Shown here piece by piece: positions 1-64,000 of a stretch of 64,000 nt of DNA; the stretch's first letter is position 1, and every line of letters begins with the position of its first letter. A model generated the notes under the pieces. That model was not told the origin of the DNA, searched no databases, and worked only from the letters and a program-made list of their open reading frames with translations. The DNA is taken from positions 248,001 to 312,000 of the forward strand of contig NZ_KB898038.1 of assembly GCF_000377345.1 (NCBI RefSeq). The letters are read 5' to 3'. The stretch is from Thioalkalivibrio sp. ALJ16 (GTDB lineage: Bacteria > Pseudomonadota > Gammaproteobacteria > Ectothiorhodospirales > Ectothiorhodospiraceae). A program made the translations under genes and the position numbers.

Positions 1-25
1 TCACACGGGTGTCTGAACGATTTTG

Positions 26-54
26 GGCCCGGCCATCGCGCCGGGCCTTTTTTT
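26..54 (+). terminator. Rho-independent terminator of a gene left of the window
   Basis: An 8-bp perfect G+C stem (26-33 with 40-47) with a 6-nt loop is followed by seven T on the plus strand. It would end a plus-strand transcript coming from outside the window. A TGA at 14-16 is a possible stop codon of that gene, but too little of it is present to identify it. The T run lies on the wrong side to serve folE, which ends at 66 on the minus strand. Confidence 0.8.
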
Positions 55-65
55 GTCCGCGCGAC

Positions 66-713
66 TCAGCCCGCGGTGCGGCCAATCAGGTTCAGGAATT
101 CACGGCGGGTGCGGCCGTCCTCGCGGAACGCGCCCAGCATCACCGAGGTCGCCATGGAGGAGTGCTGCTTTTCCACCCCGCGCATGGTCATGCACATGTG
201 CTTGGCATCCACCACCACACCAACCCCCTTGGCCCCCGTGACCTGCATCAGCGCCTCGGCAATCTCGCGGGTCAGGCTCTCCTGGATCTGCAGGCGGGCG
301 GCGAACATGTCCACAATGCGCGCGATCTTCGACAGGCCGATCACCTTGCCGTCGGGCAGATAGGCCACATGCACCTTGCCGATGATCGGCAGCAGGTGAT
401 GCTCGCACATGGAGTACAGCTCGATATCGCGCAGCAGCACCATCTCGTCGTTGTCGGAGGAAAACAGCGCCCCGTTGACGATGGTATCCAGGTCCTGGTG
501 GTAGCCGCGCGTCAGGTACTGCATCGCCTTGGCGGCGCGCATCGGCGTATCCAGCAGGCCCTCGCGCTGCGGATTTTCGCCCAGCCCGGCGAGGATCGCA
601 CGGTAGTGTTCGGCCAGGGCCTCGGGGGCCGCCAGCGGCTGGCCGGCGGCCACCACGGGCCCGGCGTTGATGCGGGCTTGTGCATCCATGGTCGAATCCT
701 TGTCTTCGCTCAT
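66..713 (-). CDS. folE: GTP cyclohydrolase I (type I, zinc-dependent)
   Basis: Converts GTP to 7,8-dihydroneopterin triphosphate and formate, the first step of the folate and pterin pathway, in the cytoplasm. The 215-residue length is normal for the family. The zinc and active-site signature SMCEHHLLP is at 101-109 (Cys103, His106), and the second zinc cysteine is Cys174 in [11 protein letters not shown] at 713 is used here; an ATG eight codons in (689) has a closer AAGGA motif and is an equally possible start. The gene lies 28 nt downstream of the DUF3429 gene and is probably co-transcribed with it from the divergent promoter region near 1620. Known family biology links extra folE copies with light-inducible clusters that also carry photolyase or fatty-acid genes, since pterins feed photolyase antennae; that link is inference here. 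Confidence 0.95.
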
Positions 714-741
714 TCTTGCTTGTTCCTCGTTCCGGCCCGGA

Positions 742-1527
742 TCAGGCCACCAGCGTCACCGCAAGCCCGGAGGCCAGGGCCAGCATAGCCCCCGCCGTCA
801 GCACCAGGCGCAGGCCCAGGTAACCCGGGGGCAGGGCCCGCTGACGCAGGCTCATGCGGTCCACCCAGAGCACCCCAAGAAACAGGGCCGCCAGCGTCAT
901 CAGGGCCTCCGGCAGCGGCTGCAATACGGCCAGCCACGCCAGGATGGACGGCACGACCGCCCACACCGGGGCCTGCAGCGGCCCCACGCGGTGCTGCCGG
1001 TCCGCCAGGTAGATGCCCCAGTGGATCGCCCCCAGGAACGACAGGATCACCGCACCATAGAGCGCCAGGGCCTCCAGCGCGAAAGCCTGCCATTCCGGCT
1101 GGGCCATCCAGGCCGCCGCCCCGAAAAACACAAAGGGTATCAGGCCGCCATAGCCCAGTACCTGCAGGGCCGGCGCCGGTGCATCCGGTCGCACCGTATC
1201 CGCGGGTGCGCGGGTCGCACTCGTCCCCAGATACGCGCGCAGCTCCGGAAGGCCGCCAATCGCGCCGTCGCGGGCAACAAAGAAGGGCAGCACCGAGGCA
1301 CCCGTCGCCTGCTGCAGGGCATGGAACTGCTCGCGATTGTGCGCGGAACCCATGCCCCACTCCAGGCGCAGCCAGCGCCCCGGGCGCGTCGCCTCCAGCA
1401 GGGCCTCGGCCTCGCGCAGGTCCGACAGCCCCGAGGTGATGGCCACGATCTCGTGGGTCGCCAGCGCCTCGCCTACGGCTGCCGGCCAGGCCGCATCCGG
1501 CCGGTCGTTTCCGCTGTCCTGTGCCAC
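742..1527 (-). CDS. DUF3429 membrane protein with N-terminal cysteine-free glutaredoxin-like domain
   Basis: GTG at 1527 is chosen because a perfect AAAGGAGT lies 6 nt upstream; the longer reading from TTG at 1587 has no ribosome site. The 261-residue product has two parts. Residues about 26-101 follow the thioredoxin/glutaredoxin pattern: beta strand, helix ending AEALLE, then SVLPFFV with a proline at the cis-Pro position (81) and GAIGGLPEL, as in the glutathione-binding loop. The CPxC position is LSDL (34-37), and the whole protein contains no cysteine. Residues about 120-261 hold roughly four hydrophobic segments and the FLGAIHWG motif (164-171) typical of DUF3429. It is first in a two-gene unit with folE and divergent from the lipid cluster. 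DUF3429 has no established function. A structural or glutathione-sensing role for the front domain is speculation. Confidence 0.8.
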
Positions 1528-1609
1528 GTCGTACTCCTTTTCTTCACCGCTCGCCGCATCCGGTCCGGCCTCGATTTTCGCCTCCAAGGGTCGATACCGG
1601 AGCCAAGGC

Positions 1610-1642
1610 TATTTACAGTGATTGTACAGCTATTGTATAAGT
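1610..1642. promoter_or_regulatory. Three in-phase 11-bp direct repeats, candidate CarH/LitR-type operator
   Basis: Three consecutive 11-nt units (1610-1620, 1621-1631, 1632-1642) share T at unit position 3, TA at 5-6 and A at 8. The cores are TTTACAG, TTGTACAG and TTGTATAA, each exactly 11 nt apart. They cover both opposed promoters in the gap between the DUF3429-folE unit and the FAD oxidoreductase operon. Tandem 11-bp repeats containing TGTACA-like cores are how B12-dependent MerR-family light regulators such as CarH bind DNA (family knowledge). No regulator gene of that family is in this window, so the identity of the binding protein is inferred. Confidence 0.6.
1612..1641 (+). promoter_or_regulatory. 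Sigma-70-like promoter for the FAD oxidoreductase/lipid operon
   Basis: The -35 box is TTTACA (1612-1617), the spacer is 18 nt, and the -10 box is TATAAG (1636-1641). This places transcription start about 30 nt before the ATG at 1677. Both boxes lie inside the 11-bp repeats, so a protein bound there would block it. Confidence 0.5.
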
Positions 1643-1648
1643 TGTCCA
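1621..1648 (-). promoter_or_regulatory. Opposed sigma-70-like promoter for the DUF3429-folE unit
   Basis: On the minus strand TGGACA (1648-1643), a 16-nt spacer and TACAAT (1626-1621) form a five-of-six plus five-of-six match to consensus. It overlaps the plus-strand promoter face to face and is covered by the same repeats, so both arms could be switched together. Confidence 0.4.
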
Positions 1649-1676
1649 TCACCCCCTGGTCTGGAGATTCTCTGCC

Positions 1677-3059
1677 ATGAAACGCTCGCGCATCGCTGTC
1701 ATCGGCGGCGGCATCGCCGGCCTGTCGGCGGCCTGGATCCTCCAGACCCGGCATCAGGTCCGGTTGTTCGAGGCCGAACCCGCGCTCGGGGGCCATGCCC
1801 ACACCGTGGAGGTCACCGATCCGCAGGGCCCGACCGCCATCGATACCGGGTTCGTGGTGTACAACGAACGCAACTACCCGCTGCTGACGCGGCTGTTCGC
1901 GGAGCTGGACGTGGCCACCCAGGACACCGACATGTCCTTCGCCTACTCGCGCCAGCCCCATGGCGTGGAGTATGCCGGGTCGGATCTCAACACCCTGTTT
2001 GCCCAGCGCCGCAACCTGCTGCGCCCGCGCTTCCTGCGCATGGCCAGCGACATCCTGCGTTTCAACCGTCTCGGCAGGATGCTGTTCGAGCGTGGCGAGA
2101 GCGCGAACGGCACCCTGGGAGCGTTCCTCGACCGCCACCGCCTCGGCCGCGGCTTCGCCGAGGACTACCTGCTGCCCATGGCCGCGGCGATCTGGTCCTG
2201 CCCGCCCGAGGAGATCCGCGAATTCCCGGCCGCCAGTTTCCTCCAGTTCTTCTACAACCATGGCCTGCTGGATCTGCGCGACCGGCCGCAGTGGCGCACG
2301 GTGACCGGTGGCAGCCGCGAATACGTGCAGCGCCTGGCCGCAAGGCTGGAACCGGGCACCACCGTCCATCGTCCGGTGCGGGCGGTGCTGCCCGAGTCCG
2401 GCCAGTGGCAGGTCCTGACGGATGACCAGGTCTCCGGCTTCGACAGCGTCGTGTTTGCCTGCCACGCGGATACCGCCCGCTACCTGCTGAACGCCGCGGA
2501 CCCCACGCGTGACCGCCTGCTGGCGGCCTGCCGATTCCAGTCCAACCGCGCCGTGCTGCACACCGACCCGGACCTGATGCCGCGCTCGCGGCGGGTCTGG
2601 TCGTCGTGGAACTACCTCAGCGGTCACCACGGCGATTCCCGCAGCCGGGTCTCGGTCTCCTACTGGATGAACCGCCTGCATCGGCTGGAACGACGCCAGG
2701 ACTACATCATCAGCCTGAACCCGCTGCGCGAGCCCCACCCGACCACGGTACTGCGCGAACAGAGCTGGGAGCACCCGGTGATGGACACCGCCGCCGAGGC
2801 CGCACGCGCACGGCTGGCCGCGACCCAGGGCGAGGACGGCCTGTACTTCGCAGGCGCCTGGATGGGCTACGGCTTCCACGAGGACGGCCTGCGCTCGGCA
2901 GTACACGTCGGCCAGGCCATGGGCATCGAACCGCCGTGGTCACAGCCGATCGGCACACGGGGCGCACCCGCCCACAGTCCACTCGACACCCGACCGGTTG
3001 CGCACAGGGGCGGTCCCGCCCCTGCCGGCGCGCCCGCCGCACGCTCGCGGGCCGCCTGA
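1677..3059 (+). CDS. FAD-dependent NAD(P)-binding oxidoreductase (amine-oxidase fold) of the DUF1365/CFA cluster
   Basis: A 460-residue flavoprotein. The Rossmann dinucleotide motif IAVIGGGIAGLSAAW is at 6-20, followed by FEAEPALGGHAHT, the usual second FAD contact, and a C-terminal FAGAWMGYGFHEDGLRSA, which closes the FAD site in this fold. GGAG upstream of ATG 1677 supports the start. The last 40 residues are Pro/Arg-rich and look disordered. It is the first gene of a tight operon: its stop abuts the next start (TGAATG). Homologues next to CFA-type methyltransferases take part in modifying unsaturated fatty acids, and a flavoprotein of such a cluster (UfaD) acts in furan fatty acid synthesis in Rhodobacter. 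Equating this gene with UfaD is inference. Confidence 0.8.
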   Translation: MKRSRIAVIGGGIAGLSAAWILQTRHQVRLFEAEPALGGHAHTVEVTDPQGPTAIDTGFVVYNERNYPLLTRLFAELDVATQDTDMSFAYSRQPHGVEYAGSDLNTLFAQRRNLLRPRFLRMASDILRFNRLGRMLFERGESANGTLGAFLDRHRLGRGFAEDYLLPMAAAIWSCPPEEIREFPAASFLQFFYNHGLLDLRDRPQWRTVTGGSREYVQRLAARLEPGTTVHRPVRAVLPESGQWQVLTDDQVSGFDSVVFACHADTARYLLNAADPTRDRLLAACRFQSNRAVLHTDPDLMPRSRRVWSSWNYLSGHHGDSRSRVSVSYWMNRLHRLERRQDYIISLNPLREPHPTTVLREQSWEHPVMDTAAEAARARLAATQGEDGLYFAGAWMGYGFHEDGLRSAVHVGQAMGIEPPWSQPIGTRGAPAHSPLDTRPVAHRGGPAPAGAPAARSRAA

Positions 3060-3830
3060 ATGGACGCGGCCCTGGTACCCGGCTGGGTGATGCACCAGCG
3101 CTTTTTTCCGCAGCAGTACCGGTTTCGCTATCCGGTCATCAGCGCGCTGTTCGATATCGACCGGCTGGCGGAAACCACCCGGCGCTGCCGCCTGTTCTCG
3201 CTGGACCGGCGTAACCTGTTCAGCCTGCGCACGCGTGATCACGGCCCGCGCGACGGCCGCCCCTGGCGCCCCTGGATCGAGACCCGCCTGGCCGAGCACG
3301 GCATCGAACTCGCCGGCGGCCGCATCCGCCTGCTGACCATGCCGCGGGTACTCGGGCACGCCTTCAACCCGCTCAGCATCTGGTATGCCTGGCATGCCGA
3401 CGGGGGGCTGCGTGCCATCCTGCTGGAGGTGCGCAACACCTTCGGCGAGCACCACCACTATCTGCTGCACGAGAACGGCGCACCCATGGCCCTCCCGGTA
3501 CGCCAGCAGAAGGACAAGTCCTTCCACGTATCACCGTTCATCGACATGCACGCGCGCTACGCCTTCACCCTGACGCCCCCGCGCGCGGAGGCCGGTGCCT
3601 CCCTGCGCATTGCCATCAACGAATACCAGGACCAGGAACTGATGCTCACGGCCACCCAGCACGGCCGTCTGCGCCCGTTCAACGACCGTGCGTTGCTGGG
3701 CGCATTCCTGCGCAAGCCCTGGATGACCCTCAGGGTCCTGCCCCTGATTCACTGGCAGGCACTCAGGATCTGGTGGCGCGGCGGGCGCTATCACCCGCGC
3801 CCGCCGCGTCCGGCACAGGAGATCGACTAA
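3060..3830 (+). CDS. DUF1365 family protein
   Basis: 256 residues matching DUF1365: the opening VMHQRFFPQQYRFRYPV (residues 10-26), the central LGHAFNPLSIWYAW (about 98-111) and VSPFIDMHARYAF (about 157-169) are the usual conserved blocks. No signal peptide or membrane segment is evident. The family has no proven reaction but almost always accompanies an FAD oxidoreductase and a CFA-type methyltransferase, as here. It starts directly after the preceding stop codon and its own stop overlaps the next start by one base (TAATG), so translation is coupled across the trio. A role in handling the modified acyl chain is likely but inferred from context only. Confidence 0.85.
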   Translation: MDAALVPGWVMHQRFFPQQYRFRYPVISALFDIDRLAETTRRCRLFSLDRRNLFSLRTRDHGPRDGRPWRPWIETRLAEHGIELAGGRIRLLTMPRVLGHAFNPLSIWYAWHADGGLRAILLEVRNTFGEHHHYLLHENGAPMALPVRQQKDKSFHVSPFIDMHARYAFTLTPPRAEAGASLRIAINEYQDQELMLTATQHGRLRPFNDRALLGAFLRKPWMTLRVLPLIHWQALRIWWRGGRYHPRPPRPAQEID

Positions 3831-5086
3831 TGTCCCTCGACCAACTCGACACCCCCCAAGTCGCAACCGCCCGCCGTGACTGGGCCCTGCGCCTGATCGC
3901 GCGGGCGCTGAAGGACATCGACAGCGGACAGATCACCCTGATCGGCCCCGGCGGCGATCGCGTCACCGTACGCGGGCGCCGTGCCGGCGCCGAGGCGATC
4001 TGGCACTTCCGGCGCCCGTGGCGCGCGATCCTGCGCCTGCTGCGCCACGGCGACATCGGCTTTGCCGAGGGCTTCATCAGCGGGGACTGGTTCACCCCCG
4101 ACCTGCAGGCCCTGCTGCGCTTCGCCACCGACAACCAGGACGCGGTGGCGGCCCTGGCGGACCGTCCCGGCTGGCAGCGAGGCATCGACCGCCTGCGCCA
4201 CTGGATGCACCGCAACAGCCGCCGCGGCAGCCGCGCCAACATCCGCTTTCACTACGATCTCGGCAACGACTTCTACGACCTGTGGCTGGACCGCAGCATG
4301 AGCTACTCGTCGGCCCTGTTCACCCGCGGCGACGAGGCCCTGGAACAGGCCCAGTCGCAGAAATACGCACGCCTGCTGGACCAGCTCGATGCCGCCCCCG
4401 GCGCGCACATCCTCGAAATCGGCTGCGGCTGGGGCGGCTTTGCCGAGATGGCCGCGCAGCGCGGCTACCGGGTCACCGGCGTCACCCTGTCGCAGGAACA
4501 GCTGGACTACGCCCGCGCGCGCATCGAGCGCGCTGGCCTCGAGGACCGCGTGGAACTGCGCCTGCAGGACTACCGCGATCTGGAGGGCCGCTTTGATCAC
4601 GTGGTGTCCATCGAGATGTTCGAGGCGGTAGGCGAACAGTGGTGGCCGACCTTCTTTGCCAAGGTCCGCGAGTGCCTGCGCCCGGGCGGGCGCGCGGCGC
4701 TGCAGGTGATCACCATTGCCGAACAGGCCTTCGAGTACTACCGCCGCAATGCCGACTTCATCCAGCTCTACATCTTTCCCGGTGGCATGCTGCCTTCGGT
4801 CCCGCGCTTCAACGCGGAGGCCGAGCAGGCCGGCCTGACCGTCGCGGATCAGGCCTTCTTCGGGGCGGACTACGCGCGCACGCTGCGGCACTGGCACCAG
4901 GAGGTGCGTCAGGCCGAGCCGGTGATCGAGGCGCTGGGCTACTCGCCGTCCTTCCTGCGCATGTGGCGCTACTACCTGGCCTACTGCGAGGTCGGCTTCG
5001 ACACCGACCGCGTGAACCTGATGCAGGCCGTCCTGCAGAGCCCGGCCCAACCCGGGATGCAGGACGACCGCACGGCGACCCAATGA
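3830..5086 (+). CDS. Cyclopropane-fatty-acid-synthase-type methyltransferase, probably UfaM-like
   Basis: 418 residues, S-adenosylmethionine-dependent methyltransferase acting on unsaturated acyl chains of membrane phospholipids. ATG 3830 is set by AGGAGA 8 nt upstream. HYDLGNDFYDLWLD (141-154) and the SAM loop LEIGCGWGG (195-203) are typical. Relative to E. coli Cfa, the position of bicarbonate ligand His266 is Gln292 (ALQVIT) and that of Cys139 is Ser161 (YSSALF), while the glutamate of MFEAVG (Glu265) is kept. This suggests membership of the branch that methylates rather than cyclopropanates, as UfaM does for furan fatty acids; that assignment is inferred from the substitutions and the neighbours. 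Singlet oxygen or light is a known inducer of such clusters in other proteobacteria. Confidence 0.85.
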   Translation: MSLDQLDTPQVATARRDWALRLIARALKDIDSGQITLIGPGGDRVTVRGRRAGAEAIWHFRRPWRAILRLLRHGDIGFAEGFISGDWFTPDLQALLRFATDNQDAVAALADRPGWQRGIDRLRHWMHRNSRRGSRANIRFHYDLGNDFYDLWLDRSMSYSSALFTRGDEALEQAQSQKYARLLDQLDAAPGAHILEIGCGWGGFAEMAAQRGYRVTGVTLSQEQLDYARARIERAGLEDRVELRLQDYRDLEGRFDHVVSIEMFEAVGEQWWPTFFAKVRECLRPGGRAALQVITIAEQAFEYYRRNADFIQLYIFPGGMLPSVPRFNAEAEQAGLTVADQAFFGADYARTLRHWHQEVRQAEPVIEALGYSPSFLRMWRYYLAYCEVGFDTDRVNLMQAVLQSPAQPGMQDDRTATQ

Positions 5087-5087
5087 A

Positions 5088-6431
5088 GTGAACACCCTGC
5101 GCTGGCCGCGGCTGTTCGCCTACGGCGGCCTGGGCATGCCCCTGGCCGTACTCGGGCTGCCGCTGTATGTGTTCCTGCCGGCGCACTACGCCGAGCACAC
5201 CGGGCTGGGCATAACGCTTGTCGGGCTGCTGCTGCTCCTGGCGCGGCTGCTGGACGTGGTCACCGACCCCCTGATCGGCCATTTGTCCGACCGCATCCCC
5301 GGAGCCTGGCGCCGGCGCGCGGTGATGCTGGCCGGCGTGCCACTGCTGCTGGTGGCCGCCCCGTTCCTGTTCCGCCCGCCGGAAGATGCCGGGGCCGGCT
5401 ACCTGCTGTTGTTCAGTACCCTCGTCTACCTGGGCTGGACGCTGGTGGCCCTGCCCTATGCGGCCTGGGGTGCCGAGCTGTCCGGCGACTACCACGAACG
5501 CTCTCGCATCACCGCCGCGCGCGAGGGCTTCGTGGTGCTGGGCACGGTCACCGCCGCCGCACTGCCCGCGGTCCTCGGGCTGCAGGATGACGCCGGCGCT
5601 GCACTGGCCGCACTGGCCGTGCTGCTGTGGGTGCTGCTGCCGCTGGCCTTCGTGGTCCTGCTCTGGCGGGTGCCGGAGCGGCCCGGCCGCCTAAAACCCG
5701 TGCCCTGGCGCGCGGGCTGGGGCCTGCTGCTGGCCAACCGGCCGTTCCGGCGCCTGGTCCTGGCCTGGGTCCTCAACGGCACCGCCAACGCGATCCCGGC
5801 CACGCTGTTCCTGCTGTTCATCACCCATGTACTGGAGGCCCCGGAACACGCCGGGCCGCTGCTACTGGTGTACTTCGCCACCGGCATCCTCGCACTGCCC
5901 CTGTGGCTGCGCCTCGCGCGCCGCCTGCCCAAGCACCAGGTGTGGACGCTCTCGATGCTGCTGGCATCGAGCTTCTTTATCTGGGTCCCGTTCCTGGGGT
6001 CCGGCGACGTACTCGCGTTCTACGCGATCACCGTACTGACCGGACTCAGCCTCGGGGTCGATCTCGCCCTGCCGGCCGCGATGCAGGCCGACGTAATCGA
6101 CCAGGACACCGCCGATGGCGGTGGCGAACGCGCCGGGCTCTTCTTCGGCCTGTGGGGAATGGCCACCAAGCTGGCCCTGGCCCTCGCCGTCGGGCTCAGC
6201 TTTCCCCTGCTGGGCGCGGCCGGGTTCTCGGCCGCGGGCGACAACGGCCCCACCGCCCTGCTGGTACTGGCACTGGCCTATGCCGGCCTGCCGGTCCTGT
6301 TCAAGCTCGCCGCAATGGCCCTGATCTGGCGCTTCCCCATCGATGCCGACGCCCAGCACGCGCTGCGCGAACGCATCCACGCGCGCGAGCAAGCCACCAT
6401 CCCCGTCCAGCCCGGAGGCAACACCCCATGA
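5088..6431 (+). CDS. MFS transporter of the GPH (MelB-like) type
   Basis: 447 residues with about twelve hydrophobic segments. The cytoplasmic loop DPLIGHLSDRIPGAWRRR (about 60-77) is the D-x3-G-x2-S/D-R signature of glycoside-pentoside-hexuronide:cation symporters, and a second-half copy reads LALPAAMQADVIDQD (about 324-338). GTG 5088 sits one base after the methyltransferase stop with no clear ribosome site, so it relies on translational coupling. Its substrate cannot be read from sequence. Members lying in CFA/DUF1365 clusters are consistently present but uncharacterised; lipid precursor or lysolipid handling is a guess. The stop overlaps the next start (ATGA). Confidence 0.8.
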   Translation: MNTLRWPRLFAYGGLGMPLAVLGLPLYVFLPAHYAEHTGLGITLVGLLLLLARLLDVVTDPLIGHLSDRIPGAWRRRAVMLAGVPLLLVAAPFLFRPPEDAGAGYLLLFSTLVYLGWTLVALPYAAWGAELSGDYHERSRITAAREGFVVLGTVTAAALPAVLGLQDDAGAALAALAVLLWVLLPLAFVVLLWRVPERPGRLKPVPWRAGWGLLLANRPFRRLVLAWVLNGTANAIPATLFLLFITHVLEAPEHAGPLLLVYFATGILALPLWLRLARRLPKHQVWTLSMLLASSFFIWVPFLGSGDVLAFYAITVLTGLSLGVDLALPAAMQADVIDQDTADGGGERAGLFFGLWGMATKLALALAVGLSFPLLGAAGFSAAGDNGPTALLVLALAYAGLPVLFKLAAMALIWRFPIDADAQHALRERIHAREQATIPVQPGGNTP

Positions 6432-7009
6432 AACCTGGCCATCGCTTCATCCCTGCCACCCTGGCGCTTGTGCTGACGCTGTTCCTCGCCGCACCCGCCA
6501 CGGCGGAAACCGAGATCGACGGCGTCACCTTTGCCGACGCCATCACCATCGACGACACCCAGGTGCCACTGCGCGCCGGACGCCTGTACCGCTACACCGT
6601 CTTTCGCGTCTATGTCGGGGCGCTGTACATCCCCGAAGACGTCACCCCGGACGCCGTGCTGACCGCGGATGTCCCCAAGCGCCTGGAACTGGAATACCTG
6701 CGCGCGATCAGTGCCGACGACTTCCGCCGCAGCGGCAATCGCCTGCTTGAGGACCAGCAGGACGCGGAGACGCTGGAGGCCCTGGCCGAGCGCCTGGAGA
6801 CCTTCAACGCCGCCTACCGCGACATGGAGGCCGGCGACCGCTACGCGCTGGAATACCGCCCGGGGCATGGCACGCGCCTGCTACAGAACGGCACGCCGCT
6901 GGTCGAAGTCCCCGGCGCCGACTTTGCCGAGGCCTACTTCGGCATCTGGCTGCATCCGGAGAACCCCCTGTCACGCCGCTTCCGCGACACCCTGATCGGC
7001 CAGAGCTAG
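6428..7009 (+). CDS. Exported chalcone-isomerase-like protein
   Basis: 193 residues with a signal peptide (basic start, hydrophobic 8-22, likely cut after ATA at about 25). The mature part matches the bacterial chalcone isomerase-like family: YRYTVFRVYVGALYIPE (about 54-70) and the C-terminal AEAYFGIWLHPENPLS. Plant relatives of this fold bind fatty acids rather than catalyse isomerisation (family knowledge), which suits a periplasmic lipid-binding partner for the upstream enzymes; that role is inference. It overlaps the MFS gene by 4 nt and is the last gene of the operon. No clear terminator follows. Confidence 0.8.
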   Translation: MKPGHRFIPATLALVLTLFLAAPATAETEIDGVTFADAITIDDTQVPLRAGRLYRYTVFRVYVGALYIPEDVTPDAVLTADVPKRLELEYLRAISADDFRRSGNRLLEDQQDAETLEALAERLETFNAAYRDMEAGDRYALEYRPGHGTRLLQNGTPLVEVPGADFAEAYFGIWLHPENPLSRRFRDTLIGQS

Positions 7010-7340
7010 CAAGACGCTCCATGCACACGCGGCGAGGGCGATGCCCTCATCGCGAAGCGCACGGGCCTTCGCCACCTGCGGGCGCGCCCCGCAATCGCGG
7101 GGTGCCAACACGCGGCGGCAATTCCCTCAGCCCGACACGCGCCTGCATCCAGGGCCACCCGCCGCGCCATGAACCGGCCGGCCCGTATTCCGCGAAACCC
7201 TTCACAGGAAGATTGCCCCGGCCTGGACTAGACTCTTCCGTCCGGGGGCAGGACCAGGACGGTCCAGGGCGCCACCCGGCGGCAGACGCCATCGCCTGCG
7301 GCCAGCGGCTCCTGTACAAGGCGTTCCGGAGGAGGATTCC
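7010..7340. other. Non-coding gap after the lipid operon
   Basis: 331 nt between the chalcone-isomerase-like gene and the GNAT gene. It has short inverted G+C-rich runs but no T-tailed hairpin, no tRNA and no reading frame with a ribosome site. The promoter of the GNAT gene should lie here but no clear -35/-10 pair was found. Confidence 0.5.
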
Positions 7341-7838
7341 ATGCAGCAGCGCATCACCTTTCGGGAGGCCAGCTGGCCTGCCGACGCCGGGGCCCTGTCC
7401 CGTATCCGCCACGAGGTATTCGTCGAGGAACAACACGTCCCCGAGGCCCTGGAATTCGACGGCCTCGACGCCGCCGCCCTGCACTGGCTGGCCAGCGGGC
7501 CGGACCAGGAACCGGTCGGGACCCTGCGCATGCTCCCGTCCGGGCAGATCGGGCGCATGGCCGTACGCGCCGCCTGGCGCGGCCATGGCATCGGCTCCCG
7601 GCTGCTCGAATGCGCCCTCGATGCCGCCACCCGCCACGGCTGGAAGGAAGTCTGGCTGAACGCGCAGAGCGCACGCATCGGCTTCTACGCCCGCCACGAC
7701 TTCTTCGTGATCAGCGACACCTTCGAGGATGCCGGCATCCCCCACCGCCGCATGCTGCACCGCATCCAAAGCCCGATCCCGCGCCCGGCGACGCCCCATT
7801 CCCATGCCACCCACAACCACGCGACCCAGCCACTGTAA
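7341..7838 (+). CDS. GNAT N-acetyltransferase, ElaA-like, with histidine-rich tail
   Basis: 165 residues. GGAGGAGG lies 7 nt before ATG 7341. The N-terminal RIRHEVFVEEQHVP (about 22-35) followed by EFDGLD is the ElaA-type pattern. Motif A is RMAVRAAWRGHGIGSRLL (about 73-90), the acetyl-CoA pyrophosphate loop, and the C-terminal RIGFYARHDFF is the usual closing strand. Substrate unknown. The last 25 residues are low-complexity with repeated His (HSHATHNHAT), which could bind metal or simply be disordered. A REP element follows 18 nt after the stop. Confidence 0.85.
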   Translation: MQQRITFREASWPADAGALSRIRHEVFVEEQHVPEALEFDGLDAAALHWLASGPDQEPVGTLRMLPSGQIGRMAVRAAWRGHGIGSRLLECALDAATRHGWKEVWLNAQSARIGFYARHDFFVISDTFEDAGIPHRRMLHRIQSPIPRPATPHSHATHNHATQPL

Positions 7839-7856
7839 CCCCGCTGGCGCACCCCC

Positions 7857-7933
7857 GTGGGAGCCGGCTCGCCGGCGAAGCCCCTGCCAAAGTCGGAGGC
7901 GGGCAGGAGCTTCGCCTGCAAGCAGGCTCCCAC
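7857..7933. repeat. REP element pair (copy A)
   Basis: Two facing REP units. The element opens with GTGGGAGCCGGCTCGCCGGC and closes with GCAAGCAGGCTCCCAC, so the outer ends are reverse complements (7857-7865 and 7925-7933). The inner part carries the GAAGC...GCTTC arms shared with the other copies in this window. It lies in the gap between the GNAT and DUF7931-like genes and may act as a transcript 3' stabiliser. Confidence 0.85.
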
Positions 7934-8114
7934 AGGAGGCTTGTACGGATCTCACAGATCCTGCTTACCCGCTTCCACCACCGTACCCATGCCTCTGAAT
8001 AACGGCCGAAACGCTCCGCTCACCCCCTCGAGGCAAACGACCCTGAACAATGATGCGAACGCACCCCCACTACCCTATGCTGAGAGAAGGACCGTCAAAC
8101 CGAGCGAGCGCCCA

Positions 8115-8597
8115 ATGACCGCCCCCGAACGCGACCCCACCCTGAGCGATGCCGAGGCCCTGCTGGCCGAACTCCTGACTGCCGCCCGCCGCCGGTTCTG
8201 GCTGCACACACGCGTGGCCCTGCTCGCGGAGATCGCCGGGGCCGACCTCGGCGCCGAGCTCGCCGGTATTGCCCGCCGCCACCGGCATACCGACATCCGC
8301 CTGCTGGTGGACGACGACCTTGCGCTGAAGGAACAGCTGCCGAGCCTCGTCGAGAGCATCAAGCGCCTGCCCACCGCCGTCTCGGTACGGCGGCTGGACG
8401 CCAGCGAGGAAAGCCCGCTCACCCTGACCGCCATTGCCGACCACAGCGGCTGGATGCAGCTGACCCAGGCCGGTGGGCGCCGCATCCTGCGCGGCGACAT
8501 TGACGACCGCCCCGGCACCCAGCGCGCGGTGCAGGACTTCGAGGCGCACTGGAGCCTGAGCGACGAGGCCGTCGAACTGCGGCGTCTGATGGTGTAG
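8115..8597 (+). CDS. Small PLD-like conserved protein (DUF7931-like)
   Basis: 160 residues without signal peptide. The pattern RRRFWLHTRVALLAEI, then GIARRHRHTDIRLLVDD and LPTAVSVRRL, then GWMQLTQ resembles half of a phospholipase-D-like fold, as in the DUF7931 family, but there is no HKD motif, so catalysis is unlikely. I recall, without being able to check, that related domains occur fused behind GNAT domains; here the GNAT is a separate gene just upstream, which would fit a split pair. ATG 8115 is picked because upstream in-frame ATGs run into the REP element, but no strong ribosome site precedes it, so the start is uncertain. Confidence 0.6.
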   Translation: MTAPERDPTLSDAEALLAELLTAARRRFWLHTRVALLAEIAGADLGAELAGIARRHRHTDIRLLVDDDLALKEQLPSLVESIKRLPTAVSVRRLDASEESPLTLTAIADHSGWMQLTQAGGRRILRGDIDDRPGTQRAVQDFEAHWSLSDEAVELRRLMV

Positions 8598-8608
8598 CCC
8601 GAGCGCCC

Positions 8609-9445
8609 ATGAGCACCCCCGGTCGCAACCCGCCCCCGCCGCGCCGCCGCCTGCTACGGGTCCTCGCCGCCGCAGGCGCCGCGCTCGTCCTGCCCGTCGC
8701 GGCCCGCGCGCGCGATCCCCATGCCGAGGTCGCGGTACTCCCGTTGCGGAACCGCCCGGCCGGCGAGATCCTGGACGAGCTGCAGGCCCTGTTCGGCGAC
8801 ACCGCCACGCTGCGCGCGGATGGCTTCCGCCTGCTGGTACGCGCGGACGCAGCCACCATGCAGCAGATCCGCGCACTCGTCGCCGAGCTGGATCACCCCG
8901 CGCGCGACCTGCTGCTGTCCGTCCGCCGAAGCGCCGAGGCCCCCGGCCGCGAACACGGCACCGGCATCGATCTGGAGACCGGCCCGGCAGGCACCCGCGC
9001 CCGCGGCACGGTCTCGCGCCGCATCACCACCCGCCGCGAAGACCTGACCCAGCAGCTGCGCCTACGCGAAGGCACCAGCGCCACCATCCTGGTCGGCGAG
9101 ACCGAGCCCGCCGGCTTTCGCCTGATCGCGGGGCGCGCAGGCGTCGGTGTCGAACCCCTGGTCCAGGACACCACGCGCGGCTTCCGCGTCCGCCCGCAGC
9201 TCCAGCCGGACGGGCGCGTGCGCGTGGAGATCGAGCAGCTCCACGAACGCCCCGCCCCGGGCGGCCCCGGCCGTATCGACCGCCAGGCCCTGACCACCGC
9301 CATCACCCTCGAACCCGGGCGATGGCACCCCGTCGCCGGCGTCGAGCAGACCCTTGAGTTCGACACTCGTGGCCTCGCCTCCCGCCGCACCACCCGCGAC
9401 CGCGACCACTTCACCCTGGAACTCCGCGTCACCCCGATCGACTGA
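8609..9445 (+). CDS. Orphan secretin-N-domain periplasmic protein
   Basis: 278 residues. An Arg-rich start, a hydrophobic stretch at 16-30 and an ARA cut site at about 32-34 suggest export, possibly Tat-like given the RRRLLR run. Residues about 40-95 (VAVLPLRNRPAGEILDELQ through IRALVAELD) match the secretin N1/KH-like subdomain found in type II/III secretins and PilQ. The rest contains beta-rich secretin-like sequence (LREGTSATILVGE) but is too short for an outer-membrane barrel. No other secretion or pilus genes are nearby. It starts 11 nt after the DUF7931-like gene and is probably co-transcribed. Function unknown; a periplasmic scaffold is one possibility. Confidence 0.65.
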   Translation: MSTPGRNPPPPRRRLLRVLAAAGAALVLPVAARARDPHAEVAVLPLRNRPAGEILDELQALFGDTATLRADGFRLLVRADAATMQQIRALVAELDHPARDLLLSVRRSAEAPGREHGTGIDLETGPAGTRARGTVSRRITTRREDLTQQLRLREGTSATILVGETEPAGFRLIAGRAGVGVEPLVQDTTRGFRVRPQLQPDGRVRVEIEQLHERPAPGGPGRIDRQALTTAITLEPGRWHPVAGVEQTLEFDTRGLASRRTTRDRDHFTLELRVTPID

Positions 9446-9557
9446 TATTCACCCACCACACCCGAACACCCCCGGCTAACGCACTCATCGAATCGCGCCG
9501 CACCCGCAACGCCGCCGCCAAACCCGCGCGGCATATCCCCAAAGCAAGATCCCGGAT

Positions 9558-9676
9558 CGTCATCCCGAAAACCGCGCAGCGGTTATCCGGGATCTCCCGC
9601 CTTCGCCAAAGCACAGCCCTCGGGTAGTCCCGACATCCTGGATCCCGGCTCTCCGCTGCGCTCCGGCCGGGATGAC
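9558..9676. repeat. 120-bp palindrome-ended repeat (MITE-like), copy 1
   Basis: 119 bp bounded by GTCATCCCG and CGGGATGAC, with interior GGTTATCCGGGATCTC near the left end and GGATCCCGGCTCTCCGCTGCG near the right. A second copy in the same orientation lies at 11629-11748. Such terminal-inverted-repeat elements are usually non-autonomous mobile sequences. The remainder of the 9446-9925 gap holds the porin terminators and no gene. Confidence 0.8.
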
Positions 9677-9818
9677 AGCGGGAGACATCAGCCAACTGGA
9701 TGACACCGAATTGAGAAGCCGGGATTCACCGGCGCCAAACGAAGGCAGCCGCCCCACGCTGCACCGCCACGGCACATGCGCGAAGGCGCCCAGATGGCGA
9801 GCCACCAGCCCCAAACAT

Positions 9819-9840
9819 AAAAAAGGCCCCAAACGGGGCC
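9819..9840 (-). terminator. Second (distal) terminator behind the porin gene
   Basis: Read on the minus strand: a GGCCCC/GGGGCC stem with a 4-nt loop followed by six T. It lies 15 nt beyond the first terminator, making a tandem pair. Confidence 0.8.
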
Positions 9841-9853
9841 GAAAGATACGCAC

Positions 9854-9878
9854 AAAAAACGGGGCCCCTGGGGGCCCC
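9854..9878 (-). terminator. First (proximal) terminator of the porin gene
   Basis: On the minus strand a GGGGCCCC/GGGGCCCC stem with a tiny loop is followed by six T (plus-strand A run at 9854-9859). It lies about 48 nt after the porin stop codon. Tandem terminators are common behind very highly expressed genes such as porins. Confidence 0.85.
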
Positions 9879-9925
9879 GCCAATACGTACAACTGTATTG
9901 TTATACCGCTCGAAGCGATTCGGGC

Positions 9926-11050
9926 TTAGAAGGACACCCGCAGACCGGCACCGACCTGAGTGGTCGAGGTGGATCCAGCAGGAGCGACCTCACCTTCGGA
10001 CAAGGCCGAGATATCACCGTGGGCCAGACCGCCGGTGACAAGGGAGTTGTTGTCCTGATCGGTGTAAGCCACACCCGCAAAGGCCATCACGCGGTTGCTG
10101 AAGTTGTGCTTCATGCCCAGGGCGACGTAGTCAGTGTTGTTGTTCGAACCGCTGTTGCGGGTATGACCCAGGTTCAGCACGAAGTCGTTACGACCCATGG
10201 TGTAGGTGCCGGACAGGAAGAACACGTCGCTGTCAGCCACGCGAGCGGGCAAGCCGTCGATGTCGACACGAACGTTTTCGTATTCACCCACCAGGCGGAA
10301 CGGACCGGAGCTCCAATCAACGCCCAGCTTGGCCAGACGAGCCTTATTGAGGCCGAAGGAGTCGGGGTCATTAGACGTATCGAAGGGGTCGTCGATAGAG
10401 GCATAATCATCGGCGTACATGTAGGCCGCGTACAGGTCGATGTCGCCGAGGTCGAAGTTCAGGCGAGCAGAGTAAGCGCTGTCGCTGTTATCGCCGTTGT
10501 TGACGTGCGCCATACCCACGAGGCTGACCATGCCGAAGCTGTTGGAGTAGGCGATGGTGTCGTTCAGGTAGCTGCCGTTACCCAGACCACCGAACGGGCC
10601 CACGCGGCCACCGTTAAGTCGACCCTGCATGAAGGTCGCGTTCAGCGGGTCCTTGCCAGCGGTGGTGTAGGAGGTGGCCATACGACCCATGCGCACGGTA
10701 CCGAAGTCGCCGCTCAGACCCACGAAACGATCACGGGCCGAGAAGTCGTTCGAGCCATTGACGGTGAAGTCCTGCTCGATCTTGGCGATCGCGGTGAGGC
10801 CATTGCCCAGGTCGTGACGAATGTTGACGCCGAACTGGTTCGGGCCGGCGCCGTCGAGGCCACCAAGTGCGCCACCGGCGTCACGGATACGCAGCTCGGA
10901 GCTCGGATCAGCCTGGCCGTCGATGCTGACCGAGTCATAGACGGCCTGGCTCTGGATCTGGCCGAACAGGGTGACGTTGGTGTCGGCGGCGGCGAAGGCC
11001 GGGACTGCGAAGGCGCCGGCAACGGCGACTGCGAGAATCTGTTTCTTCAT
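9926..11050 (-). CDS. General outer-membrane porin (Gram-negative porin_4 type)
   Basis: 374 residues. Signal peptide 1-20 (MKKQILAVAVAGAFAVPAFA) followed by ADTNVTLFGQIQ, the first beta strand of trimeric porins. Further porin marks are GNGLTAIAKIEQDF, LSGDFGTVRMGRM and the terminal GAGLRVSF, whose final Phe is needed for BAM recognition. The mature part is rich in Asp and Asn, suiting a halophile. The gene is visibly less G+C-rich than its neighbours, with a strict codon choice typical of highly expressed genes. It has its own strong promoter (11128-11156) and tandem terminators, so it is monocistronic. Two 120-bp direct repeats flank it. Confidence 0.95.
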   Translation of the reverse strand: MKKQILAVAVAGAFAVPAFAAADTNVTLFGQIQSQAVYDSVSIDGQADPSSELRIRDAGGALGGLDGAGPNQFGVNIRHDLGNGLTAIAKIEQDFTVNGSNDFSARDRFVGLSGDFGTVRMGRMATSYTTAGKDPLNATFMQGRLNGGRVGPFGGLGNGSYLNDTIAYSNSFGMVSLVGMAHVNNGDNSDSAYSARLNFDLGDIDLYAAYMYADDYASIDDPFDTSNDPDSFGLNKARLAKLGVDWSSGPFRLVGEYENVRVDIDGLPARVADSDVFFLSGTYTMGRNDFVLNLGHTRNSGSNNNTDYVALGMKHNFSNRVMAFAGVAYTDQDNNSLVTGGLAHGDISALSEGEVAPAGSTSTTQVGAGLRVSF

Positions 11051-11127
11051 GTTGCGTATCTCCCAGGAGAGGTATGTGTTCGTAATCTACGCCTGCATCC
11101 ACGGGCGATGCCGCGAATGACAGGTGT

Positions 11128-11156
11128 TTTATATACACCACGGTGTCGCGTTTCAA
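11128..11156 (-). promoter_or_regulatory. Strong sigma-70 porin promoter with nested inverted repeats
   Basis: On the minus strand TTGAAA (11156-11151), exactly 17 nt, then TATAAA (11133-11128), a near-consensus pair about 75 nt before the start codon. GGTGT (11123-11127), ACACC (11135-11139) and GGTGT (11142-11146) form two overlapping dyads covering the -10 box and spacer, which would suit a repressor or response regulator. Confidence 0.7.
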
Positions 11157-11513
11157 CCCCCGGGCGGGAAAAAATTGCCACAGTGCGGGTGAATCCGGGC
11201 GATACGGCGCGTTTCGATAGATCAAGCACTTGCGCGCAATGCCTGCGACGATGCGCGAAATGGCTCGCAAGCCCCTGAATCCTATTGTTTATCGAGATTT
11301 TCTTATTCGCCTCTGGCGCGCGATTTCGCGGATTTGCTCAGGTTTTCCTTATTTTTTCCGGTTTGCGGTGTTGGCGTGATTTTTCCGTGCCGAAGGCGAT
11401 ACCCAGCCGCGTTGTGTTTATGCAACAAGCAGAGATTCGGGCAGGGTCACGCGCCGAGTGTGGCGGAAAGCACACACTGGGTGCGGCAGTGCGAGCGTGG
11501 GTTGTGACGACTC
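11157..11513. other. Gene-free upstream region of the porin
   Basis: About 360 nt, including an A+T-richer stretch around 11280-11400. No open frame with a ribosome site, RNA gene or clear second promoter was found. It may hold upstream activator sites for the porin. Confidence 0.5.
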
Positions 11514-11562
11514 GGGGGCTTTCGGGCTTTGGCGGGGGCTTCGCGGGCAAGCCCGCTCCCAC
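11514..11562. repeat. REP unit (copy B)
   Basis: The sequence GGGCTTCGCGGGCAAGCCCG followed by CTCCCAC, preceded by GGCTTTCGGGCTTTGGCGG. Nearly identical to 12769-12818. Single REP unit with the conserved GGCTTTGGC lead-in. Confidence 0.8.
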
Positions 11563-11628
11563 TGGGGGGGAGGGCGAGGTTGACGACCAAACACAGACCG
11601 GAGGTTCAAGGGGAATCCCTCTCGTTCG

Positions 11629-11748
11629 GTCATCTCGGGAACCGCAGCGCGGTTATCCGGGATCTCGAGCATTGGTGGTAGCGCGAATGCGGGGTGTCGC
11701 TCCGACGCTGGAGATCCCGGCTCTTCGCTTCGCTGCGGCCGGGATGAC
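11629..11748. repeat. 120-bp palindrome-ended repeat (MITE-like), copy 2
   Basis: Same orientation as 9558-9676: ends GTCATCTCGG and CGGGATGAC, and shares GCGGTTATCCGGGATCTC and GATCCCGGCTCTTCGC. The middle has diverged. It lies about 0.58 kb upstream of the porin start, so the two copies are direct repeats around the porin. Confidence 0.8.
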
Positions 11749-11842
11749 GACGGGGCGGCGGATATAGGCGGCGCATGCTGCTGAGGCGGGTTGAGGGTGA
11801 CGGCGCTGGCTGCGGCGATCCGATTGAAACTCGACGGAACCG

Positions 11843-12277
11843 TCAGGCGCTGTTTGCGAACACAGCGACCCCGGCTCGGCGAGCCGCGATGATCAGGGCC
11901 TGGTCCAGTGTGGCAAGGGTGGCGCCGTACTGAAGCGCGAGTGCGAGATAGGAGGCATCGTACGCGGAAAGGCCATAACGCCTGGCCAGTTGAAGCGTAA
12001 GGCCGAAGACCGGATCGATGCCGCCGGGATCAACGGCCACCATGAGATCCTGCAGTAGCGCGAGGAAACGCGTGGTTTCCGCTTCGGTCACCAGGCCCTG
12101 GCTTTCCGCACGGGCGACCACGTTGGCGACCTCCAACGGCCAGACGGATGGCGCGATCAGACGGATATCGCCCGACTCGATGGAACGCAGGACCGTTGCC
12201 GCGACTTCCCGGTCGGCGGCACTACCATCGGACAGCAACCAGCGCATCACGATGGAATTGTCGAGCACGAGATCCAT
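11843..12277 (-). CDS. vapC: PIN-domain toxin (VapC family)
   Basis: 144 residues, single PIN domain with the four expected acidic residues: Asp6 (VLDNSIVMRWLL), Glu49 (PLEVANV), Asp107 (LSAYDASYLALAL) and Asp125 (LATLDQAL). Family members are Mg-dependent ribonucleases, often cutting tRNA or rRNA, kept inactive by the partner antitoxin. The start overlaps the antitoxin stop by one base (TGATG), the usual coupling. The gene sits in repeat-rich DNA between the porin and the ubiquinone genes, consistent with acquired cargo. Subfamily and RNA target cannot be determined by eye. Confidence 0.85.
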   Translation of the reverse strand: MDLVLDNSIVMRWLLSDGSAADREVAATVLRSIESGDIRLIAPSVWPLEVANVVARAESQGLVTEAETTRFLALLQDLMVAVDPGGIDPVFGLTLQLARRYGLSAYDASYLALALQYGATLATLDQALIIAARRAGVAVFANSA

Positions 12278-12528
12278 CAGTCACGTCCCGACTCGACGAG
12301 GGCCTTGATATCCACCTTCCCCCGCGCTGGGGCCTCGGCCATCAGCTGCCGGAGACTCCGTGCGGCCTGCACACGTCTGGGCGCATCGTCCTCCTCCAGT
12401 GGCACAAGCGCAGCCACAGGACGGCCCCGCTGGGTGATGGTAAAACGCCCGCCGGCCTGCACCTTCCTGAGGAAACCGGAAAGGTGTGTCTTGGCATCGT
12501 GAGCCCCGATGATTTCGTGATGAGACAT
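12277..12528 (-). CDS. Phd/YefM-type antitoxin partner of the PIN toxin
   Basis: 83 residues. The N-terminal half has the Phd/YefM DNA-binding pattern: GAHDAKTHLSGFLRKVQAG (8-26) followed by FTITQRGRPVAALVPLEE. The C-terminal tail (about 50-83) is the charged, probably disordered toxin-wrapping segment. Such antitoxins bind palindromes at their own promoter and repress the operon. Sequences upstream (12529-12590) are where that operator should be; no clear palindrome was recognised. Calling it VapB would be a naming convention only, since the fold is Phd-like. Confidence 0.85.
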   Translation of the reverse strand: MSHHEIIGAHDAKTHLSGFLRKVQAGGRFTITQRGRPVAALVPLEEDDAPRRVQAARSLRQLMAEAPARGKVDIKALVESGRD

Positions 12529-12645
12529 GCTTGCACCTTTATGGACCAGTGGGTGGACCGGTTGACATCAATATAGCACGCACAAAAACCTGCGGCGGCG
12601 CGCGGGTAAGCGGGTAAGAGGTTGATAGCGCCGATGGAGAGTCCC

Positions 12646-12718
12646 GGCTTTGGCAGGAGCTTCGCCGCCAAGGCGGCTCCCACGGGGCGAAGGCGGGCGG
12701 AGAAGATGCGCCGGTTGG
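12646..12718. repeat. REP unit with conserved downstream flank (copy C)
   Basis: GGCTTTGGCAGGAGCTTCGC, then GCCAAGGCGGCTCCCAC, followed by about 35 nt of G-rich flank. The whole 72-nt block recurs at 12870-12941 with few changes, which indicates a local duplication. Together with the next two entries it fills the 12529-12959 gap, which holds no gene. Confidence 0.8.
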
Positions 12719-12768
12719 GACGGAGCGGTATAGGGATGATTCGGCTTGTGGCGCGCGAATGATGCCGT

Positions 12769-12818
12769 CGGGGCTTTCGGGCTTTGGCGGGGGGCTTCGC
12801 GGGCAAGCCCGCTCCCAC
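12769..12818. repeat. REP unit (copy D)
   Basis: Nearly identical over about 49 nt to the unit at 11514-11562, in the same orientation, including the GGCTTTCGGGCTTTGGCGG lead-in. It lies between the antitoxin gene and the UbiI-like gene. Confidence 0.8.
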
Positions 12819-12829
12819 GCGGCTGCACC

Positions 12830-12941
12830 GTGGGAGCCTGCTTGCAGGCGAAGCTCCTGCCCGTGCCGACCTTTGGCAGGGGCTTCGCCGCCGAGGCGGC
12901 TCCCACGGGGCGAATGCGGGTGGAGAAGATTCGGCGGTTGG
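12830..12941. repeat. REP pair plus duplicated flank (copy E)
   Basis: GTGGGAGCCTGCTTGCAGGC at 12830 faces GGCGGCTCCCAC ending at 12906, a two-unit inverted REP like copy A. The right half with its flank (12870-12941) repeats 12646-12718. Confidence 0.8.
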
Positions 12942-12959
12942 ATAGCTGAGTGGTTGCAG

Positions 12960-14147
12960 CTAGTCGAGGCCGAAGGCGCGAAGGGCGAGGCGGCGTTTTA
13001 GCGGGGTGGCCTGGTCGACCAGGCGGATGCCGAGGCCGCGTAGCTCGGGCAGGCCGGCGGCGTGGGTGGCGAAGATCAGGCGGAAGCCGTCCATGGCGCG
13101 TTGCATGAAGGCATTCCCGGCGCGGCGGTCGCGGGTGTAGGCGCGCAGTACGGTCTCGGCGCCGGGGTCGCGGCGGGCGGGGCCATGCAGGCGCTCGACC
13201 AGGGCGCGGGCGTCGGCCAGGCCGAGGTTCAGGCCCTGCCCGGCCAGCGGGTGGATGGTGTGGGCGGCATCCCCCGCCAGCGCCACGCGGCCGTCGTGAT
13301 AGGTACGGGCGTGGCGCGCGACCAGCGGGAAGCTCGCGCGCCGGGAGGTGGCGGTGATCGCACCCAGGCGGTGGTCGATCGCCTCCGCCAGCGCCTCACA
13401 GAAACCGGCGTCGTCCAGGGCCAGCGTCGCATCCGCCTGATGCTCGGGCTGGGACCAAACGATAGAACTGCGCCCGTCGGCCAGCGGCAGGAACGCGATG
13501 ATCTGGTCGTCGACGAAGCGCTGCCAGGCGGTGTCCTCGTGCGGGCGCTCAGTGGTAACAGTCGCGACCACGCCGCGGGCGTGATAGTCCTGCTCGCGCA
13601 CCGGGATGCCCATGCGGTGCCGCAGTGGGGAGTGCGCACCGTCGGCCGCGACCACCAATCGGGCGGAGGCGAGCCGCGCGTGCTGCGGGCCGTAGAGGTC
13701 GACCCGATCCGGGCGCGCATCCACGCTCTTCCATTCGGTCTCCGGCCACAGGGTGACCCCGGCGGCCTCCAGTTCCGCCCACAGCACGGCCTCCAGCGCG
13801 GCGTGCTCCACGGTCCAGCCCAGCGCCGGCACGCCCAGCTCGTCGGCATCAAAGCGGATATGCCCCGGGCCGTGCGCGTCCCACACGCTCATGCCGGAGA
13901 AGGCGTGGGCACGGCGCGCCTCCAGCGCGTCCTGCACGCCCAGCGTGGCGAGGAAATCCATCGAGGCGATGTTCAGCGTCGCCACCCGCGTGACGGGCGT
14001 GGCGTCAGTAAAGGCGGGCGCGGCATTGCGCTCCAGCAGGCCCACGCGCAGGCCCTGGCGCGCCGCGCCCAGCGCGATGGCGCCGCCGACGGCACCGGCA
14101 CCGACCACGAGCAGATCGAGCACCTCACCTGTGCCGCGTGCGCTCAT
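12960..14147 (-). CDS. ubiI: UbiI/VisC-like FAD monooxygenase of ubiquinone synthesis
   Basis: 395 residues, class A flavin monooxygenase of the UbiH/F/I/VisC group. FAD motifs are DLLVVGAGAVGGAIALG (11-27), ADGAHSPLRHRMGI (about 169-182, the DG motif) and VALAGDAAHTIHPLAGQGLN (about 284-303, the GD motif). These enzymes hydroxylate the aromatic ring of octaprenyl intermediates with O2 in a membrane-associated complex. It overlaps the upstream ubiH stop by 4 nt (ATGA). By gene order (pepP-ubiH-this gene) it matches E. coli ubiI, but UbiF/UbiI specificity is not certain from sequence alone. REP elements lie just downstream. Confidence 0.85.
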   Translation of the reverse strand: MSARGTGEVLDLLVVGAGAVGGAIALGAARQGLRVGLLERNAAPAFTDATPVTRVATLNIASMDFLATLGVQDALEARRAHAFSGMSVWDAHGPGHIRFDADELGVPALGWTVEHAALEAVLWAELEAAGVTLWPETEWKSVDARPDRVDLYGPQHARLASARLVVAADGAHSPLRHRMGIPVREQDYHARGVVATVTTERPHEDTAWQRFVDDQIIAFLPLADGRSSIVWSQPEHQADATLALDDAGFCEALAEAIDHRLGAITATSRRASFPLVARHARTYHDGRVALAGDAAHTIHPLAGQGLNLGLADARALVERLHGPARRDPGAETVLRAYTRDRRAGNAFMQRAMDGFRLIFATHAAGLPELRGLGIRLVDQATPLKRRLALRAFGLD

Positions 14148-15406
14148 GCCACGCCCTCCGTATCCGGCCGGGCGAGATGCCGGGCGGTGTGGCGCGGCAA
14201 TGGGCCGAGGCCCATGGCCGCGCGGGCGAGGCGGTCCCGCGCGGGGCGCAGGCGGTCGACGGCCATCATGCCGCCGCCCAGCGCGTGCCCGCGCAGGCCG
14301 GCCGCGTGCAGCATGCCGCGGGCCAGGAAGTCAGTCGTGGCGACCACCCCGGTCACATCGCGACGACGGGCCCGCGCATAGGCTTCGAGCATGGCCGCCG
14401 CACCGGGATCGGTCACGAAATGCGGGGTGCCGTCCGGCTCGCGCCCATCACGCAGGGCGCCCAGCAGGGTCGCGACATCGCGCAGGGACAGGTTCAGACC
14501 CTGCCCCGCCACCGGGTGCACCGCGTGCGCGGCATTGCCCAGCAACAGTGCGCGCTCCGCGACCGGCTCGGGGGCATGCACCCGCTCCAGAGGAAAACGC
14601 ACTACGCGGCCAGCCGGACGCAGGCGGCCCAGGGTCCAGCCGAAGCGGGCCTGCAGCTCGCGCAGGCGCTCGGCCTCGTCCAGCTCCAGCCGCCGCTCGC
14701 AGGCCTCCGGCGGGGCCACCCAGACGACGTTCATCCGGCCATCCGCCTGCGGCAGCAGGGCCAGCGGCCCCTCGTCGGTGAAGCGCTCGAAGGCTTGGCC
14801 GTTGTGCGGCCGCGCCGGTTGCACGTCGAAGACCAGGGCATCCGCCGCATAGCGCAGGCGGTTCACCGGCAGCCCCAGGGCCTTGCGCGTGGGGGACTGG
14901 ATGCCGTCGGCGGCCAGGATCAGGCGGGCGGCCCAGACCTCCTCGCCTTCGACGCCGTCGATGTGCAGCACGCGGCGCCCATCCGTCACGTCCCCCACGC
15001 CCGCCAGCGTGGACTGGTAGCGCACATTCACACCGGCATCGCGGCAGGCCGCGTCCAGCATCGGCTCCAGCGCGACGGCCGGCACCACCTGCCCAAGGGC
15101 ATGGCGGCCATGGTCGGCGGCATTCAGATACACCCGCCCCAGCACGCCGCGACGGCTGACAACGATGGAACGGATCGCGGTGGCCCGCTGCGCCAGCGGC
15201 GCCCAGTAGCCGAGATCGTCGAGGAACTGCACCGAGCCGGCCGCCAGGGCATAGCCACGAGTGTCGTTGGCGTGTGCATCCGGTGCAGGCGGCGCCCCGC
15301 GCTCGAACAGCGTGACCGCATAGCCCGCACGCGCCAGGGTGCAGGCGGCGAGGCCGCCGACCGGCCCACCGCCGACGATGGCGATGTCGCAGGTGTTTGT
15401 TGTCAA
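14144..15406 (-). CDS. ubiH: 2-octaprenyl-6-methoxyphenol hydroxylase-like FAD monooxygenase
   Basis: 420 residues. FAD-binding CDIAIVGGGPVGGLAACTLA (6-25), the DG motif in LILAADGIQSPTRKALGL (about 168-185) and the GD/GN motif ALLLGNAAHAVHPVAGQGLN (about 296-315). It is the second paralogue of a tandem pair with the downstream ubiI-like gene and is translationally coupled to it. It acts on a ring carbon during aerobic ubiquinone synthesis. A REP pair separates it from pepP, so it may not be in one transcript with pepP despite the conserved order. Confidence 0.88.
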   Translation of the reverse strand: MTTNTCDIAIVGGGPVGGLAACTLARAGYAVTLFERGAPPAPDAHANDTRGYALAAGSVQFLDDLGYWAPLAQRATAIRSIVVSRRGVLGRVYLNAADHGRHALGQVVPAVALEPMLDAACRDAGVNVRYQSTLAGVGDVTDGRRVLHIDGVEGEEVWAARLILAADGIQSPTRKALGLPVNRLRYAADALVFDVQPARPHNGQAFERFTDEGPLALLPQADGRMNVVWVAPPEACERRLELDEAERLRELQARFGWTLGRLRPAGRVVRFPLERVHAPEPVAERALLLGNAAHAVHPVAGQGLNLSLRDVATLLGALRDGREPDGTPHFVTDPGAAAMLEAYARARRRDVTGVVATTDFLARGMLHAAGLRGHALGGGMMAVDRLRPARDRLARAAMGLGPLPRHTARHLARPDTEGVA

Positions 15407-15438
15407 GATCCACCCCGCAAGGACAGGCCCGACGCCCC

Positions 15439-15510
15439 ATTCGCCTGCAAGCAGGCTCCCACGGAGGATCGTGCATGCTGCCCCCTGTAGGAGCCTGCTT
15501 GCAGGCGAAT
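15439..15510. repeat. REP pair (copy F) between ubiH and pepP
   Basis: Two inverted units: ATTCGCCTGCAAGCAGGCTC at 15439 and GAGCCTGCTTGCAGGCGAAT ending at 15510. The arms are near-perfect reverse complements with a 24-nt centre. Inserted into an otherwise conserved gene cluster. Confidence 0.85.
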
Positions 15511-15569
15511 CGCACCGGTCCGGACTCCCGGTCGTTCATTGAAACGGAAGAGACGATGGGCGGGCATGG

Positions 15570-16934
15570 TCAGTCCCAGCCCGGGAGGTCGCCGGCCATG
15601 CAGGCCTCGATGTCGGCGACGGTCTTGGGGCAGTCGGCGGTGAGGACCTCGCAGCCGTCGCGGGTGACGGCGACGTCGTCCTCGATGCGCACGCCGATAC
15701 CGCGCAGCTCCTTCGGCGCATCGCTGTAGGGCCCGAAATAGAGCCCGGGTTCCACGGTCATCACCATGCCGGGTTCCAGCTGGCGCCAGGCATCGCCGAC
15801 GCGGTAGTCGCCGACGTCGTGCACGTCCAGCCCCAGCCAGTGGCCGGTGCGGTGCATGTAAAACGGGCGGTAGGCCTGATCGCGGATCAGCTTGTCCAGG
15901 CGGCCCTTGAGCACGCCCAGCTCCTTGAGCCCGCGGGTCAGTTCGCGCACGGCGGTGGCGTGCGGGGTGTCCCAGTCGTTGCCCGGGCGCACCTCGTCGA
16001 TCGCGGCAAGCTGGGCGGCCAGCACGCACTCGTAGACCTCGCGCTGGCGGGCGTCGAAACGGCCGGAGACCGGGAAGGTGCGGGTAATGTCGGATGCATA
16101 GCCCTGTACCTCGCAGCCGGCGTCGATCAGCAGGAGATCGCCGGCGTTCAGCTCGGCGCGGTTCTCGATGTAGTGCAGGATGCAGCCATTCTCGCCACCA
16201 CCGACGATGGAGGGATACGCGGTCTCGGTTCCGTAGCGGTGGAACTCGTGCAGCAGCTCGGCCTCCACCGCGAACTCGGTCAGGCCCGGCCGGCAGGCCT
16301 GCATGGCGCGCACATGCGCCTGCGAGGAGATCGCGGCCGCGTGACGCATCAATTTGAGCTCGGGGGCCTTCTTGAACAGCCGCTGCTCGTGCAGGTGGTG
16401 CTCCACCGCGACGAACTCGTGCGGCGCGCGCACGCCGTTGCGGGCCTTGGCCCGCACCCGGTTGACCCAGCCGAACAGGCGCTGGTCCAGCGGCTCGTCG
16501 CGCCCGAACGGTGCGGCCAGCACGGCGCGGTTCTCCATCAGCCCCGGCAGGATCTCGTCGATATCCTCGATCGGGAAGGCGCACTCGGCCCCATAGGTCT
16601 CCATCGCGCCGTCCGGCCCGGCCCTGCGGCCCTGCCAGGTCTCCTGGGTCGGGTCGCGGTCGCGACAGAACAGGATGTATTCGCCGGCCGGGCGCCCCGG
16701 CACCAGCACCGCCACCGCATCCGGCTCCGGGAAGCCGGTCAGGTAGAGGAAGTCGCTGTCCTGACGGAAGGGGTACTCGACATCGCGGTTGCGGGTGCGC
16801 TCGTGAGCGGCAGGGACGACGATGATCGCCTCCGGCCCGAGCGCCCGCATCAGGCGCTGACGGCGCCGGGCGAACTCGCCCTGGGGGATCTCCGGCATCC
16901 GGCCCGGCCGGGGGCTGCGTCGCGTCGAGGTCAT
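15570..16934 (-). CDS. pepP: Xaa-Pro aminopeptidase (aminopeptidase P)
   Basis: 454 residues; removes N-terminal residues preceding proline. A creatinase-like N-domain (about 15-170, with DSDFLYLTGFPEPDA) precedes the pita-bread catalytic domain with the dinuclear metal ligands: the Asp pair in LLIDAGCEVQGYASDITR, His in HRTGHWLGLDVHD, Glu in TVEPGLYFGP and Glu in VRIEDD. Length is close to E. coli PepP. It overlaps the UPF0149 gene by 4 nt (ATGA), an arrangement conserved in gammaproteobacteria. Confidence 0.95.
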   Translation of the reverse strand: MTSTRRSPRPGRMPEIPQGEFARRRQRLMRALGPEAIIVVPAAHERTRNRDVEYPFRQDSDFLYLTGFPEPDAVAVLVPGRPAGEYILFCRDRDPTQETWQGRRAGPDGAMETYGAECAFPIEDIDEILPGLMENRAVLAAPFGRDEPLDQRLFGWVNRVRAKARNGVRAPHEFVAVEHHLHEQRLFKKAPELKLMRHAAAISSQAHVRAMQACRPGLTEFAVEAELLHEFHRYGTETAYPSIVGGGENGCILHYIENRAELNAGDLLLIDAGCEVQGYASDITRTFPVSGRFDARQREVYECVLAAQLAAIDEVRPGNDWDTPHATAVRELTRGLKELGVLKGRLDKLIRDQAYRPFYMHRTGHWLGLDVHDVGDYRVGDAWRQLEPGMVMTVEPGLYFGPYSDAPKELRGIGVRIEDDVAVTRDGCEVLTADCPKTVADIEACMAGDLPGWD

Positions 16935-17536
16935 TGCATCGGGATCCGTTTCGGGTCGTCCGGGGCCAGCTCGTCGGCGATCAGCAGCACGCCCACGCGC
17001 ACATATTCATTGAGCTCCTCGAAGGCGGCGGCGTTCTCCTCGTCGTCGTCCGGCTCCAGCTCGATGCGCGCGATCTCGGCAAAGTCGCGCAGGATCTCGC
17101 TGGCCTCGGCCGAGGGCTTGAGCTTGCCCAGACGCGGCGTCTGACCCAGCCCGGCGATGAAGCCGTCCACCCATTCCGAAAGGGCCTGCGCCTGCGCCTC
17201 GATGGCCTCGTCCTCCGGGAGCAGCGGACCAAAGCCCAGCTCGACGTCATACAGCTGGGCCAGCAGGGCGCGCCGGATTGCCTCCACGGTCTTGCCAAAG
17301 CTTTCGCCCGCACCCGTGGTCAGCGGCATCGCCTCCCCGAGGCTGCGCTCCAGCGCCGCCACGTCCGCGCCTGGGTCCGCCACCAGGCAGCCGGTGAACA
17401 GCCCATGGGCGGAGGCCGGCGTCTGCGCGAAGCCCATGCTGCGCAGGCCATGCGCCAGCTGCTCGCGCAGGGCATCCGGGTCGCGCTCCAGACCCGCCTG
17501 CGACTTGGCGTTGCCGGTGCCGCGCGCATCCGCCAT
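16931..17536 (-). CDS. UPF0149 (YgfB/YecA) family protein
   Basis: 201 residues. The pattern SAHGLFTGCLVA (about 37-48), GFGPLLPED and WVDGFIAGLG (about 118-127), LRDFAEIARIE, and FEELNEYVRVGVLLI is characteristic of the YgfB/YecA family, an all-helical fold of unclear function; YgfB has been linked to ampD regulation in Pseudomonas. ATG 17536 is used; it overlaps the preceding small gene's stop by one base. Position next to pepP and near zapA is conserved. Confidence 0.88.
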   Translation of the reverse strand: MADARGTGNAKSQAGLERDPDALREQLAHGLRSMGFAQTPASAHGLFTGCLVADPGADVAALERSLGEAMPLTTGAGESFGKTVEAIRRALLAQLYDVELGFGPLLPEDEAIEAQAQALSEWVDGFIAGLGQTPRLGKLKPSAEASEILRDFAEIARIELEPDDDEENAAAFEELNEYVRVGVLLIADELAPDDPKRIPMQ

Positions 17537-17823
17537 CAGAACGACTCCAGCCGCGCTTCGTAGGGGAACAGCAGGAAGCGGTAGAGATCGTCCCCCACCT
17601 GCAGGTGGGTGAACTGCGGCTCGCCCAGCTTGATCGCACTGGAACCGGTGGAAGACAGCATGTTGAGACCGAAGCGCTTCTCCTCGATCAAGGCGTTCAA
17701 CAGCTGTTCCAGCTCCGTATGCGGCACGGTCCCCGTGTTGTCGACGATACGGCAGGGCTTTCCGTTGTGCGCGGTGCCCTCGATCACGGTGGCGTCGGGG
17801 CCGGGTTCGGGGGGCTGGGTCAT
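17536..17823 (-). CDS. Conserved hypothetical protein upstream of UPF0149
   Basis: 95 residues from ATG 17823; the longer in-frame reading starts have no support. Not recognised. It has no signal peptide or membrane segment, a helical EQLLNALIEEKRFGLNML segment in the middle and a beta-rich end (FTHLQVGDDLYRFLLFP). The stop overlaps the UPF0149 start (TGATG), so the two are coupled. E. coli has no gene in this slot, making it a lineage-specific member of the cluster. Confidence 0.6.
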   Translation of the reverse strand: MTQPPEPGPDATVIEGTAHNGKPCRIVDNTGTVPHTELEQLLNALIEEKRFGLNMLSSTGSSAIKLGEPQFTHLQVGDDLYRFLLFPYEARLESF

Positions 17824-17956
17824 GGGCAGCAACACTTTCTGTGAACGGGATTCGCCGTATTGTGGCCAGCGCGGGCACCGGGCCGCAACAAACCCCGGCG
17901 TGGCAGGTGTGCGACCTGCAAAAAGTGAATGTGTTCCAGCAAGAAGATGGCCCAAG

Positions 17957-17986
17957 TTGACGCTTCGCGCGAAGCCCTCCTAGACT
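17957..17986 (+). promoter_or_regulatory. Sigma-70-like promoter for the ZapB-like/zapA unit
   Basis: TTGACG (17957-17962), an 18-nt spacer, then TAGACT (17981-17986), about 55 nt before the coiled-coil gene. The spacer contains the perfect palindrome CTTCGCGCGAAG. The 17824-18041 gap otherwise holds only the minus-strand upstream region. Confidence 0.5.
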
Positions 17987-18041
17987 CCATGAATCCATCG
18001 ACCCGCGGCGGATGCCGCGTTTGCCATTGGGGCCCGAGGCC

Positions 18042-18269
18042 ATGCAGCCGAACGACGATTCCGCAATCGACCCGACCGCCCGTCTGGAAGCCGCGATTAC
18101 GCGCCTGCTCGAGGAACACGCGACCCTGCGCGAGCATAACCACCTGCTGCAGGAACAGGTGCGCCAGCTCAAGGGGGAACGCGCCGCCTTCAAGGAACGC
18201 AACGAGCAGGCCCGTCACCGGGTCGAGAACATGATCGCGCGCCTGCGCTCGATGGAGCATAGCGAATGA
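18042..18269 (+). CDS. Short coiled-coil protein upstream of zapA (ZapB-like)
   Basis: 75 residues. From about 14 to 70 it is a continuous amphipathic heptad helix (LEAAITRLLEEHATLREH, then LLQEQVRQLKGER), the pattern of the small proteins that precede zapA in many gammaproteobacteria and resemble ZapB in size. GAGG lies just before ATG 18042. Its stop overlaps the zapA start (ATGA). A role in the division ring with ZapA is inferred from this coupling. Confidence 0.75.
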   Translation: MQPNDDSAIDPTARLEAAITRLLEEHATLREHNHLLQEQVRQLKGERAAFKERNEQARHRVENMIARLRSMEHSE

Positions 18270-18568
18270 GCAAGTCCGAACCCGTCCGCATTTCCATCAT
18301 GGGCAAGGAGTACCAGATTGCCTGCCCGCCGGAGGAGCGCGCCGACCTGTTTGCCTCGGCCTCCCTGGTGGACGAGCGCATGCGCGAACTGCGCGATGGC
18401 GGGCGCGTGGTGGGGGCCGAGCGCATTGCGGTGATGGTGGCGCTGAACCTGGCCCACGATATGCTGGACTGCCAGCAGCAGGCTGGTGGCGCGGATTCGG
18501 GCGCCCAGTCGGCGCGGCTGGTCGACCTGGCCGACCGCATCGAAAAGAGCCTCGGCTCCTCGCGCTAG
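18266..18568 (+). CDS. zapA: Cell division protein ZapA
   Basis: 100 residues. It carries the ZapA hallmarks: VRISIMGKEYQIACPPEE (7-24) in the N-terminal sheet, VDERMRELRDGG and a central hydrophobic helix RIAVMVALNLAHDML, ending in a coiled-coil tail. ZapA cross-links FtsZ protofilaments and stabilises the Z ring. The stop codon shares the CTAG with the convergent ruvA stop, a 4-bp overlap leaving no room for a terminator between them. Confidence 0.92.
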   Translation: MSKSEPVRISIMGKEYQIACPPEERADLFASASLVDERMRELRDGGRVVGAERIAVMVALNLAHDMLDCQQQAGGADSGAQSARLVDLADRIEKSLGSSR

Positions 18569-19173
18569 CGCTTGACGGTGGAGCGCAGGGCGAGACGCAC
18601 CAGCGTCTCCAGCGAATCCGCCTGGCCGCGGACCGCCGCGACCATCTTCTCGGCGCTGGCGCGGGGGTAACCCAGCGACTCCAGCGCCGCCAGCGCCTCG
18701 CCCTCCATCTTGGCAGCAGGCGTGGACTCGCTGCCCGCCGCCGCCCCGGCGGGCGCAGCGGCAAAGCCCATCTCCGCGAGGCGCTCGCCCAGCTCCAGCA
18801 CCACCCGTTCGGCGGTGCGTTTGCCGATGCCCGGCACCTTCGCCAGCCCCGTGACGTCACCGCCACTGATCAGGCCGGCCAGCTCGTCGCCGGCATAGGT
18901 GGAGAGCATGGCCAGGGCCAGCTTCGCGCCAATGCCATTGACCCGGATCAGGCGGCGAAACAGATCCCGGTCGCGCTTGTTCAGAAAGCCGAACAGCTGA
19001 TGCGCGTCCTCGCGCACCACCAGATGCGTCGCCAACACGACCGTCTCGCCCGGCTCCGGCAGCGCCGCCAGCGTGGACAGCGGGACATCGACCTCGTACC
19101 CCACCCCGCCGGCGTCGATAACGACGCCGTGGACCTCGCGTGCGATCAGGCGCCCTTCCAGTCGCGCAATCAT
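18565..19173 (-). CDS. ruvA: Holliday junction branch migration protein RuvA
   Basis: 202 residues. The N-terminal OB domain starts MIARLEGRL; two helix-hairpin-helix motifs follow, LIRVNGIGAKLALAML (about 72-87) and LAKVPGIGKRTAERV (about 107-121), then a flexible linker rich in Ala and Gly and domain III (LESLGYPRASAEKMV) that contacts RuvB. It binds four-way junctions as a tetramer and loads the RuvB motor. It overlaps ruvC by 4 nt. Unusually, ruvB does not follow: the next gene is convergent zapA. Confidence 0.95.
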   Translation of the reverse strand: MIARLEGRLIAREVHGVVIDAGGVGYEVDVPLSTLAALPEPGETVVLATHLVVREDAHQLFGFLNKRDRDLFRRLIRVNGIGAKLALAMLSTYAGDELAGLISGGDVTGLAKVPGIGKRTAERVVLELGERLAEMGFAAAPAGAAAGSESTPAAKMEGEALAALESLGYPRASAEKMVAAVRGQADSLETLVRLALRSTVKR

Positions 19174-19688
19174 CGCCCGCCCCCGATCACCGCTGCCCCG
19201 GCAAGGCGAGCGTTGTGCTGTTCGGTATGCGCGTGGCAGAGCGCCACGGCCAGGGCATCGGCGGCATCGCTGCTGGCCGGTTCGGACAGACGTAAAAGCT
19301 GCTGCATCATGTGCTGGACCTGTTCCTTGTCCGCCCCGCCGACACCGACCACGGCCAGCTTGATCGCGCGCGGGGCGTATTCGTGTACCGCGAGCCCGGC
19401 CTGGGTCGCAGCGCAGATCGCCGCTCCGCGGGCATGCCCGAGCTTGATCGCGGACTGGGCATTGCGCGCGACGAATACCGTCTCGATCGCCAGCACATCG
19501 GGCTTCAGCTCGGCGATCACCTCGGCCACCCCGGCAAAGATCTCGCCCAGGCGCTCGGGGAATGCGCTGGCCTTCGGCCGGATCACGCCATGCCCGCAGG
19601 AGCGGCCCTGGCTGCGCGTGTATTCGATGACCCCGAAGCCGGTAATTCGGGACCCGGGGTCGATACCGAGGATGCGAATGCCGCTCAC
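19170..19688 (-). CDS. ruvC: Holliday junction resolvase RuvC
   Basis: 172 residues, RNase H-like fold. Catalytic acids are visible: Asp10 in ILGIDPGSRITGFGVI, Glu in DVLAIETVFVARN (about 65-77) and the Asp pair in SDAADALAVALCHAH near the C-terminus. It cuts Holliday junctions symmetrically after RuvAB branch migration. It lies 12 nt after yebC and overlaps ruvA, in the standard yebC-ruvC-ruvA order. Confidence 0.96.
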   Translation of the reverse strand: MSGIRILGIDPGSRITGFGVIEYTRSQGRSCGHGVIRPKASAFPERLGEIFAGVAEVIAELKPDVLAIETVFVARNAQSAIKLGHARGAAICAATQAGLAVHEYAPRAIKLAVVGVGGADKEQVQHMMQQLLRLSEPASSDAADALAVALCHAHTEQHNARLAGAAVIGGGR

Positions 19689-19700
19689 AACCCCGCCGGA

Positions 19701-20441
19701 TCAGTCACCGCCCATCTCGGCGGGGAAGTCGGCGTTGGTGTAGACGTTCTGCACGTCGTCGAGGTCGTCCAGCATGTCCAGCAGCTTGAGGATGGACTCG
19801 GCGGTATCCGCATCCAGCGGCGCCAGGGTGTCCGGACGCCAGGTCACCTCCGACTGCTCCGGCTCCAGCCCGTGCTCGACCAGCGCCTGACGCACGCTCT
19901 GGTAGGCATCCGGTTCGGTGATGACCTCGATGGCGCCGTCCTCCTCGACCTGCACGTCCTCGGCCCCGCCTTCCAGCGCGGCCTCCATCACGGTCTCCTC
20001 GTCCGGACCGGGGGCAAAACGGATCACGCCCTTGTTCTGGAACAGGTAGGCCACCGAACCGTCGGTCCCCAGGTTGCCGCCCATCTTGGAGAAGGCGTGC
20101 CGCACCTCGGCGACCGTGCGGTTGCGGTTGTCGGTCATGCAATCGACCAGGATCGCCGCGCCACCCGGCCCGTAGCCCTCGTAGCGAATCTCCTCGACGT
20201 TGTCGCCGCCGCTCTCGCCGGCGCCGCGCTTGGCCGCGCGCTCGATGGTGTCGCGGGTCATGTTCGCACCCAGCGCCTTGTCGATTGCCAGGCGCAGGCG
20301 CGGGTTGGTCTCCGGGTCCGAGCCGCCCTGACGCGCGGCAACGGTGATCTCGCGGATCAGCTTGGTAAAGAGCTTGCCGCGCTTGGCGTCCTGGGCATTC
20401 TTGCGGTGCTGGATGTTCGCCCACTTGCTGTGGCCTGCCAT
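19701..20441 (-). CDS. yebC: YebC/PmpR family translation factor
   Basis: 246 residues from ATG 20441, which has AGGAGT upstream and gives the invariant start [14 protein letters not shown]; the longer frame is not used. Other family blocks are [11 protein letters not shown], the acidic middle, and the closing [13 protein letters not shown]. Long annotated as a transcriptional regulator; recent work shows bacterial members help ribosomes through proline-rich stalls. It sits between the hydrolase gene and ruvC in the conserved aspS-yebC-ruvC block. Confidence 0.95.
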
Positions 20442-20574
20442 TCGGTCACGACTCCTGGTTGGGTTCGGTGGCAGCGGTCCCGGCATGCCGGCGGACCGCA
20501 GGATGCGCACAGTCTAATCGCTGGGGCCGCGGTAATCACGAATGCGGGCGGCAGGACCCTGCGCTCGTTTGATA

Positions 20575-21204
20575 TCAGGGCAGGAACTCGCCCGCCTCGA
20601 GAAAATGCAGGGTCTCCCGCGCCACCGTGGCGTCGAACAGCATGCCCATGTGCGAGACCGGCAGGGTCAGGTGGCGCGAGACATCCGGGCTGCGGGTCTC
20701 GTCCGCCGCCACGATGCCGTCATGCGGGTGCGGCAGGCGCGCGAACAGCGGGCCCGGCCCGAACCCCCGGCTTCCGGCCAGCATCCCGATCTCGCGCCCG
20801 CGCAGGATGGGACTGCCGCCCAGCAGCCCGCGGTCCAGCGCGGCCCCCAGCCACCAACGGCCGAGCCGGTTGCGCGCCAGACGCGCGGCCACCCGGCTGC
20901 CCGCCAGCGGCGAGCCCAGCATCACGATGCGGCCAGGGCGCTGGACCGGGGCCACGGTGAACAGATGGCGGACGATGATGCCGCCGAGGCTGTGGGCCAC
21001 CAGATGCACCAGGTCGCCGGGCACTGCCTCAACGAAGGCGGCCAGGGCGCGTGCCGCCTGTTCCGGGGTCTGGCGGCGCGAGGCATAGTGGAAGCGATGG
21101 ACCTCCAGCCCGGCCGCGCGCAGCCGGCGCTCCAGCAGCGCCAGCTCCAGGCCCGGCATATGCCAGCCATGGACCGTGACCACGCTGGCGCGCATACCGG
21201 CCAC
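20575..21204 (-). CDS. Small alpha/beta hydrolase (lipase-like)
   Basis: 209 residues, no signal peptide. VVTVHGWHMPG (8-18) is the oxyanion region, LVAHSLGG (about 68-75) the nucleophile elbow with Ser71, HPHDGIVAADET (about 158-169) the acid and VSHMGML the catalytic His. The pattern resembles PGAP1-like or triacylglycerol-lipase-like hydrolases. Substrate unknown. It is squeezed between aspS (13 nt upstream) and yebC (133 nt downstream), a slot empty in E. coli. Confidence 0.82.
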   Translation of the reverse strand: MAGMRASVVTVHGWHMPGLELALLERRLRAAGLEVHRFHYASRRQTPEQAARALAAFVEAVPGDLVHLVAHSLGGIIVRHLFTVAPVQRPGRIVMLGSPLAGSRVAARLARNRLGRWWLGAALDRGLLGGSPILRGREIGMLAGSRGFGPGPLFARLPHPHDGIVAADETRSPDVSRHLTLPVSHMGMLFDATVARETLHFLEAGEFLP

Positions 21205-21217
21205 GGCGGGCAGGCGC

Positions 21218-23002
<1,785 letters not shown>

Positions 23003-23121
23003 TACGCTGTTCCAGCCGAAGGGCACGCCCGCCAGGGATCGGTGGTTCCTGAGAGGCCTGCACGGTTAGTCGGGAAAACGGGGCGAACGCGACGTCCGCA
23101 CCCGCGAAAAGGCCGGAAATC

Positions 23122-23772
23122 TTACGATTTGCCCTGCCCTTGCGCAACCGGAGCCGGGGCGTCGTCAATGCTTCTGAGCGGGGTGACCACCCCCATGGAC
23201 ATCACGAACTTGAGGCCGTCCTCCACCGTCATGTCGAGTTCGATGGCCTCCTCGCGCGGCACCATCAGCACGAAGCCGGAGGTCGGGTTGGGGGTGGTCG
23301 GGACAAACACGGTGATTACCTCGTGCTCGGTGCGCTCCTGCACCTCGCCGGTGCCGACGCCGGTCATGAAGCCGATCGACCACAGGCCGCGGCGCGGGTA
23401 TTCGATCAGCATCACCTTGCGGAAGGCCTGGCCGCCATCCGCCAGTACCGTCTCGGTCACCTTCTTCACCGCCCCGTAGATCGAGCTGACCAGCGGGATG
23501 CGGTGCACGATGGACTCGCCCAGCGCGACCAGCTTGCGCCCGACGATGTTGGCCACGATCACCCCGGTGACGAACACCACGACGATCGCGACCACGATCC
23601 CCATGCCCGGGATGGAAAAGCCCAGCAGCGCCTCCGGCCGCCAGCCCGGCGGCAGGAGGAGGATGGTGAAGTCCAGCAGGTCGACCAGCAGCTTGATAAT
23701 GAAGCCGGTGACGATCAGCGGCAGCCAGACCAGCAGCCCTGCAATCAGGTAGCGGCGCAGGGAGACCAGCAT
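23122..23772 (-). CDS. DUF502 family membrane protein
   Basis: 216 residues. Two transmembrane helices: YLIAGLLVWLPLIVTGFII (8-26) and IPGMGIVVAIVVVFVTGVIV (about 49-68), followed by a soluble domain with HRIPLVSSIYGAVKKVTETV and VFVPTTPNPTSGFVLMVP, the conserved DUF502 core. Function unknown; relatives in plants act in endomembrane trafficking (COV family). It lies between fmdB and aspS, a conserved arrangement, with 3 nt to fmdB. Confidence 0.88.
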   Translation of the reverse strand: MLVSLRRYLIAGLLVWLPLIVTGFIIKLLVDLLDFTILLLPPGWRPEALLGFSIPGMGIVVAIVVVFVTGVIVANIVGRKLVALGESIVHRIPLVSSIYGAVKKVTETVLADGGQAFRKVMLIEYPRRGLWSIGFMTGVGTGEVQERTEHEVITVFVPTTPNPTSGFVLMVPREEAIELDMTVEDGLKFVMSMGVVTPLRSIDDAPAPVAQGQGKS

Positions 23773-23775
23773 GGG

Positions 23776-24039
23776 TCAGGTACTGGCCGCGGCCTTGCTC
23801 GTGGAGGTATCGGACTTGCCGGCGCCACCGCCCGAATCCTTCAGGTTGCGCTTGCCGTCCTTCTTGAAATCGGTCTCGTACCAGCCACCCCCGGCCAGGC
23901 GGAAACCGGCGGCGGAGACCTGCTTGGTCAGGGCCTCGGCACCGCACTCGGGGCAGGTGGTGGCCGGCGGGTCGGAGATCTTCTGCAGGATCTCGGAGAT
24001 CTCACCGCAATCCTTACACTGATATTCATAGATGGGCAT
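23776..24039 (-). CDS. FmdB-type zinc ribbon protein
   Basis: 87 residues. MPIYEYQCKDCGE starts the family consensus; Cys8/Cys11 and CPEC (Cys34/Cys37) form a zinc ribbon. A Gly/Ser/Thr/Ala-rich tail follows. Members are called putative regulatory proteins, without a proven role. First gene of the fmdB-DUF502-aspS run. Confidence 0.9.
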   Translation of the reverse strand: MPIYEYQCKDCGEISEILQKISDPPATTCPECGAEALTKQVSAAGFRLAGGGWYETDFKKDGKRNLKDSGGGAGKSDTSTSKAAAST

Positions 24040-24206
24040 GGCTGGAATCCTCGGAACATATCCGCGAAAACACGGGTTGAGGCGTATTATGCGGCCGTTC
24101 GCCGGGAATAAAAGGCCTTCCGCACCGACAGGCGGTGTTTGCGCCGCGCGGCCGCAGCGCGGATGATTCGCCTGATCCTCGAACCACGACCCAGCAAGGA
24201 CCCGCC

Positions 24207-24584
24207 ATGGCCGAAAAGATCGTGATCATGCTGCTCAATCTGGACCTCGACCGCCCCGGCACCCTGGGCGCGCCGTTCTTCCAGGCCACCGTCGCCGCTG
24301 CGATGGATCTCGAGGTCGAGATCTACTTCGCCGCCGGCACCACCCGCCTGCTGCGACAGGGTGTGGCGGACCAGATCTACCCCGGCGAGGCGAAAGAGAA
24401 GTCCGTCTACAGCTTCATGCAGGACGCCCACGAGGCCGGCTGTGCCTTCTACGCCTGCGCCGGTGCAATGGACGAGAACGGACTGACCCTGGACAACGCG
24501 ATCCCGGAACTGGACGGGATGCGCGGCGGCGGCGCCTTCATCGGCGAGGTCGTCGAGGACGGCGTGGCCACCCTCACCTACTGA
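24207..24584 (+). CDS. Cytoplasmic DsrE-family protein
   Basis: 125 residues from ATG 24207 with AAGGA upstream. The fold pattern KIVIMLLNLDL at the start, LEVEIYFAAGTTRLL in the middle and AGCAFYACAGAM at 77-88 matches DsrE/DsrF-like sulfurtransferases; Cys84 is at the usual sulfur-carrying position and Cys79 is nearby. Such proteins pass persulfide sulfur in sulfur oxidisers. No dsr or hdr genes are adjacent, so its pathway is unknown. It is 10 nt from the SDR gene and may form a unit with it. Confidence 0.8.
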   Translation: MAEKIVIMLLNLDLDRPGTLGAPFFQATVAAAMDLEVEIYFAAGTTRLLRQGVADQIYPGEAKEKSVYSFMQDAHEAGCAFYACAGAMDENGLTLDNAIPELDGMRGGGAFIGEVVEDGVATLTY

Positions 24585-24594
24585 TCCGGCCGCC

Positions 24595-25449
24595 ATGAGC
24601 GAACCCTCCCAGCGCGCGGTCCTGATCACCGGCTGCTCAAGCGGCATCGGGGCCTGCACCGCGCGGATGCTCCGCGATCGCGGCTACCGGGTCTTCGCCA
24701 CCGCCCGGCGCAGCGAGGATGTCGCGCGGCTGAAGAAGGACGGCTTCGAGGCGTTGCAGCTGGACCTGGATGACTCCGCCAGCATCCACAGCGCGGTCAC
24801 CGAGATCCTGCACCGCACCGATGGCCACCTCTACGCCCTGTTCAACAACGGCGCCTATGGTCAGCCCGGCGCGGTGGAGGACCTCAACCGCGCCACTCTG
24901 CGCGCCCAGCTGGAGACCAACGTCCTTGGCTGGCTGGAGCTGACCAACGCGGTGCTGCCGGCGATGCGCCGCGCCGGTGCGGGGCGCATCATCCAGAATT
25001 CCTCGGTGCTCGGCTTTGTCGCCCTGCGCCTGCGCGGGGCCTACGTAACCTCCAAGTTCGCGATCGAGGGCATGAGCGACACCCTGCGTCAGGAACTGCA
25101 TGGCACCGGCATCCATGTCGCCCTGATCGAGCCGGGGCCGATCCGCAGCGAATTCCGCGCCAACGCCCTGAAGGCCTTCCGCTACCACATCCAGCGCGAG
25201 CACAGCCCGTGGGAGGAGACCTACCGCGCCGCCGAGGCCCGCATGGCGGACGCCGACTCCGATGCCCCGTTCACACTGGGGCCCGAGGCGGTCGCGCGCT
25301 GTGTAGTGCACGCCCTGGAGGCCCGCCGGCCGCGGGTGCGCTATCACGTGACCTTCCCCACCCGCCTGTTCGCCTTCCTCAAGTGGCTGCTGCCGGCGCG
25401 GGCGATGGATGCCGTGCTGCGCGGTGTATCACGCGGAGAGAACCGCTGA
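24595..25449 (+). CDS. Short-chain dehydrogenase/reductase
   Basis: 284 residues, classical SDR. NAD(P) loop TGCSSGIGACTA (12-23), with the following ATARRSED favouring NADP; NNGAYGQPG (about 82-90) in the NNAG position; catalytic Ser in QNSSVLGF, then Tyr and Lys in GAYVTSKFAIEGM. The long C-terminal part ends in a hydrophobic helix (RLFAFLKWLLPARAM) that may lie on the membrane. Substrate unknown; many close relatives act on lipids or retinoid-like alcohols. Confidence 0.88.
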   Translation: MSEPSQRAVLITGCSSGIGACTARMLRDRGYRVFATARRSEDVARLKKDGFEALQLDLDDSASIHSAVTEILHRTDGHLYALFNNGAYGQPGAVEDLNRATLRAQLETNVLGWLELTNAVLPAMRRAGAGRIIQNSSVLGFVALRLRGAYVTSKFAIEGMSDTLRQELHGTGIHVALIEPGPIRSEFRANALKAFRYHIQREHSPWEETYRAAEARMADADSDAPFTLGPEAVARCVVHALEARRPRVRYHVTFPTRLFAFLKWLLPARAMDAVLRGVSRGENR

Positions 25450-25468
25450 CCGTGGCAAACTGCGCCGC

Positions 25469-26842
25469 ATGAACCTGATCTTTCTCGCCCTGATCGTGAT
25501 CGCCGTGGCCACGGCTGCGATCCGCGAGATCCGCTCCACCGACCCCGACGAACGCCCGATGCAGGCCCTGTCCGAGGGCGCGATCGACGCCGCCGGCTCG
25601 GCGGTGGAACTGGCGCTGGGGCTGGTCGGGGTGATGGCGCTGTTCCTGGGCCTGATGAAGATCGCCGAGGCCGGCGGCCTGCTGACCGTGCTGGCGCGGC
25701 TGCTGCGCCCGCTGATGATCCGCCTGTTCCCGTCGGTCCCGCCGGAGCACCCGGCGATGGGCGCGATGATCCTGAACTTCTCCGCCAATATCCTGGGGCT
25801 GGGCAACGCCGCGACCCCGTTCGGCATCCGCGCGATGCAGGAACTGGAGAAGCTGAACCCGCACCCGGGCACCGCCACCAATGCGATGGCCCTGTTCCTG
25901 GCAATCAACACCTCCAGCATCACATTGCTGCCCACCGGGGTGATCGCGCTGCGCGCCTCGCTCGGCTCCGAGGCCCCGGCCGCGATCCTGCCAACCACCC
26001 TGTTCGCCACGCTGTTCGCGACCATCGCCGGCATCACCAGCGCCCTGATCCTGCAGCGCTATTTCCGCAGCCCGCCGCCCACGCGCTCAATCGATGCGGA
26101 TGCCGCCTCCGGCTCCGACGAGCTGGAAGACACGATCCGGGAAGCGAGCCAGGACAGCACTGAACCGGCGCCGGCCGAGAATCGCGAGCAGGACAGTGCC
26201 CAGCCCGAGCAACAACCGATGAACATCGAGGTCCCCACCGAGGGCTACCCGGCCTGGGTCTCGATCCTGGTCCTGCTGGGGGTGCTGGCGATCATCCCGC
26301 TGACGATCGTCTACGGCCAGGCGATCGCCCCCTGGATCATCCCGGGGCTGGTGGTCGGCTTCCTGTCCTACGGGGTGATCCGCGGCGTGCCGGTCTACGA
26401 GGTCTTCGTCGAGGGGGCCAAGGAGGGCTTCAACGTGGCCCTGCGCATCATCCCCTATCTGGTCGCGATCCTGGTCGCGGTGGGGATGCTGCGCGAGAGT
26501 GGTGCTTTAGGCATGTTCGTCGGGCTGGTCGGGCCGCTGACGACCCCGTTCGGCCTGCCGGCCGAGGCCCTGCCGATGGCCCTGCTGCGCCCGCTGTCCG
26601 GCTCCGGCGCCTACGGCATCATGGCCGGCATCATGCAGGACCCGACCACCGGCCCGGACACCCACGTCGGCATCCTCGTCTCCACCCTGCAGGGCTCGAC
26701 CGAGACCACCTTCTACGTGCTGGCCGTCTACTTCGGCGCGATCGGCATCAAGCGCGTGCGCCACACCCTGGCCGCCGCGCTGAGCGCCGACGCGGTGGCC
26801 GTGATCGCGGCCGTCGCGATCGTCGGCGTCCTGTTTCTCTAA
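25469..26842 (+). CDS. SpmA-SpmB fusion membrane protein (nucleoside recognition domains)
   Basis: 457 residues from ATG 25469. The N-terminal half is SpmA-like (NFSANILGLGNAATPFGIRA, about 93-112) with about five helices; a highly charged linker follows (about 205-252), then an SpmB-like half (TTPFGLPAEALPMALLRPLS, then GSGAYGIMAGIMQD and STLQGSTETTFYVLAVYFG). In spore formers SpmA and SpmB are separate; fused forms occur in non-sporulating bacteria with unknown function, possibly small-molecule transport. A hairpin follows and the next gene is convergent. Confidence 0.85.
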   Translation: MNLIFLALIVIAVATAAIREIRSTDPDERPMQALSEGAIDAAGSAVELALGLVGVMALFLGLMKIAEAGGLLTVLARLLRPLMIRLFPSVPPEHPAMGAMILNFSANILGLGNAATPFGIRAMQELEKLNPHPGTATNAMALFLAINTSSITLLPTGVIALRASLGSEAPAAILPTTLFATLFATIAGITSALILQRYFRSPPPTRSIDADAASGSDELEDTIREASQDSTEPAPAENREQDSAQPEQQPMNIEVPTEGYPAWVSILVLLGVLAIIPLTIVYGQAIAPWIIPGLVVGFLSYGVIRGVPVYEVFVEGAKEGFNVALRIIPYLVAILVAVGMLRESGALGMFVGLVGPLTTPFGLPAEALPMALLRPLSGSGAYGIMAGIMQDPTTGPDTHVGILVSTLQGSTETTFYVLAVYFGAIGIKRVRHTLAAALSADAVAVIAAVAIVGVLFL

Positions 26843-26866
26843 GGCAACACGGAAAGCAGTGTTGCC
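26843..26866. terminator. Possible bidirectional terminator
   Basis: GGCAACAC (26843-26850) pairs with GTGTTGCC (26859-26866) around an 8-nt loop, exactly in the 28-nt gap between the convergent SpmAB-like and histidine kinase genes. It has no T run, so efficiency is doubtful. Confidence 0.45.
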
Positions 26867-26870
26867 CTGA

Positions 26871-29800
26871 TCAGGTCTGACAGGTCTTCAGGGCCCGGGC
26901 CAGGGCCTGCGCACTCACCGGCTTGACCACGCAGTCGGAAAATCCGGCCGCCAGCACCCGGTCCCGGGTCGCCGCGGTGGCATCCGCAGTCACCGCGACC
27001 ACCGGGATGGCGCTCAGATCGGCCTCGCTCTGCAGCGCGCGCAGCACCTGGTAGCCATCCATCACCGGCATATTGAGATCCAGCAGGATCAGGTCCGGCG
27101 CCCGGCTCATGGCCAGCTCCAGCCCCTGCTCCGCGGACTGGGCCTGCAGGCAGTCGACATGCTGGTGCTGGCGCAGCATCTCCTGCAGCAGATCCAGGTT
27201 GGGCGCGTGATCGTCGACGCACAGCACACGACAGCGGCCTGTGGCCGCCGGAAGGGCGCCGGCGGCGACGTCCGCGCGGGATCCGGCCGGGTCCTGGCCG
27301 CGCGCCGCCCGCGGAAGCTCGAACCAGAAGGTACTCCCCGCGCCCGGCTGGCTCTCGACCCCGATTTCGCCGTGCATCAGTTCGACCAGGTGCCGGGTGA
27401 TCGCCAGCCCTACCCCGCTGCCCTCAACCGAGTCCCGGTCGGCCGCCAGGCGCTCGAACGGCTGAAACAGGCGGGCCTGCTGCTCGGGGGTCAGACCCGG
27501 GCCGTCGTCGGCGACGGCCACGCGCACGCGCGCCCCGCGCGCCTGCACGCTCAGCCGGATATGGCCACCCGGCCGGTTGTACTTGACCGCGTTGGACAGC
27601 AGGTTGAGCAGGACCTGCTTGACCCGGCGCGCATCCCCCTGCACGCCCAGCTCGCGGTCGGCATCCAGCTCGCACTCTACCTGCCGCTCCTCGGCGAGTG
27701 GTCGCATCAGCCCCAGGCAATCCTCCATGACCGGGTCCAGAGCGACCGCTTCCGACTCCACGCTCATCTGCCCGGCCTCGATGCGGGCCAGGTCCAGTAC
27801 CTCGTTGATCAGGTCCAGCAGGTGGCGCCCGGCGCGTCCGATCTCGTCCAGATAGGCCCGCTGCTGCTCACCCAGCGAGGTGTCGCGCTCCAGCAGCTGG
27901 GCGAACCCGAGCACCGCGTTCATCGGCGTCCGCAGTTCGTGGCTCATGTTGGAGAGAAACTCGGACTTGGCGCGGCTGGCCGCCTCGGCCGCCTCGCGCG
28001 CTCGGTGAAGCTCGGAACGCCGCAGGAGTTCGTCGGTAAAGTCGCTGAAGATATTGAACCCGTACTGGGGTTCGCCGCGCTCGTCGTTCACCACGCCGAT
28101 GGTACTGGCCGAGATGAACACCGCGCCATTGCGGCAACGCAGTGGCAGCTTTCCGGTCCAGGCCCCACCCTGGGTGCGCACGTGCTCGATCTCGGCGGCC
28201 TCGCGCGCGGCCGCCTCCGGGATGATGGCGTAATACCCCACCCCCTTCAGGTGGGAATCGGTATACCCGAGCATCTCCAGCGCGGCGGGATTGTTGAAGA
28301 CAAACCGTCCCTTGCGATCGAAGATGCTGATGCCCTGTTCCGAGGTCTCGAACAGCTTGCGGAACAGCGCCAGATATTCCTGTGCCTCGTGCAGTTCGGT
28401 GATGTCCTGCAGCGTGCCCGCCACCCGCACCGGGGCCGCGCCCGCCTCCGGGCTCGCGCCGGCGATCAAATGAACGTAGCGGCTGTGGCCATTCGGCAGC
28501 CGCAGGCGATGCGTGATTTCCCGCGGCTCGGGCGCATGCAGCTGGTCGAGGAAGGCGGCCACGCGCTCGCGCTCGTCCGGGGGCACCCGCCTCAGGTAGT
28601 CGGCGCGGGTCGGGCGGGACTGCCCGGGGTCGATGTCGAGGATTTCGTAGATCACCCGCGACCAGTCGAACTCGCCGCTGTGAGTATCCATCTCCCAGTT
28701 GCCGATCCGCGCCAGGCGCTGGGCCTCCTGCAGTCGCGTGGAGAGCCGGGACAGCGCCAGTTCCGAGGTCTTGCGCTTGGTGATGTCCTGCATCACCCCC
28801 AGCATGTACAGCACCTCGCCCTCGGCATTGCGCACCACGTCGCCGCGCTCCAGCAGCCAGTGCTCGGAACCATCGGGCCAGATCACGCGGTGTTCCAGCT
28901 CGAAGTACGAGCCGCGCCGCAGGCTGCTGGCGATCGCGTTGCGCAGACGCTCGCGGTCGTCCGGGTGCACGGCCTGCATGAAACTGGAAACGGTCGGTTC
29001 CAGCCCGCCCTCGGGGTAGCCCAGCAGGGGCGGGATCCGCTCCGACCAGACCAGCTGTTCGCAGTCGGGCGTCCACTCCCAGGTCCCCATGTTGGCGAAG
29101 ATCTGGCTGGAACGCAGGCGGTATTCCTGGTTCTTTACATGGGTAATCTCGGTCCGGATCGACACGTACTGATAGGGCCGCCCGTCGGCCCCCAGATACG
29201 GGACAATCGTGGTCTCGACCCAGTACAGGGAGCCATCCCGCGCCCGGTTGCACATCTCGCCCCGCCAGACCCGGCCGGCGGCAATCGTGGCCCAGAGTTC
29301 GGCATAGAACGCCGGCGGGTGCTGACCGGATTTCAGGATGCGGTGGTTGCGCCCGAGCAGTTCGGAGATCGCATAGCCGCTGACCCGCGAAAAACGGTCG
29401 TTGGCATAGACGATGTTGCCCGCGGCGTCGGCGATGCTGACCAGCGCGTGCTCATTGACCGCGAGGTGTTCGCGTTCGCGTTCGTACAGGGCCTGGCGAT
29501 AGGACTCGCTGACCCCGTCCATCTGCCGGAGCTGCCGCGCCCGGGCCGTGATTACCGCGGCGATACGGGCGGGTTCGACCGGCTCCAGGAACACGCCGAC
29601 CACGCCCGGATGCAGGGTCATCAGGCGGTTCACCTCGCCCGGGTCGTCGGTCAGGATCAACAGCGGCGTCGAGCCACCGTTCTCGCGCCCGCGCAGCAGC
29701 GCGGCAAAGGATTCGACAGGCTCGGCCAGCGCGGGCAGGTCCAGCACCACCACGTCCGTTCCGGTACCGTCCATATGGGCCAGCACCGCCTCCGGATCGC

Positions 29801-30668
29801 TCGCGGTATCCACCTCCAGACCGACGTGGCCAAGGGCCGCCGCCAGGCCGCCACCGCCCCCCGGCGCCGTCACCAGCAGCACGTGGAAGTCGGCGTCGAC
29901 AATGGCCCCGCCGATCTGGGCCAGCTGTTCGATCAGGGTATCGCCCGCCAGCGGGTAATCGAGGCAGCGCGATACACCCCGGCGGACACACTCCACGCGC
30001 GCCCCCGGGCTCCAGCGCCCGGCCACCGCCAGCACCGGCAAGGTGCCATCCATGCCTGCCGGAACCGCGGGCAGCCCGGCACCCTGCAGCTCCACCCGGT
30101 CTGCACACAACACCACGGCGGTACAGGGATCATCGGCAAGGCTGGGCACCTCCGGCGCCTCCCTCGAGAGCCGGAGCAGGCGAAAGCCGCGTGCCTCCAG
30201 CAACCCGGCGACCGCCTCGCCGACCGGTCCGCCGTCGTCGACCAGCAGCACTCGCGATGCCCGGGCCGACCCGCCGAGACTCGACGCGACCGCTTGGGCG
30301 CCGGGTACAGCGTGCTGGCGAAACCCCTCGATCGCGGCCTGCAGCCGTTCCACGCCGGCGTGGATCAGTTCGCGATCGGGCCCGGGGGCGACCGGGCCCA
30401 CCCCGACCAGGGCCGCCTGCAGAGATTCCGCCACCGAAAACAGCCGCCCCAGCCCGAACACGCGGGCCGAATGCGCCAGGGGATGTACCTCACGCTGCAG
30501 CCGCAGCAGGCGTTCACGATCCTCGGGGGTACCATCCAGCGCCTGCGCCAGGCCCATGACGCGCTCGACGCAGGGCACCAGGCCCTGCAGGAATTCGTGC
30601 CGCAGCCGCGCCAGCCCTGGCGATTCGCCCCCGTTCGGACGAGTCGCCGCCCGCGCCGGCGCGCTCAT
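26871..30668 (-). CDS. Hybrid sensor histidine kinase with HPt-like and receiver-like N-terminus and four PAS domains
   Basis: 1265 residues, apparently soluble. Order: HPt-like helical domain about 20-125 (His62 at the phospho-His position but K/G of the motif replaced); a degenerate receiver 139-250 without an obvious acceptor Asp; a second receiver-like domain 262-375 with Asp310; four PAS domains about 402-515, 525-645, 665-775 and 785-890; HisKA with His910 in [12 protein letters not shown]; HATPase with VADDGPGL and [12 protein letters not shown]; and a C-terminal receiver 1145-1265 with Asp1197 in [11 protein letters not shown]. The likely input is cytoplasmic redox, light or ligand sensed by PAS. 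Two small genes lie directly upstream; no output regulator is adjacent. Confidence 0.93.
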
Positions 30669-30672
30669 CGAT

Positions 30673-30879
30673 TCAATTGGGCGGTCCGCCCGGATTGATG
30701 TCCTTGTCCTTCACGATGAAATAGACCCCGATCGCGGCCAGGCCCATCCACAGCAGAAGCGCGAACACCCCAAGCACATCCCACAGCGTGACGAAGAAGA
30801 ACAGCATGATGGCGGCCGCGCCAAGAAAGAGGTTGCCGATCAAGAAATTGGACGGCCGGCGGGAATCATTGTCGGGCAT
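30673..30879 (-). CDS. Small two-helix membrane protein
   Basis: 68 residues with two hydrophobic helices (about 12-32 and 34-55) and a polar C-terminus KDKDINPGGPPN. Not recognised. Its stop is 4 nt before the histidine kinase start, so it may be co-translated with it. Confidence 0.6.
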   Translation of the reverse strand: MPDNDSRRPSNFLIGNLFLGAAAIMLFFFVTLWDVLGVFALLLWMGLAAIGVYFIVKDKDINPGGPPN

Positions 30880-30909
30880 CAGGGGGCTCCGGGCCTGCGC
30901 GGCAGGCGG

Positions 30910-31128
30910 TTACTGCTTCTTGTAGGGGGCGAAGTCGAACTGCCCGGCGGTCATGTCGTCCCAGAGGTCGCTCTGCAGCACGGCCAGCAGCTTGAACAGC
31001 TTGCGCAGCTCCGGGTCGTCCATGAAGCGCTGGTCTTCGCTGGCCTTTAGCACTTCGACCAGCGTCGCGCACTGCTCACGGCTGATCCCGAGGACGTTCA
31101 GGCCCTCTTCTCCCATCTCGACATCCAT
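30910..31128 (-). CDS. Small conserved hypothetical protein
   Basis: 72 residues, acidic N-terminus, helical throughout with REQCATLVEVLKASEDQRF and LRKLFKLLAVLQSDLWDD, ending FAPYKKQ. Not recognised. It sits 30 nt upstream of the two-helix protein gene in the same direction and 112 nt after the RND transporter. Confidence 0.55.
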   Translation of the reverse strand: MDVEMGEEGLNVLGISREQCATLVEVLKASEDQRFMDDPELRKLFKLLAVLQSDLWDDMTAGQFDFAPYKKQ

Positions 31129-31240
31129 CGGGTAACTCCGGTTGGGTCAAAGCCGGGATTGTAGCGGCTTGCGCGCCCGTAGCGAAAACACCGGACCCGT
31201 GCCCCGGCATTGCGCCCCGATGCGCAATGCCGGGTGACAC

Positions 31241-34200
31241 CTACGCCGCCTGGGCGCGGATCAGCTCGACCCGGTTGCGCACGTACAGGTAGTACAGCAC
31301 CGGGATGATCACCAGCGTCAGCAGGGTGGAGACGAACACACCGAAGATCAGCGAGATCGCCAGGCCGGAGAAGATCGGGTCGTCGAGGATGAACCCGGCG
31401 CCGACCATCGCCGCCAGCCCGGTCAGGATGATCGGCTTGGCACGCACGGCCCCGGCATGCACCACCGCCTCGATCACGTCCACGCCGCGGCGGATCTCGT
31501 CGTTGATGAAGTCCACCAGCAGGATCGAATTGCGCACGATGATCCCGGCCAGCGCGATCATCCCGATCATCGAGGTCGCGGTGAATTTGGCATCCATGAA
31601 GAAGGCGTCCATGAACGCATGCCCCGGCATCACCCCGATCACCGTCAGCGGGATCGGGGCCATGATGATCAGCGGCACCATGTACGAGCGGAACTGCGCG
31701 ACCACCAGCAGGTAGATCAGGATCAGACCCACCGAGTAGGCGATGCCCATGTCGCGGAAGGTCTCGTAGGTCACTTGCCACTCGCCGTCCCACTTCAGCG
31801 AGAAGTTGTACGGGTTCTCCGGCTGGCTGATGAACAGCTGCTCCAGCGGCTCGCCATAGGCCATCGGCGTGTCGCGCAGGCCGAAGAACATGTCGAACAT
31901 GCCGTACAGCGGGCTGTCCAGCCCCCCGGCCAGGTCACCCATGACGTATACCACCGGCAGCAGGTTCTTGTGGTGGATGGAGCGCTCGAGGCTGGAGTCC
32001 ACTACGTTGACCACCTCGGACAGCGGCACCAGGTTGCCGTCGCGCGAGCGCACCTTGAGCCCCAGCACCGGGTCCAGGCTGCCCTTCTCGGCCTGCTCGA
32101 ACTCGAGCCGCACCGGCACCGCGTACTTCACGTTGGAACCGTAGAGGTAGGTCACGTCCTCGCCGGACAGTGCAGTCTCGATCGCCTGCACCACCGCCTG
32201 CTGCGACACGCCCAGGCGCGCGGCGCGCTCGCGGTCCACCTGCAGGATCTTCTTCGGCCCCGGGTATTCCACCGAGTCGTCGATGTCGGTGATGCCCGCG
32301 GTGTTCTCGAACACCTGGCGTACCTGCTTGGCGATCTCGATCTGGCCGTCATAGTCCGGACCGTAGATCTCGGCGACGATTGGCGACATCACTGGCGGCC
32401 CCGGCGGGACCTCGACCACCTTCACGGCCGCACCGTGGCGGTCGGCGATCGCGTTGATCGCCTCGCGCACGCCGAGGGCGATGTCGTGGCTCTTGCGCGA
32501 GCGCTCGGACTCATGGGTCAGGTTCACCTGGATGTCCCCGACATGGCTGCCCTCGCGCAGGTAGTACTGCCGCACCAGGCCGTTGAAGTTGATTGGCGCG
32601 GCCGTGCCCGCGTAGGTCTGCACGTTGTCGACCTCCGGCACGGTCTTCAGGTAGTCGGCCATCTCGGACAGCACCAGGGAGGTGCGCTCCAGACTGGTCC
32701 CCTCCGGCATGTCCAGCACCACCTGGAACTCCGACTTGTCGTCAAACGGCAGCATCTTCATCACCACCAGCTGGAAATATGCCAGCGAGACGGAGCCCAG
32801 GATCAGCACCAGCGTGCCGACCCACAGTGCGAGACGGTTGGCCTTCTTGCGCCCGCCGGTCCCCAGGAACGGCATCAGCAGGGTGTTGAAGATCTTCATC
32901 AGGCCGGCAGAAGCACTCTCTGCCTCCGGGCCATGACCGCCACCCGCCGGGGCCGCGTGCTCGTGCTGCTCGGCCTGACGCCGCAGGACCTTGTACGTCA
33001 GCCACGGCGTGACCACATAGGCCACGGCCAGCGAGATGATCATCCCCATCGAGGCGTTGATCGGGATCGGGCTCATGTACGGGCCCATCAGGCCGGTGAC
33101 GAAGGCCATCGGCAGCAGCGCCGCAATCACGGTGAAGGTTGCGAGAATCGTCGGCCCGCCCACCTCGTCGACCGCATACGGGATCGCCTCGAGCAGCTTC
33201 TTGCCCCCCTGGACCATGTGCCGGTGGATGTTCTCCACCACCACGATCGCATCGTCCACCAGGATCCCGATGGAGAAGATCAGCGCGAACAGCGATACGC
33301 GGTTGAGGGTGAAACCATAGGCCCAGGAGGCGAACAGCGTGATCGCCAGCGTGATCACCACGGCCACGCCGACGATGAAGGCCTCGCGCCAGCCCAGCGC
33401 GATCCAGACCAGGATCACCACCGACGCGGTCGCCAGGATCAGCTTCTGGATCAGGGTATTCGCCTTGTCGTCCGCGGTCGCCCCGTAGTTGCGGGTGATC
33501 GTGGTCTCGATGCCGTCCGGGATATAGGTGCCGCGCAGCTGTTCCAGCCGCTCGATCAGGGCATCGGCAATGTCCGGGGCGTTGGTGCCCGGCTGCTTGG
33601 CGATCGCGACCGTGACCGCCGGGTGGCTTTCGCCATGGCGGGCGCGGTCGCCGGCGGCCGCACCGTGGGCAAAGCGCACGTGCTCGGTCGCGTAGGCCGG
33701 GCCCTGCACCACCTCGGCCACGTCCTCCAGGTAGATCGGACGATCGTCATGCACGCCAACGACCAGCGCGCCGAAGGCCTCGGGTTCGGTGATGAAGTCC
33801 CCGGCCTGGATCAGGATCTCCTGGTCGTCCTGATAGAGCCGCCCGGCATCGCGCGAGAAGTTGGAGGCCTGCAGGCTGTCGCGCAGATCATCCACCGACA
33901 GGCCGTAGGCGGACAGCGTCTCCGGCTTGAAGCGCACGTGGACCACATGATCCGGCCCGCCGACGGTGTAGATATCGCGGGTGCCGGGCACGCGCTTGAG
34001 CTCGGACTCCAGCGCGTGTGCCACGCGCAGCAGGTCGTGCCCGCCGCGTGCCGCATCCTCGGTCCACAGCGTCACGTTGACGATCGGCACGTCATCAATG
34101 CCCATCGGGCGGATGATCGGCTCGCCGACCCCCAGCCCCTGGGGCAGCCAGTCCTGGTTGGAGAACACCTGGTTGTACAGGCGTACCAGCGCCGCGGTGC

Positions 34201-34546
34201 GGTCCTCGCCGACCTCGAACTGGATGGTGATCTGCGCCATGTTCGGACGCGAGACGGAATAGATGTCGTCGATGCCCTCGATCTCCGAGAGCACCTGCTC
34301 GGCCGGCGTCGCCACCAGCTGCGCGACCTCCTCGGCGCTCGCCCCGGGGAACGGGATGAACACATCGGCCATGGTCACGTTGATCTGCGGCTCTTCCTCG
34401 CGCGGGGTCACGAGGATCGCGAACAGCCCCAGCAGCAGGCCCACCAGGGCCAGCAGCGGCGTAATCTGCGTGGTCAGGAAGGCCCTGGCAATGCGCCCGG
34501 AGATACCCATGCGGGCGGACGCCGCGTCCGTGCTGGCATCACTCAT
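31241..34546 (-). CDS. RND efflux transporter, inner-membrane permease
   Basis: 1101 residues with the duplicated RND plan: helix 1 (TQITPLLALVGLLLGLFAIL), a large periplasmic loop (about 50-365), helices 2-6 including the proton-relay helix with GILVDDAIVVVENIHRHM, and a second copy of loop and helices ending with helices 8-12 (about 925-1090). GASAEEVAQLVATPAEQ is the family N-terminal porter motif. A 30-residue His/Glu/Ala-rich loop lies in the middle. It exports toxic compounds with the membrane fusion protein encoded just upstream; no outer-membrane factor is adjacent, so TolC-like help from elsewhere is expected. The VDD pattern fits HAE-type more than heavy-metal CzcA, but substrate is uncertain. 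Confidence 0.93.
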   Translation of the reverse strand: MSDASTDAASARMGISGRIARAFLTTQITPLLALVGLLLGLFAILVTPREEEPQINVTMADVFIPFPGASAEEVAQLVATPAEQVLSEIEGIDDIYSVSRPNMAQITIQFEVGEDRTAALVRLYNQVFSNQDWLPQGLGVGEPIIRPMGIDDVPIVNVTLWTEDAARGGHDLLRVAHALESELKRVPGTRDIYTVGGPDHVVHVRFKPETLSAYGLSVDDLRDSLQASNFSRDAGRLYQDDQEILIQAGDFITEPEAFGALVVGVHDDRPIYLEDVAEVVQGPAYATEHVRFAHGAAAGDRARHGESHPAVTVAIAKQPGTNAPDIADALIERLEQLRGTYIPDGIETTITRNYGATADDKANTLIQKLILATASVVILVWIALGWREAFIVGVAVVITLAITLFASWAYGFTLNRVSLFALIFSIGILVDDAIVVVENIHRHMVQGGKKLLEAIPYAVDEVGGPTILATFTVIAALLPMAFVTGLMGPYMSPIPINASMGMIISLAVAYVVTPWLTYKVLRRQAEQHEHAAPAGGGHGPEAESASAGLMKIFNTLLMPFLGTGGRKKANRLALWVGTLVLILGSVSLAYFQLVVMKMLPFDDKSEFQVVLDMPEGTSLERTSLVLSEMADYLKTVPEVDNVQTYAGTAAPINFNGLVRQYYLREGSHVGDIQVNLTHESERSRKSHDIALGVREAINAIADRHGAAVKVVEVPPGPPVMSPIVAEIYGPDYDGQIEIAKQVRQVFENTAGITDIDDSVEYPGPKKILQVDRERAARLGVSQQAVVQAIETALSGEDVTYLYGSNVKYAVPVRLEFEQAEKGSLDPVLGLKVRSRDGNLVPLSEVVNVVDSSLERSIHHKNLLPVVYVMGDLAGGLDSPLYGMFDMFFGLRDTPMAYGEPLEQLFISQPENPYNFSLKWDGEWQVTYETFRDMGIAYSVGLILIYLLVVAQFRSYMVPLIIMAPIPLTVIGVMPGHAFMDAFFMDAKFTATSMIGMIALAGIIVRNSILLVDFINDEIRRGVDVIEAVVHAGAVRAKPIILTGLAAMVGAGFILDDPIFSGLAISLIFGVFVSTLLTLVIIPVLYYLYVRNRVELIRAQAA

Positions 34547-35585
34547 CGGCGCCCACCTGCTGATGTTCCTTCAGCCAGATCTGCGCGTGCACCGGGTCCA
34601 GCGCCACGCGCTCGCCCTCGGCCAGACCGCCGTGGATCTCGATCATGCCGTCATACTGGCGCCCGACCCGCACCTGGCGGAAACTCACGCGATCGGCGTC
34701 ATCCACCACGTACACCGCCACCACCTCGCTGCGGTACACCACGGCATCCGTCGGCACCAGCAGGCGCTCGACGTCGTCCACCACAAAGGCGGTCTTCACG
34801 AACATGCCGGGGAACAGCCCCAGATCCTGCTGCTCCGGCAGATTCACGCGGATGCGGAAGGTGGAACTGGCGGGATCGGCATAGGGGAAGATGGTCAGGC
34901 TGTCGGCCGCCACCCGGTCACCGTTCAGCAGCACCTCGGCCGTGCGCTGCTCGCGCACCCGGTGGATCAGCCGCTGCGGCACATCCACCGCCACCCGCAG
35001 CTGATCCAGACTGATACCGGACAACAGCGGCGAACCCGGGCTGACCGATTCGCCAACCTCGACATGCCGCTCGGTCACGATGCCCGAGTACGGGGCATAC
35101 ACCTCGGTATATCCCAGCTGCTCGCGCGCCTCCTCGACCCGACCCTCGGCCGAGCGCAGCCGCGCCCGGGCGGACGCCAGCGCGGCCTCGGCACGGTCGA
35201 ACTCGGAGCGCGACACCACCCCGCGGTCGAACACGTCACGGATGCGCTCGAACTCCGAACGGGCCTCGTTGAAGCGGGCGCGGGCCTCGGCCAGGTCGCC
35301 CTCGGCCTGGCTCACGCGCGCCTGCTGCTCGGTGTCGCTGACACGCACCAGCAGCTCGTCCGCCTCGACAAAGTCGTCGACATCCACGTAGATCTCGCGG
35401 ATCCGTCCGGAGGTCTGCGCCGAGATCGTGGAGCGCTGCACCGCCTCCACACGACCATCCAGGATGCGCTCCTGGGTGATCGACTGGCGTTCGGCGGTGG
35501 CCGTCTCGAACGGTAGCTCGGCCTGCGCCGACAACGGCAGCAGCAGCATGGCCCAGAGGGCCGGACGCATCCGGTTTCGTAGCAT
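34539..35585 (-). CDS. RND periplasmic adaptor (membrane fusion protein)
   Basis: 348 residues. Signal peptide about 1-22, then ELPFETATAERQSI. A barrel-sandwich half motif (STISAQTSGRIREIYVDVDD), an Arg/Glu-rich coiled-coil hairpin (about 88-160), the second sandwich half (VYAPYSGIVTERHVEVGE), a beta barrel and a membrane-proximal domain. There is no lipobox. It overlaps the transporter gene by 8 nt and is the first gene of the pair. The AT-rich control region lies 72 nt upstream. Confidence 0.92.
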   Translation of the reverse strand: MLRNRMRPALWAMLLLPLSAQAELPFETATAERQSITQERILDGRVEAVQRSTISAQTSGRIREIYVDVDDFVEADELLVRVSDTEQQARVSQAEGDLAEARARFNEARSEFERIRDVFDRGVVSRSEFDRAEAALASARARLRSAEGRVEEAREQLGYTEVYAPYSGIVTERHVEVGESVSPGSPLLSGISLDQLRVAVDVPQRLIHRVREQRTAEVLLNGDRVAADSLTIFPYADPASSTFRIRVNLPEQQDLGLFPGMFVKTAFVVDDVERLLVPTDAVVYRSEVVAVYVVDDADRVSFRQVRVGRQYDGMIEIHGGLAEGERVALDPVHAQIWLKEHQQVGADE

Positions 35586-35886
35586 GAGGCGTTCTTTCCT
35601 TGCGCTGGTGTCGCGACCCGGACCGCCATTGATGCCGGCCCGGTCCCTCCGCGAACTATATATTAGTATTTTATAATTTACTGTTTACCGATGCCCGGCG
35701 CAAGATTCCCCGGCCGTGACTCCGAGCCCCGGGGCCCGCCCGGGGTGCATCGCGCCCGCTCCCCTGCTGCGAGTATAGCCACGCCGCCCGGTCTTTCACG
35801 CCGCCGCGGCCTCCCGCCGCTGCACCGGCTCGGCGCTCCCCGTATCATAGCCGTCGATTCTTCGATCCGCCGAACCGGAGGAAGCC
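35586..35886. promoter_or_regulatory. Divergent control region with an AT-rich island
   Basis: 301 nt between the RND adaptor and the MIF-like gene. At about 35657-35690 lies a stretch that is almost all A/T, unique in the window, with a TATTAG...CTAATA-like half-palindrome (ATTA, 8 nt, TAAT). Such islands are the usual operator shape of ArsR-family repressors (BigR/HlyU type). No ArsR gene is in this window. The remainder shows nothing recognisable except the MIF ribosome site. Confidence 0.45.
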
Positions 35887-36228
35887 ATGCCACTGCTGCG
35901 CGTCGAGACCAACACCCGCCTGCCCGAGGACGCCGACGGCCTGTGCCAGCGCCTGTCCGCACAGGTCGCCGACTGGCTTGGCAAGCCCGAGTCCTACGTG
36001 ATGGTCGCCTGCACGCACAACCCGGCGATGTGCTTTGCCGGCAGCAGCGACCCGCTCGCCTACTGCGAGCTGAAGAGCATCGGCCTGCCCGAGGGCCTGA
36101 CCCGCGAACTGTCGCGCAAGCTGTGCGACGCACTGCAGTTGGAGCTGGGGCTGGCCCCGGCACGGGTATACATCGAATTCTCCGACGCCCCGCGCCATTT
36201 CTGGGGCACCAACGGCACCACGTTCTGA
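35887..36228 (+). CDS. MIF-like tautomerase
   Basis: 113 residues, the size of macrophage migration inhibitory factor. Pro2 directly after Met is the catalytic base of the tautomerase superfamily; [20 protein letters not shown] and [20 protein letters not shown] are the MIF strand motifs. GGAGGAAG precedes the ATG. It may act as a phenylpyruvate or dopachrome-type tautomerase; the physiological role of bacterial members is unknown. It is 58 nt upstream of proS. Confidence 0.88.
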
Positions 36229-36286
36229 TCCTGCCCGGCACAGCCGGGCCCGACCTCCCTACTCAACCCGACAAGGCACTACCCCG

Positions 36287-37999
36287 ATGCGCGTCTCGCA
36301 ATTCCCGCTGAACACCCTGAAGGAAACCCCGGCCGACGCCGAGATCGTCTCCCACCAGCTGATGCTGCGCGCCGGCTACATCCGGCGCCTGGCCTCCGGG
36401 CTGTACACCTGGCTGCCGCTGGGCCTGCGCGTGCTGCGCCGGGTGGAAGGCATCGTGCGCGAGGAGATGAACCGGGCCGGCGCGCTGGAGGTGCTGATGC
36501 CGGCGGTGCAACCCGCCGAGCTGTGGCAGGAATCCGGGCGCTGGGACTTCTACGGGGCCGAGCTGCTGCGCCTAAAGGACCGCCACGAGCGCGACTTCTG
36601 CTTCGGCCCGACGCACGAGGAGGTGATCACCGATCTGGTGCGCCGCGAGATCCGCAGCTACCGCCAGCTGCCGGTCAACTACTACCAGATCCAGACCAAG
36701 TTCCGCGACGAGCGCCGCCCGCGCTTCGGCGTGATGCGCGCCCGCGAATTCCTGATGAAGGACGCCTACTCCTTCCACCTGGATGCCGAATCGCTGGGAC
36801 AGACCTACCAGCAGATGCACGCGGCCTATACTCGTATCTTCCAGCGCTGCGGCCTGGATTTCCGCGCGGTGGAGGCCGACACCGGCGCGATCGGCGGCAA
36901 CGCCTCGCACGAATTCCACGTGCTCGCCAGCTCCGGCGAGGACGCGATTGCCTTTTCCCCGGGCGGCTACGCCGCGAACGTCGAGCTGGCCCCCTGTCCG
37001 CAGCCGGCACCGGCCCCTGCCCCCGGCGCAGCCATGGCGAAGGTCGCCACGCCCGATGTGCGCACCATCGACGATCTCGCGAAGTTCCTGGACATCCCGA
37101 CCGAACGGACGGTGAAGACCCTGGTGGTCGCCGCCTCCGACGCAATCGACGCCGATCTGGTCGCCATCGTGCTGCGCGGCGACCACGAACTGAACGCGGT
37201 GAAGGCCGAGAAGCACCCCTGGATCGCCGAGCCGCTGCGCATGGCCGAACCCGCCGAGATCCGTGCCGCCTTCGGTGCCGATCCCGGCTCGCTGGGGCCG
37301 GTGGACAGCCCGATCCCGGTGCTCGCCGACCAGGCCATGCTGGGCATGGCCGACTTCGTGGTTGGCGCCAACGAGAACGGCCACCACCTGACCGGCGTGA
37401 ACTGGGGCCGCGACCTGCCGCAGCCGGAGAGCGCCGACCTGCGCAACATCCTCGAGGGTGAACCGGCCCCGGACGGCTCCGGGGCGATCGAGATCCGCCG
37501 CGGCATCGAGGTCGGCCACATCTTCCAGCTCGGTGACAAGTACAGCCAGGCGCTGGGTGCCCGGGTGCTGGACGAGGACGGCCGCGAACAGGTGGTGACC
37601 ATGGGCTGCTACGGCATCGGCGTCTCGCGCGTGGTCGCCGCGGCGATCGAGCAGAACTCCGACGAGCGCGGCATCTGCTGGCCCGGCGCCATCGCCCCCT
37701 TCGACATCGCCCTGTGCCCGATCGGTGCCAAGAAGTCCCAGCGCGTGCGCGAGGCCGCGGAGAAACTGCACGACGAGCTGGAGGCCGCCGGCTTCCAGGT
37801 CCTGCTGGATGATCGCGAACAGCGCCCCGGCGTGATGTTCGCCGACATGGAGCTGATCGGCATCCCGCACCGCCTGGTCATCGGCGAGCGCGGCCTCGAC
37901 GCCGGCGAACTCGAATACCAGGCACGCACCGCCAGCGAGGCCGAACACCTCCCAATAGACGGCCTGCTCGACGCCCTGCGCCAACGCCTGAACGGCTGA
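36287..37999 (+). CDS. proS: Prolyl-tRNA synthetase (bacterial type with editing insertion)
   Basis: 570 residues. Class II core with [17 protein letters not shown] (about 26-42), motif 2 [19 protein letters not shown] (about 136-154), an INS editing domain about 225-380 that clears misacylated Ala-tRNA-Pro, and motif 3 [13 protein letters not shown] followed by an anticodon-binding domain. Normal length for the family. Confidence 0.96.
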
Positions 38000-38015
38000 A
38001 CCCGGGGCGACCACG

Positions 38016-39878
38016 ATGGAAGAGGTCGCCTTCACCCTGGAGATGGGGATCGTATTCGGCCTGCTGGGGCTGACGATCCTGCTGTTCGTGACGGAGGTGA
38101 TCCGGATCGACCTGGCGGCGCTGAGCGTGCTGTTCCTCCTCGGCATGGTCGCGCTGGTGCCGGGGGTGGCGCCGATCGTCGAGGGCGAGGCGCTGTTTTC
38201 CGGCTTTGCCTCGAACGCGGTGATCGCGATCATCGCGGTGATGATCATCGGCAAGGGGCTGGACCGTTCCGGGGTGATGAACCGCCTGGCCGACCTGATC
38301 CTGCGCTTTGGCGGGCATACCGAGCGCCGCGTGATGGCCACCACCTCGGGGGCCGTGGGCATCATCACCAGCTTCATGCAGAACATCGGGGCCGCCGCCC
38401 TGTTCATGCCGGTGATCAACCGCATCGGCGCGGCCGCGCGCATCCCCCGCTCGCGCCTGCTGATGCCGATGGGCTTTGCCGCGATCGTCGGCGGCACCCT
38501 GACGCTGGTGGCCTCCAGCCCGCTGATCCTGCTCAACGACCTGCTGCCCGGCGGGGTCGAGGGCTTCGGGCTGTTCGACGTCACCCCGATCGGACTCGCC
38601 CTGCTGGGTACGCTGATCCTCTACTTCGCGCTGTTCGGACGCTGGGTCCTGCCAGCCCGCGATCCGCAGACCGAGGACCCGGACGAGAGCCGGGTACAGA
38701 CCACCTCGGCCTGGTTCCGTGATGTCTACGGGATGGACTTCGGCGTGCGCGAAGCGCGCCTGGGCGAGGACAGCTCGCTGGCCGGGATGCGCGTGGGCGA
38801 CTTCGAGGCGGCCTTCGGGGTGCACGTGGTCGGCGTGACCGCAGACGACGAAACCCGCATCGAGCCAAACCGCGAGATCGAACTGGAACGCGGCGCGCAT
38901 CTGGCCATCCTCGGTCCGGTCACCACTATCGAGAAGACCTGCCACGAGACCGGCACGATGCTGAAGGACGAGCTGGACGTGTTCACCCGCGCCCTGTCCG
39001 CCCGCCACGGCGGTATCGCGGAGGTGATCATCCCGCCCGGCTCCGACCTGATCGGCCAGACCGTGCGCGACAAGGGGATGCGGCGCAGCTACGGCATCTC
39101 GGTACTGCGCATCCAGCGCGGCGATGACCTGATCATCGACGCGGTCCCGGATACCCCGCTCAAGGCGGGGGACACCCTGGTCGTGCACACGCCCTGGGAG
39201 AACCTGCAGGCACTGGAGGACGATCGCGATTTCGTCGTCGTCACCAGCCGCTATCCGCGGCGCAAGCAGGAGGCCTCGCGGACCCATCGTCCGCTCGCAG
39301 CGCTCGGTTCCCTTGCGCTGGGGCTGGCACTGGTGCTGTTCACCGACCTGCCGCTGGCGCTGGCGCTGCTCGGCGGGGCCCTGGGGATGATCTTCACCGG
39401 CGTGATCACGATGGACGAGGCCTATCGCGGCATCAGCTGGAAGACGGTATTTCTGCTCGCCTCGCTGATCCCGCTGGGGCTTGCGGTGGAGAACTCCGGC
39501 GCCGGTGAGTGGATCGCGACCAACGGAATGGCGCAGCTGGAGGGGATGCCGGTCTGGGTGCTGCAGGTCGCGGTGTTCCTGCTGACCACCTTCTTCACGC
39601 TGGTAATGTCCAACGTCGGGGCGACGATTCTGCTGGTCCCGCTGGCGGTCAGCTTCGCGAGCGTCGCCCAGGGCATGGGCATCGACGCCGACCCGCGGGT
39701 GTTCGCCCTGATCGTGGCGATCGCCGCGTCCAACTCCTTCCTGCTGCCCACCCATCAGGTCAATGCGCTGATCATGGACCCGGGTGGCTACCGCGTGGCC
39801 GACTACCTGCGTGCCGGCACCGGTGTGACCCTGCTGTTCATGGTCGTCTCGCTGATCGTGATCAACCTGCTCTTCTGA
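38016..39878 (+). CDS. SLC13/DASS-family transporter with two RCK_C domains
   Basis: 620 residues. The transport halves (about 6-210 and 425-620) have the sodium/anion pattern, including TSFMQNIGAAALFMPVI and LLTTFFTLVMSNVGATILLV. Between them two RCK_C/TrkA_C modules (about 240-320 and 330-410; SSLAGMRVGDFE and SDLIGQTVRDKGM) sense ions or nucleotides. Relatives carry sulfate, thiosulfate or dicarboxylates; in a sulfur oxidiser sulfate or sulfite is a guess only. It starts 17 nt after proS. Confidence 0.88.
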   Translation: MEEVAFTLEMGIVFGLLGLTILLFVTEVIRIDLAALSVLFLLGMVALVPGVAPIVEGEALFSGFASNAVIAIIAVMIIGKGLDRSGVMNRLADLILRFGGHTERRVMATTSGAVGIITSFMQNIGAAALFMPVINRIGAAARIPRSRLLMPMGFAAIVGGTLTLVASSPLILLNDLLPGGVEGFGLFDVTPIGLALLGTLILYFALFGRWVLPARDPQTEDPDESRVQTTSAWFRDVYGMDFGVREARLGEDSSLAGMRVGDFEAAFGVHVVGVTADDETRIEPNREIELERGAHLAILGPVTTIEKTCHETGTMLKDELDVFTRALSARHGGIAEVIIPPGSDLIGQTVRDKGMRRSYGISVLRIQRGDDLIIDAVPDTPLKAGDTLVVHTPWENLQALEDDRDFVVVTSRYPRRKQEASRTHRPLAALGSLALGLALVLFTDLPLALALLGGALGMIFTGVITMDEAYRGISWKTVFLLASLIPLGLAVENSGAGEWIATNGMAQLEGMPVWVLQVAVFLLTTFFTLVMSNVGATILLVPLAVSFASVAQGMGIDADPRVFALIVAIAASNSFLLPTHQVNALIMDPGGYRVADYLRAGTGVTLLFMVVSLIVINLLF

Positions 39879-39911
39879 GGGAAGCACTGGGCCCGGGCCC
39901 GGTTCAGGGCC

Positions 39912-39943
39912 GGTACAGGAAACTCGTACAGACTCCGGTACAA
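39912..39943. promoter_or_regulatory. Three GTACA boxes upstream of the lipoprotein gene
   Basis: GGTACAG, CGTACAG and GGTACAA at 39912, 39925 and 39937, with 13- and 12-nt spacing on the same strand, 20 nt before the start codon. They resemble a tandem regulator site but the spacing is not uniform and no promoter is evident. Confidence 0.25.
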
Positions 39944-39962
39944 ACCCACACGGGAACCGCGC

Positions 39963-40568
39963 ATGCCCGCAACACTTCGTCTGTACCCGGCCCTGGCATT
40001 CCTCGCGCTGCTGCTGGCCGCCTGCAGCCCGCGGATCTACGGGGTAAGCGAGGAACAGTGGGACGCCATGGGCGAGGCCGAACGGGTCGAGGCCATCCGC
40101 GCCTGGGAATCGGTGCAGAAGGCGCGCGAGGCCCGGCTGCAGGCCGAGGCCGAACAGGAGGCGGCGCTGGCGGCCGAACGCGCCGAGCGGGTCGCGGCCA
40201 TCCGCAATGGCCAGGCCGGTCTGCCCGGAGACCTGATCCGCGTCAGTCTCAGCGGCGGGACGCTGCGGATCGGCGGGCGCGAACGCGCGCTGGAGCCAAC
40301 CGCATTCACCCTGGCCAGCGGCGAATCACGCCGCATCGAGGTCCATGCCGAGCGCTACCGCAGCGAACTCGAGGTCGCCTTCGATGACGGTCTGCTGCTG
40401 ATTGACCTGCCGCGCCATTCGCGCACCGGGGCGGCCCGCCTCGCCTGGGACGGCGCCTGGATGCAGGGCGCCGAGACCCGTATCGATTCAGAAGGCCCAC
40501 ACCGGCTGCGCGACGTGCGCGCCTATGTCCAGGTCATCCCGCCACCCCTGCGAGCCCCAAGACGCTAG
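39963..40568 (+). CDS. Predicted lipoprotein with Ala/Glu coiled coil
   Basis: 201 residues. Signal peptide with lipobox LLAAC (Cys20). Residues about 40-80 are an Ala/Glu/Arg-rich helix. The C-terminal half is beta-rich (LIRVSLSGGTLRIGG, then SRRIEVHA) and resembles an Ig-like or carbohydrate-binding fold but matches no family I recognise. Convergent with acyP, 36 nt away. Confidence 0.65.
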   Translation: MPATLRLYPALAFLALLLAACSPRIYGVSEEQWDAMGEAERVEAIRAWESVQKAREARLQAEAEQEAALAAERAERVAAIRNGQAGLPGDLIRVSLSGGTLRIGGRERALEPTAFTLASGESRRIEVHAERYRSELEVAFDDGLLLIDLPRHSRTGAARLAWDGAWMQGAETRIDSEGPHRLRDVRAYVQVIPPPLRAPRR

Positions 40569-40604
40569 CCGTAATCCCTCGGTCGGTTGGCCACGGGCCC
40601 CGGC

Positions 40605-40895
40605 TCATCCAGTGGTAAAGCCCGCCGGAGGCGGGTCCGGCAGCGCGATCTCGTCGGCCTCCACCGCATCCACGCGCGCCCCGCCGGGGCCTTCGGCCAG
40701 CCATTCCTCCAGCTCGTCCAGCGCCACCCGGGGGCCTACGGCCAGGACCTCGACGCTGCCATCGGGCTGGTTGCGGGCGTGGCCGGTCAGCCCCCTTCGC
40801 CGCGCCTGGTCACGGGTGGAGGCGCGAAAGAACACACCCTGCACCCGCCCCCTGACATGCCAGCGGCGGGCATGGTTATCATTGGCGTCCGTCAT
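40605..40895 (-). CDS. acyP: Acylphosphatase
   Basis: 96 residues. RWHVRGRVQGVFFRASTR (11-28) contains the phosphate-binding loop with the conserved Arg (VQGVFFR) and RNQPDGSVEVLAVG (about 41-54) the catalytic Asn. It hydrolyses acyl phosphates. The start has GGAGGA upstream. Only 22 nt separate it from the divergent arsC-like gene, so their ribosome sites overlap on opposite strands. Confidence 0.93.
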   Translation of the reverse strand: MTDANDNHARRWHVRGRVQGVFFRASTRDQARRRGLTGHARNQPDGSVEVLAVGPRVALDELEEWLAEGPGGARVDAVEADEIALPDPPPAGFTTG

Positions 40896-40917
40896 CGTTG
40901 TCCTCCGGAGTGGATTC

Positions 40918-41274
40918 ATGTCCGATGCCCCTACGCTGTACCACAACCCGCGCTGCAGCAAGTCGCGCGCGGCCCTGGCGCTACTGCGCGAACAGGGCGT
41001 GGAACCGCAGATCGTCGAATACCTGAAGACGCCGCCGGATGCCGCCACCCTGCGCGCCATCGTCGACCGGCTGGGCATCGCCCCGCGCGAGCTGCTGCGC
41101 ACCGGCGAGACGGAATACCGCGAACTGGGGCTGAAGGACGCCGAACTGGATGACGAGGCCCTGATCCAGACCATGGTGCAGCACCCGAAACTGATCGAAA
41201 GGCCGATCCTGGTCGCCGGGGAGCAGGCCCGCATCGGCCGCCCGCCGGAACAGGTGCTGGAGATCCTGGCGTGA
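40918..41274 (+). CDS. Arsenate reductase-like (ArsC/Spx fold, YfgD-type)
   Basis: 118 residues from ATG 40918. LYHNPRCSKSRAAL with catalytic Cys13 is the glutaredoxin-dependent ArsC motif; LKTPPDAATLRAIVDRLG and HPKLIERPILV complete the family pattern. Many YfgD-type members reduce arsenate poorly and may act in another thiol redox role. It is followed by wrbA with a GTGA overlap and has no ars genes around it. Confidence 0.88.
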   Translation: MSDAPTLYHNPRCSKSRAALALLREQGVEPQIVEYLKTPPDAATLRAIVDRLGIAPRELLRTGETEYRELGLKDAELDDEALIQTMVQHPKLIERPILVAGEQARIGRPPEQVLEILA

Positions 41275-41882
41275 GCGCGGCACCCGAGGTCCTGGTCCTC
41301 TACTACAGCCGCTATGGCGCCACCGCGGAGCTGGCCCGTCACGTCGCCAGCGGCGTGGAGCGCGCAGGTGCCGTGGCGCGCGTGCGCACGGTTCCTCCGG
41401 TCACGACCAACATCACCGGGGATGCCCCGGCGGTCCCCGCCGACGGCCCGCCCTACGCGCAGCCCAGCGACCTGGAAGAATGCGCCGGGCTGGTGATGGG
41501 CTCGCCCACGCGCTTCGGCAACATGGCCGCGCCACTGAAATATTTCCTCGACGGCACCAGCGGCCTGTGGGCCAGTGGCGGCCTGGTGGACCGGCCCTTC
41601 GGGCTGTTCACCAGCACCGCCACCCAGCACGGCGGACAGGAGACCACCCTGCTGAGCATGGCCCTGCCCCTGATCCACCAGGGCATGCTCTGGGTGGGCG
41701 TCCCCTACACCGTGCCGGAACTGACCACCACGACCTCCGGCGGCTCGCCCTACGGCGCCAGCCATGTCGCCGGGGCCCAGGGGGAACATGCCGTGACCCG
41801 CGAGGAGCAGCGCATCGCAGATGCCCTGGGGGAACGCGTCGGGCGCCTCGCGCGGCGCCTGCGCCGCGAGGACCCGGCGTGA
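41271..41882 (+). CDS. wrbA: NAD(P)H:quinone oxidoreductase, WrbA type
   Basis: 203 residues, flavodoxin-like FMN enzyme. FMN-phosphate loop VLYYSRYGATAELA (9-22), GSPTRFGNMAAPLKYFLDGT (about 76-95) and STATQHGGQETTLL (about 114-127). It reduces quinones by two electrons in stress protection. GTG 41271 overlaps the arsC-like stop (GTGA). Confidence 0.93.
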   Translation: MSAAPEVLVLYYSRYGATAELARHVASGVERAGAVARVRTVPPVTTNITGDAPAVPADGPPYAQPSDLEECAGLVMGSPTRFGNMAAPLKYFLDGTSGLWASGGLVDRPFGLFTSTATQHGGQETTLLSMALPLIHQGMLWVGVPYTVPELTTTTSGGSPYGASHVAGAQGEHAVTREEQRIADALGERVGRLARRLRREDPA

Positions 41883-42235
41883 TCCTCGGGGCACGGGTCC
41901 TGGCCCTGGCCGGCTACCTCGGACTGCTCGGCCTGATCCTCGTCTGGACCACCTGGATCGAGCGTCCGGAGATCGTGCCGGTCTCGGTGGCCCTGGTGAT
42001 CCTGGTCCTTCCGCTGATGTTTCCGCTGCGCGGGATGCTGCACGGGCGCCGCTATACCCATGCCTGGTCCAGTCTGCTGGCGCTGGCCTACATCACCCTC
42101 GGGATCACGCTGGCCGCGGCCGCCGACGCGCGCCTGTACGGGCTGCTGATGACCGCGGCCAGCCTCGCCTGGTTCGGCGGCTGCCTGCTCTACGTCAAGC
42201 TGGACGCCCGCCGCGCCCGCCAGACGACGCCCTGA
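41879..42235 (+). CDS. DUF2069 small membrane protein
   Basis: 118 residues, four predicted transmembrane helices (about 8-22, 29-45, 58-76, 83-102). GTG 41879 overlaps the wrbA stop (GTGA), so three genes are coupled. WrbA-DUF2069 adjacency is conserved in gammaproteobacteria; function unknown. After it, 42236-42508 holds a TTCACCACGAAGGCACAGAG run seen as a dispersed intergenic sequence in other proteobacteria, and no gene. Confidence 0.85.
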   Translation: MILGARVLALAGYLGLLGLILVWTTWIERPEIVPVSVALVILVLPLMFPLRGMLHGRRYTHAWSSLLALAYITLGITLAAAADARLYGLLMTAASLAWFGGCLLYVKLDARRARQTTP

Positions 42236-42508
42236 TATTCACCACGAAGGCACAGAGAAGGGTCAGGCCAAGGGCGTTTAACAGGAAGACGAGAAGTACG
42301 GAAGGTACTGGATGGGGGTCCGAGACAGGGTTTTGCCCTCGGAGGCGCTGGTGCGGCGTCTCACTCCGGCCGGAATGTCCGAAACGGCGGCACACTACGC
42401 ACCGCGAAGGACTTCCCCCGCAACCCCGACAAGCCCAATGCCCCCTTCCAGCCTTCGCATCTTCCTGTGAACGGGTTTTGACCTTGGTCGTGCGGTGGGT
42501 GGTGACGA

Positions 42509-43225
42509 TCAGGGGCGCGCGAGCTGATCGCGCACGAAGGGGATGGTCAGGCGCCGCTGCTCGGCCAGGGCGGCCAGGTCGAGGCGATCCAGGAGCTGCA
42601 GCAGCGCGACCAGATCCCGCCGGTAGTGGCGCAGCAGGTAGTCCGCCACCGACTCCGGCAGCTCCAGCCCGCGCAGCGCGGCGCGCTGTGCAAGGATGCG
42701 CTTGAGATCGTCCTCCTCCGGCGCCTGCATGCGGAACACCGGGCCCCACGCAAGCCGCGAGGTCAGGTCGGGCAACGGACTGGCGAGCCCGTCGGGCGCG
42801 GCGACGGCCGCCAGCAGCACGCGACAGCCGGCGTCGCGCAGCCGGTTCAAGAGCCCAAACAGGGCCTCGTCCCAGTCTCCCTTCCCGATCACGGCATCCA
42901 GATCATCCAGCGCCACCAGGCGCGCGCGTTCCAGCCCGTCGAGCACCGCCAGCGGCGGCGCCGCGGCCAGCTCGGCCAGCGGCAGGTAGGCCACCGGCTC
43001 GCCGCGCTCGTGCCCCTGGTGGCAGGCGGCCTGCAGCAGGTGGGTCTTCCCCACGCCCGCCGGACCGTGCAGCAGGATCTGCGGCTCGGTCCGCGCGCTC
43101 CCGACGGCCAGCGCCGCGACCGCATCCCGCGCCAGACGGTTGCCGCCCGGATAAAACCCCGCGAAGCGCGACGTATCGCGCAACCGCAGGTCCAGCGGCA
43201 GCTGGCGCTGATGCGCGGCGCTCAT
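42509..43225 (-). CDS. hda: DnaA inactivator Hda
   Basis: 238 residues, AAA+ protein. The N-terminal QLPLDL (8-13) is the sliding-clamp binding motif. Walker A is HGPAGVGKTH (about 53-62), the Walker B region is ARLVALDDLD (about 100-109), and sensor and lid segments follow. With the loaded clamp it stimulates ATP hydrolysis by DnaA and prevents re-initiation. It overlaps the perM stop by 4 nt. Confidence 0.93.
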   Translation of the reverse strand: MSAAHQRQLPLDLRLRDTSRFAGFYPGGNRLARDAVAALAVGSARTEPQILLHGPAGVGKTHLLQAACHQGHERGEPVAYLPLAELAAAPPLAVLDGLERARLVALDDLDAVIGKGDWDEALFGLLNRLRDAGCRVLLAAVAAPDGLASPLPDLTSRLAWGPVFRMQAPEEDDLKRILAQRAALRGLELPESVADYLLRHYRRDLVALLQLLDRLDLAALAEQRRLTIPFVRDQLARP

Positions 43226-44334
43226 GGCCGCCCGTCTTCGTCAGTCGCCGCCGGCCCGGCACCATTCAGGCGCCGGTAATGCGCCAGCGCGTGGCGCACC
43301 CCGACCGCCAGCACGGCCGCCACCGGCAGCGCGAGCAGCACCCCGAAGAAGCCGAACAGCTGGCCACCGGCGAGTACGGCAAAGATCACCGCGATCGGAT
43401 GCAGGCCGGTACGGTCTCCCACCAGCCACGGGGTCAGGACCATCGACTCCAGGACCTGGGCCACGGCAAAGATCGCGAGCACCACCAGCAGCAGGCTCCA
43501 GCCATCGCCCTGGACCAGCGCCACGGCCCCGGCCAGCAGTACACCCACGATCACGCCGACATAGGGAATGAAGCTGACCAGCCCGGCGATCACGCCAATG
43601 GCCAGCCCCATCTCGACCCCGGCCACGGTCAGGGTGACCGCATAGAACAGCCCCAGCGCCAGCATCACCAGGAGCTGGCCGCGCAGAAACGCCGCCAGGG
43701 TCGCATCCGATTCCTGCGCGAAGCGCAGCACCACAGGGCGCCAGACCTGCGGCAGGAGATCCCGCAGCCCCTGCTGCAGCCGCGGCCAGTCACGCAGCAG
43801 ATAGAAGCTCACCACCGGCACCAGCACCAGGTTCAGCACCCCCAGCACCAGGGTCCCGGTGGAACTGCCCAGCCATTGCAGCACGCCACCCGCCAGCCCG
43901 CCGGCCTCGCGCCAGTGCTCGGCAATCAGGGACTGCAGGGCGGCTGCGTCCAGTGCCGGCGGACGATCCCCCGCCTGTTCTTCCAGCAACGGGCGCACCT
44001 GCTGGTCGAACCACGCCAGCAGCTCCGGAAGCGCCAGCGCCAGGCGCTCGAACTGGGCGATGGCCAGCGGGATCAGGATCAGCACCAGGCCAGCGAGCCC
44101 CAGCATCACCAGCAGGAAGACCAGGACCGTCGCCAGCGTCCGCGAGCCGCGGGTACGCGGGGCCAGGCGCGAGACCAGCGGGTTGAACAGGTAGCCGATC
44201 AGGATGGCGACCACGAACGGGGTCAGGATCGGTGCCAGCAGATACAGCACGCCGCCGACCACCAGCAGCCCGACCAGCGCCGCCAGCGTGACCGTCGACA
44301 GGGGGCCCACGCGCTGCTGCGTCTCCGGGGTCAT
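43222..44334 (-). CDS. perM: AI-2E-family transporter (PerM/YdiK-like)
   Basis: 370 residues from ATG 44334. Several helices at the start (LVGLLVVGGVLYLLAPILTPFVVAI region), a periplasmic helical segment (about 105-160), and the family block PYVGVIVGVLLAGAVALVQG (about 262-281), closing with GVLLALPVAAVLAVGVR. Members export or move small solutes; YrrI/PerM function is unsettled. Coupled by ATGA-type overlaps to both neighbours. Confidence 0.88.
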   Translation of the reverse strand: MTPETQQRVGPLSTVTLAALVGLLVVGGVLYLLAPILTPFVVAILIGYLFNPLVSRLAPRTRGSRTLATVLVFLLVMLGLAGLVLILIPLAIAQFERLALALPELLAWFDQQVRPLLEEQAGDRPPALDAAALQSLIAEHWREAGGLAGGVLQWLGSSTGTLVLGVLNLVLVPVVSFYLLRDWPRLQQGLRDLLPQVWRPVVLRFAQESDATLAAFLRGQLLVMLALGLFYAVTLTVAGVEMGLAIGVIAGLVSFIPYVGVIVGVLLAGAVALVQGDGWSLLLVVLAIFAVAQVLESMVLTPWLVGDRTGLHPIAVIFAVLAGGQLFGFFGVLLALPVAAVLAVGVRHALAHYRRLNGAGPAATDEDGRP

Positions 44335-44915
44335 GGCGTCCTCCGCGCGGCCGGGACGGGGGCGCGCCGCAGGTGGCGCCAGGCATACACGCCCCACTGC
44401 GCGGTGTAGGCCAGCCCGCTCGCCAGGGTCGTGAATGCGACCACGACCACCATCAGCTGCACCCAGATCGGGTCCAGATCCAGCAGGCCGACCTTCACGA
44501 TGGCGACCAGCACCAGCGTGATCTGCAGAAAGGTATTCACCTTGCTGATGAACAGCGGACGGATCGCCAGCGGCCCCACGAACACCCGGTACAGGGCCGA
44601 TCCCGCGGTCAGCCACAGATCGCGCCCCACGACCAGCAACAGCAGCCACAGCGGGAGCAGCCCGGACAGCGTCACCGCCAGGTAGATACCCAGCATCAGG
44701 AGCTTGTCCGCCGCCGGGTCCAGCCAGGCTCCGAGCCGGGTATGCCAGCCGTAGCGGCGGACCAGCCAGCCATCCAGGGCATCACTCAGTCCGGCCAGCG
44801 CCAGCAGCACCACCGCCAACAGATAGTGCTCCAGCACCAGCAGCCAGACGATCGGCGGGATCAGCACGATCCGCGCGATGGTGACCGCATTGGGGATCTG
44901 GTGGCGCGGAATCAT
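44331..44915 (-). CDS. CDP-alcohol phosphatidyltransferase (PgsA-like)
   Basis: 194 residues from ATG 44915. The signature SDALDGWLVRRYGWHTRLG followed by AWLDPAADK is the CDP-alcohol motif, with the usual Ala-Arg replaced by Val-Arg. About five helices. It condenses CDP-diacylglycerol with an alcohol, most likely glycerol phosphate. It is 20 nt after DUF2066. Whether it is the main PgsA of the cell is not certain. Confidence 0.85.
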   Translation of the reverse strand: MIPRHQIPNAVTIARIVLIPPIVWLLVLEHYLLAVVLLALAGLSDALDGWLVRRYGWHTRLGAWLDPAADKLLMLGIYLAVTLSGLLPLWLLLLVVGRDLWLTAGSALYRVFVGPLAIRPLFISKVNTFLQITLVLVAIVKVGLLDLDPIWVQLMVVVVAFTTLASGLAYTAQWGVYAWRHLRRAPVPAARRTP

Positions 44916-44934
44916 CCGGACACGGGCACGCGGG

Positions 44935-45972
44935 TCAGCCGCGATCCAGCCAGACATCGGCCGCATCGGCGTCGTCCGGCGGTTCGGACCGGTCAAAACC
45001 GGAACCGCGCAGCAGGTCAACGAGGTCACCGGGCTCCAGCCCCGTGCGGACCTGCAGCACCACGCGATCGGCCATCAGCGAATCCAGCCGCGCCGCCTCT
45101 ACCGCCTGCAGGCGGACCAGCTCCGCCCGCAGGCGCTCGAATGCGGCATAGCCCTGCACGTCGACAAACCCCAGCCGCACCCACTCCGGCTCGGCGGCCA
45201 CACGCGCCAGGCGCTCTGCCACCTGGTCCAGCCCCTGGGCCACGGCCGCGCGCGCGGCCGTGCCGGCATCCGCCCCCGGGGCCGAACCGCGAAACTCGCG
45301 GCCGTCGTGCACGGCAACGGAACGCGCCTCGGCCCCGGTCGCGGTCTCGCGCACATGCAGCAGGATCACGCCATCGGCCTGATACCGGCGCGCGGCCTCC
45401 AGCAGCGGCTCGGTCACCCCGCCGACGATATCGGAGGGCTGGGCCGCGCGCCGGTCCTGGAGATCTCCCAGCGGAAACAGCAGCGGCATGTCGCGCTCCG
45501 CGGCCAGCGACTCCAGCGCGGACAGTACGCCGCGCCCCTCCACCGCATCGCCCAGCAGTTCGCGCTGGCCATTGCGGTCCAGTACCGCCCAGACCAGGAG
45601 CCCGGGGCGCTCTCCCAGCACAGCCGGCACACCGGCGTCGCGCAGGGCCGTGCGCAGACGGAAGGGATCGAACTCGAGGCGATAGACGCCCTCCTCGACC
45701 TCGCGCAGCCGCTCCAGCGCCGCAATCCAGCCATCGTCGTCGCGGGTCTCCAGCATCTCCTCGACCAGCGCCAGCACCGGCTCCGAGCGCAGCCCGGCCA
45801 GACGCACCAGCGCCTGTTCCAGGCCCTGCTCCAGGGCGCCCGCCTCGTCCTCCGCGGCGACCGTGGCCACCAGCGAATCCTGGGCCGCTGCCAGCGGCGC
45901 CAGCAACAGCAGGACAAGACCGAGCAGGACGGCCACGGGGTAACGGGTGCGCAGGTGCAGGGACATGATCAT
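44935..45972 (-). CDS. Exported DUF2066 protein
   Basis: 345 residues with a clear signal peptide (hydrophobic 13-27, cut near AAAQ). The conserved pattern is VEEGVYRLEFDPFRLRTALRD region, then LLVWAVLDRNGQRELLG and YQADGVILLHVRE, typical of DUF2066. Periplasmic, function unknown. First gene of the DUF2066-pgsA-perM-hda run, divergent from purM, an order common in gammaproteobacteria. The 197-nt divergent gap shows no clear promoter. Confidence 0.85.
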   Translation of the reverse strand: MIMSLHLRTRYPVAVLLGLVLLLLAPLAAAQDSLVATVAAEDEAGALEQGLEQALVRLAGLRSEPVLALVEEMLETRDDDGWIAALERLREVEEGVYRLEFDPFRLRTALRDAGVPAVLGERPGLLVWAVLDRNGQRELLGDAVEGRGVLSALESLAAERDMPLLFPLGDLQDRRAAQPSDIVGGVTEPLLEAARRYQADGVILLHVRETATGAEARSVAVHDGREFRGSAPGADAGTAARAAVAQGLDQVAERLARVAAEPEWVRLGFVDVQGYAAFERLRAELVRLQAVEAARLDSLMADRVVLQVRTGLEPGDLVDLLRGSGFDRSEPPDDADAADVWLDRG

Positions 45973-46169
45973 GATCGGTTGTTCGACAAGCGTTCCAAAA
46001 TACCACAGCCATCACACACACTGGCCGCGCGCGGGGCGTGACGGACCGCACCCCGCGCGTCTCTCTTTGCACGCCCGCAGCCGGCTCGCTACCATGCCGG
46101 GTTCTTCGAGGCCGCCGCCGTGGCGGCACTCCCGTGCTGGTTGAATGCTGGTTAAATTCCGGGGAACCC

Positions 46170-47228
46170 ATGTCCGAATCCCGTTCAGGCCTGACCTACC
46201 GCGAGGCCGGTGTCGACATCGAGGCCGGCGCCGAGCTGGTCGAACGCATCAAGCCGCAGGCGGCGCGCACCCGGCGCCCCGGCGTGATGGCCGGCCTGGG
46301 CGGCTTTGGCGCGCTGTTCGAGCTGCCGATGGACCGCTACCGGCAGCCGGTGCTGGTGTCCGGCACGGATGGCGTCGGCACCAAGCTGCGACTCGCGCAG
46401 CAGACCGGTCGCCATGACAGCATCGGCATTGACCTGGTCGCGATGTGCGTCAACGACATCGTCGTCCAGGGCGCCGAGCCGCTGTTCTTTCTCGACTACT
46501 ACGCCACCGGCCATCTGGACGTGGACATCGCCGCGGACGTGGTCACCGGTATCGCGGAGGGGTGCGAACAGGCCGGCTGCGCCCTGATCGGCGGCGAGAC
46601 CGCGGAGATGCCGGGGATGTACCACGGCGAGGACTACGACGTCGCCGGCTTCGCGGTCGGCATCGCCGAAAAGGACGCGCTGATCGATGGCCGCCAGGTC
46701 ACCGCGGGCCACGTGGTCCTGGGCCTGGAGGCCACGGGCCCGCACTCCAACGGCTACTCCCTGATCCGGCGGGTACTGGAACACTCCGGTGCATCCCTGG
46801 ACAGCCCCCTGCCCGGCAGCGAGGGCGTGAGCCTCGGGGATGCCCTGATGGCCCCCACGCGCATCTACGTGCGCCCGCTGCTGGAGCTGCTGCAGCACTT
46901 CCCGGTGCATGCGATGGCCCATATCACCGGCGGCGGCCTGACCGAAAACCTCCCGCGCGTTCTGCCCGACCATCTGGGCGCACGCATCGACCCGTACAGC
47001 TGGTCCAGGCCGCCGGTATTCGGCTGGCTGCAGCAGGCCGGGGACATCGCCGACGAAGAGATGCTGCGTACCTTCAACTGCGGCATCGGCATGACCGTGA
47101 TCCTCCCCGAGGACCGGGTCGAGGCCGCCAGTTCGGAACTGGCCCGCGCCGGCATCCGCAGCTGGCCGATCGGCATGATCCAGGAACGCGACGCGTACCA
47201 GCCCAGCGTCACCTACGCCGCGGCATGA
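46170..47228 (+). CDS. purM: Phosphoribosylformylglycinamidine cyclo-ligase (AIR synthetase)
   Basis: 352 residues. [18 protein letters not shown] (7-24) and [17 protein letters not shown] (about 62-78) are the ATP-binding start of Pur[22 protein letters not shown] (part) and [17 protein letters not shown] confirm it. It makes aminoimidazole ribotide in purine synthesis. ATG 46170 follows GGGGAA. Overlaps purN by 4 nt. Confidence 0.96.
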
Positions 47229-47923
47229 CGGAAACCGCCAGGCAACCCGCCGCGGCCGTCCCGCAGCGCCTGGTGGTCCTGATCTCCGGGCGCGGCAGCA
47301 ACCTGGGCGCGCTGATCGAGGCCTGCGAGCAGGGCCGGGTCCCGGCCTCGATCGTCGGCGTGATCAGCAACCGCCCGGATGCCGGCGGGCTGGAATTCGC
47401 CGCGCGCCACGGCATCCCCAGCCAGGTACTCGATCACCGCGCATACCCGGCGCGCGAGGCCTTCGACACCGACCTCGCCCGCGCCATCGAGGGCTACAGC
47501 CCCGACCTGGTCATCCTGGCCGGGTTCATGCGCATCCTGACCCCCGACTTTGTGGACCGGTTCACCGGCCGACTGCTGAACATTCACCCCTCCCTGCTGC
47601 CCAAATATCGCGGCCTGCACACCCACGCCCGTGCCCTGGCCGACGGCGAGCGCGAGCACGGGGCCAGCGTGCATTTCGTGACCCCGGAACTCGATGGTGG
47701 ACCGGTGATCATGCAGGCCCGCGTGCCGGTCGCGCCCGACGACACCCCGGACACCCTCGCCGCCCGCGTCCAGCGCGCCGAGCACCGCCTGTATCCGGAG
47801 GTCGTGCGCCGGCTGTGTTCAGGGGAAATTCAGTGGGCCGGGCGGATCCTGCAGGCCGACGGCACGCCACTGCCGGCGCCACTGCAACTCGACGAGGACT
47901 TTAATGATCTTCCAGGTTCCTAA
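47225..47923 (+). CDS. purN: Phosphoribosylglycinamide formyltransferase (N10-formyl-THF)
   Basis: 232 residues. [17 protein letters not shown] (18-34) binds phosphoribosylglycinamide; [20 protein letters not shown] carries the catalytic Asn and His, and [12 protein letters not shown] the Asp. A C-terminal extension of about 25 residues beyond the E. coli length. Coupled to purM (ATGA) and overlaps the DUF3108 start by 20 nt. Confidence 0.95.
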
Positions 47924-48689
47924 GGCCACACCCCTGCTGCGATTTGGCGCCGTGCTCGGGCTCCTGCTGGCGCTCGTGGCCCTGCCGGCCAGCGGTGTGG
48001 CACAGAGCACGCACTCGATCCCGCCCTACACCGCCAGCTACGAAGCCAGCGCCATGGGCAACACGCTCAAGGCGCGCATCACCCTGAACCACGAGGACGT
48101 GCAGACGCGCATGGCCATGGATGCCCACGTCTCCGGCTTCCTGCGCATCCTGGGCCGTTTCGAGCTGAGCCGCGAAGCGTTGATGAACCGCCAGAACGGC
48201 GAGCTCCAGCTGGTGCACTCACGCAGCCGGCAGATCACGCCGCGGCGCGACCGCAAGGTCGAGACCCGCTTCGACTGGGAGCGCGGCCTGGCCATCGGCA
48301 CCATCAACAGCGACAGCTTCCAGCTCGAGGTGCCGGACCGGACCCTGGACTTCCTCGGCTCGCTGTACCTGATGATGCAGCGCCTGGAGAGTGGCGAGCT
48401 GTCCGCCGTCGGCGACCGCAAGACCATCCAGGCCCTGGAGCGCGATCGCCTGCGCGAATACCGTTTCGAGGTCGCCGCGCGCGAGACCATGGAATCGCCC
48501 ATCGGACGGGTGGATACCATCCGCGTCGACCGCCACACGGACGACAGCGACGTGGCCCTGTCCGCCTGGTTTGCCCGCGAACTGCGCCATGTCCCGGTGC
48601 GTCTCGACTACGAGGCCGACGGCCGCGTGTTCGAGCTGAACCTGACGCAACTGGAATGGCACGACCCGATCATTGACCTGACCGAGTAG
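47904..48689 (+). CDS. Exported DUF3108 protein
   Basis: 261 residues. Signal peptide to about 34 (cut after GVAQ). Mature part matches DUF3108: PPYTASYEASAMGN, RFDWERGLAIG and YEADGRVFELNLTQLEW. Role unknown; beta-rich and probably periplasmic. GAGGAC lies before ATG 47904 inside purN. The purM-purN-DUF3108 order is conserved in related bacteria. Confidence 0.85.
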   Translation: MIFQVPKATPLLRFGAVLGLLLALVALPASGVAQSTHSIPPYTASYEASAMGNTLKARITLNHEDVQTRMAMDAHVSGFLRILGRFELSREALMNRQNGELQLVHSRSRQITPRRDRKVETRFDWERGLAIGTINSDSFQLEVPDRTLDFLGSLYLMMQRLESGELSAVGDRKTIQALERDRLREYRFEVAARETMESPIGRVDTIRVDRHTDDSDVALSAWFARELRHVPVRLDYEADGRVFELNLTQLEWHDPIIDLTE

Positions 48690-48694
48690 ACACC

Positions 48695-50101
48695 ATGAGC
48701 GAGACCTTTGACCTGGCCATCATCGGCAGTGGCCCCGGGGGCTATCGTGCCGCCGTTCTGGGCGCCCTGCGCGGGCTCAACGTCGTCATCGTCGAAAAGG
48801 GCGACTGGGGCGGCTGCTGCCTGAACCGCGGCTGCGTACCCAAGAAGGACTGGTACCACACCGCCCGCACCGTCGCCGCGCAGCGCCACTTCGAGGGCCG
48901 CGGCATCAGCGGCAGCCTCACGGCCGACATGGACCGCGCCTGGGACCATCAGAAGGACGTGGTCACCGAGGTGCGCAACTCCTACCTCGGCTACATGAAG
49001 CACCTGAAGATCCAGTACCGCCACGGCACTGCGAGCTTCCGCGACGCCGAGACCCTGGAGGTCGTCGCCGACGACGGCACCGAGACCGTCAGCGCCCGCC
49101 ACACCATCATCGCCACCGGCGCCACCGCCACCGTTCCGGCCCCGTTCACGGCCGAACCCGGGCGCGTACTGACCACCGACATGCTGTTCGACGACAAGCC
49201 GCCCACGGGCGAGCGCGTCGCGATCATCGGCTCCGGCGTGGTCGCCACCGAATTCGCCTGGATCTTCCATCACCTCGGCAAGCAGGTGACCTGGCTGTCG
49301 CGCTCGAAGCCGCTGTCCACGCAGAAGTTCAGCCCGCAGGCGCTGGGCACGCTGAAGGAACAACTGGCCGCGGATGGCATCGAGCCGGTGCGGGTCAAGG
49401 GCTACGAAAGCGTCGAGACCTCGGATGACGGCGTCACCATCACCGACAGCGAGGGCAACAGCTTCGAGGTCGACTGGGTGCTGCTCGGCACCGGGCGCAC
49501 CCCGCATACCGAGGGCCTGAACCTCGACGGAATCGGGGTGAAGACCGACGCCCGCGGCTTCGTGAAACGCCGTCCTACCCTGCAGACCGATGTCGACACC
49601 ATCTACGCCATCGGCGATGTCGCCAGCGAGTGGCAGACCGCCAACCACGCCCTGGCGGACGCCACCATCGCGGTGGAAAACATCCAGAACGGCAACACCC
49701 GCGAGCAAGACGAGCGCTTCGTGCCGATCGCGATCTACTCCGCCGTCGAGATGGCCCGCCTTGGCATGGACGAGGACGACGCCGAGGACGAGGAACTGGA
49801 ACCGGCGGTCGGCTTCGCCGCCTTCGAGACCTCCCCGCGCGCCCTGGGCCAGGACGAGCCGGAAGGATTCGTGCGCCTGATCGGCGACATGGACACCGGC
49901 GCCCTGCTGGGCGGCGAGGTCATCGGCGCCGATGCCGGCGAGCTGATCCACATCCTGTCCCTGGCCCCCGACCGCGACACCGCGCTCGCCTGGATCGCCA
50001 GGGGACAATGGAACCACCCGACCCGTGGCGAGGAGTTCCTCAACGCAACGGAAACCCTCGCCTCGAAGTGGAACCTGAAGTCGGAGATCTTCGGCCTGTA
50101 G
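48695..50101 (+). CDS. Dihydrolipoamide-dehydrogenase-like flavoprotein with altered redox motif
   Basis: 468 residues, class I pyridine nucleotide disulfide oxidoreductase. FAD motif AIIGSGPGGYRAAV; redox site GGCCLNRGCVPKKDW (39-53), with Cys42 and Cys47 at the disulfide positions, an extra Cys41 where Thr is usual and Lys50-Lys51 replacing the SK of CIPSK. NAD motif VAIIGSGVVATEFAW; FAD motif TIYAIGDVASEW. The C-terminal HPTRGEE keeps the active-site His and Glu. An acidic insertion (DEDDAEDEELE) precedes the dimerisation domain. No lipoyl complex genes nearby, so its substrate is unclear. Confidence 0.85.
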   Translation: MSETFDLAIIGSGPGGYRAAVLGALRGLNVVIVEKGDWGGCCLNRGCVPKKDWYHTARTVAAQRHFEGRGISGSLTADMDRAWDHQKDVVTEVRNSYLGYMKHLKIQYRHGTASFRDAETLEVVADDGTETVSARHTIIATGATATVPAPFTAEPGRVLTTDMLFDDKPPTGERVAIIGSGVVATEFAWIFHHLGKQVTWLSRSKPLSTQKFSPQALGTLKEQLAADGIEPVRVKGYESVETSDDGVTITDSEGNSFEVDWVLLGTGRTPHTEGLNLDGIGVKTDARGFVKRRPTLQTDVDTIYAIGDVASEWQTANHALADATIAVENIQNGNTREQDERFVPIAIYSAVEMARLGMDEDDAEDEELEPAVGFAAFETSPRALGQDEPEGFVRLIGDMDTGALLGGEVIGADAGELIHILSLAPDRDTALAWIARGQWNHPTRGEEFLNATETLASKWNLKSEIFGL

Positions 50102-50122
50102 CGGGCGCTCACGGCCGGCAAC

Positions 50123-51160
50123 TCAGTCCGCGTTTCCCTCGTGGCGCCCGCGCTTGGCCGCGAGAACCTCGGCATCGGCACGCTGTACCAGGCTGTCCAG
50201 GCCGACATCATCGGCCCGGTAACCGGCCGCCCCGAGGCTGATGGACACGCCCGTCTCCTGTACAAGGCAGTCATGCAGGCGCGCGCCCATCTGCCGGGCG
50301 TCCGCCAGGGCGGTGTCCGGTAGCAGCACTACAAACTCGTCACCGCCGTAACGTCCCAGCAGATCGTTCTCGCGCAGGGTTGCCTGGGCGGCGGCCGCCA
50401 CCCGCTTCAGCAGGGCATCGCCCGCCGCGTGCCCGGCGGCATCATTGACCTGCTTGAAGCCGTCCAGATCGAACATCAACAGGGACAGCGGCGTGCCATG
50501 GCGCCGGGCGCGCTCCATCTCGCGCTCGGCACCGGCCTCGAAGAAGCGGCGGTTGCCCACCCCGGTCAGGGGGTCGCTGGAGGCCAGCCCTTCCAGCTTC
50601 TGGTTGGCCGCACGCAGCTCGCGATTGGCCTGATCCAGCGCCCGTGTACGCTCCTCGATCACCACCTCCAGGTCCCGGTTGTAGCGCTCCAGGCTTGCGC
50701 GCGCCAGACGCAGTTCGGTCACGTTCTGGGAGATCCCGAACAGGTGGGTGATCGCGCCATCCGTGCCATGCACAGGCACCAGCAGGGTCAGCCAGTGGCC
50801 CTCGCGCGCCTCGCCATGGGCATCATGAAAGGTCGCGTGTTCCTCGTAGCGCAGCGGCGCATCCAGGCGCAGGCACTCGCGGTAATGCGCCACCACCTGC
50901 TCTGCAATATGCCAGGGCAGGAAGTCATGCAGGCGCAGGCCGCTGCAGTCGCGCGCGAACAGCTCGTGCATCCGGGCATTGGCGGACTCCACCACGAAAT
51001 CCGGCCCCTCGACCCGGATCAGGAACATGTTTTCCGGAAAATGCTGCCAGATCTCCGCCAGCAGCGCGGCCTGCCCGAGTTGCTCGGGCAAAACCGCCGG
51101 ACCTACCCCGTTGTGCTGCGTCATCGCGCCCCCGTATCCCTGCGGGTGGTCCGCGCCCAC
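50123..51160 (-). CDS. PAS-GGDEF diguanylate cyclase
   Basis: 345 residues. PAS domain about 35-160, a coiled-coil signalling helix (RYNRDLEVVIEERTRALDQ), then a GGDEF domain with intact RYGGDEFVVLLP. The product-inhibition site RxxD (REND) lies exactly five residues before GGDEF. Predicted to make c-di-GMP from two GTP in response to a PAS input. It begins 3 nt after the exported DsrE-like gene, in the same operon. Confidence 0.92.
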   Translation of the reverse strand: MGADHPQGYGGAMTQHNGVGPAVLPEQLGQAALLAEIWQHFPENMFLIRVEGPDFVVESANARMHELFARDCSGLRLHDFLPWHIAEQVVAHYRECLRLDAPLRYEEHATFHDAHGEAREGHWLTLLVPVHGTDGAITHLFGISQNVTELRLARASLERYNRDLEVVIEERTRALDQANRELRAANQKLEGLASSDPLTGVGNRRFFEAGAEREMERARRHGTPLSLLMFDLDGFKQVNDAAGHAAGDALLKRVAAAAQATLRENDLLGRYGGDEFVVLLPDTALADARQMGARLHDCLVQETGVSISLGAAGYRADDVGLDSLVQRADAEVLAAKRGRHEGNAD

Positions 51161-51163
51161 CCT

Positions 51164-51652
51164 TCAGCGCATATAGCCAAAGCCTTCCTGCTGCTGCAGG
51201 CGAACGATCTCGGCATCGGCCATCGGCACCACACTGGCGAAACCGTGGAAGTCCTCCGGGGCATAGCCCCGGCGGGCCGCTCCCGCCTCGCAGATACGAT
51301 ACTCGATCACACCCCCCATGCTCAGTCCGCGGGCGCGGGTCATCAGGGTCTCGTTTTCGGCAAAGTGGCGGCGCGCGAACAGGTCCAGCGCGCCACCGTG
51401 AATGACCAGCACGATGCGGCTGTCGAAGGGATCGTCACCCGTCATCCGGCTCAGGTAGGCCGCGTGGTCCAGTACGCTCTGCAGGCCGTCAGGGGTCCCG
51501 GCCGTTACATCGTAAACCGCCTTGAGGCCGCTGTAGCTGCGCGCCTCCGGCGCCGCCGCGCCCCAGGGGGCCGGTGGTTCATCGCCCGTTGCCGCGGCCA
51601 GCGGCGCGACCAGCAGCAACGCGGTCGCCCACGCCTGTATACGTCGTTTCAT
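51164..51652 (-). CDS. Exported DsrE-family protein
   Basis: 162 residues. Signal peptide (MKRRIQAWATALLLVAPLAA) then a DsrE/COG1416-type domain: IVLVIHGGALDLFARRHF (about 79-96), GVIEYRICEAGAARRGY (about 114-130) with a single Cys, and FGYMR at the end. Probably periplasmic persulfide binding. Its ATG overlaps the stop of the EAL remnant upstream (ATGA). Placed between c-di-GMP genes, it may link sulfur or redox state to signalling, but this is inferred from position. Confidence 0.75.
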   Translation of the reverse strand: MKRRIQAWATALLLVAPLAAATGDEPPAPWGAAAPEARSYSGLKAVYDVTAGTPDGLQSVLDHAAYLSRMTGDDPFDSRIVLVIHGGALDLFARRHFAENETLMTRARGLSMGGVIEYRICEAGAARRGYAPEDFHGFASVVPMADAEIVRLQQQEGFGYMR

Positions 51653-52041
51653 TCCCTTGATCCTCCGTGATCGGAATCCATTTCACTGCGCATCCCCTGC
51701 CGGTCCTCCAGCAGGGCCTCGAAATCCGGCACCGGCATGGCCGGATGGTACAGATGTCCCTGAAAGCGCTCACAGCCATGTTGCACGAGAAAATCGCGCT
51801 GGGCCGCGTTCTCCACGCCTTCAGCGATCAGGGACAACCCCATATTCTGGGCGATGGCGGTGATGGTGGCGACGATATTGGCATCGTCCACGTCGTGTTC
51901 GATGTCCTGGACGAAGGAGCGGTCAATCTTGAGCACGTCCAGAGGCAGGCGCGCGGCCATCGCACCGGTGTCCTGCAGCAGGCTGTGCGGGCCAGACCGA
52001 CGGTGCCCCCGCGGGCGGCGATGGAAAAACGGAATCATCAT
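51649..52041 (-). pseudogene. 5'-truncated EAL (c-di-GMP phosphodiesterase) remnant
   Basis: Residues from about 28 onward (LPLDVLKIDRSFVQDI, LIAEGVENAAQRDFL, GCERFQGHLYHPAM) are the last third of an EAL domain; the EAL and catalytic metal motifs are missing. The preceding 27 residues are Arg/His-rich and unrelated. There is no space upstream for the lost part, since the cold-shock gene terminator is at 52154. The remnant can still be translated and its stop couples to the DsrE-like gene. Confidence 0.75.
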
Positions 52042-52153
52042 GCAGGAAGTCTAGACAGCCGCGGCCCCGGTCACATGAATAAGTACCCATGATGCAGATT
52101 TCATTGTACCGGACGTCGCCCGGGCGAATCCGCGGCGGGCCCCACCCCCAAAC

Positions 52154-52182
52154 GAAAAAAGTCCCGCACAGGGCGGGACTTT
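52154..52182 (-). terminator. Terminator of the cold-shock gene
   Basis: Minus strand: 7-bp GTCCCGC/GCGGGAC stem, 5-nt loop, followed by six T (A run at 52155-52160). It starts about 32 nt after the stop. Confidence 0.85.
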
Positions 52183-52213
52183 CACAACCTGGCGCTTGCG
52201 CGCCCGGGCTGGG

Positions 52214-52417
52214 TTACTGCGCGACGACGTTCGCGGCAGCCGGACCCTTCTGGCCCTGCTCGACGTCGAACGAGACGCTCTGGCCTTCAGCCAGCGACTT
52301 GAAGCCGCTACCCTGGATGGCGCTGTGATGGACGAACACGTCCTTGGAGCCATCGGTCGGGGTAATAAAGCCAAAGCCTTTTTCGTCGGAGAACCACTTC
52401 ACTGTACCTGTAGCCAT
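52214..52417 (-). CDS. Cold-shock domain protein (CspA family)
   Basis: 67 residues. [20 protein letters not shown] holds RNP1 (KGFGFI) and [11 protein letters not shown]2. RNA chaperone that melts secondary structure. Upstream 52418-52717 has a long G+C-rich leader, possibly the structured 5' UTR usual for csp mRNAs, with no clear promoter. AGAGG precedes the ATG. Confidence 0.95.
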
Positions 52418-52717
52418 TTCGGTTACCTCTGTTTTGTACGTACTAGGATTAGGATTTCGAGGGGGGAGAGACTGGAGGGCAACCGAACGACGGTGAATCT
52501 TGATCGTGATTCCTGCGGACCCGAAGCGGGACCGGAACTGCGAATCTTAACGCCCCTTGCGGGGTGTCGCCTGGTGCAACATGGAGCCTGTTACCGTTAC
52601 CTCGAGGCCATTGTCCTCCCAAACCGCGGTGCATTGATAGTGTTTTTTTGGATTTTCCGTGATCCACCGCACACATTGCTTTAGTTTCATGCACTTGCAC
52701 ATTCATTTAATTGGCCA

Positions 52718-52750
52718 CAGGCGGGGGTTTTACACCCGCGAACCCGCCTG
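52718..52750 (-). terminator. Likely terminator of the M48 peptidase gene
   Basis: CAGGCGGG (52718-52725) pairs with CCCGCCTG (52743-52750), directly after the M48 gene. The minus-strand tail is A+T-rich (AATTAAAT) but without a T run. Confidence 0.45.
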
Positions 52751-52765
52751 ATACGGGCCCGGCGG

Positions 52766-54685
52766 TCAAATTGCGGCCGCAGAACCGGTCTCCGCATCAT
52801 CGCCCCAGCCGGCGCTGACCAGCGGCAGGGGCACATGCAGCCCGGCCGCCATCACGCGCAGCAATTCGTGTTCGGCCGTCACCACTCGGCCACCGTGCTG
52901 GACGGTCACCGCCATGGCCCGAACCAGCCGGTCCTTGTCGCCCAGGCGCAACCCATCCAGGCGCTCCAGTGCCCGATCCAGCACGCCCGCCCAGGCCCGC
53001 GCCCCCGCCGCCCCGGACAGCGCCTCCGGAATCGCGGCGTCCATCGGCAGGGCCCCGGTCAGCTCCCCCAGCCCCGCGGTCAGCGCGGCGCGGGCGGCGG
53101 CAGGATCCTCCGGGTGGCCATGGTGAGCCAGCACCGCCAGCAGGTAGTGCGCGGCCTGCTGATGATCGTCAAGTGCGGCCTGACCGGGACGTGCCGCCGC
53201 GGCGGGGTCGTGGAGGTCGCGCAACTGCCGGCTCAGCAGTCGGCCCAGTGCGTACTCGAAGACAGCCACGCGGCCATCAGCATGGATCAGGCGGTCGGTC
53301 AGATCCTCCAGCCGCTGGCGGTCCTCCGGCGCGAGCCGGCGCAGGGCCGGGAAGGCCATCTCCAGCAGCGGCATGCGCAGCGCCTCGGCCAGCGCCGGTT
53401 CCGCATCCAGCAGGCCGCGTACCGCCTGCGCGCGCGCCTCGCCCAGGGCCTCGGCCACCATCTCCAGCTGGGCTGCGCGCACGTCGGCATCCGGGTTCAG
53501 CAGCAGATACAGCACGACCTCGACGGCGCGGGCATCAGAGCGAGCGGCCCAGGCCAGCGGTCCCGGGATCGCCGCCAGCAGGGCCCCGGCCGCCAGTAGC
53601 CGGGCCAGCTCCGGGTGCCCGCTCAGCGCCTCGCCGAATGCATCGGCGCCGGGCGCGCGCCCCTCGCGTTCACGCTGCATGCCGTCCACCGCGCGTTCGC
53701 GCGCGGCCTGGCGCACACGGGCATTCAGCTGGCCCCGGAGCGATTCCAGTTCCGCCGGGTCGAAATAGGGTTGCAGCAGGCGGATGCGCTCGAGAAGCGG
53801 GGGATGGGTCGCGTAGATCTGCCCGATCGCATCGCTGGCAAACAGCATATGGGTGATCTCCTCGGTATTGCCGTTCAGGCCGGCGTAACGGGCCGCGACC
53901 TTCTTCAGCGCGCCGGCCAGCCCCTCCGGCTCGCGCGTGAACTGCACCGCCTGGGCATCCGCCAGGTATTCGCGCTGACGCGAGATACCGGCCCGGATCC
54001 AGCGGGCCAGGGCCAGCCCGGCATAGCCCACCACGATCAGGGTGACACTGAGTACGCCCACCCCGGTATCGGCGACATCACCGCGGCGGCGGTGACGCCG
54101 GCGCGCCAGCCCGCCCTGCCCCAGCAGCGCGAGGATCTCGATCCCGTAGAGGATGCCGATCAGGCGCATGTTCAGCCGCATATCGCCGTTGAGCACATGC
54201 CCGAACTCGTGGGCGACCACCCCCTTGAGTTCGGCCCGGTCGAGGCTGTCGAGGGCGCCACGGGTAACCGCGATGACTGCATCGCCGGGACCGAAGCCCG
54301 CGGCAAAGGCGTTGATCCCCAGATCCTGCTCCAGGATGTATACCGCCGGCACCGGGACACCCGAGGCGATCGCCATCTCCTCGACCACATTGCGCAACCG
54401 GCGCTGCAGCGGATCGGCCGGATTCCCCTGCAGCGGGACACCGCCCATCTCCATCGCGATGCGGGCGCCACCGCCCGCGCGCAGCTGCCAGGTCCGGTAC
54501 AGGCTGGCGAGCACGATCAGGCCAACCGTAATCGCTGTGGTCCAGGCGATGGCCCGGGCCGTCCCACCCATGCCCCAGACGATCAGTCCGAGGGTCCCCG
54601 CGATCAACAGCACCGCCAGCACGAACAGGGCCAGCAGCACGCGCGTACGCCGATGCGCCTGATCCTGCTGCGCGAAGAAATTCAT
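52766..54685 (-). CDS. M48-family (HtpX-like) membrane metallopeptidase with long helical extension
   Basis: 639 residues from ATG 54685 (AGGA upstream). Two N-terminal helices (about 15-38, 47-65), then the peptidase domain with HEFGH (159-163) and the third zinc ligand Glu of QREYLADAQAV (about 239-249). Two more helices at about 172-187 and 205-225. After about residue 335 follows a 300-residue Ala/Leu/Arg-rich helical region not part of HtpX, seen in a subset of M48 proteins. It likely cleaves misfolded membrane proteins. Confidence 0.88.
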   Translation of the reverse strand: MNFFAQQDQAHRRTRVLLALFVLAVLLIAGTLGLIVWGMGGTARAIAWTTAITVGLIVLASLYRTWQLRAGGGARIAMEMGGVPLQGNPADPLQRRLRNVVEEMAIASGVPVPAVYILEQDLGINAFAAGFGPGDAVIAVTRGALDSLDRAELKGVVAHEFGHVLNGDMRLNMRLIGILYGIEILALLGQGGLARRRHRRRGDVADTGVGVLSVTLIVVGYAGLALARWIRAGISRQREYLADAQAVQFTREPEGLAGALKKVAARYAGLNGNTEEITHMLFASDAIGQIYATHPPLLERIRLLQPYFDPAELESLRGQLNARVRQAARERAVDGMQREREGRAPGADAFGEALSGHPELARLLAAGALLAAIPGPLAWAARSDARAVEVVLYLLLNPDADVRAAQLEMVAEALGEARAQAVRGLLDAEPALAEALRMPLLEMAFPALRRLAPEDRQRLEDLTDRLIHADGRVAVFEYALGRLLSRQLRDLHDPAAAARPGQAALDDHQQAAHYLLAVLAHHGHPEDPAAARAALTAGLGELTGALPMDAAIPEALSGAAGARAWAGVLDRALERLDGLRLGDKDRLVRAMAVTVQHGGRVVTAEHELLRVMAAGLHVPLPLVSAGWGDDAETGSAAAI

Positions 54686-54808
54686 CGTCCTGCTGCCCCC
54701 GTCGGCGGGCTGGGCGCCCGGGATACCGCCCAGTGCCTCATGCCAGCCCCCTGTTGCGCGGCGCCGACCGTTGTTCGCCGCTGCTCCCGGGCACCGCATA
54801 CACCCGGA

Positions 54809-57800
54809 TCAATCGGCCTCTCCCAGGGCGGCACCGGCCAGGCGCAGGGCCCGCGAGAGATCGGCCAGCAGGCGATCACGCCGCGCATACAGCTCCTGCA
54901 GCCGAGCCAGCGCCTGGTCGTGCTGACCGCGTGCGTGCAGGGCCAGCAATTCCTCGGCCAGCTGATGCACCTCCTGCTGCCGACGCCGCAGCCCGGCCCC
55001 GGCATCCTGAAATGCCACGCCGGCGCGTTCCAGCCCGCGCTCGAAGACGTCGCAGTCCGCGGCGATGGAGGGCGGCAGCAGGCCCTGCCCGCGCAGATAG
55101 GCCTCCAGCTGCCCGACCCAGGCCCGGTGCGCCACCCCGGCGTGCATCAGCGGCATCGCCTCGCGCCCGATGCGCGACAGCGTCGCCCAGTGCCGGGCCG
55201 GGCGCCAGGTGGCCACCCAGTCGGGCACATGCGGCGCCGGCATCGGCCGCGCAATCCCGTAGCCCTGGGCCAGCTCGCAGCCAATCAGCAGCAGCATGTC
55301 GCCGAGTTCGACGGTCTCCACGCCCTCGGCGATCAGACGGCGCCCGAACGCCTCGGCCAGGCTCAGGATGCCGTCCAGGATCGCCAGGTCCTCGGGATCC
55401 TCCAGGATATCGCGCACAAAGCTCTGGTCGACCTTCACCGTGTCCGCCGGCAGCCGCTTGAGGTAGGTCAGCGAGGCATAACCGGTCCCGAAATCGTCCA
55501 GCGAGATCTCCACGCCCAGCGCCCGGCATCCCTGGAGACGCCGCGTCACCTCGATCATGTCACCCAGCGCGCTGGTCTCCAGCACCTCCAGCTCCAGGGA
55601 GCCGCGGGCGATGTCCGGGTAGGCGTCCAGCAGCTGCTCCAGGCGATCGACGAAATCCGGCTGCCGCAACTGATACGCCGCGACATTGACGCTGACGGGC
55701 AGATCCAGGCCCACAGCTGCCCAGGCGCGCAGCTGCCGCAGGGCGCGATCGATCACCCATTCGCCCAGTTCGACCGCCAGCGGGTGGTCCTCGATCTCGG
55801 GCAGAAAACGACCCGGCGGCAGCAGCCCCTGCTCCGGGTGCTGCCAGCGGATCAAGGCCTCGACCCCGATCACGTCGCCGGTGCGCATGTTCACCTTGGG
55901 CTGGTAGAACAGTACGAATTCCTCTTCCGCCAGCGCGCGCCGGATATCCGCCAGGGTCTCGTGATGGCTGCGGGCGGAGCGGTCGCGCTCGGCATCGAAC
56001 ACGTGGAACCGCCCCTTGCCCGCCAGCTTGGCCTGGTACATCGCCTGGTCGGCCTGGCGCAGCAGCTGGTCCGCCTCCATTTCGACATCGCCGTCCGGAT
56101 AGAAAGTCACCCCCAGGCTGGCCGACACCTGGAGCCGTTCATCCTCCTCGAACACGGGCTCGGCCGCCGCCTCGAGCATCCGCTTCAGCAGGGTCTCGCA
56201 GCCGTAGAGATTGTCGATATCGACCAGCACGGCCACGAACTCGTCCCCGCCCAGGCGCGAGAGGGTGTCCTCCGAACGCATGACGGCCTTCATGCGCGCG
56301 GCGACCTCCACCAGCATCCGATCCCCCGCCGCATGGCCGAAGCGGTCGTTGATCTGCTTGAAGCCGTCCAGATCCAGATAGACCACCGCCAGGCGTTCAT
56401 CGTGACGCCGCGCACGGGCCATGGCCTGCTGCAGGCGGTCCGCGAGCAGGGAGCGGTTGGGGAGACCGGTCAGCGCGTCGTAGTGCGCAATCCGTTCCAG
56501 CTGGCGTTCGTGCTCCTTCAGCGTGGTGATGTCCGTCGAGATGCCCAGCAGGCCGGTGATGCGCTCGCGATCGCGGTCGTCCCGGATCGGGGTCTTGATC
56601 TCCAGATAGACCCGGCGGGTGCCATCCGGCGCGACCACCTCGATCTCCTCGGTGGTCTGCTCGCCGGCCAGCACGCGGCGATCGATCTTGCGCAGTTGCC
56701 GTACCGTCTCGGCCGGGAAAAAGCGGCTGTCGCTGCTGCCGGGCAGGTCCTCGGCGGTCGCGCCAAACAGCTTCAGGCAGGCGCTGTTGGCAAAGGTGTA
56801 GAGCCCTTCCCGGTCCTTCATGTAGATATAGGACGAGACGTAATCCAGCGCATCCCGGAAGCGCTGCGACTCGGCATGGGCCGCGCGCAGCGCCAGTTCG
56901 TCCTGCTTGCGGTCGGTGATGTCGGTGGCCGTGCCGATCATGCGCAACGGACGCCCGTCCGCATCGCGGCTGACGATCAGGCCGCGGTCCTCGATCCAGA
57001 TCCAGTGGCCATCCGCGTGCCGCACCCGGTACTCCCGGGCGTAGAAGCCCCGCTGACCGTCGAGATAGGCACGCAAGGCCGCCTGCACCGCGGCGCGCTC
57101 ATCCGGATGGATGCACTGTTCCCATGTCTCCAGGGAGCTCCCGATCTGGGCCTCGTGCACCCCCATGATCTCCCGCCAGCGCGGGGAAAAGTACAGCTCG
57201 TCGCGCGCGATATCCCAGTCATACAGACCGCTGCGCGAGCCCTCCAGAGCGAAGCGCCAGCGGAACTCGCTCTCGCGCAGCTGCTCTTCCCGCCCCCGGA
57301 GCTCCTCGGTCAGACGCTCGGCGATCGCCTCGGCGCGCACCCGCGTGCCCGAGATGGACAGAATCAGCCCGAACAGCAGGGCGCTCAGCGCCACCCCCGC
57401 GCCCAGCGTGCCCCAGGCACTGGTGTAGGCCACTGCCGCCTGCGGATCGCGATGGTCGAACCGTAGCGACCAGACCCGACCGTTGAAGTCGATCTCGCGT
57501 ACCTGCGCAAAGCGGCTGGGGGCCTCCGGATCGATCTCGCAGTTGCGGTACAGCAACCGATCCGCATCCATTTCGGGGCCGTCATAGATATGCAGCCCGA
57601 CGGCCTCGCCCTCCATCAGTTCCCAGTCGCCGAGGATGCCGGTCATCAGGTCGGTCATGCGGTAGGGCGAGTAGGCCCAGCCCTTGAGCGCCCGTGCCCG
57701 CTGATCCGGCGTGTCGATCGGCAGGTCCATCCGGTACACGGGGACGTACATCAGCGTGCCGGCCTGCACATCGTGCTCGGTCTCCTGCACCAGCTGCACA

Positions 57801-58372
57801 CGCCCGGTCAACGCCGCACGCCCGCTGTCTCGGGCCTGGATCATCGCCGCCCGGCGTACCGGTTCCGAGAACATGTCGTAGCCGAAGGCGCGCCGGTTGC
57901 GGGCATCGAAGGGCTCGAGGTAGACGATCGAGGTGTAGACCTCGCGCGGTTCGTCCGGGAACACGCGGTAGTCCGGAAAGCCCTCGGCCCGGACCTCCGC
58001 GATGTGTGCCGCCAGTTCGTCGGGCTGCAGCAGGCGGGCAAAGCCGATCCCCTGCACGCGCTTGAGGGTGTCGGACACCCGCAGCTTGCGCACATAGTCG
58101 CGCCATTCCTCGCGCGTGACCTCCTCGGAGGCGTCGAACAGACCGGCGGCCCCGCGCAGCACTAGGGCATAGGCATCCAGCCGTTCCTCGATTCGGATCG
58201 TGACCTGATCGGCGGCGAAGGCAAAGCGATCGGCGACCTCGACATCCAGCGCCTGCTTGACCTGCAGCGCCGCCAGCAGCGACAGCAGCGTGCCGAACAG
58301 CAGCACCAGCACCGCGAACGCATAACGGCCGCGTGCGTGGCTGCGCCGATGGAGAGACGGAATGAACTTCAC
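54809..58372 (-). CDS. CHASE-PAS-PAS-GGDEF-EAL c-di-GMP enzyme with CZB-like C-terminus
   Basis: 1187 residues. Helix 1 about 17-37, periplasmic CHASE domain about 45-270, helix 2 about 320-342, PAS domains about 370-490 and 500-620, GGDEF domain with intact GGDEF (708-712) and RxxD (RSED) five residues before it, EAL domain with intact EAL (838-840) and DDFGTGY (951-957). The last 110 residues resemble the zinc-binding CZB domain with His1082 (HRAW), Cys1107 (DCDVF) and His1136 (QEVH), but the other His is Gln. Both activities may be present. It is preceded by the M48 gene only downstream; it has no operon partner. Confidence 0.92.
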   Translation of the reverse strand: MKFIPSLHRRSHARGRYAFAVLVLLFGTLLSLLAALQVKQALDVEVADRFAFAADQVTIRIEERLDAYALVLRGAAGLFDASEEVTREEWRDYVRKLRVSDTLKRVQGIGFARLLQPDELAAHIAEVRAEGFPDYRVFPDEPREVYTSIVYLEPFDARNRRAFGYDMFSEPVRRAAMIQARDSGRAALTGRVQLVQETEHDVQAGTLMYVPVYRMDLPIDTPDQRARALKGWAYSPYRMTDLMTGILGDWELMEGEAVGLHIYDGPEMDADRLLYRNCEIDPEAPSRFAQVREIDFNGRVWSLRFDHRDPQAAVAYTSAWGTLGAGVALSALLFGLILSISGTRVRAEAIAERLTEELRGREEQLRESEFRWRFALEGSRSGLYDWDIARDELYFSPRWREIMGVHEAQIGSSLETWEQCIHPDERAAVQAALRAYLDGQRGFYAREYRVRHADGHWIWIEDRGLIVSRDADGRPLRMIGTATDITDRKQDELALRAAHAESQRFRDALDYVSSYIYMKDREGLYTFANSACLKLFGATAEDLPGSSDSRFFPAETVRQLRKIDRRVLAGEQTTEEIEVVAPDGTRRVYLEIKTPIRDDRDRERITGLLGISTDITTLKEHERQLERIAHYDALTGLPNRSLLADRLQQAMARARRHDERLAVVYLDLDGFKQINDRFGHAAGDRMLVEVAARMKAVMRSEDTLSRLGGDEFVAVLVDIDNLYGCETLLKRMLEAAAEPVFEEDERLQVSASLGVTFYPDGDVEMEADQLLRQADQAMYQAKLAGKGRFHVFDAERDRSARSHHETLADIRRALAEEEFVLFYQPKVNMRTGDVIGVEALIRWQHPEQGLLPPGRFLPEIEDHPLAVELGEWVIDRALRQLRAWAAVGLDLPVSVNVAAYQLRQPDFVDRLEQLLDAYPDIARGSLELEVLETSALGDMIEVTRRLQGCRALGVEISLDDFGTGYASLTYLKRLPADTVKVDQSFVRDILEDPEDLAILDGILSLAEAFGRRLIAEGVETVELGDMLLLIGCELAQGYGIARPMPAPHVPDWVATWRPARHWATLSRIGREAMPLMHAGVAHRAWVGQLEAYLRGQGLLPPSIAADCDVFERGLERAGVAFQDAGAGLRRRQQEVHQLAEELLALHARGQHDQALARLQELYARRDRLLADLSRALRLAGAALGEAD

Positions 58373-58457
58373 TCGGGGCCCCGGGCGGTCTGGAGCTCCA
58401 AGTTAAGCACGAAAGGAATGCCGGGCAAACCGGCTCACACCGAGTGTCAGGCGGCGT

Positions 58458-59846
58458 TCAGTCGCCGGCGACGGTCATCGATTCGATCAGGATGGAGCCG
58501 GTATGGATGTTGCCGCGGCGGTCCACGTCGGTGCCCACGGCCGCCATGCGCTGGAACATGTCCTTCAGGTTGCCGGCGATGGTGACCTCCTCCACCGGAT
58601 ACTGCAGCTCGCCGTGCTCGACCCAGAACCCGGCCGCGCCGCGCGAATAGTCGCCGGTCACCATGTTCACGCCCTGGCCGATCAGCTCGGTCACCAGGAA
58701 CCCTGTACCCATCTCGGCCAGCAGGGCGTCGAAATCCTTGTCTCCCGGGGTTACGGTCACGTTGCGTGCACCGCCCGCGTTGCCGGTGGTCTCCAGCCCC
58801 AGACGCCGCGCAGCGTAGCTGTCGAGGGTGTAGCTCTGCAGCACGCCGTCGGCGATCAGCGCGCGGTTGCGTGTGCGCACGCCCTCGCCGTCGAACGGTG
58901 CGCTCCCCAGCGCGCGCGGGGTCTGCGGGCGTTCCTCGATCTGCATCCAGGCGGGAAACACGGTCTCGCCCACGGCATTCAGCAGGAACGAACTCTCGCG
59001 GTACTGAGCCGGCCCCGAGATCGCGCGAGTGAAGCTGCCGATCAGGGTGCGCGCCATCTCCGGCGCGAACAGCACCGGGCAGGTACGGGTGGAGAGCTTG
59101 CGCCCACCCAGGCGGCGCACGGTGCGCTCGGCGGCCTCGCGGCCGATATGGGAGGCAGCATCCAGGTCGTCGGCGTGGCGGGCGACGGAGTAGGCGTAAT
59201 CGCGCTGCATGCCGGCTGCATCCCGTGCCACCAGGGCGCAGGACAGCGAATGCCGGGTGCTGCGATAGCCGCCCATGAAGCCCTGGCTGTCACCCAGAAA
59301 GGCGATCGCCCGTCGGCTGCTGACACTGGCCCCTTCGGAATTCTCGATGCGCGCATCCGTGGCAAACCCGGCCGCCTCGATGGCACAGGCCAGTTCGGTC
59401 GCCTCGGTAACATCACAGGCCCAGGGGTGATCCAGGTCCAGGTCGTCCCAGCCGGTCGCCTTGAAGGCCGGATCGGGCATGCCGGCGTAGGGGTCCGGTT
59501 CGGTGTAGCGGGCAATGCGGCAGGCCGCCTCGACGGTGTCGATCAGGGCCTGGTCGCTGAAGTCGGTGGTAGAGGCCGCGCCCTTGGACTGACCGAAGTA
59601 GACGATCAGCGACAGGCTCTGGTCGCGCTCGTGTTCCAGGGTCTCGATCTCGCCCTTGCGCACCCCCAGCTCCAGCCCGACGCTGTGGCTGACCACTGCC
59701 TGCACATCCGAGGCACCGCGTGCCTGCGCGGCCTCCAGCGTGCGCTGCACGCGCGCCTGCAGGGATTCCTGCGAATGGGACAGGGCCTGGGCCTCGCCCT
59801 GGCGGGAGGGGTCTTGCGGGATCACGCGTTCGGGAGATGTGCTCAT
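58458..59846 (-). CDS. pmbA: TldE/PmbA subunit of the TldD/E peptidase
   Basis: 462 residues. The family pattern LGVRKGEIETLEHERDQSLSL (part) at the start of the U62 fold, SSFLLNAVGETVFPAW and TGNAGGARNVTVTPGDKD (about 360-377), and GDYSRGAAGFWVEHGELQYP (about 414-433). It lacks the HExxxH of TldD, as expected, and forms a heterodimer with TldD that cuts unstructured peptides, including microcin B17 precursor and CcdA. Weak ribosome site. Confidence 0.93.
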   Translation of the reverse strand: MSTSPERVIPQDPSRQGEAQALSHSQESLQARVQRTLEAAQARGASDVQAVVSHSVGLELGVRKGEIETLEHERDQSLSLIVYFGQSKGAASTTDFSDQALIDTVEAACRIARYTEPDPYAGMPDPAFKATGWDDLDLDHPWACDVTEATELACAIEAAGFATDARIENSEGASVSSRRAIAFLGDSQGFMGGYRSTRHSLSCALVARDAAGMQRDYAYSVARHADDLDAASHIGREAAERTVRRLGGRKLSTRTCPVLFAPEMARTLIGSFTRAISGPAQYRESSFLLNAVGETVFPAWMQIEERPQTPRALGSAPFDGEGVRTRNRALIADGVLQSYTLDSYAARRLGLETTGNAGGARNVTVTPGDKDFDALLAEMGTGFLVTELIGQGVNMVTGDYSRGAAGFWVEHGELQYPVEEVTIAGNLKDMFQRMAAVGTDVDRRGNIHTGSILIESMTVAGD

Positions 59847-59915
59847 GCGGGTTTCGTTACTCGGTAACAGGTGAGGAATGAACAGGTCAGAAAGGGGTTC
59901 GGACGGCCAAAGAAC

Positions 59916-59949
59916 GGCCCCGCCCCGGGGTATCCGACCCGGGGCGGGC
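59916..59949 (-). terminator. G+C hairpin between orf87 and pmbA
   Basis: A 12-bp stem GCCCGCCCCGGG/CCCGGGGCGGGC-type (59917-59928 with 59938-59949) in the 120-nt gap. The minus-strand tail is GTTCTTTGG, so termination may be partial. Confidence 0.45.
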
Positions 59950-59966
59950 GTGTGCTGGCGACGGGG

Positions 59967-60230
59967 CTAGTCCACCCGGGCGCCGTGCTTGTGCACCGCG
60001 CCGGCGTTGCCCCAGCGCTCGAGGTCGTCGACATGCACGCCGACCCAGTACAGCATGCCGACACTGTCACGCGTCCAGCCGCCGACCAGGTCCTGGCCCG
60101 CGCCCAGCTCGACGTGATGGGCGAACTGTTCGGCCTTTTCGCGCGCACGGAACACATGCCACTGCACGATCTGGTCGTGGCCATGCCCTTCCGGCAGGGA
60201 ACGCTCCTGTTCGAGGAAATCGAGATTCAT
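59967..60230 (-). CDS. 87-residue unknown protein between tldD and pmbA
   Basis: A perfect AAGGAGG lies 6 nt before ATG 60230. 87 residues, soluble, His-rich (eight or more His), with EQERSLPEGHGHDQIVQWHV at 7-26, a helix REKAEQFAHHVELG and YWVGVHVDDLERWGN. Not recognised. Lies 40 nt after tldD. It could be a partner, inhibitor or substrate of TldD/E; this is inference from position. Confidence 0.7.
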   Translation of the reverse strand: MNLDFLEQERSLPEGHGHDQIVQWHVFRAREKAEQFAHHVELGAGQDLVGGWTRDSVGMLYWVGVHVDDLERWGNAGAVHKHGARVD

Positions 60231-60270
60231 CTGTTGCCTCCTTGTCGCCGTTTCTCCGGTCCCGCAGCGC

Positions 60271-61713
60271 TCACGCCGCCTGGGTACCGCCCACGGTCAT
60301 GCCATCGATACGCAGCGTGGGCTGGCCCACGCCAACCGGCACGCCCTGGCCCTCCTTGCCACAGGTACCGATGCCGGAATCGAGCCTCATGTCATTGCCG
60401 ATCATCGATACCCGGGTCAGCACATCCGGGCCATTCCCGATCAGAGTCGCACCCTTGACCGGGTACGTCACCTTGCCCTTCTCCACCCGATAGGCCTCGG
60501 AGGCGGAGAACACGAATTTGCCGGAGGTGATGTCCACCTGGCCACCGCCGAAATTGACCGCGTACAGGCCGTCGTCCACCGAGGCCAGGATCTCCTCCGG
60601 ATCGGCGTCGCCACCGAGCATGTAGGTATTGGTCATGCGCGGCATGGGCAGCCGGGCATAGGACTCGCGGCGGCCGTTGCCGGTGGAGCGCGTGCCCATC
60701 AGCCGGGCATTCATCTCGTCCTGCATGTAGCCCCGCAGCACGCCATCCTCGATCAGCACGGTCTGCTGGGTCGGGTTGCCCTCGTCGTCGACGTTCAGCG
60801 AGCCGCGTCGCCCCTCCAGCGTGCCGTCGTCGACGATGGTGATGCCCTTCGCCGCGACCTGCTCGCCGACGCGCCCGGAAAACGCCGAGGTGCCCTTGCG
60901 GTTGAAGTCGCCCTCCAGCCCGTGGCCGATCGCCTCGTGCAGTAGCACGCCCGGCCAGCCGGGGCCGAGCACCACCTTCATGGTCCCTGCCGGGGCCTCG
61001 CGCGCCTCCAGGTTGACCAGCGCCTGACGCACAGCCTCGCGGGCATAGCCGGCGGCCCGGTCGGCCTCGCGGAAGTACTGGTAACCGAATCGTCCACCGC
61101 CGCCCGAGGTCCCGGATTCGCGACGGCCACCCTGTTCAACGATGACCTGCACGTTCAGCCGGACCAGCGGGCGCACGTCGGTGGTCAGCTCGCCGCGGGC
61201 GTTGAGCACCAGCACCACCTCGTGCACCCCGGCCAGCGAACACATCACCTGGGTCACGCGCGGGTCCGCCGCGCGGGCCGCGGCATCCACCTCTTTCAGG
61301 AGATCGATCTTGGCCTGCTCGCCCAGTGAATCCAGGGGATTGTCCGGGGCGTACAGCGCCGGGCGCGAGGGGGCTCGTGAGGCGACTGCAATGCGGCCAC
61401 TCTGACCTGCAGCGGCAATGCTGCGCGCGGTGCGGGCCGCCTCGAGCATGGCCGGCATCGCGATGTCATCGGAATAGGCAAAACCGGTCTGCTCGCCGCG
61501 GACCACCCGGATGCCGACTCCGCGTTCGATGTTGAAGCTGGCGGACTTCACGATGCCGTCCTCCAGCGACCAGCCCTCCTGACTGGCGAACTGGAAATAG
61601 CAGTCGCCTCCGTCGATCCCGTGCCCGAAGGTGGTACCCAGCAGCGTGCTGAGCTCGCTGTCACCAAGGCCGGCGGGATCCAGCAGGGTCTGTTGTGCAA
61701 GGCTGTCGATCAT
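60271..61713 (-). CDS. tldD: TldD catalytic metallopeptidase subunit
   Basis: 480 residues. The zinc motif HExxxH is HEAIGH in LLHEAIGHGLEGDFNRKG (about 256-273), and TNTYMLGGDADPEEIL (about 360-375) and MTVGGTQAA at the end are usual. It is the catalytic half of TldD/E. Normally its partner gene pmbA is distant in E. coli; here both are in one run. Confidence 0.95.
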   Translation of the reverse strand: MIDSLAQQTLLDPAGLGDSELSTLLGTTFGHGIDGGDCYFQFASQEGWSLEDGIVKSASFNIERGVGIRVVRGEQTGFAYSDDIAMPAMLEAARTARSIAAAGQSGRIAVASRAPSRPALYAPDNPLDSLGEQAKIDLLKEVDAAARAADPRVTQVMCSLAGVHEVVLVLNARGELTTDVRPLVRLNVQVIVEQGGRRESGTSGGGGRFGYQYFREADRAAGYAREAVRQALVNLEAREAPAGTMKVVLGPGWPGVLLHEAIGHGLEGDFNRKGTSAFSGRVGEQVAAKGITIVDDGTLEGRRGSLNVDDEGNPTQQTVLIEDGVLRGYMQDEMNARLMGTRSTGNGRRESYARLPMPRMTNTYMLGGDADPEEILASVDDGLYAVNFGGGQVDITSGKFVFSASEAYRVEKGKVTYPVKGATLIGNGPDVLTRVSMIGNDMRLDSGIGTCGKEGQGVPVGVGQPTLRIDGMTVGGTQAA

Positions 61714-61838
61714 GGAGTCCTCTCGGGTTCCGCGGGGGCGCCGGCCGCCGCAGGACGCCTGCGGCAGTCGACGGTTGTAACTTTAAGTATGGAGCTTGGG
61801 GCGCCCGCCCCGCTTTCAAGCGCGCGGGCGATGCGGGA

Positions 61839-62669
61839 TTAGGTGGTACCGGGACAGGGCAGACGGCGGTGATCCACCGCCGGAAAACTGCTGCGGATGC
61901 GTGCCACCTGGGCATGGTCCAGTGCCGCTAGCAGCACCCCGGGGTTGCGCTGGAGCTGGCCCACCACCCGGCCCCAGGGGTCGACCAGGGCGCTGTGACC
62001 ATAGGTCTCGCGACCATTGACGTGGAACCCGCCCTGGGCCGCCGAGAGCATGTAGCACTGGTTTTCGATCGCCCGCGCCCGCAGCAGCACATCCCAGTGC
62101 GCCTGCCCGGTCTGGGCGGTGAAGGCCGCGGGCAGGACCACCCATTCCGCGCCCCGGTCGAGCAGGGCCCGGAACAGCTCCGGGAAGCGCAGGTCGTAGC
62201 AGATGGCCAGCCCCATGCGTCCCACCGGGGTGTCCACGACCACCACCTCGTCGCCACGCTCGAAGACCTTCGATTCGGTATAGGCCTCGGTGCTGTCCGG
62301 CAGTCGCACATCGAACAGATGGATCTTGTCGTAGCGCGCGACCTGCCGACCCTGGTCATCGAATACCAGGCAGGCCGAACGCACCCGCTGCCCGTCCGTG
62401 GTCTGCAACGGGATGGTGCCGCCGACAATCCACAGCCCCAGGCGCCGGGCCTGCTCGGCGAGGAAGGCCTGCAGCGGACCGGCACCGTCGGGCTTCTCCG
62501 CGATCCCGAGCACATCGGTCTCCTGCATGCCCATGAAGGCAAAATTTTCCGGCAACACGGCCAGGCACGCGCCCTTGTCGGCCGCCTCCTGCAGCAGGCG
62601 CTTCGCCTCCAGCAGGTTGGCCTGAGGCTGGGGTCCGGATGCCATCTGAATGGCGGCTACCTGATTCAT
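61839..62669 (-). CDS. Nitrilase-superfamily amidase (Nit1/NIT2-like)
   Basis: 276 residues. Catalytic triad Glu41 (LPENFAF), Lys115 (YDKIHLFD) and Cys157 (LAICYDLRFPELFR). Close to the deaminated-glutathione amidase/NIT branch, an enzyme that repairs the product of transaminase side reactions on glutathione; specificity is not proven here. It is 125 nt upstream of tldD and 65 nt after yhdP, the order known from other gammaproteobacteria. Confidence 0.9.
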   Translation of the reverse strand: MNQVAAIQMASGPQPQANLLEAKRLLQEAADKGACLAVLPENFAFMGMQETDVLGIAEKPDGAGPLQAFLAEQARRLGLWIVGGTIPLQTTDGQRVRSACLVFDDQGRQVARYDKIHLFDVRLPDSTEAYTESKVFERGDEVVVVDTPVGRMGLAICYDLRFPELFRALLDRGAEWVVLPAAFTAQTGQAHWDVLLRARAIENQCYMLSAAQGGFHVNGRETYGHSALVDPWGRVVGQLQRNPGVLLAALDHAQVARIRSSFPAVDHRRLPCPGTT

Positions 62670-62734
62670 GTCGCTCCGATCATGGTTTGCCCGCGGCCCG
62701 TATTGGGCCGCGGAGACGCCAAGCCTGGCCGGCG

Positions 62735-64000
62735 TCAGTCGTTGTCGGTTGCCCCGGTATCCGCGGCTGGCTCCACCAGCACACGTACCTGCGGGTCGTC
62801 CCAGGAGCCGGTAACCGCGTACTCGACACGGGCCGCCTCTTCCATCTGATCCCCAATCCCCAGCACGCGTTCCGCAAGCAGGACCACCACACCGGTCACC
62901 GGGCCACCCACCAGCGCCCCGACGATGGGCAGGGCCGTCCGGATACTGGGCACCACGACGATCTCATGGTCGTAGTCGCGCGCCACCAGACCCGTGCGCC
63001 CGCTCAGGCGCACGCGGGCGGACGGCCCGTCCATGCGCAGCGCGGGCACGTAGAGATCGCCGTCGCGCAGCACCGCATCCGCGGTGAGTTCACTGAAGCT
63101 GAGTCCCTCGGTGAACACGTCACGAAAATCCAGTCGCAGGCGGCGCGGCAGCACATCCAGACTGACCAGGCCCAGCAGGCGCCCGGCGCCGGGCTCGACG
63201 TCCGCCAGGCGCCCGTCGGACAGCGCCACCTCCATGGAACCGGTCAGCTGCGCAAGACGCGGCGCATACAGCGGCCCCGCCCAGGCCAGGGACAGCGTAC
63301 CCTCTCCGGACCCGCCCAGCAGCGCCCGTGACAGCCCGGAGGCGCGCATGGCCGCACCCCAGTCCGTGCCCGTCAGTTCTACATCCAGGCGTGTCTCGGG
63401 CCGCCCCTCGCCCGTGACCCGCCAGACGCCGACCGCATCCGCCCGCAGATCGCCTTCCGGGGCCCTCACCTCGAAATCCCTCACCACCAAGCCGCTCGCC
63501 TGTGGCTCCAGACCCAGCACGATGTCGGCGAAACGGTAATCTTCCAGCACCAGACTGTCGAGGGTCAGATCGATCGCGGGCCAGGCGCGCGGGTCCTCCA
63601 GGGTCCCGGCCGCGACCGGCTCCACGGTCTCGGCGGCGGCCGCCGCCGCGGAACCGTCCCAGCCAGGGTCTTCCAGGATCAGATGCCGCAGATGCGCTTC
63701 CATACGTCCCCGACCATCGCCCCCGCTGGCACGCCAGCGGCCCTCGCCCGCGAGCCAGTCGGACGCCACTTCCAGGTCCCAGCCGGCCTCCGCGCGGCGC
63801 CCGAGGACACGCAGTCCCGGGATGCTGCGATCCCCCCAGCGGATCTGGTCGCGCACGCTCAGCTCCACGCGCTCCAGGACCACCGCATCCGTCGCCGCAG
63901 AGGGCTCGGCCGCCGCGCCCAGGTCCACCTCACCGCCCCAGGGGGCCTCGCCCAGCGCCGCCAGCCAGGGTTCCACATCCAGTTGCGGCAGACGCGCGCG
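62735..64000 (-). CDS. yhdP: YhdP (AsmA-like, TIGR02099) C-terminal part, cut by the window edge
   Basis: At least 421 residues; the frame is open to the right edge. Beta-rich AsmA-like repeats (LDLTLDSLVLEDYRF, then LTGSMEVALSDGRLADVEPG) and the closing family block DVEPGAGRLLGLVSLDVLPRRL (part), ending in a helix GALVGGPVTGVVVLLAERVLG. YhdP spans the envelope and carries phospholipids to the outer membrane. The true start is outside the window. Confidence 0.9.
   Translation of the reverse strand, partial: RARLPQLDVEPWLAALGEAPWGGEVDLGAAAEPSAATDAVVLERVELSVRDQIRWGDRSIPGLRVLGRRAEAGWDLEVASDWLAGEGRWRASGGDGRGRMEAHLRHLILEDPGWDGSAAAAAAETVEPVAAGTLEDPRAWPAIDLTLDSLVLEDYRFADIVLGLEPQASGLVVRDFEVRAPEGDLRADAVGVWRVTGEGRPETRLDVELTGTDWGAAMRASGLSRALLGGSGEGTLSLAWAGPLYAPRLAQLTGSMEVALSDGRLADVEPGAGRLLGLVSLDVLPRRLRLDFRDVFTEGLSFSELTADAVLRDGDLYVPALRMDGPSARVRLSGRTGLVARDYDHEIVVVPSIRTALPIVGALVGGPVTGVVVLLAERVLGIGDQMEEAARVEYAVTGSWDDPQVRVLVEPAADTGATDND

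Follow-up and report, generated by a model that had tools for sequence, protein, structure and literature searches.

A 64,000-nucleotide stretch of the Thioalkalivibrio sp. ALJ16 genome (the window) carries, between two opposed sets of genes, three short sequence units spaced 11 bp apart. This arrangement raises the question of which regulator recognises the units and which signal it passes to the genes on either side.

The repeat and its two gene arms

The Pfam assignments agree with the gene neighbourhood as first described from sequence only, with FAD oxidoreductase, DUF1365, CFA, MFS and Chalcone_3 proteins encoded on the plus strand, and DUF3429 and FolE proteins on the minus strand. The features of the locus are as follows (window coordinates).

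66..713, minus strand: folE, GTP cyclohydrolase I (PF01227, E 8e-75; above the NCBIfam folE cutoff)
742..1527, minus strand: DUF3429 gene (PF11911, E 6e-31; GTG start codon at 1527 preceded by an AAGGAG ribosome site, both read from the sequence)
1612..1639, no strand: candidate three-unit 11-bp operator (TTTACA, TGTACA, TGTATA), from register, shuffles and relatives
1612..1641, plus strand: putative sigma-70 promoter of the ufaDOM arm, TTTACA-N18-TATAAG, from sequence
1621..1648, minus strand: putative sigma-70 promoter of the DUF3429-folE arm, TGGACA-N16-TACAAT (10/12 to consensus)
1677..3059, plus strand: FAD-dependent oxidoreductase, likely UfaD (PF01593; gene order as in PMC7380195)
3060..3830, plus strand: DUF1365 protein, likely UfaO (PF07103, E 3e-80)
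3830..5086 (start inferred), plus strand: CFA-type methyltransferase, likely UfaM (PF02353, E 5e-86)
5088..6431, plus strand: MFS transporter, MFS_2 (PF13347, E 6e-78)
6428..7009 (start inferred), plus strand: chalcone-isomerase-like protein, Chalcone_3 (PF16036, E 5e-29)

Furan fatty acids are made in Rhodobacter by UfaM, UfaO (a DUF1365 protein) and UfaD, a phytoene-desaturase-like protein that acts as the desaturase of this synthesis (PMC7380195). The FAD oxidoreductase, DUF1365 and CFA proteins of the plus-strand arm are likely to be UfaD, UfaO and UfaM, respectively, as the three enzyme families are common to this arm and the R. sphaeroides UfaM-UfaD-UfaO pathway (PMC7380195), and here they are encoded in one operon.

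The three cores, TTTACA (1612-1617), TGTACA (1623-1628) and TGTATA (1634-1639), stand in exact 11-bp register, and among the spacings of 7-19 tested only 11 scored highly (16/18 versus at most 12/18 at the others). Searching the window for TGTACAN5TGTACAN5TGTACA with up to two mismatches returned this single match and none in 100 dinucleotide shuffles used as background, so the triple 11-bp repeat claimed between the opposed gene sets is real; a chance origin is ruled out by these shuffles together with a genome-wide scan described below. The operator is also kept in 22 aligned relatives. The search pattern itself accounts in part for the core columns of this alignment, but not for two invariant T residues, one preceding core 2 and one at alignment position 19, nor for a conserved A following core 3. 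CarH operators consist of three tandem 11-bp repeats of the form nnnnTnnACAn, one of which contains the -35 element (PMC9304148), and by this test each strand of the ALJ16 repeat reads as two full repeats plus one pseudo-repeat.

Two opposed promoters plausibly overlap across the repeat. On the plus strand the -35 element coincides with repeat 1 and the -10 element overlaps repeat 3, a geometry that, read by eye, is similar at the promoters of litR (TGTACA-N18-TACAAT) and an MCP gene (TGTACT-N18-TACAGT) elsewhere in the genome. The minus-strand candidate, running from 1648 to 1621, has 0.0 matches expected in shuffles; an alternative on this strand would be the mirrored TATACA-N16-TGTAAA. A single CarH site can face divergent promoters (PMC9304148), as we propose here.

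The regulator gene and related sites in the genome and family

A strict scan of the 2.76-Mb genome (TGTACAN5TGTACAN5TGTACA, up to three mismatches) identified three sites, compared with none for the reversed-pattern control. Of the two besides the window's own repeat, one lies directly upstream of the only CarH/LitR-type MerR gene of the genome, which is followed in its operon by genes for a DPRP-type photolyase-related protein and an FAD-binding DNA photolyase. The sequence-only reading had anticipated both a CarH/LitR homologue and a recurrence of the repeat near photolyase genes, and both were found. The homologue, LitR, has 319 aa (G000:C6:59480-60436, minus strand) and is encoded by the only long MerR gene of the genome; the other MerR gene (C10, a 132-aa frame) was rejected as a LitR candidate for being too short. 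In nearly all litR homologues the start codon falls 8-9 bp past the last core, right behind a TACAAT box within the operator, which suggests that the litR mRNA may be leaderless. In ALJ16 this start and TACAAT box are found at L003 1752-1790 (G000:C6 about 60436-60472).

The third strict site precedes a gene for a PAS-PAS-MCP receptor (L026 5614-5641; G000:C2:49613-49640) and is also found before its homologues in several members of the genus (L080, L087, L088). A weaker, two-unit 11-bp site is located upstream of a Tll0287-like gene and the short LOV gene that follows it (L027 about 6025-6063; G000:C4:28024-28062), and recurs before the same gene pair in most genus members. In addition, a STAS-CheY chemotaxis operon is preceded by two mismatch-free TGTACA cores at the 11-bp spacing (L213 about 1434-1461; G000:C13:68433-68460); its genes were named by eye from their translations, and the site is known from ALJ16 alone. 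A loose scan (three TDTAYA units, up to three mismatches) was noisy, with 17/15 matches versus 5/5 in the control; sites besides the strict three lie at C5:149834, C9:90455 and C2:77743.

Of the 47 family genomes compared, 38 have LitR, 41 match the site pattern and none matches the reversed control; every one of the 38 LitR-encoding genomes carries the site. Among the genomes that are at least 90% complete (n=38), 34 have both LitR and the site, four have neither and none has just one, and the co-occurrence has a Fisher p of 1.4e-5, uncorrected for kinship. Three genomes without LitR also match the pattern, and all three are incomplete. In G027 (77% complete) the site before ufaD is perfect; every match in G011 and G042 carries one mismatch.

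For the upstream comparison, ufaD loci were collected whether or not they had a site. All 26 such loci of the genus carry the triple, 35-40 bp before the start. Relatives that share the divergent layout keep the repeat, a test that the sequence-only reading had proposed. In two other genera the full triple precedes ufaD in G002, G008, G009, G041 and G044, all with LitR, and is kept in G043 as judged by pattern position; G001, G004, G010, G005 and G006, also with LitR, have two cores and one upstream core. Of the genomes without LitR, G007 has none of the repeat before ufaD, and G003, which retains ufaD and folE (L247, G003:C17), has cores decayed to TTTGCA, TGCATA and GGTATA, with substitutions in all three, while TATAAG and the flanks are retained. 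G003, a sister genome, represents a natural loss experiment for the operator. The contrast rests on the identity of the changed bases, since by a simple score G003 (12.25) is close to G001, G004 and G010 (12.75), in which the two central cores are intact. In Thioalkalivibrio sulfidiphilus and Ectothiorhodospira, litR, the photolyase gene, folE, the site and ufaDOM form a single cluster.

Candidate signals for the repressor

The sequence-only reading had proposed that light is sensed by a B12-binding MerR protein, as in class I CarH/LitR regulators in which the repressor itself perceives light via adenosylcobalamin. The operator, with its three 11-bp repeats of which one includes the -35 element, is CarH-like (PMC9304148), and so is the protein: the N-terminal MerR DNA-binding domain of LitR matches Thermus CarH over residues 12-88, and for the fold of the C-terminal half an AF2 model of the LitR of Thioalkalivibrio sp. 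ALE31 (81% identical to that of ALJ16; mean pLDDT 86.9) has the Thermus CarH structures 5c8d/5c8e as its top matches, with a TM(target) of up to 0.79 against cobalamin-domain structures. Since Thermus CarH matches first, the cobalamin-binding fold persists in LitR. However, the Trp, Glu-His and lower-ligand His residues of CarH are absent from all 20 aligned family LitRs, whereas the same alignment shows them intact in class I loci such as L105-L108. Pfam detects a MerR domain only, both in the ALJ16 protein (PF13411, E 1e-15) and in all 20 family LitRs, with no hit to the B12-binding domain PF02310 in 20/20; PF02607 (B12-binding_2) likewise has no hit in LitR, whose predicted fold contains a helical bundle. 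The protein scores 83 bits against the NCBIfam CarH cutoff of 400, and the only PF02310 protein of the genome is a MetH-sized, 1309-aa frame that is not a MerR protein. Given the missing ligands and the low CarH score, B12 is unlikely to be the light sensor, and the ligand residues together with the absence of a B12-MerR gene rule out a B12 photoreceptor to the extent that we regard direct cobalamin sensing as very improbable. The earlier proposal thus stands in so far as a LitR-type operator and a LitR homologue are concerned, but not with regard to B12 sensing. The repeat is almost certainly the operator of a CarH-shaped, B12-blind LitR-type MerR repressor.

The photosensor acting with such a repressor is probably a short LOV protein of about 143 aa (G000:C4:26754-27182, minus strand), which has its adduct Cys in DCRFLQ, lacks an effector domain, and among proteins of solved structure most resembles the short LOVs of the Pseudomonas type (E 9e-56). 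Alternatively, a B12-independent LitR could be relieved by another factor, such as a different PAS or LOV protein, the redox state or a CarS-like antirepressor, in which case the signal might be something other than blue light itself. The LOV gene is unlinked to litR in this genome, which also encodes many other PAS proteins, and the myxobacterial CarA is a B12-independent CarH paralogue that is relieved by CarS (PMC9304148). Moreover, the LOV proteins of five LitR-encoding relatives (G001, G004, G005, G006 and G010) are all more distant (46-51% identity), so the partner of the repressor may differ there. Against this, a close short LOV (at least 70% identity) occurs in 33/38 genomes with LitR and in none of the six from other genera that lack LitR. 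In most members of the genus a two-unit 11-bp site also precedes the LOV operon, and in G041 the LOV gene clusters with the site and folE. We give relief by a factor other than the short LOV a small chance. Least probable, in our view, is a singlet-oxygen promoter of the ECF11 sigma/ChrR type, the kind of control that these genes have in Rhodobacter, where ufa products accumulate in R. sphaeroides chrR mutants (PMC7380195). A ChrR-related cupin protein is encoded in ALJ16, but this sole candidate reaches 60.8 bits, about half the ChrR cutoff of 124.5, matches the cupin half only, and is encoded beside putA with no ECF sigma gene seen there, while the conserved block at the locus is the repeat with a sigma-70-like -10 element. 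The singlet-oxygen regulon suggested earlier for both arms is accordingly not upheld. The cupin protein is a double-cupin, ChrR-like protein without an anti-sigma domain, and its gene adjoins the putA-type gene at L210 6695-7345 (G000:C3 about 56694-57344).

A proposed LitR/LOV switch and its relation to known systems

Class II LitR proteins operate with short LOV proteins in P. mendocina (PmlR2/PmSB-LOV) and P. putida (PplR1-3/PpSB-LOV). DNA binding by PmlR2, which recognises TGTACA-type sites, is abolished by illuminated PmSB-LOV in P. mendocina; phrB, ufaM and folE are light-induced there, and PmlR2 binds the promoters of such targets (PMC9758184). The system described here shares with those of Pseudomonas a LitR-type MerR protein without a functional cobalamin site, a closely related short LOV encoded in the genome, promoters overlaid by TGTACA-type cores, and apparent targets, namely phr, the FAD oxidoreductase gene, ufaM and folE (PMC9758184). 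With an estimated probability of about 0.8, we propose that a B12-independent, class-II-LitR-like repressor and a short LOV protein form a blue-light switch on ufaDOM and DUF3429-folE; the idea of a light switch in general is well supported, while binding, repression, LOV antagonism and light induction are what we infer by analogy with Pseudomonas.

In the dark, LitR would occupy the three units of the repeat. As these span the ufaDOM promoter from -35 to -10 as well as the opposed DUF3429-folE promoter, both arms would be blocked. Under blue light the short LOV protein would bind the repressor and lift it off, as PmSB-LOV does with PmlR2. Its own operon, with the DPRP and photolyase genes, would also be under LitR control, as probably would the operon of the Tll0287-like and LOV genes. 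The outcome would be light-induced furan fatty acids that give the membrane singlet-oxygen protection, DNA photorepair, and light-induced folate, which could serve as photolyase antenna or be used elsewhere. The folate antenna of a light-induced photolyase may come via FolE. A wider version of this B12-free switch, in which the 11-bp triple operator and feedback on the LOV operon are joined by control of the chemotaxis genes (PAS-PAS-MCP and STAS-CheY), is a tentative extension that we consider possible but doubtful; if true, light would set photoprotection and swimming together in soda-lake sulfur oxidisers.

Several features set this system apart from its relatives. The Pseudomonas operator is T(G/A)TACA-N12-TGTA(C/T)A with an 18-bp spacing (PMC9758184), whereas here the cores match but the spacing is N5, or 11 bp. 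In a count of spacings, 18 bp predominated at Pseudomonas and Halomonadaceae loci, the latter with some at 11 bp, and 11 bp was the spacing at Thioalkalivibrio/Ectothiorhodospira loci; the reversed control was empty. The P. mendocina class II LitRs show PF02607 (PMC9758184) and the LitR found here has no detectable B12-binding_2 domain, and its assignment to class II is therefore by resemblance. Also unlike in Pseudomonas, litR heads the photolyase operon, the LOV gene sits with the Tll0287-like gene, and a single operator would serve both the ufaDOM and folE arms. The CarH systems of Thermus thermophilus and myxobacteria share the fold and the 11-bp triple-repeat layout (PMC9304148), but LitR here lacks the cobalamin ligands and its apparent targets are not carotenoid genes. 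The ufa genes, which in Rhodobacter are tied to the ChrR pathway (PMC7380195), are in Thioalkalivibrio apparently under LitR.

A search of the open-access literature found no study of LitR in Thioalkalivibrio or Ectothiorhodospira. The proposed switch would bring to haloalkaliphilic sulfur bacteria the LitR/short-LOV blue-light control demonstrated by biochemistry in Pseudomonas mendocina, and would place the DUF3429 gene and folE under a signal shared with furan fatty acid synthesis. From class I proteins with B12 through Halomonas and Pseudomonas to Thioalkalivibrio, a natural series emerges in which the chromophore ligands of CarH are lost and the operator spacing is 11 or 18 bp, making it testable how a photoreceptor turns into a plain repressor driven by a partner.
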